Of a stretch of DNA of 64,000 nucleotides, positions 1 to 64,000 are shown piece after piece (positions within the stretch are counted from its first letter, which is position 1; every line of letters starts with the position of its first letter). The notes beneath the pieces are model-generated. The model did not search any database and was not told the origin of the DNA. It saw only the letters and a list, made by a program, of their open reading frames with translations. This stretch comes from Solimonas sp. K1W22B-7. GTDB taxonomy: Bacteria; Pseudomonadota; Gammaproteobacteria; Nevskiales; Nevskiaceae. The stretch spans positions 3,720,001 to 3,784,000 of the forward strand of contig NZ_CP031704.1 of NCBI RefSeq assembly GCF_003428335.1, read 5' to 3'. A program made the position numbers and the translations under genes.

Positions 1-3000
1 CCAGGGTGGTGGGGTCGAAGCTGCCCAGTACGCCGTTGGCCACCGGCGTGGTGCGGGTGAGGATCTCGCGCCAGGCGTCGTCGCCGGCGCCCAGGGGGCG
101 CCACAGCAGCTTGTACCAGGCGAAGTGATCGTCGCTGGCGCTGCCCTGGATCGGGATGCGGCCGCTGACTTCGGCGTCGGCCTCGGGGCTGGTGATTTCG
201 GCGACGGGTGCTGCGCTGTCGTCGGCGCTGCGCACGCGCAGCAGGGCTTCGCGGTGGAGTGTGGTGCTGTCGTCGCTGACCTGCAGGGCGATGCGGTAGA
301 CGCCGGGGGTTTGCGGGGCGGGTTGCTGCAGGATGCCGTTGGCGGGGATGGCGACCGGCGTGCCGTTGACGGTCAGTATGCGCGTGACCGTGCCGCTGCC
401 GCCGCTGCTGGCGACGCTGAGGGTGACGGGGGCGCCGGGGTCGGCCAGCTCGGGGCTGATGCTGAGGCTGGCGTCCAGTGCGGCGGACGCTTCGTCGACG
501 TGCAGGGACCAGGTCTGCTCGCGCCAGGCGTGGCCGTCGTCGGCGCGCAGGGTGACGGTCCAGTCACCTTGCACGGGCTGCGGCCAGGACACCAGGCCGC
601 TGGCGCTGACGCCCAGGCCGCCAGGGCCGCGGGCGATGCGGTACGCGATGGGGTCACCTTCGGGATCGGCGGCAGAGGCGGCGTAGCGGTAGGGCTTGCC
701 GTCCACCGCCTGGGTCACCGGGGCGGTGGTGAAGACCGGGGCGTGGTTGGCTTCGGTGGCGGTGTTGCCGGCGGCGGTGGCGGCATCGGCGGTAGTCAGC
801 AGGATCGCCTGGCCCGCGGCGTCCGCGCCGGCGGCGTCGCTGACGAAGCCGAGCAGCAGGGCGCCGATCACGTCGGGCTGCGCGGCGTACTCGCGCCAGC
901 GCACGCCGTTGCTGTCGCCCAGCAGCACGGCCAGGCCCTGGTGCAGGCCTTGGGCGGCCTGCAGGGTAGACAGGGCGCCGCCGGCGGCCTGGGCGGGACT
1001 GCCCAGGGCCAGCCAGGTCATGTTGCCCGCCTGCAGGCGGCCGCTGTCACCGCCGCTGATGCGGTACTCCCCCGCTCCGCTGGACTCGTCGGACACGACC
1101 AGGCCGCTGCCGCTCCAGCCGCCGAGGGTCACCGGCGACTCGGACACCAGGCCGCTGCGTCCGGCGGCGACCTGTGCCCGCAGCAGGTCCTTGTCTGCGG
1201 CGGGCAGGTCGATGCGCGCCAGCGCCGTGTCGAGGTTTGCGGGGGTCAGGCGATAGACCGGCGTGCCGGCGATGATCGAGCGCGCCAGGGCCTTGATGGC
1301 GGAGGCGCCCTGCTGCGGACCGCGGGCGTAGAGGCGCTCCAGGGTCAGGTGGGCATAGGCGGAGGCGCGCTCCAGGCCGGCGCGGCGGAAGCCGGCGTAG
1401 CCCCCGGGCTGGCCGTCGTCGCCGATCTGGCGTGTGACCACGGCGTTGGCAAGCCGGTCTACCTGCAGGGCTACGCCCGGGAAGCGGACGTGCAGGGGAA
1501 TGCCGTAGGAGAACGTGGTCTCGGCGTCGGCATAGCTGCGCAGCAGCGAAGGCTGGCGCGCGCTTACGGCGCGGGCGATCTTCGAATAGAGGGTGTCGTT
1601 GACGTCGGTGACGGCGAAGTAGGCCAGGCCGGCGTCTTCCAGCAGGGCTCCGGCCAACTGGTCGCGCGTCAGGGCGTTGTACTGGCGAGACTGCAGGGTG
1701 CTGCGCAGGCCGTCGAGGCGCTGCGCCATGGCCTGCGCGCGCGGCAAGCCCACACCCTGGCCGTTGACGGTGAAGGCGTGGTACTCGCCCACCTCGGCGA
1801 CGCGCTCGGTGGCGCCGGCCCAGGCCTGCTGCGAGGGATCGTAGAACTCGGTCTGCACCAGCACCGGCAGGCCCAGGGTGACGCTGGCGCTGCCTCCACC
1901 GGAGAGCGCTTGGTCGCCCACCATCAGGCGCGTGCTCATCTCGATGAGATAGCCGGGCAGTTCCTGCGGGAATTCCTCGGGCTGCACCGGCGTGCCGTCG
2001 GCATGCGGCGCAGGCAGGTAGCTGGCCAGTGCCTCGGCGTCGTCCGGCGTCGCCGGCACAAAGGACAGGGCCATGCGCTGGCCGCCCAACTGCGGCAGCG
2101 AGCGCTCGACGTCGGCCAGGCTACGGCCGGCGATGCGGTCGGCGGCGCTGGCGTAGACCTTGACGCGCAGCTTCCAGCGCAGGCTGTCGGGCAAGGACAG
2201 CATCGCCGTGGGCGCGACGGTGATCCTGTACGGCAGGGCGGCGGCCAGCACCCCGGGGTGGCGCTCCACCAGGCTGGCGCTGCCGAGCACGTCGGCGACG
2301 CGCGCGTCGGGGCTGACGCTGTCGACGAAGCGACCGACCTGCAGGCGATAGGCCTGCAGCTGCTGCTGGATGGCGCTGACGTTGACGCCGGAGACGGAGC
2401 CGGCCTGCGCGTCGCGCTGGCTGCCGGTGGCGAGGCGCTGGATGAAGCTCTCGGCGTCGAAGCGCAGGTCGCGGGCGATATCCAGGCCGGGGCTGTACAG
2501 GATCTTCTTGAAGCTGGCGTCGATCGGCACCCAGGTGTCGGGCACGCGGTTGCGCGCGCCGCGGGAAGGCTCGAAGTCGACGAAGGCTTCCACCCAGACG
2601 TGCTCGAAGCGGATGGCGGTGACGACGCCGGCGGTGGTCACGGACTCGGCGGGCACGCCGGCCTGCTGCAGCAGTGCCAGCGCGGCCTGCGGCGACGGCA
2701 GGTCGCCGAGCCAGTTCATGGCCTCGGCGGCATCGAGCTCGACGGTGCCGGTGACATAGCGCGAGGCGATGCCCGAGGCGCGCAGCAGGGCGATCAGCAG
2801 GCTGGCGGTGTCGGCGGCGTTGCCGCGGCGGTTCTGCAAGGTCTGGTCGGCGCCCTGGATGGAGCCGTAGCCGGGTACGAACTCGATGTGGTTGCGCACC
2901 CAGTTGACGATCTCCACCGGCTGGCCGTGCAGCTCGGCGGCCTGTGCACGGATGGCGTCGGTGAAGGGGGCGTCTTCGGTCTGCGCCAGGTGCTCGGCGG

Positions 3001-3643
3001 TGGGCAGGCCGACGGCGGCGGCGGCCAGCAGGATGCTCACGGCGCTGTTGTCGGCAACCAGCAAGGTGTCCTGCGTGGCGGTGTATTCGCGCAGCGTACG
3101 GCGCGGTGCGCGCGGGGCCTTGAGGCGGGGCTGCCCCGGCAGCTCGTGCCGGATGGCGGGGGCGCCGAGCAGCGCCGGGCGGCGTTCGAGCCGCTGCAGC
3201 AGCGCGTCGACACGGCGGCGGGCTTCGGCGGGGCGCTTTTCGGCGAGCAGCGGAACGAACTCTTCCAGGGTCGCTTCGCTTTGCTGGCGCCAGGCCTGCA
3301 GGGCCTGCTGGTGGCGCCGCTGGATGCCGGCGGGCAGGCGCTTGTCCTGGATGTGACGGGCGGTGGCGTCGAAGCTGTCGCGCTCGCGCGCGTCGGCGGC
3401 GATGAATGCGTCGCGCAGGCGCTGCAGCTGCGCGGACAGCTCGGCAGGGGACTTGCTGTGCTCGATCTGGGTGCGGATGGCGGCGAGACCCTGCGGGGCT
3501 TTCTCGCGCGGCGCACGCTCCTGTTCCGCGAGCGCCAGGGCCGACCAGCCGGCGCTGGCCGCCAGCGTCACGCCGAGCAGGGCATGGCGCAGGGCATGGG
3601 CGGTGCGGCGCAGCGGCGCCGGTGTGGGGGTGATGCGGGCCAT
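1..3643 (-). CDS. Large exported transglutaminase-like protein with Ig/cadherin-like repeats (C-terminus beyond window)
   Basis: The frame is open from an ATG at 3643 to the left edge (about 1214 codons, no stop in the window), so the protein is 3'-truncated by the window. The N-terminus has basic residues, a hydrophobic stretch and an ALA-EQ cleavage-like site, so it is probably exported. Residues about 250-380 form a transglutaminase-like core (SLLIALLRASGIASRYVTG, then EHVWVEAF with His348 and PIDASF with Asp375). The position where the nucleophilic Cys would stand reads GNAADTAS, with Ala276. Residues about 985-1075 resemble a dystroglycan/cadherin-like Ig fold (DPEGDPIAYRI), followed by a second Ig-like repeat (ITSPEADAEVSG). 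I recall similar architectures in RHS-linked secreted proteins, but the distal part is not visible, so function is open. Confidence 0.8.
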   Translation of the reverse strand, partial: MARITPTPAPLRRTAHALRHALLGVTLAASAGWSALALAEQERAPREKAPQGLAAIRTQIEHSKSPAELSAQLQRLRDAFIAADARERDSFDATARHIQDKRLPAGIQRRHQQALQAWRQQSEATLEEFVPLLAEKRPAEARRRVDALLQRLERRPALLGAPAIRHELPGQPRLKAPRAPRRTLREYTATQDTLLVADNSAVSILLAAAAVGLPTAEHLAQTEDAPFTDAIRAQAAELHGQPVEIVNWVRNHIEFVPGYGSIQGADQTLQNRRGNAADTASLLIALLRASGIASRYVTGTVELDAAEAMNWLGDLPSPQAALALLQQAGVPAESVTTAGVVTAIRFEHVWVEAFVDFEPSRGARNRVPDTWVPIDASFKKILYSPGLDIARDLRFDAESFIQRLATGSQRDAQAGSVSGVNVSAIQQQLQAYRLQVGRFVDSVSPDARVADVLGSASLVERHPGVLAAALPYRITVAPTAMLSLPDSLRWKLRVKVYASAADRIAGRSLADVERSLPQLGGQRMALSFVPATPDDAEALASYLPAPHADGTPVQPEEFPQELPGYLIEMSTRLMVGDQALSGGGSASVTLGLPVLVQTEFYDPSQQAWAGATERVAEVGEYHAFTVNGQGVGLPRAQAMAQRLDGLRSTLQSRQYNALTRDQLAGALLEDAGLAYFAVTDVNDTLYSKIARAVSARQPSLLRSYADAETTFSYGIPLHVRFPGVALQVDRLANAVVTRQIGDDGQPGGYAGFRRAGLERASAYAHLTLERLYARGPQQGASAIKALARSIIAGTPVYRLTPANLDTALARIDLPAADKDLLRAQVAAGRSGLVSESPVTLGGWSGSGLVVSDESSGAGEYRISGGDSGRLQAGNMTWLALGSPAQAAGGALSTLQAAQGLHQGLAVLLGDSNGVRWREYAAQPDVIGALLLGFVSDAAGADAAGQAILLTTADAATAAGNTATEANHAPVFTTAPVTQAVDGKPYRYAASAADPEGDPIAYRIARGPGGLGVSASGLVSWPQPVQGDWTVTLRADDGHAWREQTWSLHVDEASAALDASLSISPELADPGAPVTLSVASSGGSGTVTRILTVNGTPVAIPANGILQQPAPQTPGVYRIALQVSDDSTTLHREALLRVRSADDSAAPVAEITSPEADAEVSGRIPIQGSASDDHFAWYKLLWRPLGAGDDAWREILTRTTPVANGVLGSFDPTTL

Positions 3644-4101
3644 CTTGAATTCCTGTGATGCGAGATTCCCGGGTACTGGCGGGAAAGTCATTCCATACAT
3701 GTCTGTGGGGTCGCTGCTGCGCGCAGCCCTGACGCGAGCGGGAGGACAACGCGATACCCGCCCATCTGGCCGCTTCAGATCGTCTGACGGGAACAGGGAA
3801 TGAATCCGATCGCCGCACGCAGCGACCGATGGCCTGCAGCTGTGCAGGCACGTGCCCGTTTCCCGTGAATTCCCCACGCAGCCTGTCCCGATGTGAACAA
3901 TCACTCCTCGGGATGTGCGCGGATATGACCCAAGCTTCGAGAGGCTGTCAACGTGACGTTGCTGTCAGGTCTTCTGCGGTATCGGCACTCTCAGTGGAAA
4001 GTTCGCACCGATAGCACCCAAAAAATGGAGCAAGAACCCATTGCCAATCAATGGCGTCCGCGCTGTCGAGACGACCCCGCGCGGGAGGACCGGCGGCTGG
4101 A
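3644..4101. other. Intergenic region, 458 bp, no gene recognised
   Basis: The region separates two minus-strand units: it lies upstream of the transglutaminase-like gene and downstream of the NYN gene. Short open frames here encode Arg/Ser/Cys-rich peptides with no family resemblance. I see no tRNA-like structure or convincing terminator. It presumably holds the promoter of the transglutaminase-like gene. Confidence 0.5.
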
Positions 4102-4590
4102 TCAGCCCTTGTTGCCGCTGAGCAGCAGTTCGCCACCGATGGGAAAGAACGCGGACGCGGACCGCACCAGCCCCTGCGCCGTCAACGCCTCCACGCCGTA
4201 GACCTCCACCTGCACGCCGTACTTCTGGCGGATGCGATCCACCAGCAGGGCGAAGTCACCGTCGCCCGACACCAGCACCACCACGTCCACGCTGGCCGCG
4301 TGATCCATCACGTCGATCGCGATCCCCACGTCCCAGTCGCCCTTGGCGGAGCCGTCGGAACGCTGGATGTAGGGCTTCAGCTGCACGTCGAAACCGATGC
4401 CGCGCAGGATGTTCTGGAACTGCCGCTGCTTGCCGTCGGCACGGTCGATCGCATACGCCAGCGCCTTGACCACCTGCCGCTCGCGCGTGACCGCGGCCCA
4501 GAACGCGTTGTAGTCGAAGTGGCGGCCGAAGGCCTGCTTCGTCGTGTAGTAGACGTTCTGGACGTCTACGAAGATGGCGACTTTGTTCAG
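4102..4590 (-). CDS. NYN-domain (LabA/DUF88-type) putative ribonuclease, apparent CTG start
   Basis: This 162-residue protein has the NYN (PIN-like) fold. The first strand VAIFVDVQN supplies Asp9 and Asn12, DWDVGIAIDVM supplies Asp87 and Asp93, and VLVSGDGDF supplies Asp110 and Asp112. These acidic positions are the metal site of NYN nucleases. The homologous N-terminus begins MNKVAIFVDVQ, which here requires CTG AAC AAA. There is no in-frame ATG, GTG or TTG between an upstream TGA (about position 4648) and this point. The next in-frame GTG (4473) would remove the catalytic Asp9. No strong Shine-Dalgarno precedes the CTG. The gene lies 43 bp downstream of the ion-channel gene, probably in one operon. 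The RNA target is unknown. Confidence 0.8.
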   Translation of the reverse strand: MNKVAIFVDVQNVYYTTKQAFGRHFDYNAFWAAVTRERQVVKALAYAIDRADGKQRQFQNILRGIGFDVQLKPYIQRSDGSAKGDWDVGIAIDVMDHAASVDVVVLVSGDGDFALLVDRIRQKYGVQVEVYGVEALTAQGLVRSASAFFPIGGELLLSGNKG

Positions 4591-4633
4591 CGGAGCCGTC
4601 CGGACTTCTCTATTCTCAACGCGTACAGCTTCA

Positions 4634-5305
4634 CTATTCCTTCCCCTGCTTCAATATCGTCAAGCCGATCAGCCGCGACACCACCACCGCGATATACCCC
4701 ACGCCGGCGAACTGCTCCAGCATCACCAGCACCCGCGCCGCCGAGCCCAGCGGCAGGATGTCGCCCAGGCCCACGGCGGCGAGGTTGGTGAAGCTCAGGA
4801 ACAGCAGCTCCAGCCAGGTGCGTGCACGGTCCGGCTCGACGGCGCCGGTGAAACTGCCGGGATACCAGGCCTGGCAGACCACGAAGAGGTAGGCGAAGCC
4901 CCAGGCCAGCAGCGTGAAGGTGGCGCCGGCGGCGAACAGTTCATCCGCTGTCACCCGCGAGTCGCTCATCATGTAGGCGATCAGCGCGCCGGCGGCATAG
5001 AAGTACAGCAGCGCTTCCAGCAGGGAGGAAATCACCAGCAGCACGGGGTTCTGGAAGATCGCGGCGGACAGCGCGCTGATGAAGGCCGGAATCGCCAGCG
5101 ACCAGGCCACCCAGTTCAGCGCCGGGCTGCGGTTGACCACCCATACCGCCAGCACCAGCACCGAGGCGCCGAAGGCGCCGAACACCAGGCGGCCACTGTG
5201 CAGGCCGTCGAACAGCGGATAGGCCACCAGGCTCAGCAGCTGCACCGCCAGCAGGAAGGCGGAAGGATGGCGGCGGGCGATGCGGCCCCAGGATGCGGTG
5301 TTCAT
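4634..5305 (-). CDS. Small potassium-channel-like membrane protein (Ion_trans_2 type)
   Basis: This 223-residue protein has about six hydrophobic segments. Its C-terminal part is a pore module: a helix ending LELLFLSFTNL, a filter-like loop AAVGLGD (residues 176-182) and a final transmembrane helix (about 190-213). Bacterial K+ channels usually read T-V-G-Y-G-D, so the Thr and Tyr are replaced by Ala and Leu and selectivity is uncertain. The ATG at 5305 overlaps the stop of the metallophosphoesterase gene by 4 nt (ATGA), which implies translational coupling. A frame extension upstream runs through that neighbour and is rejected. No cytoplasmic RCK/TrkA-N domain is present. Confidence 0.75.
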   Translation of the reverse strand: MNTASWGRIARRHPSAFLLAVQLLSLVAYPLFDGLHSGRLVFGAFGASVLVLAVWVVNRSPALNWVAWSLAIPAFISALSAAIFQNPVLLVISSLLEALLYFYAAGALIAYMMSDSRVTADELFAAGATFTLLAWGFAYLFVVCQAWYPGSFTGAVEPDRARTWLELLFLSFTNLAAVGLGDILPLGSAARVLVMLEQFAGVGYIAVVVSRLIGLTILKQGKE

Positions 5306-6081
5306 GCCGATGCAGTCTCCCTCACTTCCACTACCTTGTGCGGATCGAAGGCACGGTTCTCGTTGACCGCGCCGCTGGCATAGCCGCGCGGATTGCAGAC
5401 CACGCGCGTGCCGTTCACCTCGTAGTCGAAGCTGTCGTGCGTGTGGCCGTGGATCCACAGCGCGACGCGCTCGCGGCCCATCAGCGCTTCCAGGTCGGTG
5501 ATGAAGCCGGCGTTGATCGGCGAGTTGGCGAAGCGCGGGGCAATGCTCCGTGGCGAGGGCGCGTGGTGGGTGATGACCACGGTGGGGCCGTCATGCGCTT
5601 CGTCCAGGCGCGAGCGCAGCCAGCCGAGGTATTCGGCGTGCAGCGCCGCGGAGGAGCCCGGCGTGAGCAGGGCGTCCTCGCCCTGCCGCAGGCGGATGCG
5701 CGAGAAATCGCGGTTGAAGCGCAGCGCCGCGCGCTGCGCCAGGTCCTGCTGTTCGGGATCGGCGGACAGCCGGAAGTCGGTCCACAGCGTGGCGCCGAGG
5801 AAGCGCACGCCGCCGATGACGCAACTGTCCGCGTCCAGCAGCCGCACGCCGCTCGCAGCGCAGCGCTCGCGCAATTCGGCCAGGGTGCCGTCGATGCTGC
5901 CGCCGTAGAACTCATGGTTGCCCGGCACGTAGAGCACCGGCCGGCCGAAGCCGGCGGCCCACTCGGCCGCCTCGGCCGGGCGCGAGATGTCGCCGGCCAG
6001 GATCACAACGTCGGCATCGGCCTGCGGCCGCTCCATCGGGCAGACGCTCAGGTGCAGGTCGGACAGGATGTGCAGTCTCAT
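5302..6081 (-). CDS. Calcineurin-like metallophosphoesterase
   Basis: This 259-residue cytoplasmic protein has all the dimetal phosphoesterase motifs: SDLHLS at the N-terminus (Asp8, His10), AGDIS, GNHEFYG, ITHHAPS and HGHTHD near the C-terminus. The substrate cannot be read from the sequence; the family covers nucleotides, phosphodiesters and phosphoproteins. The gene lies between an alpha/beta hydrolase gene (43 bp upstream) and the ion-channel gene (4-nt overlap), so it is likely the middle of a co-transcribed group. Length is normal for stand-alone members. Confidence 0.88.
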   Translation of the reverse strand: MRLHILSDLHLSVCPMERPQADADVVILAGDISRPAEAAEWAAGFGRPVLYVPGNHEFYGGSIDGTLAELRERCAASGVRLLDADSCVIGGVRFLGATLWTDFRLSADPEQQDLAQRAALRFNRDFSRIRLRQGEDALLTPGSSAALHAEYLGWLRSRLDEAHDGPTVVITHHAPSPRSIAPRFANSPINAGFITDLEALMGRERVALWIHGHTHDSFDYEVNGTRVVCNPRGYASGAVNENRAFDPHKVVEVRETASA

Positions 6082-6123
6082 GGGTAACCCCTGGAGCGCG
6101 CCCGCCCGGCCCTCTCCGATCGC

Positions 6124-6990
6124 CTAGCCGCGCTTGAAGAACTCCACCAGCAGGTCGGCGAAGCCCTGCGGCTGCTCGCAGTGCATGAAGTGGCCGCAGC
6201 CGGGCATTTCGATGCGCTCGTAGCCGGCCGAGAACAGGTGGTCCTGTCCCAGGAACATCTCGCGGCCGATGCAGCCATCGTTCTCGCCGACGATCACGCG
6301 GGCGGGCACGGCGATGGGCTTCATCAGCGTCTGCCAGCCCTCGCCCTGCAGCAGGCCCCGGGGCATGGCGCGGTAGTAGCCCAGCGCGGCGCGCAGGCGT
6401 TCCGGCTCGCTGAACAGCGCGCGCAGCGGCTCGAAGTCGGCATCGGTGAACTGCCAGTCCGGCGACCACTCGTGGATCAGCGCGCGCAGCCAGGCGAAGT
6501 CCTGCGCGCGGATGCGGCGCTCGGGGATCACCGGCAGCTGGAAGAAGCCCATGTAACGCGAGCGCTTGAGCTGGCGCAGCGCCGGGCGCAGCAGGAAGCG
6601 GCGCAGATGTGGCACGGCGGCGGTGGCGATGCGGTGCACGCGGTCCGGGCGCAGCGCGGCGGCGGTGTAGACCGCGGCGGCACCCCAGTCGTGGCCCACC
6701 AGATAGGCCTTGTCGGCGCCGAAGTGATCGATCAGCGCGATCACGTCGCGGCCCAGCGTGGTGATGCGGTAGTCCTTGTCGGCCGGCAGCGCGGTGGGCG
6801 CGTAGCCGCGCATGAACACGGCGACGGCGCGGTAGCCCGCCTGCGCCAGCGACTGGATGATCGGCTCGAAGCTCCAGGCCGTGTCGGGGAAGCCGTGGAA
6901 GCACAGCACCAGCGGGCCCTGGCCGGCTTCGAGATAGGCGAATTCCAGTCCGTTGGCGCGAATCCAGCGGGGCGTGAGCTTGGAAGTCAT
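6124..6990 (-). CDS. Alpha/beta hydrolase of the epoxide hydrolase/haloalkane dehalogenase class
   Basis: The 288-residue protein has the oxyanion motif HGFPDTAWSF (about residues 32-41) and the nucleophile elbow GHDWGAAA with Asp101, not Ser. An Asp nucleophile followed by Trp is typical of epoxide hydrolases and related dehalogenases. A late GENDG segment and the C-terminal PGCGHFMH supply the expected acid and His. The lid region (about 135-215) has tyrosines (YMGF, GYYRAM) that could activate an epoxide. No signal peptide is present. It is the first gene of the probable operon with the metallophosphoesterase. Physiological substrate is unknown. Confidence 0.88.
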   Translation of the reverse strand: MTSKLTPRWIRANGLEFAYLEAGQGPLVLCFHGFPDTAWSFEPIIQSLAQAGYRAVAVFMRGYAPTALPADKDYRITTLGRDVIALIDHFGADKAYLVGHDWGAAAVYTAAALRPDRVHRIATAAVPHLRRFLLRPALRQLKRSRYMGFFQLPVIPERRIRAQDFAWLRALIHEWSPDWQFTDADFEPLRALFSEPERLRAALGYYRAMPRGLLQGEGWQTLMKPIAVPARVIVGENDGCIGREMFLGQDHLFSAGYERIEMPGCGHFMHCEQPQGFADLLVEFFKRG

Positions 6991-7086
6991 GAGGTCAGGT
7001 GCTCGGAATGAGAGCCTAGACTAAACAGCTTGACGCTCCGCGAACAAGATTGCGCAGATGACAGGAATATGGCGCGGTTCCCTCGC

Positions 7087-7141
7087 GGGAGCGGCGCAAG
7101 CCGCGATCCTGGCGCAAAAGATCGCGACTTGGGTCGCTCCC
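7087..7141. repeat. Intergenic palindrome, GGAGCGGC/GCCGCGA family, copy 1
   Basis: The 22-bp arms 7087-7108 and 7120-7141 are inverted repeats with three mismatches and an 11-bp loop. The core GGGAGCGGC...GCCGCGATC matches the palindrome at 43167-43218. It lies between the AddA-like gene and the hydrolase gene, both on the minus strand, so it is downstream of AddA-like stop only by position and upstream-side for no gene start; it is followed by no clear T-run. Confidence 0.7.
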
Positions 7142-7169
7142 AGAAAAGATCAAAGACGTTAGGGGAAGA

Positions 7170-10100
7170 TCAAGGCAATTCGACCCAGCGATGCGCAGGA
7201 TCGGCCATCAGCGGCAGGTACAGGGCCAGCCGCGGGCTGCTGCCGTCCAGCCCGCGCAAGGCGGCGCGATAGCCCTCGAGTTGCGCACGGTAGCGCTGCA
7301 GTTCGGCGGCCAGGAAGGCCTCCATGTTGCCGCCCTCGTGCACGCTGGTCTTGAAGTCCACCACCCAGCGCTGGCCCTCGGCGTCGACGAAGCTGCGGTC
7401 CAGCTTGAAGCGGCGCGGCTGGCCGTCGAGCACGGCGGTCAGCTCCCACTCGCTGCGCGCCTGCGCATGGGCCTGCAGCAGCCAGCGGCCGCGCGGGTCC
7501 TGCAGCGTGGCCGCCAGCGCCTGCTGCACGCGCTGCCGCGCCGCCTCGCAGCGCGCCGCGGGCACGCCCTCGGCGGCGAGCATCTCGTCCAGATCGGCGG
7601 CCATCGCCAGCACCCGCGCCTCGTCCCAGCGCTCCACGCCCTCGCGGGCAATCTGCTGCATCCAGCGGTGATAGGAGATACCGACGGCGCGTGCGGCCTC
7701 GCCGGCCCAGTCGAAGGGGATCGGCAGGGCGACGGCGGCACCGTCGGCAGACACCGGGCCCGCCGGCAGCGGCGGTGCGCTCCACTGCGCCGGCAGGCGG
7801 CGGATCGCGGGCGGGCGGCGCGGCGCCTCGGATTGGGGCACATGGGCGGAACCCGCCAGCGCGGCGAAGTCCTGCGCCACCGCCGGCCACAGCCGCGCCA
7901 GCAGGCTGCGCGACGGCGGCTCCGGTGTCTTGTCGCCCTCGCCTGCCTCCAGCGCGCCCACCAGGTGCAGCGCGCGGCGTGCGCGCGTGGCGGCGACGTA
8001 GAGCAGGCGCGCATCCTCGTGCAGCTGCTTCTCGGCCTGCAGGCCGAGTACGAAATCGAAGATCGGATCGTCCTCGTCGCCACTGGCGTGCAGCGGCGCC
8101 AGCAGCAGGCGCTCGCCGCCATCGGCGCCGCGGCGCGTAGCCCAGGCCACCAGCGGCCGCGTGTCGCTGCGCGTGCCGCGGCCCAGGCCGGGCACGATCA
8201 CCACGTCGAACTCCAGGCCCTTGGACTTGTGGATGGTCATCAGGCTCAGGGTCTCGCCGGCCTCGCCGTCGGCACTGGCCTTGAGTTCCGCCAGGGCCAG
8301 GTCCAGCGCCTCCAGGTCCGGCAGCTCGGGGCCGCGCGCCAGGCCGTCGAGCCGCGCCAGGAACACCTGCGCGTCGGCCAGGTCGCGCGGCGCGGCGCAG
8401 GCGGGGCCGCCCAGCGCCAGCCAGGCCGACTCCACCCAGCGCCGCAGCGGCTTGCGGCCCTGCTGCGCCAGCGCCGGCTCCAGCACCGCCATGCAGCGCT
8501 CCAGGCGCGTGCGGCCGTCGGCGGACAGCTGGGCGATGCGCGCGGGATCGCGCAGGCCGGCCAGCATCGGCATGTCGGGCGGCAGGCCCTCCACCAGCGG
8601 CAGCAGGTCGGACAGCGCCAGGCCGCAGCAGGGCGCGCGCAGCAGCGCCAGCCAGGCGATGCGGTCGGCCGGGTGCAGCAGCGCGCGCGTCAGGCTGCGC
8701 AGGTCCTCGATCGCGGGACGCGCGGCCAGGCCCTCGATGTCCACCGCGCGGTAGGCGATGCCGGCCTCGCGCAGCGCCGGGGTGATCGCCTCCAGGTGGC
8801 CGCGGCTGCGCACCAGCACGGCGACGCTGGCCGCGGGGTCGGCAGCATGCGCTGCCCGCACCAGCTCCAGCACCCGCGCCGCCTCGGCGGCGGGCTCGGT
8901 GTCGCCCAGCGCATGCACGGTGACGGCGGGCGCCGCGGCGGCGGGCCGGGTCGCCACCGCCCGCGCATGCGCGGCGGCGCCGCGCTCGCGGTCTTCCTGC
9001 GCCGGCAGCACCTGCGCGAAGGCCTGGTTGACCCAGTCCACCACGCCGGCTTCGGAGCGGAAATTGCAGGACAGCTGCAGCGCCTGCAGCCGCAGGCTGC
9101 CGATGCCCTGGTTGCGCGCGTCCATGAACAGGCCGACGTCGGCATTGCGGAAGCGGTAGATGCTCTGCATCGGATCGCCGACCACGAACAGCGTGCGGCC
9201 GTCGTCTCCCTGCCAGCCGGCGGTGAGCCGCGCCAGCAGCTGCCATTGCAGCGCCGAGGTGTCCTGGAACTCGTCGACCAGCAGATGGCGGATGCGGTAG
9301 TCCATGCGCAGCGCCAGGTCGCTCGGCCCCTCGGCACCGCCGAGGGCCGCCACCGCCTGGCTCGCCACCTCGGTGAAGTCCACCTCGCCGCGTGCCATGA
9401 ACACCAGCCGCAGCTGCGTGGCGGCCAGGCGCAGCGTGTCCAGCAGCGCCTGCAGGATCTCCCACTGCGCATCGCTGTAGCAGGGCGGCGGCAGCTGGCG
9501 CAGGCCGGCAAGGCGCTGGCACAACCCGGGGACCTCGCGCAGCGCGTCGATCAGCTCCAGGTGCGCCGTACGCGGCGGATCGCGCTCGGCCTTCTCCGCC
9601 TTGCTCTTGCCGGCGGGAAAGCCGTTGGTGGCGTTGACGATCCTGCGCCAGTCGCCGTCGCGCTTGAGTACCAGCTCCGTCAGCGCCTGCCAGCCCGCGA
9701 GCCCCGCGGCATCGCAGCTCGGCCAGTGGCCGTCGCGCAATGCATGCAGCGGCAGGCCCGGGTTCGCGGCGTGGAGATTCGAGGAGGCGTAGGCGGCGGA
9801 ATCCAGCCAGGCAATGCGCAGCGGCCGCGGCAGCAGCGCCTCCACCTCCGCCAGGCTGCCGGACACGAACTCCGCCAATGCCGACTCCAGCACCGCGCGC
9901 GTGCGCTCGGCGCGGTCGTCGGCCAGCGTGTAGGAGATCCACTGGTCGCGGCGGCCCAGCAGCATCACCAGCTGCGCTTCCAGCAGCGAGCTGCGGTTGT
10001 CGAAATGCGCCAGCACGCGCGCCACCGGCGGCGCCAGCGACGGTGAGCTTTCGATCAACTCGATGGTGGCGCGCGCGGCCTCGCGATAGGCCAGCTGCGG

Positions 10101-10535
10101 ATGCTCCGCCACCTGCACGCGGCCGCCGAAGCCCGCGGTCAGCGGCGCCTGCTGCGTGACCTGCGCGCACAGCGCGTCGATGGTGAGGATGCGCAGGCGC
10201 TGCGGGTTGTCCTGCAGGCCCCAGCCGCGTTCCTGCGAACGCGCCAGCGCGGCGCGCGCCAGCTGCCAGGTCTCGCGGCGATGCGCGTCGGCCGGCGGCT
10301 CGCCGGACTGCGCCTGCTGCACGGCGGCGAAGACGCGGTGACGCATTTCGGCGGCGGCCTTGCGCGTGAAGGTGATCGCCACCACCTCCTCCGGCTCGTC
10401 GACGCCGGCCAGCAGCCGCAGCACGCGCTGCGTCAGCAGCTCGGTCTTGCCGGAGCCGGCGGGCGCCTGGACGATGAAGCTGGCGGCGGGGTCGAGCGCG
10501 CGTCGGCGCTGCGCCTGGTCGGCGATCTCGCTCAC
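7170..10535 (-). CDS. AddA/RecB-like UvrD-family helicase-nuclease
   Basis: This 1121-residue protein has all superfamily 1A helicase motifs: Walker A APAGSGKTELL (about residues 24-34), motif Ia AITFTRKAAAEM, motif II LLVDEFQDTS (about 416-425), motif III VVGDPMQSIYRFR, motif V TIHKSKGLEFD and motif VI YVAATRARRALH. A C-terminal PD-(D/E)XK nuclease ends with WVVDFKTS (about residue 1060) and QLEGYRAAL. It should process double-strand DNA ends for recombination together with the AddB-like partner. The start is GTG, overlapping the partner's stop by 4 nt (GTGA). A longer upstream frame exists, but it only reads through the partner gene in another phase. Confidence 0.9.
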   Translation of the reverse strand: MSEIADQAQRRRALDPAASFIVQAPAGSGKTELLTQRVLRLLAGVDEPEEVVAITFTRKAAAEMRHRVFAAVQQAQSGEPPADAHRRETWQLARAALARSQERGWGLQDNPQRLRILTIDALCAQVTQQAPLTAGFGGRVQVAEHPQLAYREAARATIELIESSPSLAPPVARVLAHFDNRSSLLEAQLVMLLGRRDQWISYTLADDRAERTRAVLESALAEFVSGSLAEVEALLPRPLRIAWLDSAAYASSNLHAANPGLPLHALRDGHWPSCDAAGLAGWQALTELVLKRDGDWRRIVNATNGFPAGKSKAEKAERDPPRTAHLELIDALREVPGLCQRLAGLRQLPPPCYSDAQWEILQALLDTLRLAATQLRLVFMARGEVDFTEVASQAVAALGGAEGPSDLALRMDYRIRHLLVDEFQDTSALQWQLLARLTAGWQGDDGRTLFVVGDPMQSIYRFRNADVGLFMDARNQGIGSLRLQALQLSCNFRSEAGVVDWVNQAFAQVLPAQEDRERGAAAHARAVATRPAAAAPAVTVHALGDTEPAAEAARVLELVRAAHAADPAASVAVLVRSRGHLEAITPALREAGIAYRAVDIEGLAARPAIEDLRSLTRALLHPADRIAWLALLRAPCCGLALSDLLPLVEGLPPDMPMLAGLRDPARIAQLSADGRTRLERCMAVLEPALAQQGRKPLRRWVESAWLALGGPACAAPRDLADAQVFLARLDGLARGPELPDLEALDLALAELKASADGEAGETLSLMTIHKSKGLEFDVVIVPGLGRGTRSDTRPLVAWATRRGADGGERLLLAPLHASGDEDDPIFDFVLGLQAEKQLHEDARLLYVAATRARRALHLVGALEAGEGDKTPEPPSRSLLARLWPAVAQDFAALAGSAHVPQSEAPRRPPAIRRLPAQWSAPPLPAGPVSADGAAVALPIPFDWAGEAARAVGISYHRWMQQIAREGVERWDEARVLAMAADLDEMLAAEGVPAARCEAARQRVQQALAATLQDPRGRWLLQAHAQARSEWELTAVLDGQPRRFKLDRSFVDAEGQRWVVDFKTSVHEGGNMEAFLAAELQRYRAQLEGYRAALRGLDGSSPRLALYLPLMADPAHRWVELP

Positions 10536-13267
10536 GCCTCGTCCTCCGCCACTTCCGCGACGCTCTCGCGCACACGGCACAGCGCGTGCAGGTCGCAGTC
10601 GCGGCAGGTCTGGCGCGGGTGCTTGGGCAGCACCGCCGCCCAGCCTTCGCGCACTTCGCCGGCAACCGTGTGCAGCTGGCCGCGCCAGCGGCCCAGCAGG
10701 GCCTCCCAGCCAGTGGCGTCGGCGGTCTGCCTGACCTGGTCCCAGGCGGCGATGCCCGGCGCGATCTCGCCCGCCGCGGCAATGCCTTCGAAGCCGGTGT
10801 CGCCCGCATACACGCGGCCGTAAGCCACGCCCAGCACGGCGCTGCCGGTGAGCGCGTAGATCAGCAGCTGCGGCTCCTCGGGACGCTCGTCGGTCCAGGG
10901 CAGCTTGCGGCGGGCGCCGGTCTTGTAGTCCAGCACCACCAGGCCGCCGCCATCCAGTTCGTCCACGCGGTCGCGCCGCAGCCGCAGGCGCAGGCCTTCG
11001 AACTCCACCTCGCCGTTGCCGCCTTCCTGCTGCTCCGGCGCACGGCCTTCCAGCTCGATCACGCGGAACGGCAGGCGCAGCTTCTCCTGCTCCAGCCAGG
11101 CCGCCAGCAGGCGCCGCAGGCGCAGATCCTCCAGCGTGCGCATGGCGGGCCGCAGGCGCTGCGGCGCCTCGCGCAGCAGGCGCGTCAGCGCGGCGTCCAC
11201 GGCCTCGCCCACGCGCTGTTCCAGCTGCGCCGGCTGCAGCGCCAGCAAGCCCTGCTGGTCGCGCAACTCGCGCCACAGGGTTTCCAGGATTCGGTGCACC
11301 AGGTTGCCGCGATCCGCCGCGCTGATGCCGGGGCGCGGCACCTCCAGGCGGCGCGCGCCGAGGCGGTGCGTGGCGAAGCCGCGGAAGGGACACAGCGCCT
11401 GGTCGCCGAGCAGCCTCACGCCGCCCTGCACGCGGCCGTCCAGCGGCAACGGCGGCGCCTGCGCATCCAGCAGCGCTTCCAGCGGCGTGTCCTGCTGCGC
11501 CAGCCAGGACTGCGGCAGGGCCTGCACCGGCAGCGCCTCGGCGCCCTCCAGCCAGGGCGCCAGCAGCGGGCTCGGCGACAGCGGCCGGTCCTGCTCCTGG
11601 CGCGGCCAGGACAGCAGCACCTCCGGCGCCGCCGCCAGCCAGCGCGCGGTCAGGCGGCGGGCGTAGTCCAGCTCCTGTGCGGCGCAGGCATGCGGCAGGC
11701 CGCGCTCGCGCTGCAGGGCATAGGGAATGAAGGGATGCGGGCGCACCGCGGCCGGCCAGTGCTCGTCGTCGAAGCCGGTGATCCACAGCGCGTCGAACTC
11801 CAGGCCCTCGGCCTCCAGCGCGCCCATCACCTGCACGCTGCTGGCTGGCGACTGCGGCTGGAACAAGGTCTGCTCGGCGATCTCGCGCAGCTGCGCCACC
11901 GCCGCCGACCAGGGCACGCGCCCCAGAAACGGCTCCAGCCGGCCCATTTCCGCCAGGCACGCGCCCCAGGCCTGGTGCGCCTGGAACTCCTCGCTGTCCA
12001 GCGCGCGCGCGCCGGGCCAGCCGGCGGCCTGCAGCACCGCGCCGATGACGTCCACCCATTCGCCTGCCGTCGCGCGGCGCTGCGGCTGGCGCAGCGCCAT
12101 CAGGGCGTCGCAGCGGTTGCGCAGCGCGTCCGAGCGCGCGTAGTGGCGCAGCGCCTCCAGGCTGACCTCGACGTGACCCTCCTGGCGCAGGCGCGCGTCG
12201 ATCGCGGCACGGTGCAGGCGTTCGTCCTCGCCGCCGCCCCAGGCCGGCGAGCACAGCAGCGCGGTGGCGTCGGCATAGGGCAAGGGCTCGTGCAGCCAGC
12301 GCAGCAGGCGCAACGCGACCTGCGGCAGGGCCGTGGCCGACAGCGGCTCGCCCAGCGTCAGGTTGTAGGGCCGCGCCAGGCTGTGCGCGTCCACCGCGTC
12401 GGCCTGCGGGCAGAGTTGCTCGTCGAACAGGCGCTGCACGGCGGCGCGGCGGCTGCCGAGGTCGGGAACGATCACGCCGATGCGCTGCTGCGGTTGCTCG
12501 CGCAGGCGCGCAGCGGCCCATGCGGCGGCGGCGCGCAACTCCTGCTCGGCATCGGCGGCCTGCAGCAGTCGCGGCCGCGGTTCGCAGCCACCCGGTTCCA
12601 GTTCTTCCACCGTGCCGCCGGCCGCCTGCAGCGCCGTGACCAGACGCCGCAGCAGGGGCGTGGGCTCGTGGAAGCCGGCCAGCACGACACGGCGCGGCAC
12701 CGGCACCTGGCCTTCGGCGATGGCGCGCAGCAGCGCCACGCGCCAGCCCTGGGCGTCGATGCGCCCCAGGGCCTGGCAGCGGCGGCGGTACTGCTGCGCC
12801 CAGTGATTGAAGCGCTCCACGTCCGGCGTGGTCGCCGGCAGGGGCAGCGGCAATTCGTACTCGTGGACCAGGTCCCAGGCCTCCGCGGCCAGCTGCGCGG
12901 CCTCGGCGGCGCGCAGCAGCGGCTGCTCCTGGCGCGTCTCGTCGATCGTCAGCCGCCACAGCAGGCGGCGCTGCTGCGGGCGCAGCAGCTGCGGCAGTGC
13001 CCTGCCCTGCTGGCGCAGGTCCAGGCGCACGGCTTCGGCAGCCGTCTGCAGGAAGGCATCCAGCGTCAGGATCTGCGGCGTCTCCCAGGCCAGCAGGCCC
13101 TGCGCCTGCGCGGCGCGGGCATGGGTCTCGAACAGGTGCTGCGCCAGGCGGCTGCTGACGCAGAGCAGCGCCGGCGCATCGGCCGGCGCCTGCAGCATGC
13201 GCGCCAACAGTTCCGCGGCGCCGGTACGCGGCAGGACATCCGCCGTGTCTGGACTGGCGCGGGTCAT
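10532..13267 (-). CDS. AddB-like PD-(D/E)XK nuclease subunit (probable DNA repair protein)
   Basis: This 911-residue protein begins with a degenerate helicase-like region lacking a Walker A motif (LLCVSSRLAQHLFETHA). It ends in an iron-sulfur nuclease: Cys in ALCPFRGFATHRL (about 625), GNLVHRILE, nuclease motif VLDYKTG, QLLIYAL, and a terminal cluster CRDCDLHALC. This Cys layout is the 4Fe-4S-stabilised nuclease of AddB. It resembles the family I know as the probable DNA repair protein TIGR03623, which pairs with a UvrD-like protein. It is translationally coupled to the AddA-like gene. No recC or recD is visible in the window. Confidence 0.87.
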   Translation of the reverse strand: MTRASPDTADVLPRTGAAELLARMLQAPADAPALLCVSSRLAQHLFETHARAAQAQGLLAWETPQILTLDAFLQTAAEAVRLDLRQQGRALPQLLRPQQRRLLWRLTIDETRQEQPLLRAAEAAQLAAEAWDLVHEYELPLPLPATTPDVERFNHWAQQYRRRCQALGRIDAQGWRVALLRAIAEGQVPVPRRVVLAGFHEPTPLLRRLVTALQAAGGTVEELEPGGCEPRPRLLQAADAEQELRAAAAWAAARLREQPQQRIGVIVPDLGSRRAAVQRLFDEQLCPQADAVDAHSLARPYNLTLGEPLSATALPQVALRLLRWLHEPLPYADATALLCSPAWGGGEDERLHRAAIDARLRQEGHVEVSLEALRHYARSDALRNRCDALMALRQPQRRATAGEWVDVIGAVLQAAGWPGARALDSEEFQAHQAWGACLAEMGRLEPFLGRVPWSAAVAQLREIAEQTLFQPQSPASSVQVMGALEAEGLEFDALWITGFDDEHWPAAVRPHPFIPYALQRERGLPHACAAQELDYARRLTARWLAAAPEVLLSWPRQEQDRPLSPSPLLAPWLEGAEALPVQALPQSWLAQQDTPLEALLDAQAPPLPLDGRVQGGVRLLGDQALCPFRGFATHRLGARRLEVPRPGISAADRGNLVHRILETLWRELRDQQGLLALQPAQLEQRVGEAVDAALTRLLREAPQRLRPAMRTLEDLRLRRLLAAWLEQEKLRLPFRVIELEGRAPEQQEGGNGEVEFEGLRLRLRRDRVDELDGGGLVVLDYKTGARRKLPWTDERPEEPQLLIYALTGSAVLGVAYGRVYAGDTGFEGIAAAGEIAPGIAAWDQVRQTADATGWEALLGRWRGQLHTVAGEVREGWAAVLPKHPRQTCRDCDLHALCRVRESVAEVAEDEA

Positions 13268-13292
13268 GGAAGGATCGGGCTGGGGCCCCGGA

Positions 13293-14036
13293 TCAGGCGC
13301 GGCGCGCCTCGGTCATCGCGCGCTTCATCTCCGCGACCGCGGCCGCGAAACCGACGAACACCGCACGCGACACGATGCTGTGGCCGATGTTGAGTTCCTC
13401 GATCTCCGCGATGCGCGCGATCGGCGCCACGTTCTGCAGCGTCAGGCCGTGGCCGGCATGCACTTCCAGGCCAGCCTTCTTCGCATTGCGGGCAAAGGCG
13501 GCGATGCGCTCCAGCTCTGCCGCCTGCCTGCGACCCCTGGCATCGGCATAGCCGCCGGTGTGGATCTCGATGTGCGGCGCGCCGCTGGCGCGCGTGGCCT
13601 TGAGCTGCGCCGGGTCGGCGTCGATGAACAGCGCCACCTCGATGCCGGCCTTGGCCAGGCGCGCACAGGCCTGCTTCACGCTTTCGAGCTGGCCGGCCAC
13701 GTCGAGACCGCCCTCGGTGGTCAGCTCCTCGCGCTTCTCCGGCACCAGGCAGACATACTTCGGCTTCAGGCGGCAGGCGAAGTCCAGCATGAAGGGCGTG
13801 ATCGCCATCTCAAAATTCAGCGGCACCGGGCTGACCTGCAGCAGGCGCTCGATATCGTGGTCCTGGATGTGGCGGCGATCCTCGCGCAGGTGCATGGTGA
13901 TGCTGTCGCCGCCGCTGCTGGCGGCGACCAGGCTGGCCTCGACCGGATCCGGGTAGGACGTGCCGCGCGCCTGGCGCAGCGTGGCGACGTGGTCGACGTT
14001 GATGCCGAGGCGGATCGAAGAAAGCTTGCGTGACAT
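13293..14036 (-). CDS. pdxJ: Pyridoxine 5'-phosphate synthase
   Basis: PdxJ condenses 3-amino-2-oxopropyl phosphate with 1-deoxyxylulose 5-phosphate, the ring-closing step of vitamin B6 synthesis. The 247-residue TIM barrel shows the family motifs INVDHVATLRQARGT (residues about 8-22), LREDRRHI, the Glu-containing LNFEMA, GLEVHAGHGL and ELNIGHSIVSRAVF. I chose the ATG at 14036 because the family begins just before the first strand. Upstream in-frame codons add 46 Ala/Arg-rich residues and run into recO. It follows recO by 29 bp, the usual recO-pdxJ order. Confidence 0.96.
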   Translation of the reverse strand: MSRKLSSIRLGINVDHVATLRQARGTSYPDPVEASLVAASSGGDSITMHLREDRRHIQDHDIERLLQVSPVPLNFEMAITPFMLDFACRLKPKYVCLVPEKREELTTEGGLDVAGQLESVKQACARLAKAGIEVALFIDADPAQLKATRASGAPHIEIHTGGYADARGRRQAAELERIAAFARNAKKAGLEVHAGHGLTLQNVAPIARIAEIEELNIGHSIVSRAVFVGFAAAVAEMKRAMTEARRA

Positions 14037-14065
14037 GGCGGCGGCCGGCGGCGGTGAAAGGCGAA

Positions 14066-14755
14066 TCATACCCTTGCGCGCAGCTGCCGCAGCAGCTTGG
14101 CGGTCTCCAGTTCGCGTCCGCCAAGCTGGCGGCGCACCCGCTCGCGCATCAGGCGCCGCAGCTCCGTGCGCCACTCGCCCTCGCCCGCCGGCTGCTCGTC
14201 GCGCAGCGCCAGCAAGGCGCGACCGGAACAGGGTCCGCGAACGTCGGGCACGAAGCCCTCCGCCTCGCTGTAGCCATAGGACAGCGCGGGATCGATGTGC
14301 TCCGGAAAATCCAGGCCGTAGCCGATGTCGGCCAGCAGGCGCTTCTCGAACAGGCGCAGCGCGAACTCGGCCTCGGGGCCGGGAAGCGCTGCCAGTGTCT
14401 CCACGTAGGCACGCCAGGCATCCGGGTGCGGGTCCTGCCGGTGCAGCAGGCGCAAGAGCAGTTCGTTGAGATACCAGCCGTAGAACAGGCGCTCGCCGGT
14501 CAGTTCCGGCACCAGGCCATTGGCCTCCACGCCGGTCATGGCCGCCAGCTCACCGCGCTGGGTCCAGCTCAGCAGCAGCGGGCGTAGGGGCTGCAGCAGG
14601 GCGCGGGTCCTGGACTTAGGCCCGCGCGCGCCCTTGGCGACCAGGCCGACGCGGCCGTGGCGCTCGCTGAAGGCCTCCAGCAGCAGGCTGGTCTCGCTAT
14701 AGGGTTTGGCGCTGAGCAGCCAGGCGGGTTCGAGCTGGACGCGCTCGTGATTCAT
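14066..14755 (-). CDS. recO: DNA repair protein RecO
   Basis: RecO helps load RecA onto SSB-coated single-stranded DNA in the RecFOR pathway. The 229-residue protein starts MNHERVQLEPAWLLSAKPYSE and has the N-terminal OB-fold (LLEAFSERHGRVGLVAKGAR). The helical C-terminal domain follows (FYGWYLNELLLRLL, FALRLFEKRLLADIGYG). No zinc-finger cysteines are evident, as in many gammaproteobacterial RecO proteins. Twelve further in-frame residues upstream are possible, but the ATG at 14755 fits the family start. The gene sits between era and pdxJ; a long palindrome separates it from era. Confidence 0.94.
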   Translation of the reverse strand: MNHERVQLEPAWLLSAKPYSETSLLLEAFSERHGRVGLVAKGARGPKSRTRALLQPLRPLLLSWTQRGELAAMTGVEANGLVPELTGERLFYGWYLNELLLRLLHRQDPHPDAWRAYVETLAALPGPEAEFALRLFEKRLLADIGYGLDFPEHIDPALSYGYSEAEGFVPDVRGPCSGRALLALRDEQPAGEGEWRTELRRLMRERVRRQLGGRELETAKLLRQLRARV

Positions 14756-14773
14756 CCTAGAAACAGCAATCTG

Positions 14774-14882
14774 GTCCGCAAATGAACGCAAACGAACGCA
14801 AATGGACCAACAAGAAACGCTTCCCGCCGAGGCGGCAGCAACAGCCTGCTTCCATTTGCGTTCTTTGCGTTCATTTGCGGAC
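14774..14882. repeat. Long palindrome built of 10-bp direct units between era and recO
   Basis: The left arm 14774-14806 (33 nt) and right arm 14851-14882 (32 nt) are inverted repeats differing by one base insertion, with a 44-bp loop. Each arm holds about three tandem units of the type GCAAAYGAAC. It fills the era-recO gap. No T-run follows on the minus strand, so it may be a mobile palindrome or an RNA-processing hairpin and not a simple terminator. Confidence 0.75.
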
Positions 14883-14902
14883 TGCTGATCTTTTCAGGTT
14901 CA

Positions 14903-15787
14903 TCAGTCGGGAGTGAGACCGAAGCGCTTCAGCGCCTTGGGATCGTCGCTCCAGTTCTCGCGGACCTTGCACCAGATCTGCAGGAAGATCTTGCGGTCGA
15001 GCATGCGCTCCAGGTCGCGGCGCGCGGCAGTGCCGATCTGCTTGAGCGCGGCACCGCCCTCGCCGATCACGATCTTCTTCTGGCCCTCGCGCTCCACCCA
15101 GATCACGGCGTGGATGCGGTCGAGGTTGCCCTCGCGCTTGTAGTCCTCGATCTCCACCGTGGTGGAGTACGGCAGTTCCTGGTGCAAGCTGCGGATCAGC
15201 TTCTCGCGGATCACCTCGGCCACGGTGAAGCCCAGGTCGTTGCCGGTGACCATGTCCTCGGGATAGAGCGGATCGCCCTCGGGCAAGCGGCTGAACAGCT
15301 CGTCGACCAGGCCCTTGAGGTTGGAGCCCTTCTGCGCCGACAGCGGGACGATGAAGGCGAAGTCGCGGCGCGCCGACAGCTTCTGCAGCAGCGGCAGCAG
15401 TTTTTCCTTGTCGTCGAGCCGGTCGATCTTGTTGACCACCAGGCCCACCGGCGTGGTCAGGCCCTCGAGACGGCGCAGCACGCCCTCGTCCTCTTCGGTC
15501 CAGCGGGTCAGCTCCACCACGAACAGCACCACGTCCACGTCGTGGATGGCACCGGCGGCGGCCTGGTTCATCACCTTGTTGAGCGCGCGCGTTTCCACCT
15601 TGTGCAGGCCCGGCGTATCGACGAACACCACCTGGCCGCGCTCCTCGTGCAGCACGCCCTGGATGCGGTGGCGCGTGGTCTGCGGCTTGTGCGAGACGAT
15701 GCTCACCTTCTGGCCGACCAATGCGTTGACCAGGGTGCTCTTGCCTACGTTTGGTCGGCCGATGACCGACACCATTCCGCTACGCAT
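14903..15787 (-). CDS. era: GTPase Era
   Basis: Era is an essential GTPase for 30S subunit maturation; its KH domain binds the 3' end of 16S rRNA. The 294-residue protein has G1 GRPNVGKS, G2 around QTTRHR, G3 DTPGLH, G4 NKID and G5 SAQKG, then the KH domain with IVIGEGGAALKQIG near the C-terminus. The ATG at 15787 overlaps the rnc stop by 8 nt. A TTG four codons earlier is an alternative. rnc-era coupling is conserved in gammaproteobacteria. Confidence 0.96.
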   Translation of the reverse strand: MRSGMVSVIGRPNVGKSTLVNALVGQKVSIVSHKPQTTRHRIQGVLHEERGQVVFVDTPGLHKVETRALNKVMNQAAAGAIHDVDVVLFVVELTRWTEEDEGVLRRLEGLTTPVGLVVNKIDRLDDKEKLLPLLQKLSARRDFAFIVPLSAQKGSNLKGLVDELFSRLPEGDPLYPEDMVTGNDLGFTVAEVIREKLIRSLHQELPYSTTVEIEDYKREGNLDRIHAVIWVEREGQKKIVIGEGGAALKQIGTAARRDLERMLDRKIFLQIWCKVRENWSDDPKALKRFGLTPD

Positions 15788-16457
15788 GTATTTTCGCAAT
15801 CATCAGTTCGGCCGCGCGTTGTTCGGCGCTGCGGCGGGAAGCCCCTTCGGACTCGGTGAAGGATTCGTTGTCCGGCAACAGGCAGCGTACGGCAAAGCGG
15901 CGCGCATGGGGCGGGCCGGACTCGGACAGGATCTCGTAGCGCGGCAGCGGACGGCCATTGGCCTGCAGCTTTTCCTGCAGCCGGGTCTTGGGGTCCTTCA
16001 ACGACTCGGCGTCGGGCAGGTCGGCCAGCAGCGGCGCGTACAGGCGCTCGCAGGTGGAGCGGGCGGCGTCGAAGCCGCCATCCAGGAAAACCGCCCCGAT
16101 CAAGGCCTCGACGGCGTCCGCCAGGATCGAATCCCGCCGGAAGCCGCCCGACTTCATCTCGCTCTCGCCCAGCCGCAGCAGGTCGCCCAGTTGCAGGTCG
16201 CGCCCCAGCAGGGCCAGGGTCTCCTCGCGAACGAGGCTGGCGCGCAGGCGCGACAGCGCTCCCTCCTCCGCCCGCGGCTGCAGCGCGTAGAGGCGCGCGC
16301 CGATGACGAAATTCAGCAGGCCGTCGCCGAGGAACTCCAGGCGCTCGTTGTTGCCGTAGGCGTAGCTGCGGTGGGTCAGCGCCTGCTGCAGCAACGCCGG
16401 GTCCCGGAAGTCATATCCGAGACGCCGGGTCAGATCAGTGGTTGCCGGCCCGGTCAA
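15780..16457 (-). CDS. rnc: Ribonuclease III
   Basis: RNase III cleaves double-stranded RNA, including rRNA precursors. The 225-residue protein carries the catalytic signature NERLEFLGD (about residues 37-45), the second acidic cluster ILADAVEALIGAVFLDGG, and a C-terminal dsRNA-binding domain (DPKTRLQEKLQ through RRSAEQRAAELMI). The start ATG overlaps the DUF4845 gene stop by 4 nt and the stop overlaps era, giving a tightly coupled lepB-DUF4845-rnc-era unit. Confidence 0.96.
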   Translation of the reverse strand: MTGPATTDLTRRLGYDFRDPALLQQALTHRSYAYGNNERLEFLGDGLLNFVIGARLYALQPRAEEGALSRLRASLVREETLALLGRDLQLGDLLRLGESEMKSGGFRRDSILADAVEALIGAVFLDGGFDAARSTCERLYAPLLADLPDAESLKDPKTRLQEKLQANGRPLPRYEILSESGPPHARRFAVRCLLPDNESFTESEGASRRSAEQRAAELMIAKIHA

Positions 16458-16846
16458 AAACTTGAGCCTGAGCCACCCGACACCTGCACTTCACCCTGGA
16501 AATGGATGACGATGAAGATGTTGTAGAACAGCTTCTCGCGCGCTTCGTAGTCGTAGATCAGGAAACGACCACGCTCGTTGCGCCTGAGCTTGATGTCCTT
16601 GGGCAGGATGCGGGTGATGTCGTCGATGTCCCAGTAGCGCTGCAACTCGCTGCGCAGGGAAGCGCCGGCGTCGTCGTTCGCCAGGTTGCCACCCGTGGCA
16701 ACCTTGTTCAACGCGCTCTGCAGCTTGAACTGGTTCATGTAAAGCGGGAAGCACTTGCCGCCGACGATGGCGACGAACGCGATGGTGCCGAAGATGAACA
16801 GCAGGCCGAACCAGCCGATACCCTTCTGACGATGACGTAGCTGCAT
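16454..16846 (-). CDS. DUF4845 membrane protein
   Basis: This 130-residue protein has one N-terminal transmembrane segment (GWFGLLFIFGTIAFVAIVGG, about residues 11-30) and a small extracytoplasmic domain (LQSALNKVATG, RYWDIDDI, LRRNERGRFLIYDYE). That is the DUF4845 pattern, found in many gammaproteobacteria between lepB and rnc. Its function is not established. The 4-nt overlap with rnc and position after lepB suggest co-expression with signal peptidase and RNase III. Confidence 0.85.
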   Translation of the reverse strand: MQLRHRQKGIGWFGLLFIFGTIAFVAIVGGKCFPLYMNQFKLQSALNKVATGGNLANDDAGASLRSELQRYWDIDDITRILPKDIKLRRNERGRFLIYDYEAREKLFYNIFIVIHFQGEVQVSGGSGSSF

Positions 16847-16878
16847 GGATTCCCTCTCCCTGTCCCTTTGAGTTGCCG

Positions 16879-17655
16879 CTATTTAATCACGGTTCCGATA
16901 CGCGAGAAATCGACCCGGGTGCGGACGCTGTCCCAGCTCATCCAGATGAAAAAGGCCTTTCCGACCAGGTTCCTTTCCGGCACGGTACCCCAGACGCGGC
17001 TGTCCGAACTGCCGTCGCGATTGTCGCCCATGGCGAAGTACTGCCCGGCCGGCACGGTGAATTCGAAGTCATCGGTCGGGCGGTCCGGGTCGACCAGCAC
17101 GTGGTGATGGACCCCGCCCAGGTCTTCCTGCAGGCGGTAGACCACCCCGGCCGAATGGGGACCCTGCACCGGGAAGGCGCCATCCGGCTCCTGGGCCATG
17201 GCCTGGCCATTGATCGTCAGGCGCTTGTCCTTGTAGACGATCTGGTCGCCGGGCAGGCCGATGATGCGCTTGATGTAGTCCTGCCGGGGATCGCGCGGGT
17301 AGCGGAACACCACGATGTCGCCGCGCGCCGGCGCGCCGTTGGCGAAGAACTTGGTGTGGAAGGCCGGGTCGCGCAGGCCGTAGGCGAACTTGTTGACCAG
17401 GATGAAATCGCCCACCAGCAGGGTCGGGATCATCGAACCGGAGGGGATGCGGAAGGGCTCGGCCACGAAGGAACGCAGCAGCAGTACCGCGGCGATCACC
17501 GGAAAGAAGGACTGGCAGAAGTCCACCAGGGCATTGGGCGGCACGCCTGCGGCGCGGCGCGGCGCCAGCACCCACTTGTTCAGGGCCCAGCCGATCCCGG
17601 TGAGCAGGGTCGCCGCCGTCAGCAGCACCGCGAAATCGATGTGGAAATCTTCCAA
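16879..17655 (-). CDS. lepB: Signal peptidase I
   Basis: LepB cleaves signal peptides of exported proteins at the periplasmic face of the inner membrane. The 258-residue protein has two N-terminal transmembrane segments (about 8-30 and 50-64). The catalytic serine lies in IPSGSMIPTL (Ser74), the general-base lysine in DYIKRIIGLPGD (Lys129), and box E in GDNRDGSSDSR. These match the Ser/Lys dyad of type I signal peptidases. It lies 22 bp after lepA, the standard lepA-lepB operon. Confidence 0.97.
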   Translation of the reverse strand: MEDFHIDFAVLLTAATLLTGIGWALNKWVLAPRRAAGVPPNALVDFCQSFFPVIAAVLLLRSFVAEPFRIPSGSMIPTLLVGDFILVNKFAYGLRDPAFHTKFFANGAPARGDIVVFRYPRDPRQDYIKRIIGLPGDQIVYKDKRLTINGQAMAQEPDGAFPVQGPHSAGVVYRLQEDLGGVHHHVLVDPDRPTDDFEFTVPAGQYFAMGDNRDGSSDSRVWGTVPERNLVGKAFFIWMSWDSVRTRVDFSRIGTVIK

Positions 17656-17677
17656 GGTCCGTCGTCCTGTAAAAGCC

Positions 17678-19480
17678 CTACTTTTTCTTGTCCACGCCCA
17701 GCACGGCGAGGAAGGCTTCCTGCGGGATTTCCACGGAGCCCACCTGCTTCATGCGCTTCTTGCCTTCCTTCTGCTTTTCCAGGAGCTTGCGCTTGCGCGA
17801 GGCGTCGCCGCCGTAGCACTTCGCGGTCACGTCCTTGCGCAGCGCCTTGACCGTGCTGCGGGCAATGATCTTGGAGCCGATCGCCGCCTGGATCGCGATG
17901 TCGAACATCTGGCGATGAATGACCTCCTGCATCTTCTCGCAGAGGTCGCGGCCGCGGTTGTAGGAATTCTCGCGGTGCACGATGGTGGCCAGCGCGTCGA
18001 CCTTGTCGCCGTTGACCAGCACGTCCAGGCGCACCAGGTCGGCGGCGCGGAACTCCAGGAATTCGTATTCGAAGGAGGCGTAGCCGCGCGACACGCTCTT
18101 GAGGCGGTCGAAGAAGTCGAGCACCACCTCGGCCATCGGCATCTCCACCTCCAGCTGCACCTGCGAGCCGAGGTAGCGCAGGTTGCGCTGCACGCCGCGC
18201 TTCTCCATGCACAGCTGCATCACCGGGCCGACGTAGTCGGGCGGCATCAGCACGCGGGCGACGATGATCGGCTCGCGGATTTCGTCGATGTTGCCCGGCT
18301 CCGGCAGCTCCGCCGGGTTGTCGACCTTGCTGGTCACGCCCTGCGTGGTCAGCACTTCGTAGACCACCGACGGCGCGGTGGTGATCAGGTTCAGGTTGTA
18401 CTCGCGCTCCAGGCGCTCCTGCACGATCTCCATGTGCAGCATGCCGAGGAAGCCGATGCGGAAGCCGAAGCCCAGCGCGGTGGAGTTCTCCGGCTCGAAC
18501 TGCAGCGCCGAGTCGTTGAGGCGCAGCTTCTGCAGCGACTCGCGGAAATCCTCGAAGTCCTCGGCGTCGATCGGGAACATGCCGGCGAACACGCGCGGCT
18601 GCACCTGCTGGAAGCCCGGCAGCATGTCCGTGCAGGGGGCGGAGGCGCGGGTCAGCGTGTCGCCGACCGGGGCGCCGAAGATGTCCTTGATGCCGGCGAT
18701 GATGAAGCCCACTTCGCCGGTTTCCAGCTGGTCCTTGAACACGCGCTTGGGCGAGTGCACGCCCATCATCGTGATCTCGTAGTCCTTGCCGGTGGACATC
18801 ACGCGGATCTTCTCGCCCTTGCGGATCGAGCCGTTGACGATGCGCACCAGCGACACCACGCCCAGGTAGTTGTCGAACCAGGAATCGACGATCGACGCCT
18901 GCAGGCGTCCGGCAGGGTCGCCCTTGGGCGCCGGCAGCTGATGCACCACGGCCTCGAGCACCGCCGGCACGTTGAGACCGGTCTTGGCGGAGATGCGCAG
19001 GGCATCCACGGCGCTGATGCCGATGACCTGCTCGATCTCGTCCGCCACGCGTTCCGGCTCGGCGTTCTGCAGGTCCACCTTGTTCAGCACCGGCAGCACT
19101 TCCAGGCGCTGCTCCAGCGCGGTGTAGCAGTTGGCCACCGACTGCGCCTCGACGCCCTGCGAGGCATCCACCACCAGCAGCGCGCCCTCGCAGGCCGCCA
19201 GCGAGCGCGAGACTTCGTAGGAGAAGTCGACGTGCCCCGGGGTGTCGATGATGTTGAACTGGTAGATCTCGCCATCCGCCGCCTTGTAGTGCAGCTGCAC
19301 CGCCTGGGCCTTGATGGTGATGCCGCGCTCGCGCTCGATCGGGTTGTTGTCGAGGATCTGCTCGGTCATCTCGCGCAGCTCGAGTCCGCCGGTGAGCTGG
19401 ATGAAGCGATCGGCCAGCGTGGACTTGCCGTGGTCGATGTGCGCGATGATGCAGAAATTGCGGATGTTTTCTTGTTTCAT
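17678..19480 (-). CDS. lepA: Elongation factor 4 (LepA, back-translocating GTPase)
   Basis: LepA is a ribosome-binding GTPase related to EF-G. The 600-residue protein starts [21 protein letters not shown] (G1) and has [10 protein letters not shown] (G2), DTPGHVDF (G3), NKVD (G4) and ISAKTG (G5). EF-G-like domains III and V and the LepA-specific C-terminal domain follow ([20 protein letters not shown]). Length and motifs are fully typical. It is followed by lepB and preceded by the glutaredoxin-like gene with a 46-bp gap. Confidence 0.98.
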
Positions 19481-19526
19481 GGGGGATTGCGGCGATGGGC
19501 CGCCAGCGAGGCCGCGCAGTATATAG

Positions 19527-19793
19527 CTAGAGCGCCCCCGAGGCCCCTAGGGCGGCGCCGACCCTTTCCGGGTCGAACCGCCCTTCGCTCAGGACCTGGC
19601 CCGATTCGCCCAGCAGTACCGGGATGCGCAGGCCATAGGCCTGTTTCCAGTCCGGCCGGGAGTCCACGTCGGCCCGCTCCAGCTCGAAGCGCCCGGGGCC
19701 GAATTCGGCCAGCAGATCCTCCTCCAGCTCGTCGCAGAGGCAGCAGCCCGGCCGCGACAGCAGCAGCAATCGCGTCCTGCCGGGGGCGGGCAT
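19527..19793 (-). CDS. Glutaredoxin-like (DUF836) thiol protein
   Basis: This 88-residue protein has a short thioredoxin fold with a CxxC-type site in [16 protein letters not shown] (about residues 13-28), a cis-Pro-type RIPVLLGE and a terminal helix. DUF836/glutaredoxin-family members of this size are common between mucD/degP and lepA in gammaproteobacteria; their substrate is not well defined. The ATG at 19793 shares one base with the stop of the protease gene. The longer upstream frame only reads through that protease in another phase. Confidence 0.85.
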
Positions 19794-21289
19794 CACGGCT
19801 TCTTGCCGGGCGCCGCCGGCACGTCCAGGGCCAGGAACAGCGGCGCACCGCGGCGCTGCACCAGCAGCGGCACGGTCTGGCCCGGGGTCAGGCGGCGGGC
19901 CACCTCCTCGTAGCGGGCCGGGCTGCCGACCTCCTGGCCGCTGATCTGCAGCAGCACGTCGCCGGCACGCACGCCGGCACGGGCGGCAGGGCCGTCGCGG
20001 GCCTCCGCGACCATCACGCCGACACCGCCGCCGCCCAGCTGGGCGTCGCGGCGCTCGGCATCGGTCAGCGGGCGCACGGTCAGGCCCAGGGCACCGCTGG
20101 CCGGTGCCGGCTGGGGACCCGGCGGGTTGGCGCCGGGGGCCTGCTCGTTGAAGGCATGGTCGGCCTCCGGCTGCAGCACGCCCACGGCGACCTTGAGGCT
20201 CATCTGCTTGCCCTCGCGCAGCAGCTTGATCTCGGCGCTCTCGCCCGGATCGGTGATGCCCACCATCGGCGGCAGCGCGGTGGAGCTGGCCAGTTCGATG
20301 CCGTTGTAGCTCAGGATGATGTCGCCGGCACGCAGGCCGGCCTTCTCGGCCGGGCTGCCGGGCATCACGCGCGCCACCAGCGCCCCCTCGGGCTTGTCCA
20401 TCTTCATGGAGATCGCCAGGTCGCGGTCGACCTCCTGCACCACCACGCCGAGCCAGCCGCGCTTGACCCGGCCATGCTCCTTGAGCTGGCCAGCGACCTT
20501 GGCGGCGACGTCGATGGGGATCGAGAACGACAGGCCCTGGTAGCCGCCGGACTGCGAGTAGATCTGCGAATTGACGCCCACCACCTCGCCCTTGAGGTTG
20601 AACAGCGGGCCGCCGGAGTTGCCGGGGTTGATGGCGACGTCGGTCTGGATGAAGGGCACGTACTGCTCGGTGATCAGGCTGCGGCCCTTGGCCGAGACGA
20701 TGCCGGCGGTGACCGAGTAGTCGAAGCCGAAGGGCGAGCCGATCGCCAGCACCCATTGCCCCGGGCGCAGCTTGCTGGCGTCGCCGAGCTTGACCGCCGG
20801 CAGGTCCTTGGCGTCGATGCGCAGCAGCGCCAGGTCGCTGGCCTCGTCGCTGCCCACCACCTGGGCGGCAAACTGGCGGCGATCCAGCAGGCGCACGATC
20901 ACTTCCTTGGCGTCGCGCACCACGTGATAGTTGGTGACGACGTAGCCGTCCTTCCACAGGATGAAGCCCGAGCCCAGCGACTGCGGGGTGTTGTCCAGCG
21001 GCGGCTCGTCCTCGGCGCCCTCGCCCTGGTGTTCCTCCAGGAACTTCTTGAACCAGTCGGGCGCGCCTTCCAGGTTTTCCGGCTCGCTTTCGCCGTTGGG
21101 CAGGCTGGCGGCGGCATCGCCGGTCTGTTCGGCGACCACGGTGCTGATGTTGACCACCGAGGGCGACACCTGCTCGACCAGGTCCGCGAAGTCCGGCGCG
21201 CCGACCACCTCCTCCCCGCGCTTGCAGGCGGACAGCAGCACAACGACCGCAACCGCGGTCAGCCGCAGGGACGGGGCGGCAATACGCAT
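19793..21289 (-). CDS. DegP/MucD-like serine protease, predicted lipoprotein
   Basis: This 498-residue HtrA-family protease has the triad His122 (TNYHVV), Asp152 (SDLALLRI) and Ser225 (GNSGGPL), followed by two PDZ domains (about 275-365 and 400-490). The start MRIAAPSLRL precedes a hydrophobic segment ending LLSAC (Cys22), which is a lipobox, so the protein is probably anchored to the outer membrane by lipid and is not soluble periplasmic. An acidic, Pro-rich insert lies before the protease domain (about 65-100). Following rpoE-rseA-rseB, it is the MucD-position protease of the sigma-E envelope stress response. An alternative upstream start adds 17 residues. Confidence 0.92.
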   Translation of the reverse strand: MRIAAPSLRLTAVAVVVLLSACKRGEEVVGAPDFADLVEQVSPSVVNISTVVAEQTGDAAASLPNGESEPENLEGAPDWFKKFLEEHQGEGAEDEPPLDNTPQSLGSGFILWKDGYVVTNYHVVRDAKEVIVRLLDRRQFAAQVVGSDEASDLALLRIDAKDLPAVKLGDASKLRPGQWVLAIGSPFGFDYSVTAGIVSAKGRSLITEQYVPFIQTDVAINPGNSGGPLFNLKGEVVGVNSQIYSQSGGYQGLSFSIPIDVAAKVAGQLKEHGRVKRGWLGVVVQEVDRDLAISMKMDKPEGALVARVMPGSPAEKAGLRAGDIILSYNGIELASSTALPPMVGITDPGESAEIKLLREGKQMSLKVAVGVLQPEADHAFNEQAPGANPPGPQPAPASGALGLTVRPLTDAERRDAQLGGGGVGVMVAEARDGPAARAGVRAGDVLLQISGQEVGSPARYEEVARRLTPGQTVPLLVQRRGAPLFLALDVPAAPGKKP

Positions 21290-21399
21290 CGAAAACTCCG
21301 GGCCGGACAGTGCAAAAATGCGGGGCAACGCGAATTTCAAAGGAAAATCAAAGGAAATTCAAACTTGCCCGCCTTTGGCCGGGCACCGCGGCAGGGGTT

Positions 21400-22428
21400 T
21401 CAGGGCGCCGGCGTCGCCGCTGCGGCCTGGACGCTGGTCGTCACGGCCGGCCTGGCGCCGTCGCCGATCATGCGCACGGTCTCCTGCGGCGCCTCGCCCA
21501 CCACGGTGACGTGGAAGCTGCCGACCATGCGGCGGTAGGCGTGCATCGTGCCCATCTGCGACACGCTCTGGGCCTGCACCTGCACTCCGGGGGGCGGCGC
21601 GGCGCGGCGGGCGCTGAACACCGAGATCGCCGACAGGCCGTCCGACAGCACCAGGTGCTCCACCATGCCCTGCCCGTTGGGGGTGGGGCGCAGCTCGCGG
21701 AAGGCCACGCGGTAGCCGGGCGGCAGGCGGTCCAGCTTCAGGCCGGCCGAGCCGGACACATTGGCCACGCCGGCCGGGGGCAGCGGCGGGTTTTCGATCA
21801 TCTGCACCACCTGGCGCGTCTCGCCGGGGCGCAGCTGCGGCCGGAAGGCCGCGTCGGGGATGGTCGCCGGGAAATCGATCTCGGTGAACATCATCTGTTC
21901 CAGCACCGTGCCGTCGCGGCCGATCAGGCTGACCTTGAGCGGCACCGAGCTCTGCTGGTCGGCCCAGATTTCGTAGCCGTAGCGGAACTGGTCGCGCGGG
22001 GCGATCGCCAGGCCCTGGCAGTTGCGGCCGGCAACGCGGGCGGTGCCCAGGTCCTTGAACTCGTAGACCTGGGAAATCTGCTGCAGGCGCTCCGGGCTCA
22101 GCGCCGGGAACAGCGCCTTGGGCGTCGGCAGGTTCATCGTGAGCTTGCGATCCTTCGGCAACAGGCAGATGACCTTGTTGTTTTCCTTCAGGATTTCGCG
22201 CAGGTCGCCGTTCAGGGACTGGACCCGCTCATGCTCCGTGCCTTCCTTGAAACGATGCGTCACACGCATCGTCTCGAGCATGTCGTCACCGCGGTAGACG
22301 ATCACGCCCTGGTAGTTGCTGCTGCGCGCCGCCTCGCCGATCCGCACCAGGAAATCGGCAGGGTCGGCTGCAAAGGCCGCCGGGGCTGCCGCCAGTGCCA
22401 GTGCTCCGAGGAAGGCGCGGCTGCGCAT
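21400..22428 (-). CDS. rseB: Sigma-E regulatory protein RseB (MucB)
   Basis: RseB is a periplasmic protein that binds RseA and protects it from DegS-type cleavage until it senses lipid or LPS signals. The 342-residue precursor begins with a signal peptide (cleavage near AFA-ADP). The LolA-like N-terminal domain follows (NYQGVIVYRG, THRFKEGTEHERV), then the smaller C-terminal domain (LPPGYRVAFRE, HLVLSDGLSAISVF). It overlaps the rseA stop by one base. The Ala/Pro/Thr-rich C-terminus looks disordered. Confidence 0.93.
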   Translation of the reverse strand: MRSRAFLGALALAAAPAAFAADPADFLVRIGEAARSSNYQGVIVYRGDDMLETMRVTHRFKEGTEHERVQSLNGDLREILKENNKVICLLPKDRKLTMNLPTPKALFPALSPERLQQISQVYEFKDLGTARVAGRNCQGLAIAPRDQFRYGYEIWADQQSSVPLKVSLIGRDGTVLEQMMFTEIDFPATIPDAAFRPQLRPGETRQVVQMIENPPLPPAGVANVSGSAGLKLDRLPPGYRVAFRELRPTPNGQGMVEHLVLSDGLSAISVFSARRAAPPPGVQVQAQSVSQMGTMHAYRRMVGSFHVTVVGEAPQETVRMIGDGARPAVTTSVQAAAATPAP

Positions 22429-23060
22429 CAGCGCTGCTCCTCCGCCTGCGGGCGGTAGACCGCGTTGTGCGCGGCGAAGCGGGCATAGGACAGGGTGCCG
22501 CCCATGCCGCGGCTGGCCGCGGTGTTGCTGTGTTCGATCAGGTAGTTCGACAGGTCATCTTCCTGCAGCTGCTGGATCTCGGCGGCGCTGGCCGAGACCG
22601 CGCGCAGGCCCTGCGGGCGGCCCGAGGGCAGCGGCAGCGAGACCGGGGCGGTGACCGAGGCCGGGGAGAATCCGCCGGCACCGCCGGGAATGCTGCCAGC
22701 CTGGTGACCCTGCGGCAGGGCCACCAGCACGGCGGCCGCACCGAAGGACGCAGCGGCAGCGAAGCCAGCCAGGGGCTTCCAGCGTGCCAGCACGGCACCG
22801 CGGCCGGCGCGGCGGCTGTCCAGGTCCACCAGCTTGTCGCTGGCCGGCACCGGTGCCTCGTCCAGGCCCGCCATCACGCCGGCACAGATACAGGCCTGGT
22901 CCCTGGCGATGCGCGTTCCTTCGCGCGCCTCCCGCGACAGGCACAGGCGGCTGTACGCCTGCTTCATCCCGGGCGAGCGATCCAGCTGGTCCAGCAGCCG
23001 GTCCAGCTCGGCGGGGGTGCATTCGCCGTCGAGCAGGGCGGAAAGGGTTTCTTCAGACAT
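22428..23060 (-). CDS. rseA: Anti-sigma-E factor RseA (MucA-like)
   Basis: The 210-residue protein has the cytoplasmic anti-sigma domain at its N-terminus (SEETLSALLDGECTPAEL, with a mid-domain LSREAREG). A single transmembrane segment follows (about residues 97-116, AGFAAAASFGAAAVLVALP), then a periplasmic tail. It sequesters RpoE at the membrane and is degraded stepwise under envelope stress. It sits between rpoE (about 108 bp upstream) and rseB (1-nt overlap), the canonical order. Confidence 0.92.
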   Translation of the reverse strand: MSEETLSALLDGECTPAELDRLLDQLDRSPGMKQAYSRLCLSREAREGTRIARDQACICAGVMAGLDEAPVPASDKLVDLDSRRAGRGAVLARWKPLAGFAAAASFGAAAVLVALPQGHQAGSIPGGAGGFSPASVTAPVSLPLPSGRPQGLRAVSASAAEIQQLQEDDLSNYLIEHSNTAASRGMGGTLSYARFAAHNAVYRPQAEEQR

Positions 23061-23168
23061 TTGGGCGCTACCTGGCTACCTGAATATAAGCTTAACCGCT
23101 GCCAGGGGAAAAAGTTCCCTGGGTTCCGACGAAGGGGTTTGCTGCACTTTGCATGAAGACTGGAATTC

Positions 23169-23741
23169 CTACTCGATCAAGGGCTTGATCACGGCGTCAA
23201 TCGCCTCACGGGCACGGAAGATACGCGAGCGCACGGTGCCGATGGGGCATTCCATGATCTCGGCGATTTCCTCGTAGGACAGGCCGTCCAGCTCGCGCAA
23301 GGTGATCGCCTTGCGCAGGTCGGGCGGCAGGCTCGAGATCACCTCGGCGACCTTTTGCTTGATTTCCTCGGTCAGCAGCTGGGCCTCGGGGGTATCGACA
23401 TCACTTAGATGCTCGGTGTGCCCGTACAGTTCCGCATCGGCAATGTCGATGTCGCTGCCCGCCGGACGGCGGCCGCGCGACACCAGGTGGTTCTTGGCGG
23501 TATTGATGCCGATGCGGTACAGCCAGGTGTAGAAGGCGCTGTTGCCCTTGAAGCCGTTGAGCGCGCGGTAGGCCTTGATGAAGGTTTCCTGCGCCACGTC
23601 GGGCGCGTCGCCGTCGCCCACCAGTCGTCCGACCAGCTGGATGATCTTGTACTGGTACTTGCGGACCAGTAGCTCGAAGGCGCGCTTGTCCCCCTGTTGC
23701 GCGCGAGCGACCAGCTGTTCGTCAAGTAGTTCTTCGCTCAT
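23169..23741 (-). CDS. rpoE: RNA polymerase sigma factor RpoE (AlgU-like)
   Basis: This 190-residue ECF sigma factor has region 2 (AFELLVRKYQYKI, DVAQETFIKAYRAL, FYTWLYRIGINTAKN) and region 4 (SSLPPDLRKAITLRELDGLSYEEIAEIM, PIGTVRSRIFRAREAI). Overall identity to RpoE/AlgU family members is clearly high by eye. It directs the envelope stress response and is controlled by the adjacent rseA and rseB. It is divergent from nadB, the same arrangement as in E. coli and Pseudomonas. I could not identify a convincing sigma-E autoregulatory promoter in the 142-bp divergent region. Confidence 0.97.
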   Translation of the reverse strand: MSEELLDEQLVARAQQGDKRAFELLVRKYQYKIIQLVGRLVGDGDAPDVAQETFIKAYRALNGFKGNSAFYTWLYRIGINTAKNHLVSRGRRPAGSDIDIADAELYGHTEHLSDVDTPEAQLLTEEIKQKVAEVISSLPPDLRKAITLRELDGLSYEEIAEIMECPIGTVRSRIFRAREAIDAVIKPLIE

Positions 23742-23883
23742 TCCACATCAGGCCCACGCGCCCGCCCCTTTCGACAAGGGTGGTGCGAACGGCTAAGTTA
23801 GACCCCAAAATCAATGGCCGTCTGCCCGAAGGCTGCGACCGCGGCTGTTTTCGACACGAATTTGCGATTCTAGCATCCCCCAC

Positions 23884-25482
23884 ATGTCCCATACCGAAGT
23901 CCTCGTCCTCGGCAGCGGTGCGGCCGGCCTGTCCCTGGCCCTGCGCTTGGCCCAGGCCGGCCGCAAGGTCTGCGTCGTCTCCAAGAGCCAGCTCAGCTCC
24001 GGCTCCACGCTCTGGGCCCAGGGCGGCATCTCGGCGGTGCTCGACGCCGCCGACTCCCTGGAAAACCACGTCTCCGACACGCTGGTGGCCGGCGCCGGCC
24101 TCTGCGACGAGCCGGCGGTGCGTTTCACCGTCGAGCGCGGCCCCTCCTGCATCCACTGGCTGCTCGAACAGGGCGTGCAGTTCACCCTCGACGAGGACGA
24201 CCCCGGGCGCGGCCTGCACCTGACGCGCGAGGGCGGCCACTCGCACCGGCGCATCGTGCATGCCGCCGACGCCACCGGCCGCGCGGTGGAGACCACCCTC
24301 GCCTCCCTGGTCGCGGCCCACCCCGGCATCACCGTGCGCGAGCGCAGCGTCGGCGTGGACCTGATCGTGGACCCCGCCAGCAAGCGCGTGCAGGGCGCCT
24401 ACCTCTACGACCGCGAGAGCGGCCAGGTGGAAGCCGTGGCCGCCAAGGCGGTGGCGATGTGCACCGGCGGCGCCAACCAGGTCTACCTCTACTCCAGCAA
24501 CCCCTTCGGCGCCTCCGGCGACGGCATCGCCATGGCCTGGCGCGCCGGCTGCCGCGTGTCGAACATGGAGTTCATGCAGTTCCACCCGACCTGCCTGTAC
24601 CACGAGGAATCGCGCAACTTCCTGATCAGCGAGGCGCTGCGCGGCGAAGGCGCGCTGCTGCGCCTGCCCAATCCGGATGGCACGGCCGGCGAGCGCTTCA
24701 TGCCGCGCTTCGACTCGCGCGCCGAACTGGCGCCGCGCGACATCGTCGCCCGCGCCATCGACCACGAAATGAAGCGCCTGGGCCTGCGCCACGTGCTGCT
24801 GGACATCACCCACAAGTCGCCCGAATTCATCAAGAGCCACTTCCCCAGCATCCACGCGCACTGCCTCGAACTGGGGCTGGACATCACCACCGACCCGATC
24901 CCGGTGGTGCCCTCCGCGCACTTCACCTGCGGCGGCGTGCTGACCGACCTGCGCGCCCGCACCGACGTCGATGGCCTCTATGCCATCGGCGAGGTCGCCT
25001 GCACCGGCCTGCACGGCGCCAACCGCCTGGCCTCGAACTCGATCCTGGAATGCCTGGCGTTCGCCGCCGCCGCCGCCGAGGACCTGCTGGCGACCCTGGA
25101 CCAGCGCGAGCTGCCGCAGGGCCTCAAGCCCTGGGACGAAAGCCGCGTCACCGACTCCGACGAGGACGTCGTGGTGTCGCACAACTGGCTGGAACTGCGC
25201 ACCTTCATGTGGGACTACGTCGGCATCGTGCGCACCACCAAGCGCCTGGAGCGCGCGCAGCACCGCGTCGAACTGCTGGCGCGCGAGATCCAGGAGTACT
25301 ACGGCAACTACCGCATCACCGCGCACCTGCTGGAACTGCGCAACCTGGTGGTCTGCGCCGACCTGATCGTGCGCTCGGCGCTGTCACGCAAGGAATCGCG
25401 CGGCCTGCACTACACGCTGGACTATCCGCATACGCTGGCGCGGGCGATGCCGACGGTGCTGGAGGGGCGCAAAAGCGCCTGA
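23884..25482 (+). CDS. nadB: L-aspartate oxidase
   Basis: NadB oxidises L-aspartate to iminoaspartate with FAD, the first step of de novo NAD synthesis. The 532-residue protein has the Rossmann motif [16 protein letters not shown] near the N-terminus, the flavin-contact LWAQGGISA, the substrate loop FHPTCLYHE (aspartate oxidases have PTCL or PTAL where succinate dehydrogenases have PTGI), and [11 protein letters not shown] near the C-terminus. It is divergent from rpoE. No strong Shine-Dalgarno precedes the ATG. nadA and nadC are not in the window. Confidence 0.95.
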
Positions 25483-25488
25483 CTTCTG

Positions 25489-25669
25489 TCCCCTCGCCCG
25501 CTTGCGGGAGAGGGTGGCCGTAGGCCGGGAGAGGGCGCTGTAACTCGCGCTGGAGTTGGCTAGCCCACCTTTTACAGAAACCCTCTCCTCGGCAACTGCT
25601 CCTGCGTTGCCCTACCTCGGGCATCCATGCCCTCGCCTGCCCCTCTCCCGCAAGCGGGAGAGGGGTTCA
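25489..25669. repeat. Pair of oppositely oriented CCCTCTCCCGC palindromes at a convergent gene end
   Basis: The first copy (25489-25537) has CCCGC-TT-GCGGG at 25497-25508. The second copy, at 25629-25665 in the reverse orientation, contains perfect 12-bp arms 25640-25651 and 25654-25665 separated by AA. The CCCTCTCCCGC/GCGGGAGAGGG core is a repeat type I know from several proteobacterial genomes. The pair occupies the gap between convergent nadB and the 99-residue unknown gene and could end transcription from both sides. Confidence 0.75.
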
Positions 25670-25684
25670 ATCTCAACATCACCG

Positions 25685-25984
25685 CTACCGCAACGACCCC
25701 GTGTACTTCCCCAGCGCCGGCGGCGCCGCCGGCGCGTCCGCCGCGCCCTTCGCGGGCGTCGCCGAGGCCGCCACCATCGCCCGGGGGCGGCCGAACATCA
25801 CTTCCTCGAAGCGGTCCGCCAGGCGCATCAGCTCGTCGTCGCCGCCCGTGCGCGCCATGCGCACGATCTCGCGGGCGTACTCCATGTTCTGCGTCATCCA
25901 CATCGCATCGGTAATGCGCCCGGTGCAATGCCGCAGCCGCACGTACAGACGTGTCGCCAGGGCCAGCTTGTCACCGTCGGTCAT
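25685..25984 (-). CDS. Uncharacterised 99-residue protein downstream of amtB
   Basis: I do not recognise a characterised family. The start MTDGDKLALATRLYVRLRH is an ATG at 25984; 26 more residues are possible upstream but are low-complexity. The first 65 residues look helical and conserved in style (LRHCTGRITDAMWM, YAREIVRMARTGGDDELMRLADRFEEVMFG). The rest is Ala/Pro-rich with GKYTGSLR at the end. It has no signal peptide. It lies 98 bp downstream of amtB on the same strand, so it may share the nitrogen-regulated transcript, but it bears no PII (GlnK) motif. Confidence 0.6.
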   Translation of the reverse strand: MTDGDKLALATRLYVRLRHCTGRITDAMWMTQNMEYAREIVRMARTGGDDELMRLADRFEEVMFGRPRAMVAASATPAKGAADAPAAPPALGKYTGSLR

Positions 25985-26082
25985 CGAAAACCCTCCTGTT
26001 CCAGCTGCAGCCGGTCGCATCGCGACCGGCGCAGCCCCCCACATGCCGCCCTCTGCTGCCATGCCGGAATCCTCCCGCCGCC

Positions 26083-27402
26083 CTAGACGATGCGTTCGCC
26101 ATGCAGGGCCAGGTCGAGGCCGGCCTGTTCCTCATCGCCGTTGACGCGCAGCCCGAAGGTGAAGCGGATCAGCAGCAGGATCATGATGGTCATGCCGGCG
26201 CTGTAGAACAGCGTGGCGAAGGCACCCAGGGTCTGCACCACCATGCTGGCGTCGGCCCCGGAGATCGCCTTGCTGGAGAACACGCCGGTCAGCAGGGCGC
26301 CGACCAGGCCGCCGACACCATGGATGCCGAACACGTCCAGCGAGTCGTCCGCGCCGAGCAGGCGCTTGAGGCCGGTGGCACCCCAGTAGCAGAGGATGCC
26401 GGAGGCGGCACCGATCGCCAGCGCCCCGGGCACCTCGACAAAACCGGAAGCCGGGGTGATCGCCACCAGGCCCGCGACCGCGCCGGAACAGGCGCCGAGC
26501 AGAGAGGCGCGCCGGCGGATCACCCATTCCACGCCCATCCAGGTCAGCACTGCGGTGGCGGTGGCCACCTGGGTGACCAGCATCGCCATGCCGGCGCGGC
26601 CGTCGGCCGCCACCGCCGAACCGGCGTTGAAGCCGAACCAGCCCACCCACAGCAGCGAGGCGCCGATCAGCGTGAACGCCAGGTTGTAGGGAATGAAGGG
26701 CTCGCTGCCGTAGCCGCTGCGGCGGCCCAGCATGTAGGCGCAGGCCAGGCCCGCGGCACCGGCATTGATGTGCACCACGGTGCCGCCGGCAAAGTCCTGT
26801 GCGCCGAGCTTGGCCAGCCAGCCGTCCGGCGACCACACCCAGTGGGCCACCGGCGCGTAGACCAGCAGCGACCAGGCCGCCACGAACAGCAGCATGGACC
26901 CGAACTTCATGCGCTCGGCGAAGGCGCCGGTGATCAGCGCCGGCGTGATGATCGCGAAGGTCAGCTGGTACATGATGAAGACCGATTCCGGGATCGTCGG
27001 CGCGATCGGGCTGATGCTCAGCTGGCCGGCCTCCTTCAGGTACTTGAGCTGTCCCAGGAACAGCTGGTCCAGGCTGCCGATGAAGGGGGAGCCGGGGGTG
27101 AAGGCCAGGCTGTAGCCGATCACCACCCACAGCACCGTGACCAGGGCGGTCACCGCGAAGCTCTGCAGCGTGGTCGCCAGCACGTTCTTCTTGCGCACCA
27201 TGCCGGCGTAGAACAGCGCCAGGCCCGGAATCGTCATCAGCAGCACCAGCGCCGTCGAGGCCAGCATCCAGGCCGTATCACCGGCGCTGATCTGGTCGAA
27301 GGCCACCATCGTCGGCTCTGCCGCCGCACTGCCGGCATAGGCCAGCCCCGCCACCAGGGCGAACAGCATGCCCACCCTGTCCCATCTGGAATTCCCGATC
27401 AC
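26083..27402 (-). CDS. amtB: Ammonium transporter AmtB
   Basis: The 439-residue precursor starts at a GTG at 27402, preceded by GGGAG at about 8 nt. It has a signal-like segment (MLFALVAGLAYAGSAAAE), then eleven membrane helices. Family motifs are DTAWMLASTALVLLMTIPGLA, the FAERMKFG loop, the pore histidines in GGTVVHINAGAAGL and FGIHGVGGLVGALLTG, and the Asp of DFAGG. It carries ammonium across the inner membrane at low supply. A sigma-54-type promoter lies 58-75 bp upstream. The usual glnK partner is absent from the window. Confidence 0.96.
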   Translation of the reverse strand: MIGNSRWDRVGMLFALVAGLAYAGSAAAEPTMVAFDQISAGDTAWMLASTALVLLMTIPGLALFYAGMVRKKNVLATTLQSFAVTALVTVLWVVIGYSLAFTPGSPFIGSLDQLFLGQLKYLKEAGQLSISPIAPTIPESVFIMYQLTFAIITPALITGAFAERMKFGSMLLFVAAWSLLVYAPVAHWVWSPDGWLAKLGAQDFAGGTVVHINAGAAGLACAYMLGRRSGYGSEPFIPYNLAFTLIGASLLWVGWFGFNAGSAVAADGRAGMAMLVTQVATATAVLTWMGVEWVIRRRASLLGACSGAVAGLVAITPASGFVEVPGALAIGAASGILCYWGATGLKRLLGADDSLDVFGIHGVGGLVGALLTGVFSSKAISGADASMVVQTLGAFATLFYSAGMTIMILLLIRFTFGLRVNGDEEQAGLDLALHGERIV

Positions 27403-27459
27403 GATTCAGCTCCCTTTCCTTTCCGCGCCAGACGCTGGTGCGGACCTCTGGGATTCGGC

Positions 27460-27477
27460 ATGCACGGGGAATGCCAA
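27460..27477 (-). promoter_or_regulatory. Sigma-54 (-24/-12) promoter of amtB
   Basis: Read on the minus strand, the site is TTGGCATTCCCCGTGCAT. It has the diagnostic GG-N10-GC spacing of RpoN promoters (TTGGCA at -24, GTGCAT at -12). Transcription would start about 48 nt before the amtB GTG. amtB genes are classically NtrC/RpoN-controlled, which supports the call; NtrC-binding sites were not identified. Confidence 0.75.
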
Positions 27478-27490
27478 CTGCGTTGCAGAC

Positions 27491-27570
27491 AGATAGTGGA
27501 TAGTGGTTTGCAGATAGTAGAAAACGAAAAAAGCCCGCTGGAAGCGGGCTTTAACCACTATCTACTATCT
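27491..27570. repeat. Palindrome of 7-bp AGATAGT-type units enclosing a terminator, copy 1
   Basis: The arms 27491-27508 and 27553-27570 are 18-bp inverted repeats with one mismatch. They contain direct AGATAGTRG units; a further unit follows the left arm at 27511-27519. The same unit builds the palindrome at 59576-59647. The G+C-rich terminator hairpin of the sdh operon sits inside the loop. The A+T-rich composition contrasts with the surroundings. Confidence 0.75.
27530..27552 (-). terminator. Rho-independent terminator of the sdh-sdhE-ygfX operon
   Basis: On the minus strand the stem AAAGCCCGCT/AGCGGGCTTT (27552-27543 with 27539-27530) has a 3-nt loop and is followed by TTTTCGTTTTC. This is a strong intrinsic terminator 39 bp after the ygfX stop. 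The A-run upstream could let it work in both directions. Confidence 0.88.
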
Positions 27571-27590
27571 AAAAACTACGATCTGAGCCG

Positions 27591-28046
27591 TCAGGCTCCC
27601 GCGCAGGCGAAGGACATCAGGCGGGCGCGCAGGCGGCGCAGGGGGTCGGCGCCCAGTTCGTCGCCGAGCACCACGCGGGTGCGGCGCTTGCCGGACTTGA
27701 GGCGGAAGTTCAGCACCATCAGCCGCGAGTGCACGCAGCTGTTGCCCAGCAGGTCGGCCTCGGCCTTGTGGCCGGCACTGTCCACCACCAGCCACTGGCC
27801 GTCGGCCTGCCACACCAGGCGCACCAGGGCGCGGTGGCCGAAGCCGAAGGCGGCATGGCGCCGCAGCCACAGCCAGGATGCGCCGAAGGCGGCCGCCAGC
27901 AGCATCATGGGCCAGCCAGGCGACATCGCCGCCAGGACCAGCGCCAGGGCCAGCAGGTGCAGGATGAACAGGAAGCGATGCGCCCGGAAGGACGGGCGCA
28001 AGTTCAGGTCAGTAGTAGCGGCAAAGCTGTTTGACGACATCGGCAT
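27591..28046 (-). CDS. ygfX: YgfX/CptA-like membrane protein
   Basis: This 151-residue protein has two adjacent transmembrane segments (about 24-42 and 44-61), then a cytoplasmic domain ending LKSGKRRTRVVLGDELGADPLRRLRARL. That layout matches YgfX (CptA), encoded next to sdhE (ygfY/cptB) in many gammaproteobacteria. YgfX has been described as a toxin-like inhibitor of FtsZ and MreB, with debate about its role. It overlaps the sdhE 3' end by 38 nt, in a different phase; the second ATG (28040) is an alternative start. It is the last gene before the terminator. Confidence 0.78.
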   Translation of the reverse strand: MPMSSNSFAATTDLNLRPSFRAHRFLFILHLLALALVLAAMSPGWPMMLLAAAFGASWLWLRRHAAFGFGHRALVRLVWQADGQWLVVDSAGHKAEADLLGNSCVHSRLMVLNFRLKSGKRRTRVVLGDELGADPLRRLRARLMSFACAGA

Positions 28047-28242
28047 AAATCTCGGGAGGCTGCTCGTAACCCATGGCCCAGGCCCAGAGATCCGGGTCCT
28101 CGGTGGTTTGCAGCATCTGGATGAAGATGGCTCGTTCGGCCTCCGTGGCCACGGGCCAGCGATGCGCGTAATAGCGCTCCGTCAGGACGTCCAGTTCCTT
28201 CATGCCGCGGCGCAACAGCCAGCGCAGCTTGCCTTCTTCCAT
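28009..28242 (-). CDS. sdhE: FAD assembly factor SdhE (CptB)
   Basis: SdhE promotes covalent attachment of FAD to SdhA. The 77-residue all-helical protein contains the RGMKELD segment (residues 12-18), the conserved RGxxE site of the family, and the later helices EAERAIFIQMLQTTEDPDLWAWAMG. Size and motif are typical. It follows sdhB by 29 bp, so the flavinylation factor is co-expressed with its target enzyme. Confidence 0.93.
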   Translation of the reverse strand: MEEGKLRWLLRRGMKELDVLTERYYAHRWPVATEAERAIFIQMLQTTEDPDLWAWAMGYEQPPEIYADVVKQLCRYY

Positions 28243-28271
28243 GGTGAATCCGCCGTGGGTGGCCAGGTCGA

Positions 28272-29057
28272 TCAGACCCGGCGCTCCACCAGCATCTTCT
28301 TGGTTTCGGCAATCGCCTTGGCCGGGTTCAGACCCTTGGGGCAGGTCTTGGCGCAGTTCATGATCGTGTGGCAGCGGTACAGCTTGAACGGGTCTTCCAG
28401 CTCGTCCAGGCGCGAACCGGTGGCCTCGTCGCGGCTGTCGGCCAGCCAGCGGTAGGCCTGCAGCAGGATCGCCGGACCGAGGTAGCGGTCACCGTTCCAC
28501 CAGTAGCTCGGGCAGCTGGTGGTGCAGCAGGCACAGAGGATGCACTCGTAGAGGCCGTCGAGCTTGGCACGGTCCTCTTCGGACTGCAGGCGCTCGCGCG
28601 TCGGCGCCGGCGAGTCGGCCTTGAGCCAGGGCTCGATCGAGGCCAGCTGGGCGTAGAAGTGGGTCAGGTCGGGGACCAGGTCCTTCACCACCGGCATGTG
28701 CGGCAGCGGGTAGATCACCACCTCGCCCTTCACTTCTTCGCAGGTCTTGGTGCAGGCCAGCGTGTTGGTGCCGTCGATGTTCATCGCGCAGCTGCCGCAG
28801 ATGCCTTCACGGCAGGAGCGGCGGAAGGTCAGCGTGGCGTCCGCCTCGTTCTTGATCTTGATCAGCGCGTCCAGGACCATCGGGCCGCAGCTGGCCATGT
28901 CCACCTCGTAGGTGTCCATGCGCGGGTTGGCGCCGGTGTCCGGGTCATACCGGTAGATCTTGAAGTTGCGGATCTTCTTCGAGCCTTCCGGAGCCTTGTG
29001 GTGCTTGCCGGCGGACTTGTCGATCTTGGAATTCTGCGGGAGCGAGAACTGTGCCAT
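28272..29057 (-). CDS. sdhB: Succinate dehydrogenase iron-sulfur subunit
   Basis: SdhB passes electrons from SdhA flavin to ubiquinone through three clusters. The 261-residue protein has the 2Fe-2S site [15 protein letters not shown] with a later Cys in TLACTKTC, the 4Fe-4S site [17 protein letters not shown] and the 3Fe-4S site [17 protein letters not shown]. The start [11 protein letters not shown] (29057) fits the family; a longer frame runs back into sdhA. It lies 20 bp after sdhA. Confidence 0.97.
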
Positions 29058-29077
29058 GACGTGGATTCCTTGAGCGA

Positions 29078-30871
29078 TCAGTACTTGCGGGCAACCGGCG
29101 GGATGTGTTCCACGTCGTTGTCCAGCGGCTGCATGTGCACGGGGCGGTAGTCGATCTTCACCTGCTTGTCGCCGGTGCGCCACGCCACGGTGTGCTTCAT
29201 CCACTGCTCGTCTTCGCGCTTCTGGATGTCGTCGCGGGCGTGGGCGCCGCGCGATTCCTTGCGGTTCTCGGCACCGACGATGGTCAGCAGAGCCTGGCCC
29301 AGCAGGTTGTCCAGTTCCAGCGTCTCGCAGAGGTCCGAGTTCCAGATCATGGAGCGGTCGGAAACCTTGACGTCCTGGGTGAAGTTGTCGATCACGCCGT
29401 TGAGCTTGACGATGCCTTCCTGCATCAGCGGACCGTCGCGGAACACCGCGCAGTGCTTCTGCATGGTCTTCTGCATGTCCAGGCGGATCTTCGCGGCGGG
29501 CGTGCCGCCCTTGGCGTTGCGGAAGCCCTCGAGACGCGCCAGCGCCTTCTCTTCGGAAGCGCCGGAGATCTTGCGGTGCGTGGTGCCCGACTTGACCAGC
29601 TTGGCGGCCTGGATCGCGGCAGCGCGGCCGAACACCACCAGGTCGAGCAGCGAGTTGGAGCCCAGGCGGTTGGCGCCGTGCACCGACACGCAGGCGGCTT
29701 CGCCCACGGCCATCATGCCCGGCACCACGGAATCGGGATTGCCGTTCTTCAGGGTCACCACTTCGCCGGTGTACAGCGTCGGGATGCCGCCCATGTTGTA
29801 GTGCACCGTCGGCACGACCGGGATCGGCTCCTTGGTGACGTCGACGCCGGCAAAGGTCCTGGCCGACTCGGAGATGCCCGGCAGGCGCTGGTGCAGCACC
29901 TCGGGACCGAGGTGCTCCAGATGCAGGTGGATGTGATCGGCCTCGGAACCGACGCCGCGGCCTTCGCGGATTTCGGTCGCCATGGCGCGGCTCACCATGT
30001 CGCGCGGCGCCAGGTCCTTCACGGACGGGGCATAGCGCTCCATGAAGCGCTCACCCTTCTGGTTGGTAAGGTAACCGCCCTCGCCACGCGCACCCTCGGT
30101 GATCAGGCAGCCGGAGCCGTAGATGCCGGTGGGGTGGAACTGCACGAACTCGAGATCCTGCAGCGGCAGGCCGGCACGCAGCACCATGGCGTTGCCGTCG
30201 CCGGTGCAGGTATGGGCCGAGGTGGCCGAGAAGTAGGCGCGGCCGTAGCCGCCGGTGGCCAGGATCGTCTGGTGGGCGCGGAAGCGGTGCAGCTTGCCGG
30301 TGGCCAGCTCCCAGGCGAGTACGCCGTGGCAGGAGCCGTCCTCGTCCATCAGCAGGTCCAGCGCGAAGAACTCGATGAAGAACTGCGCGCGGCACTTCAG
30401 GCTCTGCTGGTACAGCGTGTGCAGCATGGCGTGGCCGGTGCGGTCGGCGGCGGCACAGGTGCGCTGGGCCGGCGGGCCCTTGCCGAAATCGGTGGTCATG
30501 CCGCCGAACGGACGCTGGTAGATCTTGCCTTCCTTGGTCCGCGAGAACGGCACGCCGTAGTGCTCGAGCTCGATGATCGCGGGGATGGCCTCGCGCGTCA
30601 TGTACTCGATCGCGTCCTGGTCGCCGAGCCAGTCGGAACCCTTGACGGTGTCGTAGAAGTGCCAGCGCCAGTCGTCCTTGCCCATGTTGGACAGCGCGGC
30701 GGAGATGCCGCCCTGCGCCGCCACGGTGTGCGAGCGCGTCGGGAACAGCTTGGTGATGTTGGCCGTCTTCAGGCCGGCTTCGGCCAGGCCCAGGGTCGCG
30801 CGCAGGCCGGCGCCGCCGGCTCCGACGACGATGGCGTCGTATTCGTGATGAACGATCTCGTATGCGGACAT
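29078..30871 (-). CDS. sdhA: Succinate dehydrogenase flavoprotein subunit
   Basis: The 597-residue subunit oxidises succinate to fumarate. It has the Rossmann motif [16 protein letters not shown], the covalent-FAD histidine in [17 protein letters not shown], the substrate segment [10 protein letters not shown], an active-site Arg region near [12 protein letters not shown], and [15 protein letters not shown]. The C-terminus has [12 protein letters not shown]. It lies between sdhD and sdhB in standard order. Confidence 0.98.
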
Positions 30872-30887
30872 TCTTGTTATCCCGGAA

Positions 30888-31262
30888 TTACAGCGCGACG
30901 CGCAGGACGGCGTAGACGCTGGCGGCGGCGACGATGGCGTGGAGGAACTTCTGGCCCATCAGCGACAGCAGCTTGAGGCCCTCGTGGTGCACGTAGTCCT
31001 CGATGACCACCTGCACGCCCAGCGCGGAGTGGTACAGCATGGTGAGGAGGAACAGCACCAGCACGATCGCGACGCTCGGCGCCGACACCCAGTGGCGCAC
31101 GGCGTAGTAGTCGCCGCCGGCCAGCTGCGCCAGCGAGAACACGAACCACAGCGTCAGCGGGATCAGGGCAACGGCGGACACGCGCTGCACCCAGAAGTGA
31201 TGGACGCCGTCCTTGGCGGAACCGAGGCCGCGGGCGCGGCTCAGGGGAGAACGCAGGCTCAT
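30888..31262 (-). CDS. sdhD: Succinate dehydrogenase membrane anchor subunit
   Basis: This 124-residue protein has three transmembrane helices (about 28-48, 60-80, 95-115). The central heme/quinone-side motif is [18 protein letters not shown], where the His and the Asp-Tyr pair are typical of SdhD. It lies 10 bp after sdhC and 16 bp before sdhA. With SdhC it anchors the complex and forms the quinone site. Confidence 0.94.
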
Positions 31263-31272
31263 CGTCGGCTCC

Positions 31273-31674
31273 TTAGAGGAAGTAGGCCACGGCCCATGCC
31301 GCGACCGTCAGCAGCAGGGAGGCGGCGACCACGGCGTAGCCGCTGCGCGCGGCGGTCTTGAGGTCGAAGCCCCAGCCGATGTCCCAGAACAGGTGGCGGA
31401 TGCCGTTGCCCAGGTGATACATCAGGGCCCAGCTCCAGCCGAACAGCAGCACCTGCCCGTACCAGGCGGTGAGGTGCACGGCGAACTGCCTGTAGGTCTC
31501 GGGGCCCATGGCCAGGGCGATCAGCCAGGCGGCGACCAGCAGCGTACCCACGCTGAGGCCCACACCGGTGACGCGGTGGATGATCGAGAGCAGAGAGGTC
31601 CACTGGAAGCGGTAATACTGCCCCAGCATGAAAGGTGACAGGGGACGATTGTCCGCGGGTGTTTTCATTGTCAT
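31273..31674 (-). CDS. sdhC: Succinate dehydrogenase cytochrome b556 subunit
   Basis: The 133-residue protein has the SdhC signature LLSIIHRVTGVGLSVG, the quinone-site Ser and Arg in this segment, and the heme-ligand region MYHLGNGIRHLFWD. Three transmembrane helices follow the N-terminal RPLSPFMLGQYYRFQW. The ATG at 31674 is preceded by GGGAG at 5 nt; an ATG two codons later and a TTG four codons earlier are alternatives. Confidence 0.94.
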   Translation of the reverse strand: MTMKTPADNRPLSPFMLGQYYRFQWTSLLSIIHRVTGVGLSVGTLLVAAWLIALAMGPETYRQFAVHLTAWYGQVLLFGWSWALMYHLGNGIRHLFWDIGWGFDLKTAARSGYAVVAASLLLTVAAWAVAYFL

Positions 31675-31712
31675 TCCGGCTCCCAATTCCGGGACGTGAA
31701 CTGAGTGGAAAC

Positions 31713-31931
31713 TCAGAAGTCGATACAGCGGCCGTTCTTTTCCCAGTCGCCGTAGCGCGTGGGGTCAGGGCCGTCGCGACGGCCACCCACCTCGGGCGCC
31801 GGCTCCGGATCCTGCTCTGCCGCCTGATCCGCCGCAGGCTGCGTCTTCTCCAGCAGTTCCGCGAGGGAAACCACGTCATCCGGCTTGATGCTGCCGGCGA
31901 TATTTGGATCAGTCGAATGCGACACGGACAT
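31713..31931 (-). CDS. DUF1674 protein, SDHAF4-type succinate dehydrogenase assembly factor
   Basis: This 72-residue protein ends with the DUF1674 signature PTRYGDWEKNGRCIDF. The family includes mitochondrial SDHAF4/Sdh8, which binds flavinylated SdhA and protects it until it joins SdhB. The N-terminal 50 residues are polar and probably disordered. It lies 38 bp upstream of sdhC on the same strand and is probably the first gene of the sdh operon. The ATG at 31931 starts MSVSHSTDPN; seven more residues are possible upstream. Confidence 0.85.
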   Translation of the reverse strand: MSVSHSTDPNIAGSIKPDDVVSLAELLEKTQPAADQAAEQDPEPAPEVGGRRDGPDPTRYGDWEKNGRCIDF

Positions 31932-31995
31932 TTCTGGGCTGCAAAGCCGCAATAGTGTGACAAACTTCTCTTGTGCACCGCAACGTGAATTTCCT

Positions 31996-32892
31996 GTGAA
32001 CGCTCGTATTCCACTCGATGAACTCGTTTATATCCGCGTGCAAGGCGCGGATACAGAAAGCTTTTTGCAGGGGCAGCTGAGCAATGACACGCGCCTGGTG
32101 AATGAGAACCGTGCGCAGCTCTCCTCCTATAGCAACCCCAAGGGACGCATGCTCGCGGTGCTGGCGCTGTTCCGGCACGGCAATGACACCCTCCTGGAAC
32201 TGCATCGCAGCGTCGCTGAACCGACACTCAAGCGCCTGCGCATGTTCGTGCTGCGCTCCAAGGTCACGCTGCAGGACTGCACGGCCGAGCTGCCCGCCAC
32301 CGGCCTGGTCGGCGAATCCGCCGCCGGCTGGCTCGAATCCCTGGGCCTGCCGCTGCCGCAGGAACCGATGCAGAGCGCATCCAGGGACGGCGTGGTGGTG
32401 ATCCGCCGCCTCGGCGCGGAACCGCGCTGGTCGGTACACGGCCCGGTCGCCGGGCTCGAGTCGCTGCCGGCGGCGGGCTTCGAAGCCTGGCGCCGTGCCG
32501 ACCTGCGGGCCGGCGTGCCCACGGTCTACGCCGAAACCCGCGAGATGTTCGTGCCGCAGATGGCCAATCTCGACGCGCTGGGCGGCATCAGCTTCAACAA
32601 GGGCTGCTACACCGGCCAGGAAATCGTCGCGCGCCTGCATTACCTGGGGCAGCTCAAGCGCCGCATGTTCCTGCTGCGCGCCGCGGTGGCCGCAAAACCC
32701 GGCGAACCGGTCTACGACGCCGCCGGCGACGGCCAGGCCGTGGGCGAGGTGGTGGACGCGGTGGCCGACGGTGACGCCACCCTGCTGACCGCCGTGCTGC
32801 AGATCAGCCACGCCGGCTCGGAACAGCTGGCGCTGGCGGCGATCGACGGCCCGCGGCTGGGTCCGGCGCAGGCCCTGATTGCTACCACCTGA
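31996..32892 (+). CDS. ygfZ: Folate-binding protein YgfZ (Fe-S enzyme maintenance)
   Basis: YgfZ is a tetrahydrofolate-binding GcvT-like protein needed for activity or repair of some iron-sulfur enzymes. The 298-residue protein has the family signature KGCYTGQEIVARLHYLG (about residues 207-223). The N-terminal segment VQGADTESFLQGQLSNDT is also typical. Translation likely begins at GTG 31996 (MNARIPLDEL); the upstream frame from 31885 overlaps the divergent DUF1674 gene and lacks family resemblance. The close divergent placement next to the sdh operon is notable because SdhB carries three iron-sulfur clusters. Confidence 0.92.
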   Translation: MNARIPLDELVYIRVQGADTESFLQGQLSNDTRLVNENRAQLSSYSNPKGRMLAVLALFRHGNDTLLELHRSVAEPTLKRLRMFVLRSKVTLQDCTAELPATGLVGESAAGWLESLGLPLPQEPMQSASRDGVVVIRRLGAEPRWSVHGPVAGLESLPAAGFEAWRRADLRAGVPTVYAETREMFVPQMANLDALGGISFNKGCYTGQEIVARLHYLGQLKRRMFLLRAAVAAKPGEPVYDAAGDGQAVGEVVDAVADGDATLLTAVLQISHAGSEQLALAAIDGPRLGPAQALIATT

Positions 32893-32986
32893 AGGAGGGG
32901 GTCAAACGGCGGCTTTGGCCCGTCCGGAGCCCCCTTCGGAGCGAAGCGCTCCGATATAGTGCGGTCACACCACGGGGGAGATTCCC

Positions 32987-34438
32987 ATGCGCCTGACTGC
33001 CTGCCTTGCCCTGCTGCTGGGCCTGCCCAGCTTCGCCGCGTCCGCGGCGCTGTCGCTGGGTGAACTGCCCCTGCAGCTGCTGCCGGCGGGACAGCGCATG
33101 GATACCGCCGAGGTGCTGCGCAGCGCTCCCCTGTCCTTCGCCACCGGCGTGCCGCTGTCGCTGAGCGAGCAGGACGGCGCCTGGGACGAACCCAGCCCCG
33201 GCACCGCGCGCTGGCGCCTGCGCCTGGGCTCGGCCGGCGCGCTCAACCTCAGCGCGCGGCTGGAACAGCTGGCGCTGCCTGCCGGCGGCGAAATCTGGTT
33301 CTCCTCGGCCGATGGCCGCGACGTGCAAGGCCCCTTCCGCGGTGACGGCGAACTGCTGCTGCCGGTGGTGCGCGACGATGAAGCCGTGCTGGAAGCGCGC
33401 ATGCCGGCGGCCGCGCGCGACGCCTTCCGCCTGCGCATCGCCGAGGCCTTCCACGGCTTCCGCGCACTGGGCAGCGCCGCCCTGCCCGCCAAGGGCGCGC
33501 TGGGCGATGCCGACGGCAGCTGCCACATCGACGTCGCCTGCTCCGACGGCAACAACTGGCGCGACCAGATCCGCTCCACCGTGGTCTACACGCGCCTGAA
33601 CCGCATCCTGCTGGTCAACACCCTGGTGACCTGCTCGGGCGCCATGGTCAACAACACCGCGCAGAACGACCGGCCGCTGGTGCTCACCGCCAATCACTGC
33701 GGCATCACCTCGTCCACGCGCATGTCGGACGTGACGGTGTACTTCAACGTGCAGAAATCCAGCTGCGGCAGCAGCAGCGACGGGCCGATCAACCAGGTCA
33801 TCGCCGGCGGCAGCTTCCTGGCACGCGACAGCGAGTCCGACTTCACGCTGTTCGAACTCGCCTCCCGCCCGCCCTCGTCCTTCGGCGTGCACTACAGCGG
33901 CTGGGACGCGCGCACCGGCGTGGCGGCGCGCAGCGGCGTCGGCATCCACCATCCCGGCGGCGACGACAAGAAGATCAGCACGTTCACCAGTTCGGTGCAG
34001 TCCATCGAGAACGCCCAGATCGACGCCTTCCAGGTCGACGGCTGGGAAGTGCACTGGGCCCGCGGCGTGACCGAGCCCGGCTCCTCCGGCAGCGGCCTGT
34101 GGAACCAGGATCGCCGCCTGGTCGGCACCCTGTCCGGCGGTTCCTCCAGCTGCGGCAATCCCGGCGCCAGCGACATCTACGCCCGCTTCGCGCGCGGCTG
34201 GACGGCCAACAGCGCCAGCAGCGGCCAGCTCAAGGCCCACCTGGACCCGACCGGCACCGGCGCCCTGACCCTGAACGGCAAGGACGCAGGCGGCTCGCCC
34301 GGTGCGGTGGGCGGCTCCGGGGGCGGAAGTTCCGGGGGCAGCAGCTCCGGTGGCGGTGGTGGCGGTTCGCCGGGCCTGCCGCTGCTGCTGGCGGGCCTCG
34401 CGCTGGCGGCGCTGCGCCGGCGGCGGCATACGAACTGA
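32987..34438 (+). CDS. Secreted trypsin-like serine protease with GlyGly-CTERM tail (copy 1)
   Basis: The 483-residue precursor starts with a signal peptide (cleavage near SAA). A beta-rich prodomain follows (about 22-160). The S1 protease domain has His237 (LTANHCGI), Asp285 (SESDFTLFEL) and Ser367 (PGSSGSGLWNQ), which resembles lysyl-endopeptidase-like proteases. The C-terminus is a Ser/Gly-rich linker, a short hydrophobic helix (LPLLLAGLALAAL) and RRRR. That is the GlyGly-CTERM sorting signal processed by rhombosortase in type II secretion bacteria. No rhombosortase gene lies in the window. The next gene is a paralogue, 75 bp downstream. Confidence 0.9.
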   Translation: MRLTACLALLLGLPSFAASAALSLGELPLQLLPAGQRMDTAEVLRSAPLSFATGVPLSLSEQDGAWDEPSPGTARWRLRLGSAGALNLSARLEQLALPAGGEIWFSSADGRDVQGPFRGDGELLLPVVRDDEAVLEARMPAAARDAFRLRIAEAFHGFRALGSAALPAKGALGDADGSCHIDVACSDGNNWRDQIRSTVVYTRLNRILLVNTLVTCSGAMVNNTAQNDRPLVLTANHCGITSSTRMSDVTVYFNVQKSSCGSSSDGPINQVIAGGSFLARDSESDFTLFELASRPPSSFGVHYSGWDARTGVAARSGVGIHHPGGDDKKISTFTSSVQSIENAQIDAFQVDGWEVHWARGVTEPGSSGSGLWNQDRRLVGTLSGGSSSCGNPGASDIYARFARGWTANSASSGQLKAHLDPTGTGALTLNGKDAGGSPGAVGGSGGGSSGGSSSGGGGGGSPGLPLLLAGLALAALRRRRHTN

Positions 34439-34513
34439 ACCAACCGGGTTCACAGACGCGCCGCCGGACGCGGCTATAGTGGTGCGTCCGCATTTTCCAG
34501 ATTCGCCGCCACC

Positions 34514-35941
34514 ATGATCCTGACCCTGCGCCGCCTGCTCCTGCTGCCCTGCCTGCTGCTGTCCCTGTCCGCCGCCGCGGCGGACTTTCCGCGCCACGGC
34601 CTGCCCGGGGCTGACATCGCCGACGCGCTGGACGACGCCAAGGAACACCCGCTGCAATACGCCGTGGGCCTGCCGCTGGATCTCGGCGTGGCCGACGGCG
34701 GCTGGGACAGCCCGGCGGCGGGCATCGCGCGCTGGCGCCTGGGTATCGACTCGCAGGGCGCCGAGTCGCTGGCGCTGAGCCTGGAAGACCTGAAGCTGCC
34801 GGCCGGCGCCGAGCTGCGCTGGATCGGCGAGGACAGCGGCGACGCGCAGGGCCCGCTGGCTGCCGAGGCTGACGGCAGCCTGCTGCTGCCGGTGGTGCGC
34901 GGCGGCCACGCGCTGCTGGAACTGCGCCTGCCGGCCGCGCGCAAGGGCGGGTTCGGCCTGCACATCGTCGAAGCCCAGCATGGCTACCGCGGCTTTCCCA
35001 CCGCCGGCACCGCCAAGGGCAACTTCGGCACTTCGGGCGCCTGCAACGTCGACGTAGCCTGCTCCGCCGCCAACGACTGGCTGCCGCAGGTGCGGTCGGT
35101 GGTGCTGATCACGCTCAACAACCGCGCCCTGTGCACGGGCACGCTGGTCAACAACGTGCGGCTGGATGAAACCCCGTACATCCTCACCGCCAATCACTGC
35201 GATCTCGACCAGGTGGCGGCATCGGGCATCCGCGCCTACTTCAACGTCAATCGCGGCGGCTGCGGCAGCGGCAGCAATGGCCGCGTGGACCAGTTCATCA
35301 CCGCCAAGGAACTGGTGGCGCGCAATCCGACTTCCGACTTCGCGCTGCTGCAACTCCGGGGTCCCGCCGATGGCGCGCCCCCGGTCACCAACTACAACGT
35401 CTACTTTGCCGGCTGGGATGTCAGCGGCACCACCCCCAGCTCCGGCGCGGCGATCCACCACCCCAGCGGCGACGACAAGAAGATCAGCCGCTACAGCGGC
35501 GGGGTCAGCAAGAAGAACAACACCGCCGTGGGCGATTTCACGGTGGATGCCTGGGAAGTGTTCTGGAACAGCGGCACCACCGAGGGCGGCTCCTCGGGTG
35601 CCGCGCTGTGGAACCAGAGCGGCCGCGTCATCGGCACGCTCTCCGGCGGCTCCGCCAACTGCAGCGGCAGCCAGCCCAACGACAAGCCCGACTACTTCGG
35701 CCGCCTGGAACTGGCCTGGCTCGGCGAGGACAAGGCGATCGGCAACAACCTGAAAATCTACCTGGATCCGGACAACAGCGGCACCACCGTGCTGAACGGC
35801 CTCAACCGCGGCGTCGATCCGCCGCCGGCGACGGAACCGCCAAGCAGCGGCGGCGATGGTGGTGGCGGTGGCGGCGCGCTGCCGGCATCGCTGCTGGCAC
35901 TCCTGCTGACGCTGGGAGCGCTGCGCCGGGCCAGGCGCTAA
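34514..35941 (+). CDS. Secreted trypsin-like serine protease with GlyGly-CTERM tail (copy 2)
   Basis: This 475-residue paralogue of the preceding gene keeps the whole plan: signal peptide, prodomain, His228 (LTANHCDL), Asp275 (TSDFALLQL), Ser361 (GGSSGAALWNQ) and a Gly-rich linker with a hydrophobic segment (LPASLLALLLTLGAL) ending RRARR. Shared stretches such as HHPSGDDKKIS/HHPGGDDKKIS and GTLSGGS show recent or constrained duplication. It should be exported and anchored or released through the same sorting pathway. Different substrate-pocket residues could give different specificity; I cannot assign it. Confidence 0.9.
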   Translation: MILTLRRLLLLPCLLLSLSAAAADFPRHGLPGADIADALDDAKEHPLQYAVGLPLDLGVADGGWDSPAAGIARWRLGIDSQGAESLALSLEDLKLPAGAELRWIGEDSGDAQGPLAAEADGSLLLPVVRGGHALLELRLPAARKGGFGLHIVEAQHGYRGFPTAGTAKGNFGTSGACNVDVACSAANDWLPQVRSVVLITLNNRALCTGTLVNNVRLDETPYILTANHCDLDQVAASGIRAYFNVNRGGCGSGSNGRVDQFITAKELVARNPTSDFALLQLRGPADGAPPVTNYNVYFAGWDVSGTTPSSGAAIHHPSGDDKKISRYSGGVSKKNNTAVGDFTVDAWEVFWNSGTTEGGSSGAALWNQSGRVIGTLSGGSANCSGSQPNDKPDYFGRLELAWLGEDKAIGNNLKIYLDPDNSGTTVLNGLNRGVDPPPATEPPSSGGDGGGGGGALPASLLALLLTLGALRRARR

Positions 35942-35959
35942 ACCTCGACTGCGAAGTCA

Positions 35960-36017
35960 GTAGCCCGGATGAAATCCGGGATGAGTCAGCGCAACCCCCG
36001 GATTGCATCCGGGCTAC
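35960..36017. repeat. Palindrome of the GTAGCCCGGA family at a convergent gene end
   Basis: GTAGCCCGGA at 35960-35969 pairs with TCCGGGCTAC at 36008-36017. Inner CCGGATGAAATCCGG and CCGGATTGCATCCGG segments form smaller hairpins. It lies between the convergent second protease gene and the FAD-dehydrogenase gene. The hairpin at 49708-49736 shares GTAGCCCGG. It could act as a bidirectional terminator or be a REP-like mobile palindrome. Confidence 0.7.
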
Positions 36018-36040
36018 TGCGCTGCGGCGATGCCTGAGGC

Positions 36041-37519
36041 TCAGGGGTTAGCAGCCCGCTTGCCCGCCTGCCGCCCGAAGAAAGTCGCGTCCGCCAGCGA
36101 CATGCCTGAGCTGTAGCCCGCGCCCCAGCGCGGCAGACCGCAGGCGCTGCGCCCCGCGGCATACAACCCCGCGATGGGCTGGCGCGCCGCATCCAGCACT
36201 TCTCCGGTCGGCAGCGTGTCGAGCCCGCCCAGCGTGAAGCTGAAATAGGCGGCATGATCGATGCGGCAGTCCAGCGCGACGAACGGCCCCTGCGTCAGCG
36301 GGCGCAGCCACTTCGCGGCCTTGCGGAACAGCGGGTCCTGGCCCTGCGCGGCGTGGCGGTTGTACAGCTCCACGGTAGAGACCAGCGCGCCCTCCGGGAG
36401 CTCCAGCTCGCGCTCCACTTCCTGCCAGCTGTCGCCGGTGGCGCCGATGGTGATTTTCGCGAACTGGCCGAAGTCGGGCTCGGCGAAAATCTCGCGATCC
36501 AGCAGCAGCCAGAAGCGGTCGCCGGACTGCTGCAGGATGTGCTGCGCGACGCGGCCGTGGTAGCAGTCCTCGTTGATGAAGCGCTGGCCGCGCGCGTTGA
36601 TGAAGATGCCCTTGATCAGCTGCTCCGGCGGATACCAGGGCAGCGTCACGAAGCCCTGGTCCATGTGGATGGCGTGGCCGCCCGCGCCCTGGCCGAGCTG
36701 GATGCCGGAGCCATCGTCCACCGTGCCGATCGGCATGTTGGCGCGCTGCAGCTGCGGCGCATGCTGGCGCAGCAGGTCCTTGTTCATGATGTAGCCGCCG
36801 GCGCAGAGCACCACGCCGCGCGTAGCCCGCAGGAAGGAGTCCTGTCCATCGCGGCGCAGCACCAGCCCGGCCACGCGGCCGGATTCGTCCACGATCAGCG
36901 CCGCGGCTCGCGTGTCGTAGCGCACTTCGACCGCGGACTCGGCGACACGCGCCGCCAGCACATCCATCAGATAACGCCCGCCGCCCAGGCCCATCCACTG
37001 CGGCGTGTGCCCGCGCGGGCAAGGCTTGGCGTTCTCCGAGAACGGCCAGGCTTCCTCGCTGCCGCTCCAGATCAGGCAGTCGTCGGTGAAGGGCTCGACG
37101 ATGCGCTGCGGGATGAAGGAATCCTTGTAGACCAGGCCCTGCGCCTGCATCCACTCGAAGTGCGCCAGGCTGCCCTCGGCATAGGCGCGCACCTTGGCGG
37201 CGTCGGCGTCGGGACCGCCGGCCATCAGCAGGTAGCGATACAGGTCCTCGGTGTCGTCGGTGAAACCGGCGGCGCGCTGCTGCGGCGTACCGCCGTTGCC
37301 GCCGACGTACATCTCGCCGCCGGACAGCGCCGAGGTGCCGCCGCTGCCGGAAGTGGCTTCCAGCAGCGTCACCTTCGCCCCCGCACGCACCGCCTCCAGC
37401 GCCGCGCAGGCACCGGCAGCACCGAAGCCCACCACCGCCACCCCGGTCTCCGCATCCCAGCGAGGCACCTCGGCGAGACGGCAGGGACGGCTGCGGGAAT
37501 AGGCGGGCTGGGCTGACAC
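36041..37519 (-). CDS. FAD-dependent oxidoreductase, fumarate reductase/3-ketosteroid dehydrogenase-like
   Basis: The 492-residue protein has an N-terminal FAD-binding motif VAVVGFGAAGACAALEA, then ATSGSGGTSALSGGEMYVGG typical of KstD/fumarate-reductase flavoproteins. Other segments are FINEDCYHG and a C-terminal GLYAAGRSACGLPRWGAGYSSGMSL flavin loop. The family catalyses alkene-alkane redox reactions of steroids or unsaturated acids. No signal peptide or heme motif is present. It is monocistronic, divergent from a hydrolase gene. Steroid activity is plausible but not demonstrable from sequence. Confidence 0.85.
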   Translation of the reverse strand: MSAQPAYSRSRPCRLAEVPRWDAETGVAVVGFGAAGACAALEAVRAGAKVTLLEATSGSGGTSALSGGEMYVGGNGGTPQQRAAGFTDDTEDLYRYLLMAGGPDADAAKVRAYAEGSLAHFEWMQAQGLVYKDSFIPQRIVEPFTDDCLIWSGSEEAWPFSENAKPCPRGHTPQWMGLGGGRYLMDVLAARVAESAVEVRYDTRAAALIVDESGRVAGLVLRRDGQDSFLRATRGVVLCAGGYIMNKDLLRQHAPQLQRANMPIGTVDDGSGIQLGQGAGGHAIHMDQGFVTLPWYPPEQLIKGIFINARGQRFINEDCYHGRVAQHILQQSGDRFWLLLDREIFAEPDFGQFAKITIGATGDSWQEVERELELPEGALVSTVELYNRHAAQGQDPLFRKAAKWLRPLTQGPFVALDCRIDHAAYFSFTLGGLDTLPTGEVLDAARQPIAGLYAAGRSACGLPRWGAGYSSGMSLADATFFGRQAGKRAANP

Positions 37520-37630
37520 GGGTTTCTCCTCGGGCGGCCATGGTCGGCTCTGGCGGCAAGCCTAAGCCGCTACGCAGGGCGTTCCCTCCTCCGCAAGGAC
37601 GAGCCGCAGGCGAAGCGCTAGAGTGGATGC

Positions 37631-38449
37631 ATGCGCCCGTTCCGGATGCTGCTGTGCCTGCTCGCGGCCTTCGCCTTGCCGGCCACGGCCGCGCCGCTGC
37701 GGCTAGCCTATGGCGATGCGACGCAGCAATACGGCCTGCTGCACCTGCCCGCAGGCCAGGGACCGCATCCGGTGCTGGTGCTGATGCACGGCGGCTGCTG
37801 GCAGCACAGCATTGCCGGCCCTGAACACCTGGAGCCGCTGGCCGCCTCGCTGGGCCGCGCCGGCTGGGCGGTGTGGAACATCGAGTATCGCGGCGTCAAC
37901 GAAGCCGGCGGCGGCTGGCCCGGGACCTTCCGCGACGTGGCGGCGGCGGTCGATCATCTGCGCACGCTCGCCAAGGACCGTCCGCTGGACCTGCAGCGAC
38001 TGGCCTTCGCCGGGCACTCGGCCGGCGGACACCTGGCGCTGTGGGCAGCCAGCCGCCCTCGATTGCCCGCGACCAGTGCGCTGTTCTCGCAGGCACCGCT
38101 ATTGCCGCAGCGCGTCCTGGGCCTGGCAGCGATCGCCGATCTCGCGCGCTACCCGCAGGACAACCCCGCCTGCGGCGCGGCCATCCCGCAGTTGATCGGC
38201 AAGGCAGCACTACGCGAGGTGTCGCCGCTGCAGATGCTGCCGCCGGCAGCGTCCGTCACTTTGCTGACCGGCGCCGACGACCTGATCGTGCCACTCTCGC
38301 AGGCCAGCAACTACGCGCGCGCCGCGACAACTGCCGGCGCGACGGTACAGGTCCGCAGCATCCCCGGCGACCACTTCGCCCTGGTGGCAGCCGATGGCGC
38401 CGCCCTGCAGGCGATCCTGTCGGCCCTGAAGGATGTGGCCGCGCGCTAG
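37631..38449 (+). CDS. Exported alpha/beta hydrolase, kynurenine-formamidase/acetyl-esterase-like
   Basis: The 272-residue precursor has a signal peptide (MRPFRMLLCLLAAFALPATA, cleavage near ATA-APL). Catalytic features are the oxyanion loop LMHGGCW, the nucleophile in GHSAGG (Ser130), an acid near TGADDLIVP and the His in PGDHFAL. HGG[CGF]W-type loops are found in kynurenine formamidases and BD-FAE esterases. The 3' end overlaps the convergent crotonase gene by 4 nt. Confidence 0.85.
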   Translation: MRPFRMLLCLLAAFALPATAAPLRLAYGDATQQYGLLHLPAGQGPHPVLVLMHGGCWQHSIAGPEHLEPLAASLGRAGWAVWNIEYRGVNEAGGGWPGTFRDVAAAVDHLRTLAKDRPLDLQRLAFAGHSAGGHLALWAASRPRLPATSALFSQAPLLPQRVLGLAAIADLARYPQDNPACGAAIPQLIGKAALREVSPLQMLPPAASVTLLTGADDLIVPLSQASNYARAATTAGATVQVRSIPGDHFALVAADGAALQAILSALKDVAAR

Positions 38450-39147
38450 CCGAACATCTTGCGGAACTCCGCCTCGTCGGCCTCGATGGCCGCACGGAGT
38501 GCCGTCAGGCCCGGTGCCCGCGCACGCAGCTTGGTGGCGGCGAAGGCGGCGCGGTTGAGCTTGAACAGGCCGGCGGCAGCGGCCCTGGCCTCGGCCAGCA
38601 GTTGCTCCTGCGGCACGACGCGATCGAGGAAGCCCGCATCCACGGCAGCGGCAGGCGTGAAGATCTCGGCGTTGGTGACGGCGCGTCCGAAATGCGTGAC
38701 CGCCAGGCGCATGCGGCAGATCTCGGTGGCCGCGTAGGGCATGGTCAGGCCGATGGCAACTTCGTTGGCGCCGATCTTGAAGGCGCCCTCGGCCCCCAGG
38801 CGCAGGTCGCCGCAGAGCAGCAGGAACGAAGCCATCGCCAATGCGTGCCCGCCCGCGGCGATCACCACCGGGCGCGGAAACTTCAGCAGGCGCTCGGCCA
38901 GCAGGAAGCCACCGATCACCAGCTCACGCGTCGGCGGACCGCCGGCGCCCATCACCGCGAGATCGAAGCCACCCGAGAACATGCCCTCGCGGCCGGTGAG
39001 CACCACCGCCGCGCGATCCGAATCGGAGCGGTCCAGCGCTTCGTTCAGCGCCACCAGCATCGCCGGCGACAGCGCGTTGGCCTTGCCGTTGTTCAGCGTC
39101 AGCGTCGCGATGCCGTCCTGCAGCTCGTAGTTGACCAGCGTGTCCAT
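38446..39147 (-). CDS. Crotonase-family enoyl-CoA hydratase/isomerase-like protein
   Basis: The 233-residue protein is a crotonase: LTLNNGKANALSPAM at the N-terminus, oxyanion-hole loops MFSGGFDLAV and AAGGHALAMAS, and GANEVAIGLTMP. By alignment in my head, the second catalytic Glu (in GANEVAIGL) is kept, while the first Glu of classical hydratases (in GGGCELA) is Phe here. That fits an isomerase or hydrolase-like member more than a true hydratase. It is short for the family but complete. The gene is convergent with the exported hydrolase. Confidence 0.85.
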   Translation of the reverse strand: MDTLVNYELQDGIATLTLNNGKANALSPAMLVALNEALDRSDSDRAAVVLTGREGMFSGGFDLAVMGAGGPPTRELVIGGFLLAERLLKFPRPVVIAAGGHALAMASFLLLCGDLRLGAEGAFKIGANEVAIGLTMPYAATEICRMRLAVTHFGRAVTNAEIFTPAAAVDAGFLDRVVPQEQLLAEARAAAAGLFKLNRAAFAATKLRARAPGLTALRAAIEADEAEFRKMFG

Positions 39148-39269
39148 GGGAAACCTCCGGTAATGAGAAAAGTGATGGCCCCAGCCTAGGCACGGTCAGC
39201 CTGCGGCGGCAATGGCCGAAGTCACGGTAATTCATATTTTCAGAGGTCCGAGGACACTTGAACCTTGTC

Positions 39270-39794
39270 TCAGGGATCGACGACTGCAGCGGAAGCCAGC
39301 GCCCGCTGCAGCAACAGCAGCCGCAGATCGAACTCCACCTGGTGGTAGTCCGGCAGCATGTGCCGGCACAACTGGTAGAAGGCCTTGTTGTGCTCGCGCT
39401 CGCGCAGGTGCGCCAGCTCGTGCACCACCACCATCTCGAGGAACTCCGGCGCGGTCTCCTTGAACAGGCCGGAGACGCGAATCTCGGCCTTGGCCTTGAG
39501 CCTGGCCCCCTGCACCCGCGAGATCGCGGTGTGCAGGCCCAGCACGTTCTGCAGCACGTCCATCTTGTTCTGCCACTGCACCTTGTGCAGCGGCGGCGAA
39601 CTCTTCATGTACGCCTGCTTGTATTCCTGCACGTAGTCATGGAGCGCGCCGTCGGTCTGGATGGCGTGCCGGCCGGGGTAGCGCTGCGCCAGGTGCCCGG
39701 CCAGGCGCCCCTGCTCCACCAGCTGGCGCACCTGCGCCTGCAGGTTCTCGGGGTAGGCGCCGAGGTAGCGGCGCAGTGTCGCCTCCACGCTCAC
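39270..39794 (-). CDS. YgjP-like (DUF45) zinc metalloprotein
   Basis: This 174-residue protein has the zinc-protease motif HELAHLREREHNKAFYQL (about residues 128-145), with the HExxH-like pair and third His of the WLM/SprT-like YgjP family. An upstream RVSGLFKETAPEFLEMVVV strand precedes it. The family is probably proteolytic or nucleic-acid associated, but function is undefined. It lies 7 bp downstream of the S4-domain gene, so the two are probably co-transcribed. Confidence 0.82.
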   Translation of the reverse strand: MSVEATLRRYLGAYPENLQAQVRQLVEQGRLAGHLAQRYPGRHAIQTDGALHDYVQEYKQAYMKSSPPLHKVQWQNKMDVLQNVLGLHTAISRVQGARLKAKAEIRVSGLFKETAPEFLEMVVVHELAHLREREHNKAFYQLCRHMLPDYHQVEFDLRLLLLQRALASAAVVDP

Positions 39795-39801
39795 GGCCGG
39801 C

Positions 39802-40020
39802 TCAGACCGCCTTCACGCGGATGCGCAGGCCCTCGCAGACCACCACCTGGCCGACGCGGATCTTGGCGGTCTTGCGGCTCTCGGGCGCGCCGTCCACGGT
39901 CACCAGGCCCTCGGCCACCAACTGCTTGCCGGCACCGCCGGAGTCGCAGATGCCGGCCAGCTTGAGGAGCTGGTTCAGCTCGATGAATTCACGGTCCAGC
40001 TCGAAATCGACGGTTTTCAT
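39802..40020 (-). CDS. S4-domain RNA-binding protein (YbcJ-like)
   Basis: This 72-residue protein is a stand-alone S4 domain: FIELNQLLKLAGICDSGGAGK, then EGLVTVDGAPESRKTAKIRVG. It matches YbcJ/YaaA-type small RNA-binding proteins. RNA target unknown. It lies 7 bp upstream of the YgjP-like gene. The MITE-like element begins 10 bp before its start codon on the 5' side, so the element may affect its promoter. Confidence 0.88.
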   Translation of the reverse strand: MKTVDFELDREFIELNQLLKLAGICDSGGAGKQLVAEGLVTVDGAPESRKTAKIRVGQVVVCEGLRIRVKAV

Positions 40021-40030
40021 GGGCGCATTT

Positions 40031-40303
40031 TAAGAGCTTATCCGTAAGTAAAACACGCACGCGACGGCGTGCCATTTTCGTGTCCCGCCAACCCTATCGA
40101 CCCGCGGTGTACTTGACGTACATAAGGGGCGATAGGGGCCGCGGGGCGCGAAAATGGCCCCGTCCCTCCGGGTTGCGCCGGAAATCGCGCCATGCGGCGC
40201 CGGCCGCCGCTTATTTGGAACCACCAAACCGCGCGGCGGCCGACTTGCCTGGCGCGATTTCTGGCAGCAACGCGTGCGTGTTTTACTTACGGATAAGCTC
40301 TAA
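40031..40303. mobile_element. MITE-like element, about 270 bp, 30-bp perfect terminal inverted repeats
   Basis: Terminal inverted repeats 40034-40063 and 40271-40300 match perfectly over 30 bp (starting GAGCTTATCCGTAAGTAAAA). Both ends are flanked by TAA, consistent with a 3-bp (or TA) target duplication. Inside are two hairpins: GCCATTTTCG (40071-40080) with 40149-40158, enclosing CCCTATCG/CGATAGGG; and GAAATCGCGCCA (40181-40192) with 40250-40261, enclosing CGGCCGCCGC/GCGGCGGCCG. No transposase is encoded; a 65-codon frame inside has no family resemblance. It sits between the S4 gene and the SPFH gene, divergent. Confidence 0.82.
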
Positions 40304-40467
40304 GCGCTGCACCAGTTCTGCACGAAATTCCGCCGGACTTGCACTACCGCGCCACGGCCGGCGCACGCCCGCCGCCCAGACTCTGTTTCCAGCAGCGGTT
40401 CCTTCCGGGCCACCGCTGCGGCGGCCGGGGACGGCCGCTCCCGGTCCGGGTTTCAGGGAGCAGGCAC

Positions 40468-41718
40468 ATGCAGGATCAGATTCAGGAAGATGCGCAGGAA
40501 GAACCCCCGGCCGGTCCGCGGAGCTGGCGGGAACAGCTGGGCGCGGTCGGGGAGGCTGCCGGCAGCGCCGCCTGGCGCCGTCGCGGCCGGCTGTTCGCAC
40601 TGGGGCTGGTCGCCACGGCCGCCTATGCCCTCTACCAGTCGCCGCCGCTGCAGACCGTGCCGGCAGGTGAAGTCGCCGTGCGCAGCGACCGCCTGTTCGG
40701 CGGCCAGCGCGTATTCGGCGCCGGCCCGGTGTTCGCCCTGCCCGGCCTGCACGGGCTGCGCCTCTATTCGCTGCGCGACCGGGTGCTGCGCCCGGCGGAC
40801 AGTGCCCGCGCCGACGGCAATGCGCCGTTCCAGTCCAAGGAAGGCCTGTCGCTGGGCGTGGACCTGAGCCTGCGCTACGCCCTGGACCCCAGGCAGATCA
40901 CCGAGATCGCCCGGCAGTTGCCCGAAGACATCGATCACGACGTGGTGGAGCCGGCCCTGCACGGCGTGATCTACCGCATCTTCACCCGCTACACCGTCAA
41001 GGAGATCTTCTCCACCAAGCGCGCCGAGATCCAGCAGCAGATCGCCGCCGAGCTGAAACCGCGCCTGGCCGCCGACGGCATCCTGCTGCGCGACGTGCAG
41101 CTGGGCAACGTCGACCTGCCGCGCGAGTACCGCAACGGCATGGACCAGCTGCTGGCCGAGGAACTGGCCACCGAGAAGATGCAGTACACCCTGGCGCTGA
41201 AGGACCAGCAGGTGAAGGAGACGGCGCTGGAAGCCGACGCCGACAAGGTGCGCCGCGAGAAGGCCGCCGAAGCCGCCGGCAACGAGCAGATCATCGCCGC
41301 CCGCGCGCAGCAGGAAGCGATGAAACACGTGCTGCCGTTCAAGGAAAAACAGATCGAGCAGCGCAAGCTGGAAGCCGAGGCCGAGAAGATCTCGCGCATC
41401 CGCTACGCCGAGGGCAATGCCGAGGCGCGCCGCATCGAGGCCTCCGGCGAGGCCGACTCGCGCCAGAAGCTGGCCGACGCCGAGACCTACCGCCTGGAGC
41501 ACATCGGCAAGGTCACCAGCGGGCAGATGGAACGCGATGGCGAACTGCTCAGCAAACACCCGCTGCTGATCCAGAAGATCATGGCCGACAAGCTGTCCGA
41601 CAAGGTACAGGTGATCATCGCCTCGCCGCCGGCCAGCGGCGGCTTCATCGGCTCCGCCCTGCTCGGCCAGAACAGCCCGCCGGCCGTGGCTACCGCCGCC
41701 GTCGAGGAGAGCGAGTGA
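40468..41718 (+). CDS. SPFH/Band 7 (prohibitin-like) membrane protein
   Basis: The 416-residue protein starts at ATG 40468. One transmembrane segment lies near residues 45-62 (LFALGLVATAAYALY), then an SPFH domain (TVPAGEVAVRSDRLFGG, LGVDLSLRYALDP, VVEPALHGVIYRIFTRYTVKEI). A long Ala/Glu/Lys/Gln-rich coiled coil follows (about 225-365), then a low-complexity tail. SPFH proteins oligomerise into membrane microdomain scaffolds. It shares one base (TGATG) with the following gene, so they are co-translated. Confidence 0.88.
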   Translation: MQDQIQEDAQEEPPAGPRSWREQLGAVGEAAGSAAWRRRGRLFALGLVATAAYALYQSPPLQTVPAGEVAVRSDRLFGGQRVFGAGPVFALPGLHGLRLYSLRDRVLRPADSARADGNAPFQSKEGLSLGVDLSLRYALDPRQITEIARQLPEDIDHDVVEPALHGVIYRIFTRYTVKEIFSTKRAEIQQQIAAELKPRLAADGILLRDVQLGNVDLPREYRNGMDQLLAEELATEKMQYTLALKDQQVKETALEADADKVRREKAAEAAGNEQIIAARAQQEAMKHVLPFKEKQIEQRKLEAEAEKISRIRYAEGNAEARRIEASGEADSRQKLADAETYRLEHIGKVTSGQMERDGELLSKHPLLIQKIMADKLSDKVQVIIASPPASGGFIGSALLGQNSPPAVATAAVEESE

Positions 41719-43145
41719 TGCTGCTCGCCACCCTCACCGCCCTGGCGATCGTCGCCCAGGACGACACCGCGCTGCGCGCCGCTGCGCGCGACAGTGCGCA
41801 GCAGCAGGCGCAGCTGTGGCAGGGCGACACGCTGGAGGTGCGCGGCGAGCGCCTGGGCTTCCTGCAGGTCTGGGACCATGAGCGTGAGCGCGGCGGCTAC
41901 GTCCGCGCCACGCAGCTGCGGCTGCTGGAAGCCGATGAAGCGCATGCGCCCGAACTGCTGGCGGTGCTGCGCTTCCTGCGCGATACCCCGGGCCAGGAGT
42001 CCCTGGGCATCGCCTACGCCGCCGCCTATCTCAAGGCGGCGCCGGCAGCGAAGATCGACGCCGAACCCTTCGACGCGCTCGGCGTCATGGGCGAGCGCCT
42101 GGCGCGGCGCGGTTCCGGCAAGCAGGCCAAGGCCGACGAGGTGCGCACCGCCGGCCACCTCGACACCGCGCGGCACTACGGGCTGACCTTCACGCAGTTC
42201 GAGCGCGACGACGGCCGCGTCCAGCTGTGCTACGAGGGCGACGCCTTCCGCCGCGTGCTGAGCCTGCTGGCCACGCCGGCCCAGCGGGCGCGCGCGGCGC
42301 TGGCGCTGACGCGCCACGACTGCGTCGATCCGGCCACGCGCCCGCTGGAGCGCGTGCAGTTCGACCAGTGGCGCGCGGAACTGCTGGACCGCGTGGACCT
42401 GGCCAGCCAGGATGGCACCACGGCCACGCGCATCCGCCTGCGCCGCGCCGGTGTCTGGTCGGCCCTGGCCTATGCCCATGCACGCCGTGCCGACGGCACC
42501 GTGGCCGCCGCCGCGGCCGAAACCCGCGCGCTGGAAGCGCTGGCCGGCGTGGACCGTGCGCAATTGCCCGAGGACGAGCAGCGCGCCTACACCGAGGCAG
42601 CCGTGCGCGTCGGCGCTTCGCGCTGGGCGATGGAACCCGCGGCGGTGCCGGCAGCCAGCGCGAAGCTGGCGGTGACGACAGCAGCCGGCGAACCCGGCGA
42701 GACCTGCGTACTGCTGACCGGCCCGAAGAACGACGCGAAGAACCCCCTGCTGCGCCGCTGCACCTATGGCCGCGTCTGGAACGCATCGGCGCGCGCCAAT
42801 GCGGGCGGCACCGCGCTGGCCCTGTCGGTACAGCCGCTCGACACCTGGCTGGAGCTGTGGGTGTTCACGCAGACCGACGGCGCCTGGAGCGTGCAGGTGC
42901 TGCCGCCGGCGGCCGCGGCGCCGGGCATCGGCTACGTCGAGTTCGCCGGCTGGGTGCCCGGCGGCAAGCAGATCCTGGCGGCGCGCGAGGCGCGCATCGA
43001 CGGCCGCTGGTTGCGCAGCTACGAGCTGGTGTCGCTGGCCACGCTGCTCACCGAGCGCGCGGCATCGGAGCCGGCGCACCTGACGCCGTTCTATCGCTGG
43101 CAGTCGGCGGACTGGAAGCAGCGCACGGTCAGCCTGCGTCAATGA
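41718..43145 (+). CDS. Uncharacterised protein with an N-terminal SH3-like segment, coupled to the SPFH gene
   Basis: This 475-residue protein is not recognised as a known family. It has a short hydrophobic N-terminus (MLLATLTALAIVAQ), probably a signal peptide. Next comes a segment resembling a bacterial SH3 fold (LEVRGERLGFLQVWD, GGYVRATQLRLLEADE; about residues 35-75). The middle is a helical Ala-rich region (residues about 75-315). The C-terminal third is beta-rich and ends ELVSLATLLTERAASEP plus FYRWQSADWKQRTVSL. It shares the stop/start TGATG with the SPFH gene, so a functional link is likely. Confidence 0.65.
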   Translation: MLLATLTALAIVAQDDTALRAAARDSAQQQAQLWQGDTLEVRGERLGFLQVWDHERERGGYVRATQLRLLEADEAHAPELLAVLRFLRDTPGQESLGIAYAAAYLKAAPAAKIDAEPFDALGVMGERLARRGSGKQAKADEVRTAGHLDTARHYGLTFTQFERDDGRVQLCYEGDAFRRVLSLLATPAQRARAALALTRHDCVDPATRPLERVQFDQWRAELLDRVDLASQDGTTATRIRLRRAGVWSALAYAHARRADGTVAAAAAETRALEALAGVDRAQLPEDEQRAYTEAAVRVGASRWAMEPAAVPAASAKLAVTTAAGEPGETCVLLTGPKNDAKNPLLRRCTYGRVWNASARANAGGTALALSVQPLDTWLELWVFTQTDGAWSVQVLPPAAAAPGIGYVEFAGWVPGGKQILAAREARIDGRWLRSYELVSLATLLTERAASEPAHLTPFYRWQSADWKQRTVSLRQ

Positions 43146-43166
43146 ACCCAATGGGCGAAAGAACGT

Positions 43167-43218
43167 AGGAGCGGCCGGTGGCCGCGAAGGCAGGTCGTCG
43201 CGGCCACCGGCCGCTCCT
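43167..43218. repeat. Perfect 21-bp palindrome, GGAGCGGCC family, copy 2
   Basis: The arms 43167-43187 and 43198-43218 are perfectly complementary with a 10-bp loop (AGGAGCGGCCGGTGGCCGCGA). It lies between convergent genes and resembles the palindrome at 7087-7141. It may terminate both transcripts, though it lacks a T-run; it also fits the REP class seen in gammaproteobacteria. Confidence 0.75.
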
Positions 43219-43233
43219 GCAGCAATCGGATCC

Positions 43234-43950
43234 CTAGCTCGCGTCGTGGAAGATCACACCCAGCGTATGGCGATGCCCCGACCGCAGACGGCTGACGCCA
43301 TGCCTCAGGTTCACACGATAGGCGCCACGGCTGCCGCTGGCCGGCCGATGGTGCACGGCGAAGATCACCGCGTCCCCCTGCGCCAGCGGCACCACCTCCA
43401 CCCGCGATTGCCGTCGCGGGCGCTGCTCGGTCAGCACGAACTCGCCGCCCTCGAAATCCCGCTGCGGCTGCGACAGCAGCACTGCCGCCTGCAGCGGGAA
43501 TACCTGTTCGCCGTAGAGGTCCTGGTGCAGGCAGTTGTAGTCGCCGGCGCGATAGCGCAGCAGCAGCGGCGTCGGACGCTGCTGGCCGGCTGCATGGCAG
43601 CGTTCGAGGAATTCATCGAGGGACTCGGGATAGCGCGGAGCAAGCCCCATGATCCCGTTCCAGCGGTTGGCCAGCGGCGCCAGCTGCGGATACAGCGCCT
43701 GGCGCAGGCCCTCGACCGCCGGCGGCAGCGGGTAGCCAAAGTACTGGTACTCGCCCTGACCGTAGCCATGGCGCGCCATGACCACGCGGCTGCGGAAGCG
43801 TGAAGCCTCGTCGTACATCCACGTCAGGGCACTGCATTCCTCGGACTCCAGCAAGGCCGGCAGCAGCGACCAGCCCTGCGCGTCCAGTTCCCGGGTGATG
43901 CGCGGCCAGTCCTGGGCCTCGATCCGCTGCTGCCACTGCGCCTGCTGCAT
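43234..43950 (-). CDS. 2-oxoglutarate/Fe(II)-dependent oxygenase
   Basis: This 238-residue protein has the facial triad: His142 and Asp144 in CLHQDLYGE, and His217 in RHGVSRL, with the 2-oxoglutarate-binding Arg227 in SGHRHTLGVIF. FPLQAAVLLSQPQRDFEGGE and GDAVIFAVHHR are the core strands of the double-stranded beta-helix. Length and pattern resemble prolyl-4-hydroxylase-superfamily members. Substrate unknown. It reads from a gap of 176 bp downstream of the ABC exporter, which contains a repeat, so co-transcription is uncertain. Confidence 0.85.
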   Translation of the reverse strand: MQQAQWQQRIEAQDWPRITRELDAQGWSLLPALLESEECSALTWMYDEASRFRSRVVMARHGYGQGEYQYFGYPLPPAVEGLRQALYPQLAPLANRWNGIMGLAPRYPESLDEFLERCHAAGQQRPTPLLLRYRAGDYNCLHQDLYGEQVFPLQAAVLLSQPQRDFEGGEFVLTEQRPRRQSRVEVVPLAQGDAVIFAVHHRPASGSRGAYRVNLRHGVSRLRSGHRHTLGVIFHDAS

Positions 43951-44031
43951 GCCACCGCTCCGTGATCCGATGGCGGACTTTAGCTCTATGGTGGGCAGGA
44001 AACGCTCTGCTTCTTGCGGTCAGTAAAATCC

Positions 44032-44106
44032 CGAACCGTTCATATCGAGTAGCGCAGCGTCCCTCGATACAGCCCGCAAAGCGGGCCACTCGGGATGAAC
44101 GGTTCG
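44032..44106. repeat. Compound palindrome of the CCGTTCAT type
   Basis: CGAACCGTTCAT (44032-44043) pairs with ATGAACGGTTCG (44095-44106). Inside are TATCGAG/CTCGATA (44043-44049 with 44063-44069) and GCCCGC/GCGGGC around 44073-44087. The three-arm fold is typical of dispersed intergenic elements; similar CGTTCAT palindromes are common in proteobacteria to my knowledge. It is downstream of the ABC exporter gene. Confidence 0.7.
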
Positions 44107-44126
44107 TGAGAATGGGTTAACAGGCC

Positions 44127-45953
<1,827 letters not shown>

Positions 45954-46001
45954 GGCGGGCGGAACGATAGCATCGGCCGGCCCTGCCCTGCCCCCCGCAG
46001 T

Positions 46002-47267
46002 TCAGCGCGTGAACTGCGATACCGCGGTGTACTCGGCCTTGCGCTCGTGCATGTGGTGGGCGAACCAGCGGCGCAGGCGCCACTCGGCGTGGCGGTAGGC
46101 CAGGCGCTCCAGCGGCGGGCAGCCGCGGCGCAGCGTCTCCCACAGGAACAGCAGCGGGAACCCGGCCAGCGGGTAGAGGTTCCACAGGCCGGCCGAGGGA
46201 ATGCCGGCGCGGCGCCGTGTCGGCCCGCTGACGAAGCAGTTGACCGTGCCGAGCAGGATGCGATGCTCCAGCCAGTCGCGCAGGCGCCGGCCCCAGGTCT
46301 GGCCTGCCTGGCCCGGCGCGAGGAAGGCCTGGGCGAAGGAGCGGCTCAGCGAAATGAAGTCCTCGCCGGCGCCATCCACGCCCTTGGTGAAGACGTAGTA
46401 GCCGAACTGCGCAGCATCGGAAATATTCTCCGGGTACCAGCGCGGCTGCACGCCCATGACGTGACCGACATAGCGCCAGAAATGCATGATCGCGAGCTTC
46501 TCCTCGCGCGTCGGCCGGAAGCCCATCAGCTGCAGGTGCAGGGCCGGCATGATCGAGCCGGCCATCAGCGTGATCAGCGCATCGGCCTGGCTGATCGGCA
46601 CGCCCCAGTCCTGCTCGCGCCACAGCGGATGCTTGAGCAGGCGGCGGCGCACGAAGACGTGCATCACGCGCACGCGCATCGCCGTCTTGCGGCCGACGCC
46701 GCCGGGATCCATGCCGCCGGCATCGGACACATCGCGCCAGAACGCGGCGGTCTCCAGGAAGCGCTGGCGTGTGCTGTCGGCGACGTAGGCGCCGGTCATG
46801 ACCAGCGGCTTGGCGACGCTGTTCTCGCGATAGCCTTCCAGCGTCACCGCGCCCATGTAGCGGTAGATCGTCGGGCCGTAGCGGCGGAACAGGCGGCGGC
46901 CCAGCTCGAACTGGCGCGCGTCGTACCAGTTGGGCGGCGTCTCCAGTTCCGCGAACAGGCGGCGCATCGACGCCGGCGCATCGGGCACGGCATCGATCCC
47001 CCGCTCCAGTGCCAGGTCCAGCAGGCGCCGGCCCTCGGCGGCGCCGGGGCCGTGGAGATAGACCTCGTCGACGAAGGCCTCGGCGACCGGATCGGCCTCG
47101 TAGTACATCTCGCCCAGCGTGCGCAGCACCGGCTCGGGCAGGTCGGGCCCGACGCCGACGATGCGCTGGAACCAGCGGCGCACCGGCTGGAGCTTCGGCT
47201 GCGCCTGGTTTTCGCGGTAGCGGAATTCGCTGGGCTGGCGCAGCGGCGCCTCGGCGGGAGTATTCAT
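46002..47267 (-). CDS. MpaB/latex-clearing-protein-like oxygenase (DUF2236)
   Basis: The 421-residue, mainly helical protein matches DUF2236, which includes the heme b oxygenase Lcp and the terpenoid-cleaving MpaB. Recognisable segments are RRLFRRYGPTIYRYMGAVTLE, KPLVMTGAYVADSTRQRFLETA, RVRVMHVFVRRRLL, ISQADALITLM and EEKLAIMHFWRYVGHVMGV. Histidines in these segments could ligate heme. It has no evident signal peptide. The ATG overlaps the upstream flavoprotein gene stop by 4 nt, so an electron-transfer or substrate partnership is plausible. Confidence 0.8.
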   Translation of the reverse strand: MNTPAEAPLRQPSEFRYRENQAQPKLQPVRRWFQRIVGVGPDLPEPVLRTLGEMYYEADPVAEAFVDEVYLHGPGAAEGRRLLDLALERGIDAVPDAPASMRRLFAELETPPNWYDARQFELGRRLFRRYGPTIYRYMGAVTLEGYRENSVAKPLVMTGAYVADSTRQRFLETAAFWRDVSDAGGMDPGGVGRKTAMRVRVMHVFVRRRLLKHPLWREQDWGVPISQADALITLMAGSIMPALHLQLMGFRPTREEKLAIMHFWRYVGHVMGVQPRWYPENISDAAQFGYYVFTKGVDGAGEDFISLSRSFAQAFLAPGQAGQTWGRRLRDWLEHRILLGTVNCFVSGPTRRRAGIPSAGLWNLYPLAGFPLLFLWETLRRGCPPLERLAYRHAEWRLRRWFAHHMHERKAEYTAVSQFTR

Positions 47268-48397
47268 GAGCGGTTCTCCAGCGGCAGCGGGACGGCAGCG
47301 GCGGCCACGGGGTCGCGCGCGGGGTAGCCCAGCTGGCGACGGTAGCGCGGCAGCAGCAGGTCGCGACCTTTCAGCAGCGAGGTGACGCGGTCGCCGAAGA
47401 CCATGCCCTCGCGCCCCAGCGGCAGCACGCTGGAACCGGCGGAGGGACCCAGCGGCACCACCAGCGGCTGCACCGGCCAGGGACGGTAGGGCCGCAGGCG
47501 CTCGATGGACGCGCCGCCCGCGAGCGACTTGAGCAGGCCGGCAAGCCAGGGCACTTGCCGGGTCACGGCGATGGCCGTCATCGGGTCGCCGGTGGCGCCG
47601 ACATCGCCCGCGACGAACAGGCGCTGCATCCCTTGCGGGCGCAGCCAGGGGTCGAGCTGCGCGCGGCCGCGGGTGTCGAACGGCAGGCCCGGCAGGGCGC
47701 GCAGCAGCGCGGCATCCGGCACCGCGCCGGTGCTGGCGAAGACCAGGTCGGCCTCCAGCAGCGTGCCGTCGGACAAGGCCAGCACCGCGGGTCCTTCCGA
47801 CAGGCCGGCAGCGGTCACGCCCAGCTTCAGGCCGATGCCGCGTGCCCGCAGCTGCGCGGCGAGTCGCTCGCCCAGGCGCGGATTGAAGCCTGCGCAGAGC
47901 TGCTGCGTGGCGCTGACCAGGTGCAGGGCCTTGCCGGGGTGCGCGGCAGCGATCTCGCCGGCCAGTTCCACGCCTACCGGGCCGCCGCCGACGATCGCCA
48001 CCGAGCGCGCCTGCAGCAGGCGCTGGTGCAGCGCCGCGCCGGCGGAGAGAAAATCGGCCGCGTTTTCCGTCTGCGGCTTGAACGGGCCGTTGTGGCGCGA
48101 GCCGGTGGCGACGACGACGTAGTCGGCCTCGAGCTGGCGTCCGTCGGCGAGCGTCACGCCCTGCTCCGTTACCGCCGCCGCGCGCGCCTGCAGCACGGTG
48201 CCGCGGCGCAGCAGGCGGTCGTAGGGGACGGCCAGCTGCCGCAGCAGCGGCGGCCCTTCGGCGAGCGCGCGGATCGCCGCGAGGTTGTGGACAAAGCGGT
48301 CCCTCGGTTCGATCATCCGGACCTCGAACCGGCGATCCAGGGCCTTCGCCAGACCCATGCCGGCATAGCCGCCGCCGACGATGACAATGCGTTTCAT
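47264..48397 (-). CDS. NDH-2/AIF-like FAD-NAD(P)H oxidoreductase
   Basis: The 377-residue protein starts MKRIVIVGGGYAGMGLAKAL, with AGGAG 9 nt upstream of the ATG at 48397. It has a second dinucleotide motif VAIVGGGPVGVELAGEIAA, plus VVATGSRHNGP and the FAD-binding RLFVAGDVGAT. The plan is that of type II NADH dehydrogenases and AIFM2/FSP1-like quinone reductases, without a membrane-anchoring C-terminal helix that I can see. It is coupled by 4 nt to the MpaB-like oxygenase and lies opposite a TetR gene. Confidence 0.87.
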   Translation of the reverse strand: MKRIVIVGGGYAGMGLAKALDRRFEVRMIEPRDRFVHNLAAIRALAEGPPLLRQLAVPYDRLLRRGTVLQARAAAVTEQGVTLADGRQLEADYVVVATGSRHNGPFKPQTENAADFLSAGAALHQRLLQARSVAIVGGGPVGVELAGEIAAAHPGKALHLVSATQQLCAGFNPRLGERLAAQLRARGIGLKLGVTAAGLSEGPAVLALSDGTLLEADLVFASTGAVPDAALLRALPGLPFDTRGRAQLDPWLRPQGMQRLFVAGDVGATGDPMTAIAVTRQVPWLAGLLKSLAGGASIERLRPYRPWPVQPLVVPLGPSAGSSVLPLGREGMVFGDRVTSLLKGRDLLLPRYRRQLGYPARDPVAAAAVPLPLENRS

Positions 48398-48461
48398 CCC
48401 ATTTCTCCTGCCGCTGCCGTCATCCCCGGGCTGCCACCCGCCGACGGTCTGTTGCAGTATA

Positions 48462-48501
48462 TTAAGCACATGCTCAATATAAATTCAATGCATGCTCAAT
48501 A
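48462..48501. promoter_or_regulatory. Probable TetR operator with two CATGCTCAATA direct repeats
   Basis: CATGCTCAATA occurs at 48469-48479 and 48491-48501, spaced 22 bp (about two helical turns). The first copy lies in the near-palindrome TTAAGCACATGCTCAA (48462-48477; 12 of 16 positions symmetric). The second overlaps the TetR start codon. This fits an autoregulated TetR with control of the divergent flavoprotein operon. Confidence 0.6.
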
Positions 48502-49166
48502 AAACACCCAAGGGCGGTTCCGCCGGGGTTGCCGGACGCCGTCCGGGACGGCCGGCGCGCGACGCCGGCGGGCCGGGACGCGAGGCCTTGCTGGAAGCGG
48601 CGCTGCGGCAGTTCGCCGAGTCCGGCTACGAGGGCGCGTCGCTGCGCCGGCTGGCCTCGGAGCTGGGTGTCAGCGATACCCTGCTGGTCCACTACTTCGG
48701 CTCCAAGGAAGCCATGTGGCAGGAAGCGGTGACCCTGGCGGCAGAACCCATGGAGGCACAGCTGCGCGCGGTGCTGGAGCATCCGCCCGGCGGCGACCCG
48801 CTGGCCGGCCTGCGCGGCAGCATCCGCCTGGTGTTGCAGCTGGCGGCGACGCGGCCGCCGATCCTGCGCCTGGCCTTCCGCGAGGAGGGCGGCGACTCGG
48901 AGCGCGCGCGGCAGTTGCGCGAGCGCTTCATGGAACCCTACCTGGACTACGTCGATACGGTGCTGGCGCAGTGCCGCCGCCGCGGCCTGATCGTGGCGAC
49001 GCCCGACGCCAGCCTGCACGCGATGATCGTCGGTGCCGTGCGCCTGCTGGTGGAGCCCGGCGTGCTGCGCCGGCGAGGCGAGGCGCTGCGGGCAGACCCG
49101 ACGGCGCAGGAGCGCTACATCGAAGGCGTGATGCAGCTGCTGTTCGAGGGACTGCGCCAGCGCTGA
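48492..49166 (+). CDS. TetR/AcrR-family transcriptional regulator
   Basis: The 224-residue protein has a basic Gly/Arg N-terminal extension (RRPGRPARD), then a TetR helix-turn-helix domain: EALLEAALRQFAESGYEGASLRRLASELGVSDTLLVHYFGSKEAMW (about residues 30-75, described by its key positions G45-YEGAS-71). The ligand-binding C-terminal domain is helical (HPPGGDPLAGLRGSI onward). The start codon overlaps the operator-like repeat. It probably represses itself and the divergent flavoprotein/MpaB-like genes; the inducer is unknown. Confidence 0.92.
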   Translation: MLNKTPKGGSAGVAGRRPGRPARDAGGPGREALLEAALRQFAESGYEGASLRRLASELGVSDTLLVHYFGSKEAMWQEAVTLAAEPMEAQLRAVLEHPPGGDPLAGLRGSIRLVLQLAATRPPILRLAFREEGGDSERARQLRERFMEPYLDYVDTVLAQCRRRGLIVATPDASLHAMIVGAVRLLVEPGVLRRRGEALRADPTAQERYIEGVMQLLFEGLRQR

Positions 49167-49215
49167 CCGTCATTCGGACGAGGTGCGCCAGGCCCCGCCG
49201 ACGCAGACTGGCCGC

Positions 49216-49701
49216 ATGAACGCGCCCGACTCCGCCCTCGCCCCGCCCTTCCGCCTGTACCGTGCCACCGTGCAGCCGGAGTGGATCGACGTCAACGACC
49301 ACATGAACGTGGAGCGCTACTACGGCGTGCTCTACCAGGCCCAGGTCGCCGTGACCGAGCACCTGGAACTGGGACGGACCTACGTCGCAAGCCGCGGCCT
49401 GTCGAAGATGGTGGTGGAGAGCAACTTCCGCTTCGAGCGCGAGCTGCGCGCAGGCGAGCAACTCGAAGTGCGCTCGCGCCTGCTCGCGGTGGACCGCAAG
49501 CGCATCCATTTCTTCCATGAGCTGTGGAACCTGGACCGCGACCTGCGCGCCGCCATCGGCGAGCAGATCGACGTGCACGTGGACCTGTCGACGCGGCGCT
49601 CGGCGCCGCTGCCGGAGGAGGTGCTGGCACGGCTGCAGCGCATCGTCGCGGCGCAGGCGGCGCTGCCGCCGGTGGTGGCACGGCTGAGCCTGACGAGATA
49701 A
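49216..49701 (+). CDS. Hot-dog-fold acyl-CoA thioesterase-like protein
   Basis: This 161-residue protein has the hot-dog motif VQPEWIDVNDHMNVERYYGVLY near the N-terminus, in which Asp-His-Met-Asn is the 4HBT-type active-site segment. Later strands are MVVESNFRFERELRAGEQLEV and KRIHFFHELWN. It should hydrolyse an acyl-CoA or similar thioester. The ATG at 49216 is preferred over one 11 codons earlier, as family members start near this point. It lies 49 bp after the TetR gene and may be co-transcribed. Confidence 0.82.
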   Translation: MNAPDSALAPPFRLYRATVQPEWIDVNDHMNVERYYGVLYQAQVAVTEHLELGRTYVASRGLSKMVVESNFRFERELRAGEQLEVRSRLLAVDRKRIHFFHELWNLDRDLRAAIGEQIDVHVDLSTRRSAPLPEEVLARLQRIVAAQAALPPVVARLSLTR

Positions 49702-49707
49702 CGGCCC

Positions 49708-49736
49708 GTAGCCCGGCTTGCCGCAGGCAAGCCGGG
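49708..49736. repeat. Hairpin of the GTAGCCCGG family
   Basis: CCCGGCTTGC (49712-49721) pairs with GCAAGCCGGG (49727-49736) over 10 bp with a 5-nt loop; GTAG precedes it. A second partial copy (ATCCCGGCTTGGCTAC) follows at 49754-49769. It lies between the convergent thioesterase and SDR genes, like the copy at 35960-36017. Confidence 0.7.
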
Positions 49737-49805
49737 GAGATACCGGCACGGACCATCCCGGCTTGGCTACGCGAAACCGGGCGACACGGGGCGCAGGATC
49801 TCAGC

Positions 49806-50564
49806 TCAGCGGAACATCGCCCCGCCATCCACGCCCAGTACCTGGCCATTGATCCAGGCACCGTCGTCCGACATCAGCATCGCCACCATCGCCGCGATGT
49901 CTTCGCTCACGCCCAGGCGCGGGCTGCGCGTGATCGCCAGCGTGGCCTGGCGCAGATCCTCGGGGAAGTGGCCGCGCAATTGCTCGGTGATCACCAGGCC
50001 CGGCGCGATGGCGTTGGCGCGCACGCCCTGCTTGCCCCAGCGCGAGGCGACATGGCGCATCAGCGCCTGCAGGCCGGCCTTGCTGACGGCGTAGGACACT
50101 CGCGTCGGCTCGCCCATGTCGGCGGCGCCGGAGCTGGTGTAGACGATGGCGCCGCCGCGCTTGAGCAGCTCCGGCATGGCGTGTCGCGTGCACAGCAGGT
50201 GGCCGCGCAGATTCACCGCCATGGTGCGGTCGAAGATCTCCAGGGACACGTCGAGCGCGTCGCCGTCGCTCATGATCGCGCGCATGTCGGCGGCGTTGAC
50301 GTGGATGCCGTCGAGCCCGCCATAGGCGGTCACCGCGGCGCGCACCATGGCCGCGACGCTAGCGTCGTCGGCGATGTCGCAGGTCACGGCCGTGGCCTTG
50401 CCGCCGTCGGCGACGATACCGGCCGCCACCGAGCGCGCCGCGCCGCTGTTGACGTCGGCCACCATCACCGCCGCACCCTCCGCCGCCAGCCGTCCCGCGG
50501 TGGCCGCGCCGATACCGGACCCGGCGCCCACGACCGCGATGACCTTGTTGTCGAGCCTGCGCAT
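49806..50564 (-). CDS. Short-chain dehydrogenase/reductase
   Basis: The 252-residue protein has the cofactor motif VVGAGSGIGAA (about residues 11-21), the ADVNS cofactor-discriminating Asp and the catalytic segment VYTSSGAADMGEPTRVSYAVSK, with Ser, Tyr and Lys spaced as usual. The C-terminal WINGQVLGVDGG is typical. The Asp suggests NAD(H). Substrate unknown. The ATG at 50564 gives the normal length; 20 more residues upstream are unlike the family. Confidence 0.9.
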   Translation of the reverse strand: MRRLDNKVIAVVGAGSGIGAATAGRLAAEGAAVMVADVNSGAARSVAAGIVADGGKATAVTCDIADDASVAAMVRAAVTAYGGLDGIHVNAADMRAIMSDGDALDVSLEIFDRTMAVNLRGHLLCTRHAMPELLKRGGAIVYTSSGAADMGEPTRVSYAVSKAGLQALMRHVASRWGKQGVRANAIAPGLVITEQLRGHFPEDLRQATLAITRSPRLGVSEDIAAMVAMLMSDDGAWINGQVLGVDGGAMFR

Positions 50565-50703
50565 CGCCCTTCTCCCCTGTCTGCTTCGACTGTCGCAGAG
50601 CCCGGAGCCGGGAAACTCACCCAAACGCAGCAGCCGGGCCGCCGGCCGGCTGTCATCCTGGCATGGCCGACAAACGCCGTAAGGCCGAATAAACTAGCCG
50701 CCC

Positions 50704-51681
50704 ATGAACACCCTCCCCATGCTGTTGCGCGGCCTCGGCCTTGCCCTGCTCCTCTCGCTGGCCGGCTGCAAGACGCCGGCACCGGCACCGCTGCCCCCGC
50801 CGCCGGTGGAACAGCCGCCTCCCCTGCCCCCGCCGCCCAAGGTGGCGCTGGTGCTCGGCGGCGGCGGTGCGCGCGGCTTCGCCCACGTCGGCGTGCTGAA
50901 GATGCTCGACGCCCAGGGCCTGAAACCGGACATGGTGATCGGCACCAGCGCCGGCAGCGTCGCCGGCGCGCTCTACTCGGCAGGCTTCAACGGCTTCGAC
51001 CTGCAGGAAATGGCCTTCGCGCTGGACCGCGCCACGGTGGCCGACTGGTCGATGTTCGGCCATGGCCTGATCCGCGGCGAGGCGCTGCAGAACTTCATCA
51101 ACAACGCGGTGAAACAGAAGCCGATCGAGCAGCTGAAGATTCCCTTCGCCTGCGTCGCCGCCAAGCTCAGCACCGGCGAAGGCGTGCTGTTCCAGCGCGG
51201 CAACCTCGGCCAGGCCGTGCGCGCCTCGTCCTCGGTGCCCGGCGTGTTCCAGCCCACCATCATCGGTGGCGCCGAATATGTCGACGGCGGCCTGGTCAGC
51301 CCGGTGCCGATCCGTTACGCGCGCCAGATGGGCGCCACCTTCATCATCGCGGTGGACGTCTCCTCGCCGCCGGCCGGCACCGCCAGCGAGGGCAAGCTCG
51401 ACGTGCTGCTGCGCACCTTCGACATCATGGGCCAGACCATTCGTGCGGCGGAGTTGCCGCAGGCCGACGTGGTGATCAAGCCGGAGCTGGCGAAGATCAC
51501 CGCCACCGACTTCGAGAGCAAGCAGATGGCGATCCTGCAGGGCGAGCGGGCGGCGCTGGCGGCGATGCCGCAGATCCGCCAGAAGCTGGCGGCGCGCATG
51601 TCGGCGCCGCTGTTTCCGGCACCGGTGGCACCGGCACCAGCTATTCCGGGTCCGACTCCGGTTCCTGCGCCCCGCCCTTGA
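50704..51681 (+). CDS. Patatin-like phospholipase, predicted lipoprotein
   Basis: The 325-residue precursor has a signal with lipobox LSLAGC (Cys22), then a Pro-rich linker (about 25-45). The patatin core has the oxyanion loop LGGGGARGFAHVG, nucleophile GTSAG (Ser82) and acid motif YVDGGL. It should hydrolyse acyl esters at the membrane surface. The C-terminus is Pro/Ala-rich. Its 3' end overlaps convergent recX by 41 nt. The family includes RssA-like surface phospholipases. Confidence 0.9.
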   Translation: MNTLPMLLRGLGLALLLSLAGCKTPAPAPLPPPPVEQPPPLPPPPKVALVLGGGGARGFAHVGVLKMLDAQGLKPDMVIGTSAGSVAGALYSAGFNGFDLQEMAFALDRATVADWSMFGHGLIRGEALQNFINNAVKQKPIEQLKIPFACVAAKLSTGEGVLFQRGNLGQAVRASSSVPGVFQPTIIGGAEYVDGGLVSPVPIRYARQMGATFIIAVDVSSPPAGTASEGKLDVLLRTFDIMGQTIRAAELPQADVVIKPELAKITATDFESKQMAILQGERAALAAMPQIRQKLAARMSAPLFPAPVAPAPAIPGPTPVPAPRP

Positions 51682-52123
51682 GGGCGGCGCGTATCGGGCC
51701 GGACTCGAATCCGCGACCGGCCAGGAAACGGTACTGCTTCTGCCATTCGGCGGCGCCGGCAGGCGGGCCGCCGAAACGGCGCCGCTGCAGCGCGCACGCC
51801 AGCTCGGTCCAGTCGCAGTCCGCCGCCGCCATCGCGGCTGAAATCTCGTCACGCGGGACCCGCGCCGCTTCCAGCTCCGCCAGGATGCGCAGGCGGCCGT
51901 AGCCCTGCTGCACGCGGTTGCGCAGCAGCATCTCGGCGTAGCGGGTATCGGACTGCCAGCCGCGTTCCGAAAGACCCTCCACCACTTCGGAGGCGGTGTC
52001 GGCGTCGTGGCCGCGGCGTTGCAGCTTGGCCTGCAGCTCGGCGGCGGAATGCTCCCGCCGGCCGAGCGCCCGCAACGCAGAGTCGCGGGCGCCCTGTTCC
52101 GTCAGCGGCTTGCGTGGCTTCAC
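51641..52123 (-). CDS. recX: Regulatory protein RecX
   Basis: RecX modulates RecA filament formation. The 160-residue protein is built of repeated three-helix units: SALRALGRREHSAAELQAKLQRRG, then SERGWQSDTRYAEMLLRNRVQQGYG and LACALQRRRFGG. It follows recA by 21 bp, the classical recA-recX operon. The last 41 bp overlap the convergent patatin gene. Confidence 0.93.
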   Translation of the reverse strand: MKPRKPLTEQGARDSALRALGRREHSAAELQAKLQRRGHDADTASEVVEGLSERGWQSDTRYAEMLLRNRVQQGYGRLRILAELEAARVPRDEISAAMAAADCDWTELACALQRRRFGGPPAGAAEWQKQYRFLAGRGFESGPIRAALKGGAQEPESDPE

Positions 52124-52144
52124 ACCCCGCGCCCCGCTGGGCCT

Positions 52145-53212
52145 TTACTTGGCCGTAGCGGCAGCCTTGCCGCTGGCCGGAGCGGCGGCAGCAGCCGAAG
52201 CGGCCACAGCGATCGCTGCCTTCGACGGATTCAGCTTCTCGCGGATCGAGGCTTCCAGCTTTGCGGCGATCTCGGGGTTGTCGCGCAGGTAGGTGCGCGC
52301 GTTGTCCTTGCCCTGGCCGATCTTGTTGCCGTCATAGGCGAACCAGGCACCGGACTTCTCGACCAGGCCGTTGTCCACGCCCAGGTCGATCAGCTCGCCG
52401 AGCTTGGAGATGCCCTCGTTGTAGAGGATCTCGAAGTGGGCTTCGCGGAACGGCGGCGCCATCTTGTTCTTGACGACCTTGACACGGGTCTCGTTGCCGA
52501 TGACCTCTTCGCCCTTCTTGATCGCACCGGTGCGGCGGATATCCAGGCGCACCGAGGAATAGAACTTCAGCGCGTTGCCGCCGGTGGTGGTTTCCGGCGA
52601 GCCGTACATCACGCCGATCTTCATGCGGATCTGGTTGATGAAGACGACCATGCACTTGGAGCGCGAGATGTTGCCGGTGAGCTTGCGCAGCGCCTGCGAC
52701 ATCAGGCGCGCCTGCACGCCGACGCTGGAATCGCCCATCTCGCCTTCGATTTCGGCCTTGGGCACCAGGGCGGCGACGGAGTCGATGACGATGATGTCGA
52801 CGCTGTTGGAGCGCACCAGCATGTCGCAGATTTCCAGCGCCTGCTCGCCGGTGTCCGGCTGCGAGATCACCAGCTCGTCGATCTTCACGCCGAGCTTCTG
52901 GGCGTAGGCGATGTCCAGCGCATGCTCGGCGTCGATGAAGGCGGCGACGCCGCCGGCCTTCTGGCACTCGGCCACGGCATGCAGGGTCAGCGTGGTTTTA
53001 CCCGAGGATTCAGGACCATAGATCTCCACCACGCGGCCGCGCGGCAGGCCGCCGATGCCCAGCGCCATGTCCAGCGTCAGCGAACCGGTGGAAATGACCT
53101 CGACGTCCTTGATGGCTTCGCCCGGCGTCATCCTCATGATGGCGCCCTTGCCGAACTGCTTCTCGATCTGTGACAACGCGGCTTCTAGGGCTTTCTGGCG
53201 GTTCGGATCCAT
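52145..53212 (-). CDS. recA: Recombinase A
   Basis: RecA forms filaments on single-stranded DNA, drives homologous recombination and activates LexA cleavage. The 355-residue protein has Walker [10 protein letters not shown], the strand-exchange loops (L1 [13 protein letters not shown]2 [16 protein letters not shown]) and a Lys/Ala-rich tail. The ATG at 53212 starts [21 protein letters not shown]; a longer upstream frame does not match. No canonical CTG-N10-CAG LexA box is visible upstream. Confidence 0.98.
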
Positions 53213-53333
53213 GATTCTCGGGCTCGGGGGCTGGTAGATAAATCGGCGTAGGCAATTATCCCACAGCAACTGGCGGCTGGGGACGACACAAACCGTATAT
53301 CACGTCACGGCGGCGATCGCCGCCAGGCCTTAC

Positions 53334-53349
53334 AATACGACTCAGTATT
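53334..53349. promoter_or_regulatory. Short palindrome AATAC-N6-GTATT between recA and the esterase gene
   Basis: The 16-bp site AATACGACTCAGTATT has perfect 5-bp arms. It lies 33-48 bp before the esterase start and 122-137 bp before recA, in the divergent region. It could be an operator for either gene or a non-canonical LexA-type box. No sequence evidence decides between these. Confidence 0.4.
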
Positions 53350-53381
53350 CAATGGTTCGGTTTTTCTCAGGGATGGGGTTC

Positions 53382-54413
53382 ATGCGCCGGATTTCTGCTG
53401 CCTTGCTGGCTTGCTGTACCGCTTTCATGCCGGGAGCGGCTTCGGCCGATCTCGACCTGGGCGCCATCATCGGCGGCTGGTCCGGCGGACTCGGCCGCCT
53501 CGGCGACGGACTCTCCGAAGGCCTGGGCCGCGGCCTGGGCCTGTCGCTGGAGCACCTGAACCACAAATACCTCTACCCCACCGAGGACACCGAGAGCTTC
53601 GAGGAGACCTTTACCTACCAGGGTCGCCAGCGCACGGTGCTGTTCATCAAGCCCAAGACCGCCTCGGCCACGCCGGCGCCGGTCGTGGTGCTGCTGGCCT
53701 ACAACGGCGGCACGCGTACCGACATCGCCAACATGACCTATGCCGGCGACCTGGCGCGCGACCTGGGCGTCTGGCTGATCGTGCCCGAGGGCGTCAGCAA
53801 GAAGTGGAACGACGATCCTGGCGCCAGCAACCAGAGCGTCGATGACGTTGGCTTCCTGGCCACCGTGATCCAGTCGAGCGTCGCCAAGCATGGCCTGGAC
53901 GCCAAGCGCGTCTACATGGCCGGCATGTCCAACGGCGGCTTCATGACCAGCCGATTCGCCTGCGAGCGCCCCAACCTGATCGCCGCCGGCGCCTCCGTGG
54001 TCGCCAGCATGCGCCAGGGCCTGAATGCCAGCTGCAATCCTTCCCGCGCGGTGCCGATGACCTTCATACTGGGCACCAACGACCTGGAAGTGAATTACTC
54101 GCGCACCAGCGCCTGGGCGCTGCTGTCCGGCCCCGATACGCTGAAGCGCTGGATGGGCATCCACAACTGCAACCCCGCCGCGGTCGTGACGACGGCGGTG
54201 CCTGATCTGGACCCGAACGACAAGACCACCACGCAGCGCCTGCGCAACGATTCCTGCGCCTCGGGCGGTGCGGTGGAGATGTATGTGATCAACGGCGGCG
54301 GCCACACCTGGCCGCAGGCCCGCTTCAACAAGCTCACCCTGGGCCGCACCGCGATGGACTTCAGCGGCACGCTTGCCGCCTGGGATTTCTTCGAGGACTT
54401 CAAGCTTCCCTGA
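53382..54413 (+). CDS. Secreted LpqC-type esterase / PHB-depolymerase-like hydrolase
   Basis: The 343-residue precursor starts MRRISAALLACCTAFMPGAA, a signal peptide cleaved near ASA-DLD. The alpha/beta fold has an early oxyanion region (LLAYNGGTRTD), the nucleophile in GMSNGG (Ser183), an acid near LGTNDLEV and the His in NGGGHTWP. That set is typical of LpqC/feruloyl-esterase and short-chain PHB depolymerase relatives. Gly-rich repeats lie just after the signal. The gene stands between the pncC-thpR and recA-recX units, on the opposite strand. Confidence 0.87.
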   Translation: MRRISAALLACCTAFMPGAASADLDLGAIIGGWSGGLGRLGDGLSEGLGRGLGLSLEHLNHKYLYPTEDTESFEETFTYQGRQRTVLFIKPKTASATPAPVVVLLAYNGGTRTDIANMTYAGDLARDLGVWLIVPEGVSKKWNDDPGASNQSVDDVGFLATVIQSSVAKHGLDAKRVYMAGMSNGGFMTSRFACERPNLIAAGASVVASMRQGLNASCNPSRAVPMTFILGTNDLEVNYSRTSAWALLSGPDTLKRWMGIHNCNPAAVVTTAVPDLDPNDKTTTQRLRNDSCASGGAVEMYVINGGGHTWPQARFNKLTLGRTAMDFSGTLAAWDFFEDFKLP

Positions 54414-54430
54414 GGCAGACGGAACACAAG

Positions 54431-54459
54431 GAGCCCTGGCGGGCAGTCCGCCAGGGCTC
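54431..54459. terminator. Bidirectional terminator between the esterase and thpR
   Basis: GAGCCCTGGCGG (54431-54442) pairs with CCGCCAGGGCTC (54448-54459) over 12 bp with a 5-nt loop, followed on the plus strand by TTTTCATTTTC. It ends the esterase transcript and could also stop thpR transcripts. Confidence 0.9.
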
Positions 54460-54485
54460 TTTTCATTTTCGGCCCCCGATCAGCC

Positions 54486-55073
54486 CTAGAAAAGCCCCAA
54501 CTGCTGCTGCGCCGGCGCGGGTGGCTCATCCGTGCCGTCCAGCGCCCAGCGCCCCAGTATCTCGTAGCTCATCGGCTTCTGGTCCAGGCGGCTGCGCAGC
54601 AGCACGAACTCGTCCACGTTCCAGGCGACCGGCCGGATCGGCGTCGCCGGCAGGGGGATGCGCGCGTCGCGCAGCACGGTCAGATGCGGCACGAACTTCA
54701 TGCGCTCCGGCAGCACCCGCGCCGCCAGCATGGCCTCGTTGATGCGCTCGTACAGCTGCGTCAGGCCCGGCGGGGTCTCGCGCGACCCCAGCCACCAGGG
54801 AATCTTGCGATTTGCACGGAAGCTGCTCGCCAGCTCCAGGTTCAGCGCGAACGGCGCCGCCCTGACCTTCGCCGCGGCGCGCAGCGCCGCCGCCTCCGAC
54901 TCCGGCGAGACGGTGTCGCCCAGGAACAGCAGGGTGATGTGGTAGCGCTCGGGGCTGGACAGGTAGCCGCCGGGCTGCATCTTCAGGCGCAGTTCACGGG
55001 CCGCCTCGTCGCAGGCGCGGCGTTCGGCTTCGCCCGGCCACAGGGCGAAGAAAAGTCGGTTCAGCTTAAGCAT
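54486..55073 (-). CDS. thpR: RNA 2',3'-cyclic phosphodiesterase (ThpR/LigT)
   Basis: The 195-residue two-histidine phosphoesterase has the paired HxTx motifs: YHITLLFLGD (about residues 44-53) and PHLTVLRD (about 132-139). N-terminal RLFFALWPG is typical. It opens 2',3'-cyclic phosphates on RNA. It overlaps the pncC gene by 8 nt, so pncC and thpR are coupled. Its physiological substrate is unclear, as in most bacteria. Confidence 0.93.
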   Translation of the reverse strand: MLKLNRLFFALWPGEAERRACDEAARELRLKMQPGGYLSSPERYHITLLFLGDTVSPESEAAALRAAAKVRAAPFALNLELASSFRANRKIPWWLGSRETPPGLTQLYERINEAMLAARVLPERMKFVPHLTVLRDARIPLPATPIRPVAWNVDEFVLLRSRLDQKPMSYEILGRWALDGTDEPPAPAQQQLGLF

Positions 55074-55569
55074 CCGTGAGTCGTTTCAGCAGGCCGGTGA
55101 GCGCGGCGCGCAGGGCCTTGCGGCGGATCTGCTCGCGGTCGCCGTCGAAGAGGAAATGCTGCACGTCCACCGGCACCTCCGCAAGGCCGCCGCGGCCCGG
55201 GACGCGCCGCGACCAGCCGATCCAGACGGTGCCCACCGGCTTGTCGCGCGTGCCGCCGCCCGGGCCGGCAACGCCGCTGACGGCGATGCCCCAGTCGGCC
55301 GGGGTATGGCGGATCAGGCCCTCGCCCATCGCCCGCACGGTCTTGTCGCTGACCGCGCCGTGCAGGGCCACCACCGTCTGGGAAATCCCCAGCAGCTGGA
55401 TCTTGGACAGGTTGGAATAGGTCACCAGGCCGCGCTCGAACCAGGCGGAGGAGCCCGGCAGGTCGGTCAGGGTCTTGGAAATGAGCCCGCCGGTGCAGGA
55501 CTCGGCGCAGGCCAGCAGCTGGCCCTGGCGCTGCAGCAGTTCCGCAATCTGTTCGACAAGCTTGGACAT
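55066..55569 (-). CDS. pncC: Nicotinamide-nucleotide amidase (CinA C-terminal domain type)
   Basis: PncC deamidates nicotinamide mononucleotide in NAD recycling. The 167-residue protein is the single-domain form: LLACAESCTGGLISKTLTDLPGSS with the catalytic-loop serines, then GLVTYSNLSKIQLLG, and GIAVSGVAGPGGGTRDKPVGTV. The ATG at 55569 is the family start; MVDRGPA upstream is an alternative. cinA-recA is a common adjacency, but here thpR and a divergent esterase lie between. Confidence 0.93.
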   Translation of the reverse strand: MSKLVEQIAELLQRQGQLLACAESCTGGLISKTLTDLPGSSAWFERGLVTYSNLSKIQLLGISQTVVALHGAVSDKTVRAMGEGLIRHTPADWGIAVSGVAGPGGGTRDKPVGTVWIGWSRRVPGRGGLAEVPVDVQHFLFDGDREQIRRKALRAALTGLLKRLTDA

Positions 55570-55745
55570 GGCGGGACCCCGGTCAACCAACTGTCATTTT
55601 ACGGTCACTGGGCGGTGAATCGCGGTTTGTTCGCGAAAAAACCGGGGGTAGGTTTGCCCCGACACGGGGGAAACCCTGGGGTGGCTCGGGAAGTCTCCGG
55701 CGGTGCGATAATGCACGCCCCGTAACCAGACAGCGCAGGACCCCG

Positions 55746-56933
55746 ATGAGCCAGCAGGACAGCATCGTCATCACCGCCGCCGTACGCACCCCGATGGGTG
55801 GCATGCAGGGCATGTTCACTTCCGTCAGCGCCGCGCAGCTCGGTGCCACCGCGATCAAGGCCGCCGTCGAGCGCAGCGGCCTGCAGCCGGCCGACGTGCA
55901 GGAAGTGATCATGGGCTGCGTGCTGCCGGCCGGACAGGGCCAAGCCCCGGCACGCCAGGCCGTGCGCGGCGCCGGCCTGCCGGACGCCGCCGGCGCCACC
56001 ACCATCAACAAAGTCTGCGGCTCCGGCCTCAAGGCGGTGATGCTGGCCCATGACCTGGTCAAGGCCGGCAGCGCCGAGATCGTCGTCGCCGGCGGCATGG
56101 AGAGCATGACCAATGCGCCCCACCTGCTGACCAAGGCGCGCGGCGGCTACCGCTTCGGCCACGGCGAACTGCTCGACCACATGGCCCTCGACGGCCTGGA
56201 AGACGCCTACGAGAAGCGCACCGCCATGGGCGTGTTTGCCGAGCGCTGCGTCGACCAGTACAGCTTCACCCGCCAGGAGCAGGACGCTTTCGCGATCGAA
56301 TCGCTGCGCCGGGCCAAGGCCGCCAGCGAGAGCGGCGCCTTCGACTTCGAGATCGTGCCGGTGGAAGTGGCCGGCAAGGCCGGTCCCGAGAAGATCAGCC
56401 GCGACGAGCAGCCTTACAAGGCCAACCCGGACAAGATTCCGGGCCTGAAGCCGGCCTTCAAGAAGGACGGCACCATCACCGCCGCCAATGCCAGCTCGAT
56501 CTCCGACGGCGCCGCGGCGCTGGTGGTGATGAGTGGCGCGGAAGCCACGAAGCGCGGCATCACGCCGCTGGCGCGCATCGTCGCCCATGCGACCCACTCG
56601 CAGCTGCCGGCAGAGTTCACCACCGCCCCGGTGCAGGGTATCGCCAAGCTGCTGGCCAAGACCGGCTGGAAAGCCGGCGACGTGGATCTCTGGGAGATCA
56701 ACGAAGCCTTCGCCGTGGTCACCATGGCGGCGATGAAGGAACACAACCTGCCGCACGACAAGGTCAACATCCACGGCGGCGCCTGTGCCCTGGGTCACCC
56801 GATCGGCGCCAGCGGCGCACGCATCCTCACCACCCTGATCGGTGCCCTCAAGAAGACCGGCGGCAAGCGCGGCGTGGCCACGCTGTGCATCGGCGGCGGC
56901 GAGGCCGTGGCGCTGGCGGTCGAGATGCTCTGA
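55746..56933 (+). CDS. Acetyl-CoA C-acyltransferase (thiolase)
   Basis: The 395-residue thiolase has the acyl-enzyme Cys91 (INKVCGSGLKAV), the GGMESMTNAPHLL loop, the His of ALGHPIGASGARI and the general-acid Cys of TLCIGGG. Length fits a biosynthetic or degradative thiolase; the sequence alone does not separate acetoacetyl-CoA thiolase from a 3-ketoacyl-CoA thiolase. It is a single gene, with a terminator just after. Confidence 0.94.
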   Translation: MSQQDSIVITAAVRTPMGGMQGMFTSVSAAQLGATAIKAAVERSGLQPADVQEVIMGCVLPAGQGQAPARQAVRGAGLPDAAGATTINKVCGSGLKAVMLAHDLVKAGSAEIVVAGGMESMTNAPHLLTKARGGYRFGHGELLDHMALDGLEDAYEKRTAMGVFAERCVDQYSFTRQEQDAFAIESLRRAKAASESGAFDFEIVPVEVAGKAGPEKISRDEQPYKANPDKIPGLKPAFKKDGTITAANASSISDGAAALVVMSGAEATKRGITPLARIVAHATHSQLPAEFTTAPVQGIAKLLAKTGWKAGDVDLWEINEAFAVVTMAAMKEHNLPHDKVNIHGGACALGHPIGASGARILTTLIGALKKTGGKRGVATLCIGGGEAVALAVEML

Positions 56934-56956
56934 GTCGGCAGAAGCGGTATAAGAAC

Positions 56957-56980
56957 AGGGGCGGCCATAGAGCCGCCCCT
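56957..56980 (+). terminator. Rho-independent terminator of the thiolase gene
   Basis: AGGGGCGGC (56957-56965) pairs with GCCGCCCCT (56972-56980) and is followed by TTTCTTATTTC. It isolates the thiolase from the lipoprotein operon that starts 38 bp later. Confidence 0.9.
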
Positions 56981-57017
56981 TTCTTATTTCCGAGAAAGAA
57001 AACCGAGGAGACGAGGC

Positions 57018-58004
57018 ATGCGGACGAGGACCTGGCCGGCCCTGGCGGCGACCCTGTTGCTGGCGGCCTGCGGCGGCGACAGCGGCAGTGGCGGCAGCGA
57101 TGACGGCCGCAATGGCACGGTGGACCCGGCGACGCTCTGCGTCGACAGCAGTTGCGGCGAGAAGACCGTGTTGCTGACCATCCCCGACGCCGAGAACCTG
57201 CTGTTCTCCGCCGACGGCCGCCTGTTCGTCTCCGGCGGCACCAACGTCTACGAGATCACCCGCAGCGGCAACGAGTGGGCCGCCACCGCCCTGTACGACG
57301 GCAGCTGCAACTTCACCGGCCTGGCGATCCAGCGCAACACGCTTTACGCCAACTGCTTCGACGGCAAACTCTACGCCGCCAGGCTCACGGCGCAGCCGCA
57401 GCTGCAGGCGATCCACGACCTGGGCATCGCCGCGCCCAACGGCCTCAGCGACGGCCCGGGCCATACGCTATTCATGGCCAACGGCCCGTTCTCGCCCACC
57501 TCGCTGCCGAACCCGCAGCTGCGCCGGGTGACGCTGGACCCGGCCGATCCGCTGAAGGTGGTGGCCGAGGACCTGTGGACACGCGAGGGCCTGCTCGGCC
57601 CCAACGGCGTGCAGCGCAAGGACAACACGATCTACGTCAGCAACACCGGCCTCGGCGGCCTGGCCGAGCTGCGCGCCTACGACATCCAGGCCGACGGCAG
57701 CGCCGGCCCCGGGCGCCAGGTCGCCAGCTTCCTGAGCCTGCCGGACGACTTCAGCATCGTCGGCGACTCCTTCCTGGTGGCCGGCTTCGGCACCAGCCAG
57801 ATCGCGCTGATCGGCCCCGATGGCACGCTGACTTCCAGCACCAGCCTGCTGAGCTTCAGCTTCCCCTCGCAGGTGCGCGTCGGCCGGCCGCCGCTGTTCG
57901 CGCCGACCGATCTCGTGGTTACCGAGAAGGGCATCCTGGGCGACAATGTCTCCCCGATCGGCAACCGCCTGTCGGTGTTCCGCCGCAAAACACAGGCTCC
58001 ATGA
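57018..58004 (+). CDS. Beta-propeller lipoprotein (SMP-30-like fold)
   Basis: The 328-residue precursor has a lipobox LLLAAC (Cys18) and a Gly/Ser/Asp spacer. The body is a repeated beta-sheet pattern (LLFSADGRLFVSGGTNVYEIT, NTLYANCFDGKLYAA, NTIYVSNTGLGGLAELRAYDI), consistent with a six-bladed propeller such as SMP-30/gluconolactonase-like proteins. No catalytic metal set is certain. It is the first of three genes coupled by ATGA and GTGA overlaps. Confidence 0.78.
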   Translation: MRTRTWPALAATLLLAACGGDSGSGGSDDGRNGTVDPATLCVDSSCGEKTVLLTIPDAENLLFSADGRLFVSGGTNVYEITRSGNEWAATALYDGSCNFTGLAIQRNTLYANCFDGKLYAARLTAQPQLQAIHDLGIAAPNGLSDGPGHTLFMANGPFSPTSLPNPQLRRVTLDPADPLKVVAEDLWTREGLLGPNGVQRKDNTIYVSNTGLGGLAELRAYDIQADGSAGPGRQVASFLSLPDDFSIVGDSFLVAGFGTSQIALIGPDGTLTSSTSLLSFSFPSQVRVGRPPLFAPTDLVVTEKGILGDNVSPIGNRLSVFRRKTQAP

Positions 58005-58774
58005 TCAAGCGCACGCTCGAAGTCGGTACCTCGGTCCTCGCCAGCACCTTCGCCGCCTGGCGCGGCAGCATGACGCAGCGTCCCGCCGAGCGGCAGCCGC
58101 CCAAGCCGCTGGAGCTCTACGAGTTCGAGGCCTGCCCGTATTGCCGCCTGGTGCGCGAAGCGCTGACCGAGCTGGACCTGGACGCGATGATCTATCCCTG
58201 CCCCAGGAACGGAAAGCGCTTCCGCTCCAAGGTCCAAACCCTGGGCGGCAAGCAGCAGTATCCCTTCCTGGTGGACCCCAACACCGGCGCGCGGCTCTAC
58301 GAGGCCGCCGACATCGTCGCCTACCTCGGCAAGACCTACGGCGGCCCGGTGCGCAAGGCCACGGGCCTGCGCCGCCGCCTGATGGTGGGCAGCGCCATGG
58401 CCGCCACCGCGGCGCGCTCCTGGCGCGGACCGCGCGGCCTGAAGATGCGCGTGTCCAAGCCGGTGAAGAAGCCGCTGGAGCTGTACAGCTTCGAGTCCAG
58501 CCCGTACTCGCGGCTGGCGCGCGAGGTGCTGTGCGAACTGGAAATCCCCTACCTGCTGCGCAACACCGGCAAGGCCCGCATGAGCGACATGGGCCCACCG
58601 TCCTTCCGCGACCGCCTGTTCAAGGGTCCGAAGGACACCAGCCGCAACCGCAAGGCGCTGCTGGAGCGCACCGGGCACGTGCAGGTGCCGTACCTGATCG
58701 ATCCGAATACGCAGACCGAGATGTATGAGTCGGCGGCGATCGTGGACTACCTCGACCGGACCTACGCGGGGTGA
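58001..58774 (+). CDS. Protein with two GST-N/glutaredoxin-like domains
   Basis: This 257-residue protein holds a tandem of thioredoxin-fold, GST-N-type domains. The first has LELYEFEACPYCRLVREAL with a CPYC site (Cys45, Cys48). The second has LELYSFESSPYSRLAREVL, where both Cys are Ser (Ser167, Ser170). Each domain ends with a VPYL/YPFLVDPNT and YE(A/S)A-IVDYL pattern. A helical, basic linker joins them (about 115-155). No GST-C domain is present. The ATG overlaps the propeller-lipoprotein stop by 4 nt. Confidence 0.88.
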   Translation: MIKRTLEVGTSVLASTFAAWRGSMTQRPAERQPPKPLELYEFEACPYCRLVREALTELDLDAMIYPCPRNGKRFRSKVQTLGGKQQYPFLVDPNTGARLYEAADIVAYLGKTYGGPVRKATGLRRRLMVGSAMAATAARSWRGPRGLKMRVSKPVKKPLELYSFESSPYSRLAREVLCELEIPYLLRNTGKARMSDMGPPSFRDRLFKGPKDTSRNRKALLERTGHVQVPYLIDPNTQTEMYESAAIVDYLDRTYAG

Positions 58775-59580
58775 CCGGCTTCGCGCTCGATCCGGAACTC
58801 TCGCCCCACGCCGCCCTGCGCGGCGCGGCGCTGAGCGAGCTGGACCGGGCGCTGGCGGCGCTGCGCCGCGGCGACGCGCGCGGCGTTCACGAGACGCGCA
58901 AGAGCTGCAAGCGCCTGCGCGCCTGGAGCCGCCTGCTGCGCGACTTGCCGCTGCCGCGCGGGCATCGCGCCCGGCACATCAACGGCCTGCTGCGCGATGC
59001 CGGGCGTGCGCTGGCGGCGCCGCGGGAGGCGGCGGTGGCGCTGGACACCTTCGACGGGCTGGAGCGGCCGGGCACGCTGCCGGCGCCGGCCTGGCGCCAG
59101 CTCGGCGGGGCATTGCACAGCCAGGCCGAGGCACAGCGGCAGCTTGCCGCCGCCGCGCTGGCCGCTGCGGAGAAGGCGCTGGGCGAAGTCCGCGACCTGA
59201 TTGCGGCGCTGCCCGCCACTGCCCTGGGTCCGGCGGACCTGCGCCGCGGCCAGCGCAAGAGCTACAAGCGCGCCCGCAAGGCCTTCCGCCGCACGGCGAC
59301 AGGCGATGCCGAGGCGATGCATGAGTGGCGCAAGCGCGCCAAGCGGCTGGAGGCGATCCAGGAGCTGCTGGCGCCGCTGCTGAATCCGGAGCTGGTGCCC
59401 AGGCGCCTGGCCGAACTCACCGACCTGCTCGGGCAGCACCACGACCTGCACGAACTGCCGCTGCGGCCGGAGCTGGGGCCGGAGCAGCGCGAACTGCTGG
59501 AGCACGCGACCGAATCGCCGCGCAAGGCGCTGGAGCGGCGGCTGGAGCGGCGGGGGCGCGCGCTGTTCCAGCGCGGATAG
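58771..59580 (+). CDS. CHAD-domain protein
   Basis: The 269-residue helical protein has two CHAD repeats: VHETRKSCKRLRAWSRLLRD (residues about 40-59) and AMHEWRKRAKRLEAIQELL (about 189-207). The conserved His and Arg/Lys residues face one basic surface that in other CHAD proteins binds polyphosphate. The start is GTG, overlapping the preceding stop (GTGA). The stop codon TAG lies inside the AGATAGT-type palindrome. No CYTH domain is fused. Confidence 0.87.
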   Translation: MTGFALDPELSPHAALRGAALSELDRALAALRRGDARGVHETRKSCKRLRAWSRLLRDLPLPRGHRARHINGLLRDAGRALAAPREAAVALDTFDGLERPGTLPAPAWRQLGGALHSQAEAQRQLAAAALAAAEKALGEVRDLIAALPATALGPADLRRGQRKSYKRARKAFRRTATGDAEAMHEWRKRAKRLEAIQELLAPLLNPELVPRRLAELTDLLGQHHDLHELPLRPELGPEQRELLEHATESPRKALERRLERRGRALFQRG

Positions 59581-59647
59581 TAGTTGGTAGATAGTAGATA
59601 GTAGAAAAAGCAGCGCGCTCGACAACTACTATCTACAAACTACTATC
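59576..59647. repeat. Palindrome of 7-bp AGATAGT-type units, copy 2
   Basis: The arms 59576-59597 and 59626-59647 are 22-bp inverted repeats with one mismatch. The sequence GTAGATAGTAGATAGTAG shares its units with the palindrome at 27491-27570. The left arm contributes the CHAD stop codon. It lies between convergent CHAD and acyl-CoA ligase genes and is sharply A+T-rich against the local background. Confidence 0.78.
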
Positions 59648-59660
59648 GACTATCTGGCTT

Positions 59661-61307
59661 CTACGCCTCCCAGGCCAGCTTGCTCCGCGTCTCCGCTTCC
59701 TTCTGGATCAGCGGCATGTAGCGGTCTTCCACCACGTTGCGCTTCACCTTCATGGTGGGCGTCATCATGTTGTTGTCGATGGTCCAGGTCTCCTTCACCA
59801 CCAGGATCTTGGCGATCTCCTCGTGCGGCTCCAGGGTCTTGTTGACCTCTTCCATGTCGGCGACCAGCTGCTTGCCCACTTCATCGCGCGGTTTCTTCAA
59901 GGCGTCCGGCAGCAGCGTCACCACCATGATCGGCTGCTTCAGGCCGGTGCCGACGAAACACATCTGGTCGATGTCGGTGTTGCGCGCCATCGCGCCTTCG
60001 ATCGGGCCCGGGGCGACGTACTTGCCCTTCAGGGTCTTGAAGATGTCCTTCACGCGGCCGGTGATGTAGAGGTAGCCGTCGGGATCGACCTTGCCCTTGT
60101 CGCCGGTGCGCAGCCAGCCGTCCTCGGTGAAGGTTTCCTTGGTTTTTTCCGGTTCCTTGTAGTAGCCGGCCATCACGCCGGCGTGCTTGAACAGGATCTC
60201 GCCCTGGTCCGACAGCTTCATGTTGGCGCCGGGCATCGGCCGGCCGACCGAGCCGATGCGGTTGGCACCCGGCAGGTTGGCGGTGGCGTAGATGTTGTTC
60301 TCGGTCATGCCGTAGCCCTGCAGTACGGTGATGCCGAGCTTCTCGAACCAGTTCAGCAGCGGGATCGGCATCGGTGCCGCGCCGACGAACAGGTAGCGCG
60401 CGTTGTGCAGGCCGGCGCCCTGCTTGATCTTGCGCCTGACGATGCCGGAGATGATCGGGAGCTTGAGCAGCTTGTCGAGCTTCTGCTGCGGCATCTTCTT
60501 GAGCACGCCGGTCTGGATGCGGCCGTAGACCAGGGGCACGCCGAAGAAGCGCGTCGGCGCCACTTCCTTGAGCTGCTCGGCCAGCTTCTCGATGTTCTCG
60601 AGGAAGTAGACCTCGGCACCGAAGTAGATGCTGGCCACTTCCAGCGCGCCGCGCTCGAAGGCATGCGCCAGCGGCAGGTAGGAGAAGAAACGCTCCTGGC
60701 CACGTGCCGGCATCGCCTTCATCAGGCCGGCGGCGGCGAAGGCGAGGTTCTCGCCGGTGATCATCACGCCCTTGGGATTGCCGGTGGTGCCCGAGGTGTA
60801 GATCAGCGTCCACAGGTCCTTGGGATCGGGCGGCTGGTAGCCGCTCATCGGCTCATGGGCCTTGACCAGTGCGTCCCAGGCCAGCGCGCCCTGGGGCACG
60901 TCCGGATAGGGGAAGGTGATCTGGTCGATGCCGGACGGCACCGCGTCGAGGAATTCCTGCAGGTCCATCGAGGGCCCGACGAACAGTGCCTTGGCCTCGC
61001 AGTGGCTGAGGATGTACTTCACCGCATCGACCGACTGCTTGGGATACAGGCCGACGCTGATGCAGCCGGCCATGGCGATGGCCAGATCCGCCATGAACCA
61101 GTGGGCGGTGTTGCGGCCGGAGATCGCGATCGCGGTACCGGGGGCATAGCGTGCCTTCAGCGCGGTGGCGATGGAGCGCACCTGTGCGGCGGCCTGCCCC
61201 CAGGTGATGCCCTGCCATTCGCCATGCAGCGGCTGGAACAGCCAGGGCTGGGTCGGCCGCTCCTGCTCCCAATGCAGCAGCATCTCGACCGGGTTCCTCG
61301 TCGTCAT
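59661..61307 (-). CDS. AMP-binding long-chain acyl-CoA synthetase
   Basis: The 548-residue ligase has the adenylation P-loop LIYTSGTTGNPKG, the acyl-adenylate motif GYGMTENN, the DGWLRTGDKGKVDPDGYLYITGR hinge region and KYVAPGPIEGAMA, typical of FadD-type ligases. The end of the domain has MMTPTMKVKRNVV, carrying the catalytic Lys. It should activate fatty acids with ATP and CoA. It is convergent with the CHAD gene and divergent from the SMP-30-like gene. Confidence 0.93.
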   Translation of the reverse strand: MTTRNPVEMLLHWEQERPTQPWLFQPLHGEWQGITWGQAAAQVRSIATALKARYAPGTAIAISGRNTAHWFMADLAIAMAGCISVGLYPKQSVDAVKYILSHCEAKALFVGPSMDLQEFLDAVPSGIDQITFPYPDVPQGALAWDALVKAHEPMSGYQPPDPKDLWTLIYTSGTTGNPKGVMITGENLAFAAAGLMKAMPARGQERFFSYLPLAHAFERGALEVASIYFGAEVYFLENIEKLAEQLKEVAPTRFFGVPLVYGRIQTGVLKKMPQQKLDKLLKLPIISGIVRRKIKQGAGLHNARYLFVGAAPMPIPLLNWFEKLGITVLQGYGMTENNIYATANLPGANRIGSVGRPMPGANMKLSDQGEILFKHAGVMAGYYKEPEKTKETFTEDGWLRTGDKGKVDPDGYLYITGRVKDIFKTLKGKYVAPGPIEGAMARNTDIDQMCFVGTGLKQPIMVVTLLPDALKKPRDEVGKQLVADMEEVNKTLEPHEEIAKILVVKETWTIDNNMMTPTMKVKRNVVEDRYMPLIQKEAETRSKLAWEA

Positions 61308-61499
61308 TTTTCTTTCCCCTGATATAGATCGTTATGGCCTCGGGCAACGGGGCCCGGGCAGCACTGGGACGAGTGTAGCCAAAGCGGCCCTTTCGGAGAC
61401 AGGGCCGTGGAGACAACCGGGCTTTTATTACCAGTCCCGGGCGGCTTTGCCGCAGAATCGGCGACATTCGACACCATTCCGGGGAAGGAGACCCAAAAA

Positions 61500-62561
61500 A
61501 TGAAAAAACTGCTGCTGGTCGCGTTCGTGCTGCTCGCCCTGGTCGCCTGGGCCGCCCTGGCCCCCTCGCCGATCAACCCCCAGGCCTGGCGCCCGGCCAA
61601 GGCCCCCGCCCTGGAAGGCGTCTACGCCCGCAACGACATCCTGCGGGGCATCCAGAAGCTGGCGCTGGGCGCCGGCAACGGTCCGGAAGGCGTGGCCCTG
61701 GACCGCGAAGGCCGGGTCTATGCCGGATACCTGGACGGCCGCATCGTCCGCCTGGACCCCGGGACGGGCAAGCTGGAGGAGCTGGGCAATACCGGCGGGC
61801 GCCCGCTGGGCATCGCGATCGGGCCGGCCGGCGAGCTCTATGCCGCCGACGCGGACCAGGGCCTGGTGCAGATCGAGAATGGCCAGATGAAGGTGTTGTC
61901 GACCTCGGCCGGCGGCAAGGCTTTCCGTTTCGTCGATGACGTCGAGGTTTCGGCCGACGGCAACTCGCTGTACTTCTCCGACGCCTCGGCGCGCTTCGGC
62001 ATCCACGACCTGATGAAGGACGTGCTGGAACACGGCGGCACCGGACGCGTGCTGCGCTACGACCGCTCGACCGGCGAGACCACCGTGCTGAAGGACGGCC
62101 TGTACTTCCCCAACGGCGTGGCCCTGGGCCCCAACGAGGACTACCTGCTGTTCGACGAGACCGCGCGCTACCAGGTCAGCCGGCTGTGGCTCAAGGGCGA
62201 GAAGGCCGGCACCGTGGAGGTCCTGATCGACAACCTGCCGGGCTTCCCCGACAACCTCAGCTTCAACGGCAGCGATCGCATCTGGGTCGCGATCTACGCC
62301 CCGCGCTCACCAGACCTGGACCGCCTGCTGCCCTACCCGGGCCTGCGCAGGATCGTGGAGCGCCTGCCGGAATGGACGCAGCCCAAGCCGAAGATGCAAT
62401 CCTTCGCGCTGGCCCTGGACCTGGACGGCAAGGTGGTGCAGAACCTGCAGTACGACGGTCCCGGGGCCTACGCGCCGATCACCAGCGTGGAGCAGCGCGG
62501 CGAGTGGCTGTACTTCGGCAGCCTGTCGCATCCGGCCTTCGGGCGCATGAAGACGCCCTGA
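61500..62561 (+). CDS. SMP-30/strictosidine-synthase-like (APMAP-type) propeller protein
   Basis: The 353-residue protein starts MKKLLLVAFVLLALVAWAAL, a signal anchor or signal peptide; GGAGA precedes the ATG at about 9 nt. The propeller has GNGPEGVALDREGRVYAGY, FVDDVEVSADGNSLYFSD, YFPNGVALGPNEDYLLFDE and LPGFPDNLSFNGSDRIWVAI. This matches the strictosidine synthase-like/APMAP subgroup of N6P lactonase-type proteins. Enzyme activity in bacteria is mostly undefined. It precedes a glycosyltransferase gene by 11 bp. Confidence 0.87.
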   Translation: MKKLLLVAFVLLALVAWAALAPSPINPQAWRPAKAPALEGVYARNDILRGIQKLALGAGNGPEGVALDREGRVYAGYLDGRIVRLDPGTGKLEELGNTGGRPLGIAIGPAGELYAADADQGLVQIENGQMKVLSTSAGGKAFRFVDDVEVSADGNSLYFSDASARFGIHDLMKDVLEHGGTGRVLRYDRSTGETTVLKDGLYFPNGVALGPNEDYLLFDETARYQVSRLWLKGEKAGTVEVLIDNLPGFPDNLSFNGSDRIWVAIYAPRSPDLDRLLPYPGLRRIVERLPEWTQPKPKMQSFALALDLDGKVVQNLQYDGPGAYAPITSVEQRGEWLYFGSLSHPAFGRMKTP

Positions 62562-62572
62562 CCCGCATTCGA

Positions 62573-63631
62573 ATGATCATCCTGCAGGTGATGTTCTCGC
62601 GCGGCCTCGGCGGGCTGGAGCGCGCCTACCTGGATCACGCGACGATGCTCACCGCGCGCGGCCATGCCGTGCATTGCCTGGTCTCCGGGAATGCCAAAAG
62701 CCGTGCCGAACTCGAGCGGCTGGCCCGCGAGCGGGGCGGACTGCTGCAGGTTCATCCGGTGCCGGCGCAGGGCTGGGCGCGCCTGCTGCTGCGTCTACGG
62801 CTGGGGCGGCTGCTGCGGCAACTGCAGCCCGACGCGATCGTGGCACATGGTGCCAAGTCGGTGAGCCGCTTCGTGCCGCTGCGGCCGAAGCATGTGCCCC
62901 TGATCGCGATCACGCACAACGCCAGCCCGCGCCTGATGGGCGGCACGCACCTGCTGGCGCTGACCGCGGAGATGGAGCGGCTGTATGTTTCCCGCGGCTT
63001 TGCGCCGGCGCGCATCCACCGCGTGCCGAACGTGCTGCCCGCGCGCTTCATCGGCCTGCCGCAACAGGCGCAGCGTCCCCTGCACCAGCCCCTGACCATC
63101 GGCGTGCTGGCGCGCCTGGTGCCGAAGAAGGGCATCGACCTCTTCCTGCGCGGCCTGCGGCTGGCCCTCGACCAGGGCCTGCAGGCCAGGGCCCTGGTCG
63201 GCGGCGACGGCGAATTGCGCGAAAGCTTGCAACAACTCCGTAACGACCTGGGCCTGGAGCAGCAGGTGGAGTTTCTCGGCTGGGTTGCCGACTCGCGGCA
63301 GTTCTACGGGCAGATCGACCTGCTCTGCGTGCCCTCGCGCGACGAACCCTTCGGCATCGTGGTGCTGGAGGGCTTTGCGCAGGGCACGCCGGTGATCGCC
63401 GCCGCGGTGGGTGGGCCGCGCGAACTGATCCGCGACGGCGTCAACGGCGGACTGTTCGCCGCCGGCGATCCGGCGGCACTGACCCAGGGCTTGCTGAAAT
63501 ACGCTCGCGGCGAAGCACTGGCCCCGCTGCGTCTCGCCGCCTATGCCGACCTGCCCCGCTACCTGCCGGAGACCGTGGGGGCGCAGCTTGAAGACAGCAT
63601 CACTGCGGCTTGCATCGACCTGCGCGGCTAG
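62573..63631 (+). CDS. GT4-family glycosyltransferase
   Basis: The 352-residue protein has an N-terminal VMFSRGLGGLERAYLDHA, a central linker and a GT-B C-terminal domain: IGVLARLVPKKGIDLFLRGL, ALVGGDGELRESLQQL, and the donor-binding RDEPFGIVVLEGFAQGTPVIA (Glu of the EX7E motif). It likely transfers a sugar from a nucleotide or lipid donor in envelope polysaccharide or LPS assembly. The ATG at 62573 lies 11 bp after the propeller gene. Longer upstream frames cover that gene in another phase. Confidence 0.9.
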   Translation: MIILQVMFSRGLGGLERAYLDHATMLTARGHAVHCLVSGNAKSRAELERLARERGGLLQVHPVPAQGWARLLLRLRLGRLLRQLQPDAIVAHGAKSVSRFVPLRPKHVPLIAITHNASPRLMGGTHLLALTAEMERLYVSRGFAPARIHRVPNVLPARFIGLPQQAQRPLHQPLTIGVLARLVPKKGIDLFLRGLRLALDQGLQARALVGGDGELRESLQQLRNDLGLEQQVEFLGWVADSRQFYGQIDLLCVPSRDEPFGIVVLEGFAQGTPVIAAAVGGPRELIRDGVNGGLFAAGDPAALTQGLLKYARGEALAPLRLAAYADLPRYLPETVGAQLEDSITAACIDLRG

Positions 63632-63700
63632 CTTCCCACCGCTCAGATCAAACAGGAAATCCCTGGGACTCCGATCATTGCCGGATGCCCGCAAAACAGA

Positions 63701-63732
63701 ACGCCCGCCCAGCGTCCTGCATGGGCGGGCGT
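63701..63732. terminator. Bidirectional terminator between the glycosyltransferase and the right-edge gene
   Basis: ACGCCCGCCCA (63701-63711) pairs with TGGGCGGGCGT (63722-63732) over 11 bp with a 10-nt loop. On the minus strand it is followed by TCTGTTTTG. It ends the 3-hydroxyacyl-CoA dehydrogenase transcript and probably that of the glycosyltransferase. Confidence 0.82.
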
Positions 63733-63745
63733 GCTGCGTCCATGC

Positions 63746-64000
63746 CTATTCGAAGCGCTTGCCTTCCTTGGCCATCTTCACCAGCAGCTTCGCCGGCCTG
63801 AAACGCTCGCCGTACTTCTTTTCCAGTTCCTTTGAACGCTTCACGAACTGCGCCAGTCCGGTCGCGTTGATGAACTGCAGGGCGCCGCCCTGGTGGGGCG
63901 CGAAGCCCCAGCCGAAGATCGAGCCGATGTTGGTGTCGCCCACGGCGGTGACGACGCCTTCCTCGTAGCACTTTGCGGCTTCGTTGGCCTGCGCATACAG
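63746..64000 (-). CDS. 3-hydroxyacyl-CoA dehydrogenase / fatty-oxidation complex alpha subunit, C-terminus only
   Basis: The minus-strand frame is open from the right edge to a stop at 63746, giving 84 residues. NEAAKCYEEGVVTAVGDTNI, GSIFGWGFAPHQGGALQFIN and the tail YGERFRPAKLLVKMAKEGK match the end of FadB/FadJ-type multifunctional beta-oxidation enzymes. The internal GTG at 63943 is not a real start; the frame continues to the edge without a break. With the nearby acyl-CoA ligase and thiolase it suggests fatty-acid or acyl-CoA catabolism. Confidence 0.88.
   Translation of the reverse strand: MYAQANEAAKCYEEGVVTAVGDTNIGSIFGWGFAPHQGGALQFINATGLAQFVKRSKELEKKYGERFRPAKLLVKMAKEGKRFE

What the first reader, a model, noticed from the sequence alone, without database searches (positions are those of the whole stretch)
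57018..59580. Coupled trio: propeller lipoprotein, double GST-N protein, CHAD protein
Overlaps of ATGA and GTGA tie the three genes. One GST-N domain keeps CPYC and the other is SPYS, so one is redox-competent and one is probably structural. CHAD proteins bind polyphosphate. The trio may link envelope, thiol and polyphosphate biology.
Basis: partly seen in the sequence, partly recalled or inferred. Interest (0 to 1): 0.55.

Follow-up and report, generated by a model that had tools for sequence, protein, structure and literature searches.

The report
GST2N–CHAD gene pair behind lipoprotein gene
Three overlapping genes in a Solimonas-like bacterium are real, but they look like two separately inherited gene pairs that came to lie side by side, so the neat envelope–thiol–polyphosphate trio is mostly a local arrangement of known kinds of protein.

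Summary
The trio is there as described: lipoprotein (57018-58004), double GST-N protein (58001-58774) and CHAD protein (58771-59580), joined by ATGA and GTGA overlaps, all under purifying selection. The CHAD assignment is solid (Pfam 8e-24; model matches solved CHAD domains at Z 19-20.5; 9 of 12 polyphosphate-site positions kept).

The joint reading is weak. The three genes are contiguous in 4 of 4 genomes of the genus; I saw this nowhere else. In the family the lipoprotein's partner is the upstream thiolase (12 of 14 genomes, two of them with remnants). The GST–CHAD pair is conserved on its own (9 of 25 family genomes with both genes). Two relatives carry both pairs on different contigs, one with a degraded lipoprotein gene.

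The redox argument fails as stated: in 77 homologues the first Cys of CPYC is Ser in 30, while Cys48 (77/77) and Cys67 (76/77) are kept. The Ser of the second domain is invariant, and Ser is the active-site residue of most GSTs, so "structural" does not follow. The protein has the architecture of the plant class GST2N. What may be new is a lineage-restricted GST2N–CHAD pair that my paper searches did not find described.

The parts
57018..58004 (+). Lipoprotein gene (328 aa, lipobox LAAC), probable NHL/SMP-30-like beta-propeller, function unknown
   Evidence: (Cys18 invariant in 22); no Pfam family over cut-off
58001..58774 (+). Double GST N-terminal domain protein (257 aa), GST2N architecture; CPYC at aa 45-48, PCP Cys67, SPYS at aa 167-170
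   Evidence: GST_N_3 twice; 77 homologues; model pLDDT 91.1, pTM 0.90; internal duplication 35% identity, E 6e-26
58771..59580 (+). CHAD protein (269 aa, GTG start), predicted polyphosphate-binding
   Evidence: PF05235 8e-24; model pLDDT 89.7; 6qv5 Z 20.5, 6qva Z 19.6; residue mapping
55746..56933 (+). Acetyl-CoA acetyltransferase-type thiolase gene, the conserved upstream partner of the lipoprotein in the family
   Evidence: Thiolase_N 3.8e-88; neighbour in 12 of 14 family genomes with a lipoprotein match
56957..56980 (+). Terminator-like hairpin (9 pairs, 8 of them G-C, then UUUCUUAUUU) between thiolase and lipoprotein
   Evidence: (fold of 56935-57010: -33.2 kcal/mol, z -5.06)
59578..59652 (.). 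Palindromic TAGTAGATAGTAG-type element just after the CHAD gene; related sequences at other places in the genome
   Evidence: (fold of 59578-59665, z -4.30)

Best explanation
The trio is a transcription unit special to one Solimonas-type genus, made by placing two older gene pairs end to end: [thiolase + exported propeller lipoprotein] and [GST2N + CHAD]. The CHAD protein most likely binds polyphosphate in the cytoplasm. The GST2N protein, a duplicated GST-N unit without the GST C-terminal domain, most likely binds glutathione at one or both domains and does glutathione-linked thiol chemistry that rests on Cys48 and Cys67 rather than on a CPYC dithiol. GST2N and CHAD are co-expressed through overlapping or nearly abutting genes, plausibly as a stress-response pair. 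The lipoprotein acts in another compartment and is probably unrelated in function. Shown: gene content, overlaps, the two separately conserved pairs, residue conservation, CHAD fold. Inferred: ligand binding, co-expression, compartment, physiological role.
For: Trio contiguous in 4 of 4 genomes of the genus. Thiolase next to lipoprotein in 12 of 14 family genomes with a lipoprotein match (10 intact, 2 remnants: G024, G031), including G035 and G031, where GST2N–CHAD sits on another contig. GST2N and CHAD adjacent in 9 of 25 family genomes with both genes, in 3 genera, and in two Sinimarinibacterium records. Their CHADs fall together on the tree more than chance (2 label changes against 7.9 in shuffles, 0 of 500 as low). 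Terminator-like hairpin before the lipoprotein. Cys48 77/77, Cys67 76/77, Cys45 46/77, Ser167 77/77. CHAD fold Z 19-20.5 against 11.7 for the first non-CHAD chain.
Against: Overlapping genes in the genus do predict joint translation of all three, so selection for co-expression cannot be excluded. No sigma-70-like promoter was seen between the hairpin and the lipoprotein, so the hairpin may be leaky or an attenuator and the unit may include the thiolase. Outside the family the thiolase link is absent too (0 of 10 genomes with a lipoprotein match), and two of 14 family genomes lack it (G015, G030). Adjacency-based reasoning does not show function. CHAD evolves fast and 3 of 12 mapped polyphosphate-site positions are lost (E194, A195, A214). 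The grouping of pair CHADs has weak support (82/79).
Confidence: 0.6

Rival explanations
1. The trio is one functional module: an envelope sensor lipoprotein, a thiol redox protein and a polyphosphate-binding protein that work together in stress.
For: 4-base overlaps join all three genes in the window and in one congener; the order is kept in 4 of 4 genomes of the genus. A terminator-like hairpin cuts the unit off from the thiolase.
Against: The three are together nowhere else that I examined; the lipoprotein keeps with the thiolase in 12 of 14 family genomes; G035 has both pairs apart; the lipoprotein/GST overlap is missing in 2 of 4 congeners.
Confidence: 0.12
2. GST2N–CHAD is a true two-protein system: CHAD tethers a glutathione-dependent thiol protein to polyphosphate granules.
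For: The pair is kept in at least 3 genera and Sinimarinibacterium although CHAD identity falls to 36-40%; pair CHADs cluster on the tree.
Against: 16 of 25 family genomes with both genes do not have them adjacent (some on broken contigs); co-occurrence is as expected; the pair was not seen outside this lineage among 80 named loci (6 of 80 have it, all of this lineage), with the caveat that my CHAD profile was built from 8 sequences.
Confidence: 0.18
3. Chance adjacency of unrelated genes in a compact genome, with overlaps of the ordinary operon kind.
For: Gene neighbours of GST2N differ widely between relatives: LysE/RhtB-type, purH, glyoxalase-like and others (these names are recalled from the sequences, except where Pfam was run).
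Against: GST2N–CHAD adjacency persists over deep divergence and its CHADs cluster, which is more than one accident but could be simple inheritance.
Confidence: 0.25

Closest known systems
GST2N class (plant glutathione transferases with two GST-N/thioredoxin domains)
   Same: Two GST-N repeats and no GST C-terminal domain, as defined in PMC5000609 (passages seen) and PMC9937507 (one passage seen)
   Different: Bacterial, 257 aa against 336-338 aa for the Brassica oleracea proteins; next to a CHAD gene. No plant sequence was compared here. The CDD name GST_N_2GST_N and Arabidopsis At5g03880 are recalled, not tested.
CHAD domain proteins (PF05235; CtCHAD 6QV7/6QVA, RcCHAD 6QV5, PptA 6RN5)
   Same: Fold over the whole length (Z 19-20.5), H40/R43/K47 motif and R85 matching residues mutated in CtCHAD
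   Different: Stand-alone CHAD with no CYTH domain, not beside ppk; E194, A195 and A214 replace R418, Y419 and K441 of CtCHAD
Acidithiobacillus folD–ppk–parA–CHAD cluster (PMC10892726, passages seen)
   Same: A conserved stand-alone gene neighbourhood with CHAD
   Different: There CHAD sits with PPK1; here the only PPK1 match is at G000:C1:250072, against about 3778800 for CHAD
NHL-type beta-propellers (PknD sensor domain 1RWI)
   Same: Family profile match 1.3e-6 over profile positions 64-157
   Different: Lipid-anchored, no kinase; no Pfam family over cut-off

Membership tests
CHAD (PF05235) | Pfam profile over its curated cut-off | tested here: met
   85.3 bits against 25.6
CHAD (PF05235) | Two four-helix bundles as in solved CHAD domains | tested here: met
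   Model pLDDT 89.7; 6qv5 Z 20.5, rmsd 2.9, 259 aligned; 6qva Z 19.6, rmsd 3.4, 265 aligned
CHAD (PF05235) | Basic residues and His of the polyphosphate site (12 CtCHAD positions mutated in PMC6537752) | tested here: met
   9 of 12 kept or conservatively replaced: H40, R43, K47, R85, R162, K163, K166, R167, R211; not kept: E194, A195, A214 (hand mapping; met in the main, not fully)
CHAD (PF05235) | Binding of polyphosphate | not testable with these tools
   Needs protein
GST2N | Two GST-N repeats | tested here: met
   Two GST_N_3 stretches; halves align at 35% identity, E 6e-26, profile-profile 2.3e-37
GST2N | No GST C-terminal domain | tested here: met
   No GST_C family; model elements are two thioredoxin-type units, each preceded by a helix
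GST2N | Sequence kinship to plant members | not tested
   No plant sequences were available
Dithiol glutaredoxin (CPYC) | Conserved N-terminal nucleophilic Cys of CxxC | tested here: not met
   Present in the window, but Ser in 30 and Asn in 1 of 77 homologues
Canonical cytosolic GST | GST-N fold with kept cis-Pro and Glu-Ser of the glutathione site (residue roles recalled) | tested here: met
   P88 77/77, P230 77/77, E101 74/77, E243 76/77, S244 76/77; but residue 102 is Ala in the window (Ser in 74/77). Best structural matches are GSTs and SspA at Z 7.4-8.2, middling, over about one domain
Canonical cytosolic GST | All-helical C-terminal domain with substrate site | tested here: not met
   Absent
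Lipoprotein | Lipobox Cys after a signal peptide | tested here: met
   LAAC, Cys18 invariant in 22; no dedicated signal-peptide program was run
NHL/SMP-30-like beta-propeller | Propeller fold | tested here: inconclusive
   Weak NHL matches in 11 of 22, PknD 1.3e-6; not modelled

The most novel reading that the evidence does not exclude
GST2N and CHAD form a two-protein unit in which the CHAD protein recruits a duplicated glutathione-binding protein to polyphosphate, coupling the glutathione pool to polyphosphate stores; the conserved Cys48/Cys67 pair would be the working thiols, and in the Solimonas genus the unit has been put under control of an envelope-lipoprotein operon.
Probability: 0.12. 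Interest if true: 0.55.

Novelty: new member of a known kind. Interest (0 to 1): 0.27.

Why it matters
Double-GST-N proteins are named but functionally obscure; PMC5000609 lists the pathway of its GST2N genes as not available (table passage). A bacterial lineage where one is kept beside a polyphosphate-binding CHAD gene gives a simple handle for testing what they do. The result also warns against reading a function from three overlapping genes: here comparison splits them into two histories, and against calling a CPYC motif redox-active from a single sequence.

Tried and rejected
Rejected: (1) trio as an ancient module. (2) CPYC dithiol as the conserved chemistry. (3) A ppk neighbourhood: the only PP_kinase match in the genome is far from CHAD. 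(4) Co-occurrence of GST2N and CHAD: 25 of 58 observed against 25.9 expected, my arithmetic. (5) Premature stop in a lipoprotein paralogue (1 TAG in the match at G000:C1:1758588): the locus holds an open frame of 374 aa that ends there, so I make no such claim.

Led nowhere: viral structure library for the GST2N model (0 matches at E <= 0.001); paper searches for GST_N_2GST_N (0 papers), At5g03880 (6 papers, listing only), tandem GST_N terms, CHAD with glutathione (2 papers, listing only), CHAD/GST/operon (6 papers, listing), Solimonas with polyphosphate (2 papers, listing only). The distance between Cys48 and Cys67 could not be measured because model coordinates were not in the Python box.

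Limits: my gene caller is home-made and missed some genes (for example CHAD in L075/L093 and GST2N in 3 of 41 loci). Broken contigs hide adjacency. Of 80 GST2N loci, 4 (L104, L122, L137, L139) were dropped because the match span held a stop. The partial CHAD of G023 was left out of the tree, and G347 and G348 were found later and are not in it. In the alphabet of terminators, 4 were found in the scanned region against 1.9 expected (sd 1.5), so only the fold energy singles out 56957-56980. No genome row beyond the listed 61, 58 and 274 was examined for GST2N.

Full report
What is there. The window lies at G000:C1:3720001-3784000 of a single-contig genome of 5373342 bases. Three genes run on the + strand: 57018-58004, 58001-58774 and 58771-59580, with ATGA and GTGA overlaps. 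Pfam gives GST_N_3 twice for the second (2.2e-32) and CHAD for the third (8e-24); the first reaches no family cut-off. dN/dS against three congeners is below 0.55 for all three.

Conservation of the trio. In 61 relatives, GST2N has a match in 54 (E <= 0.001, some partial), the CHAD protein by single-sequence search in 18, CHAD by Pfam profile in 29, and the lipoprotein in 24. The three are contiguous in G000, G001, G002 and G003, which are 4 of 4 genomes of the genus in the search, and in none of the others by coordinates. In these four the GST/CHAD overlap is always there; the lipoprotein/GST overlap is there in two, and about 9 nt separate the genes in the other two.

The lipoprotein belongs with the thiolase. 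In the family, 14 genomes have a lipoprotein match; in 12 it lies directly downstream of, and on the same strand as, the orthologue of thiolase 55746-56933: G000-G003, G006, G011, G014, G022, G025 and G035 intact, G024 and G031 as short remnants. It is not so in G015 and G030, nor in 0 of 10 genomes outside the family (for G040 and G043 no thiolase passed the 1e-150 limit that I set). The gap between match ends is 5-41 nt in the six intact non-congeners and 87-92 nt in the genus. In the window this spacer carries a terminator-like hairpin at 56957-56980 (fold z -5.06). No promoter-like site was found there.

GST2N belongs with CHAD in part of the family. In all 58 family genomes held, GST2N is in 50 (E <= 1e-40) and CHAD in 30; 25 have both, and in 9 the two are neighbours: G000-G003, G009, G031, G035, G347, G348. 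The expected overlap without association is 25.9 (my arithmetic), so there is no co-occurrence signal. A tree of 29 CHAD domains puts 8 of 9 pair CHADs in one group (support 82/79, weak), with 2 label changes against 7.9 in shuffles. In other relatives GST2N has other neighbours. G035 and G031 have both pairs but on different contigs. So the trio is best read as two blocks placed end to end in one genus.

GST2N. The two halves align over their whole length, helix included (35% identity, E 6e-26; profile-profile 2.3e-37), so the protein is a tandem duplication of a helix-plus-GST-N unit; the second copy has an insertion of about 20 residues. The model is confident (pLDDT 91.1, pTM 0.90). Structure matches are GSTs and an SspA homologue at Z 7.4-8.2 over about one domain, which the tool calls middling. 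In 77 homologues Cys48 is 77/77, Cys67 76/77, Cys45 46/77 (Ser 30, Asn 1), Ser167 77/77, Ser170 60/77, P88 and P230 77/77. So the conserved thiols are Cys48 and Cys67, not the CPYC pair. In most GST classes the active residue is Ser and in some it is Cys (PMC5000609, passages seen), which fits Ser/Cys exchange at residue 45 and a fixed Ser at 167. An evenly drawn sample of 274 genomes of the class has full-length matches (E < 1e-80) in 10; the other matches are weaker, mostly one domain. Plants have the same architecture as class GST2N (PMC5000609, PMC6591421 and PMC9937507, passages seen).

CHAD. The model (pLDDT 89.7) matches RcCHAD 6qv5 at Z 20.5, CtCHAD with polyphosphate 6qva at 19.6, PptA 6rn5 at 19.4 and ygiF 5a60 at 13.8; the next chain is at 11.7. 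From the printed alignments I mapped the CtCHAD residues mutated in PMC6537752 (abstract and passages seen): H253, R256, R260, R296, R385, K386, K389, K390 and R438 correspond to H40, R43, K47, R85, R162, K163, K166, R167 and R211; R418, Y419 and K441 correspond to E194, A195 and A214. PPK1 occurs once in the genome, at 250072, so polyphosphate synthesis is possible.

Lipoprotein. Cys18 of the lipobox and Cys41/Cys46 are invariant in 22 homologues. NHL repeats match weakly in 11 of 22; the profile matches PknD at 1.3e-6 and gluconolactonases weakly. A metal site of the SMP-30 type (E59, N141, N196, D243 invariant) is a guess from recalled residue roles.

Verdict. The proposal that the trio links three kinds of biology is not supported beyond one genus. 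A GST2N–CHAD pair kept in one lineage is the part worth a bench test. My searches for a description of it (and on GST2N) found none in the held library; papers of subscription journals are mostly missing there.

Noticed in passing
window 59578-59652 and 27487-27583; G000:C1:1958086, 2327389, 1036912: A palindromic element rich in TAGTAGATAGTAG lies between the convergent CHAD and acyl-CoA-ligase genes. DNA similarity finds it at 4 places in the genome and the 13-base pattern with 1 mismatch at one more; the reversed-pattern control gave 0. Its nature is unexplained.
   Followed up: partly
window 61407-62561: A strictosidine-synthase/SMP-30-like propeller gene (Pfam Str_synth 3e-24) lies just beyond the acyl-CoA ligase; it follows the same trio in 4 of 4 genomes of the genus.
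   Followed up: no
G000:C1:1758588-1759562 and 5319157-5320146: Two further paralogues of the lipoprotein (46% and 43% identity) in the same genome, in other neighbourhoods.
   Followed up: partly
L123 (Solimonas soli, G024:C5:177211-177867): GST2N matches in two pieces within one 234-aa open frame, so the middle part seems shortened.
   Followed up: no
GST2N loci of the family: purH- and fis-like genes and a LysE/RhtB-type gene recur near GST2N in several genera, which may be the older neighbourhood of GST2N (names from recall).
   Followed up: no
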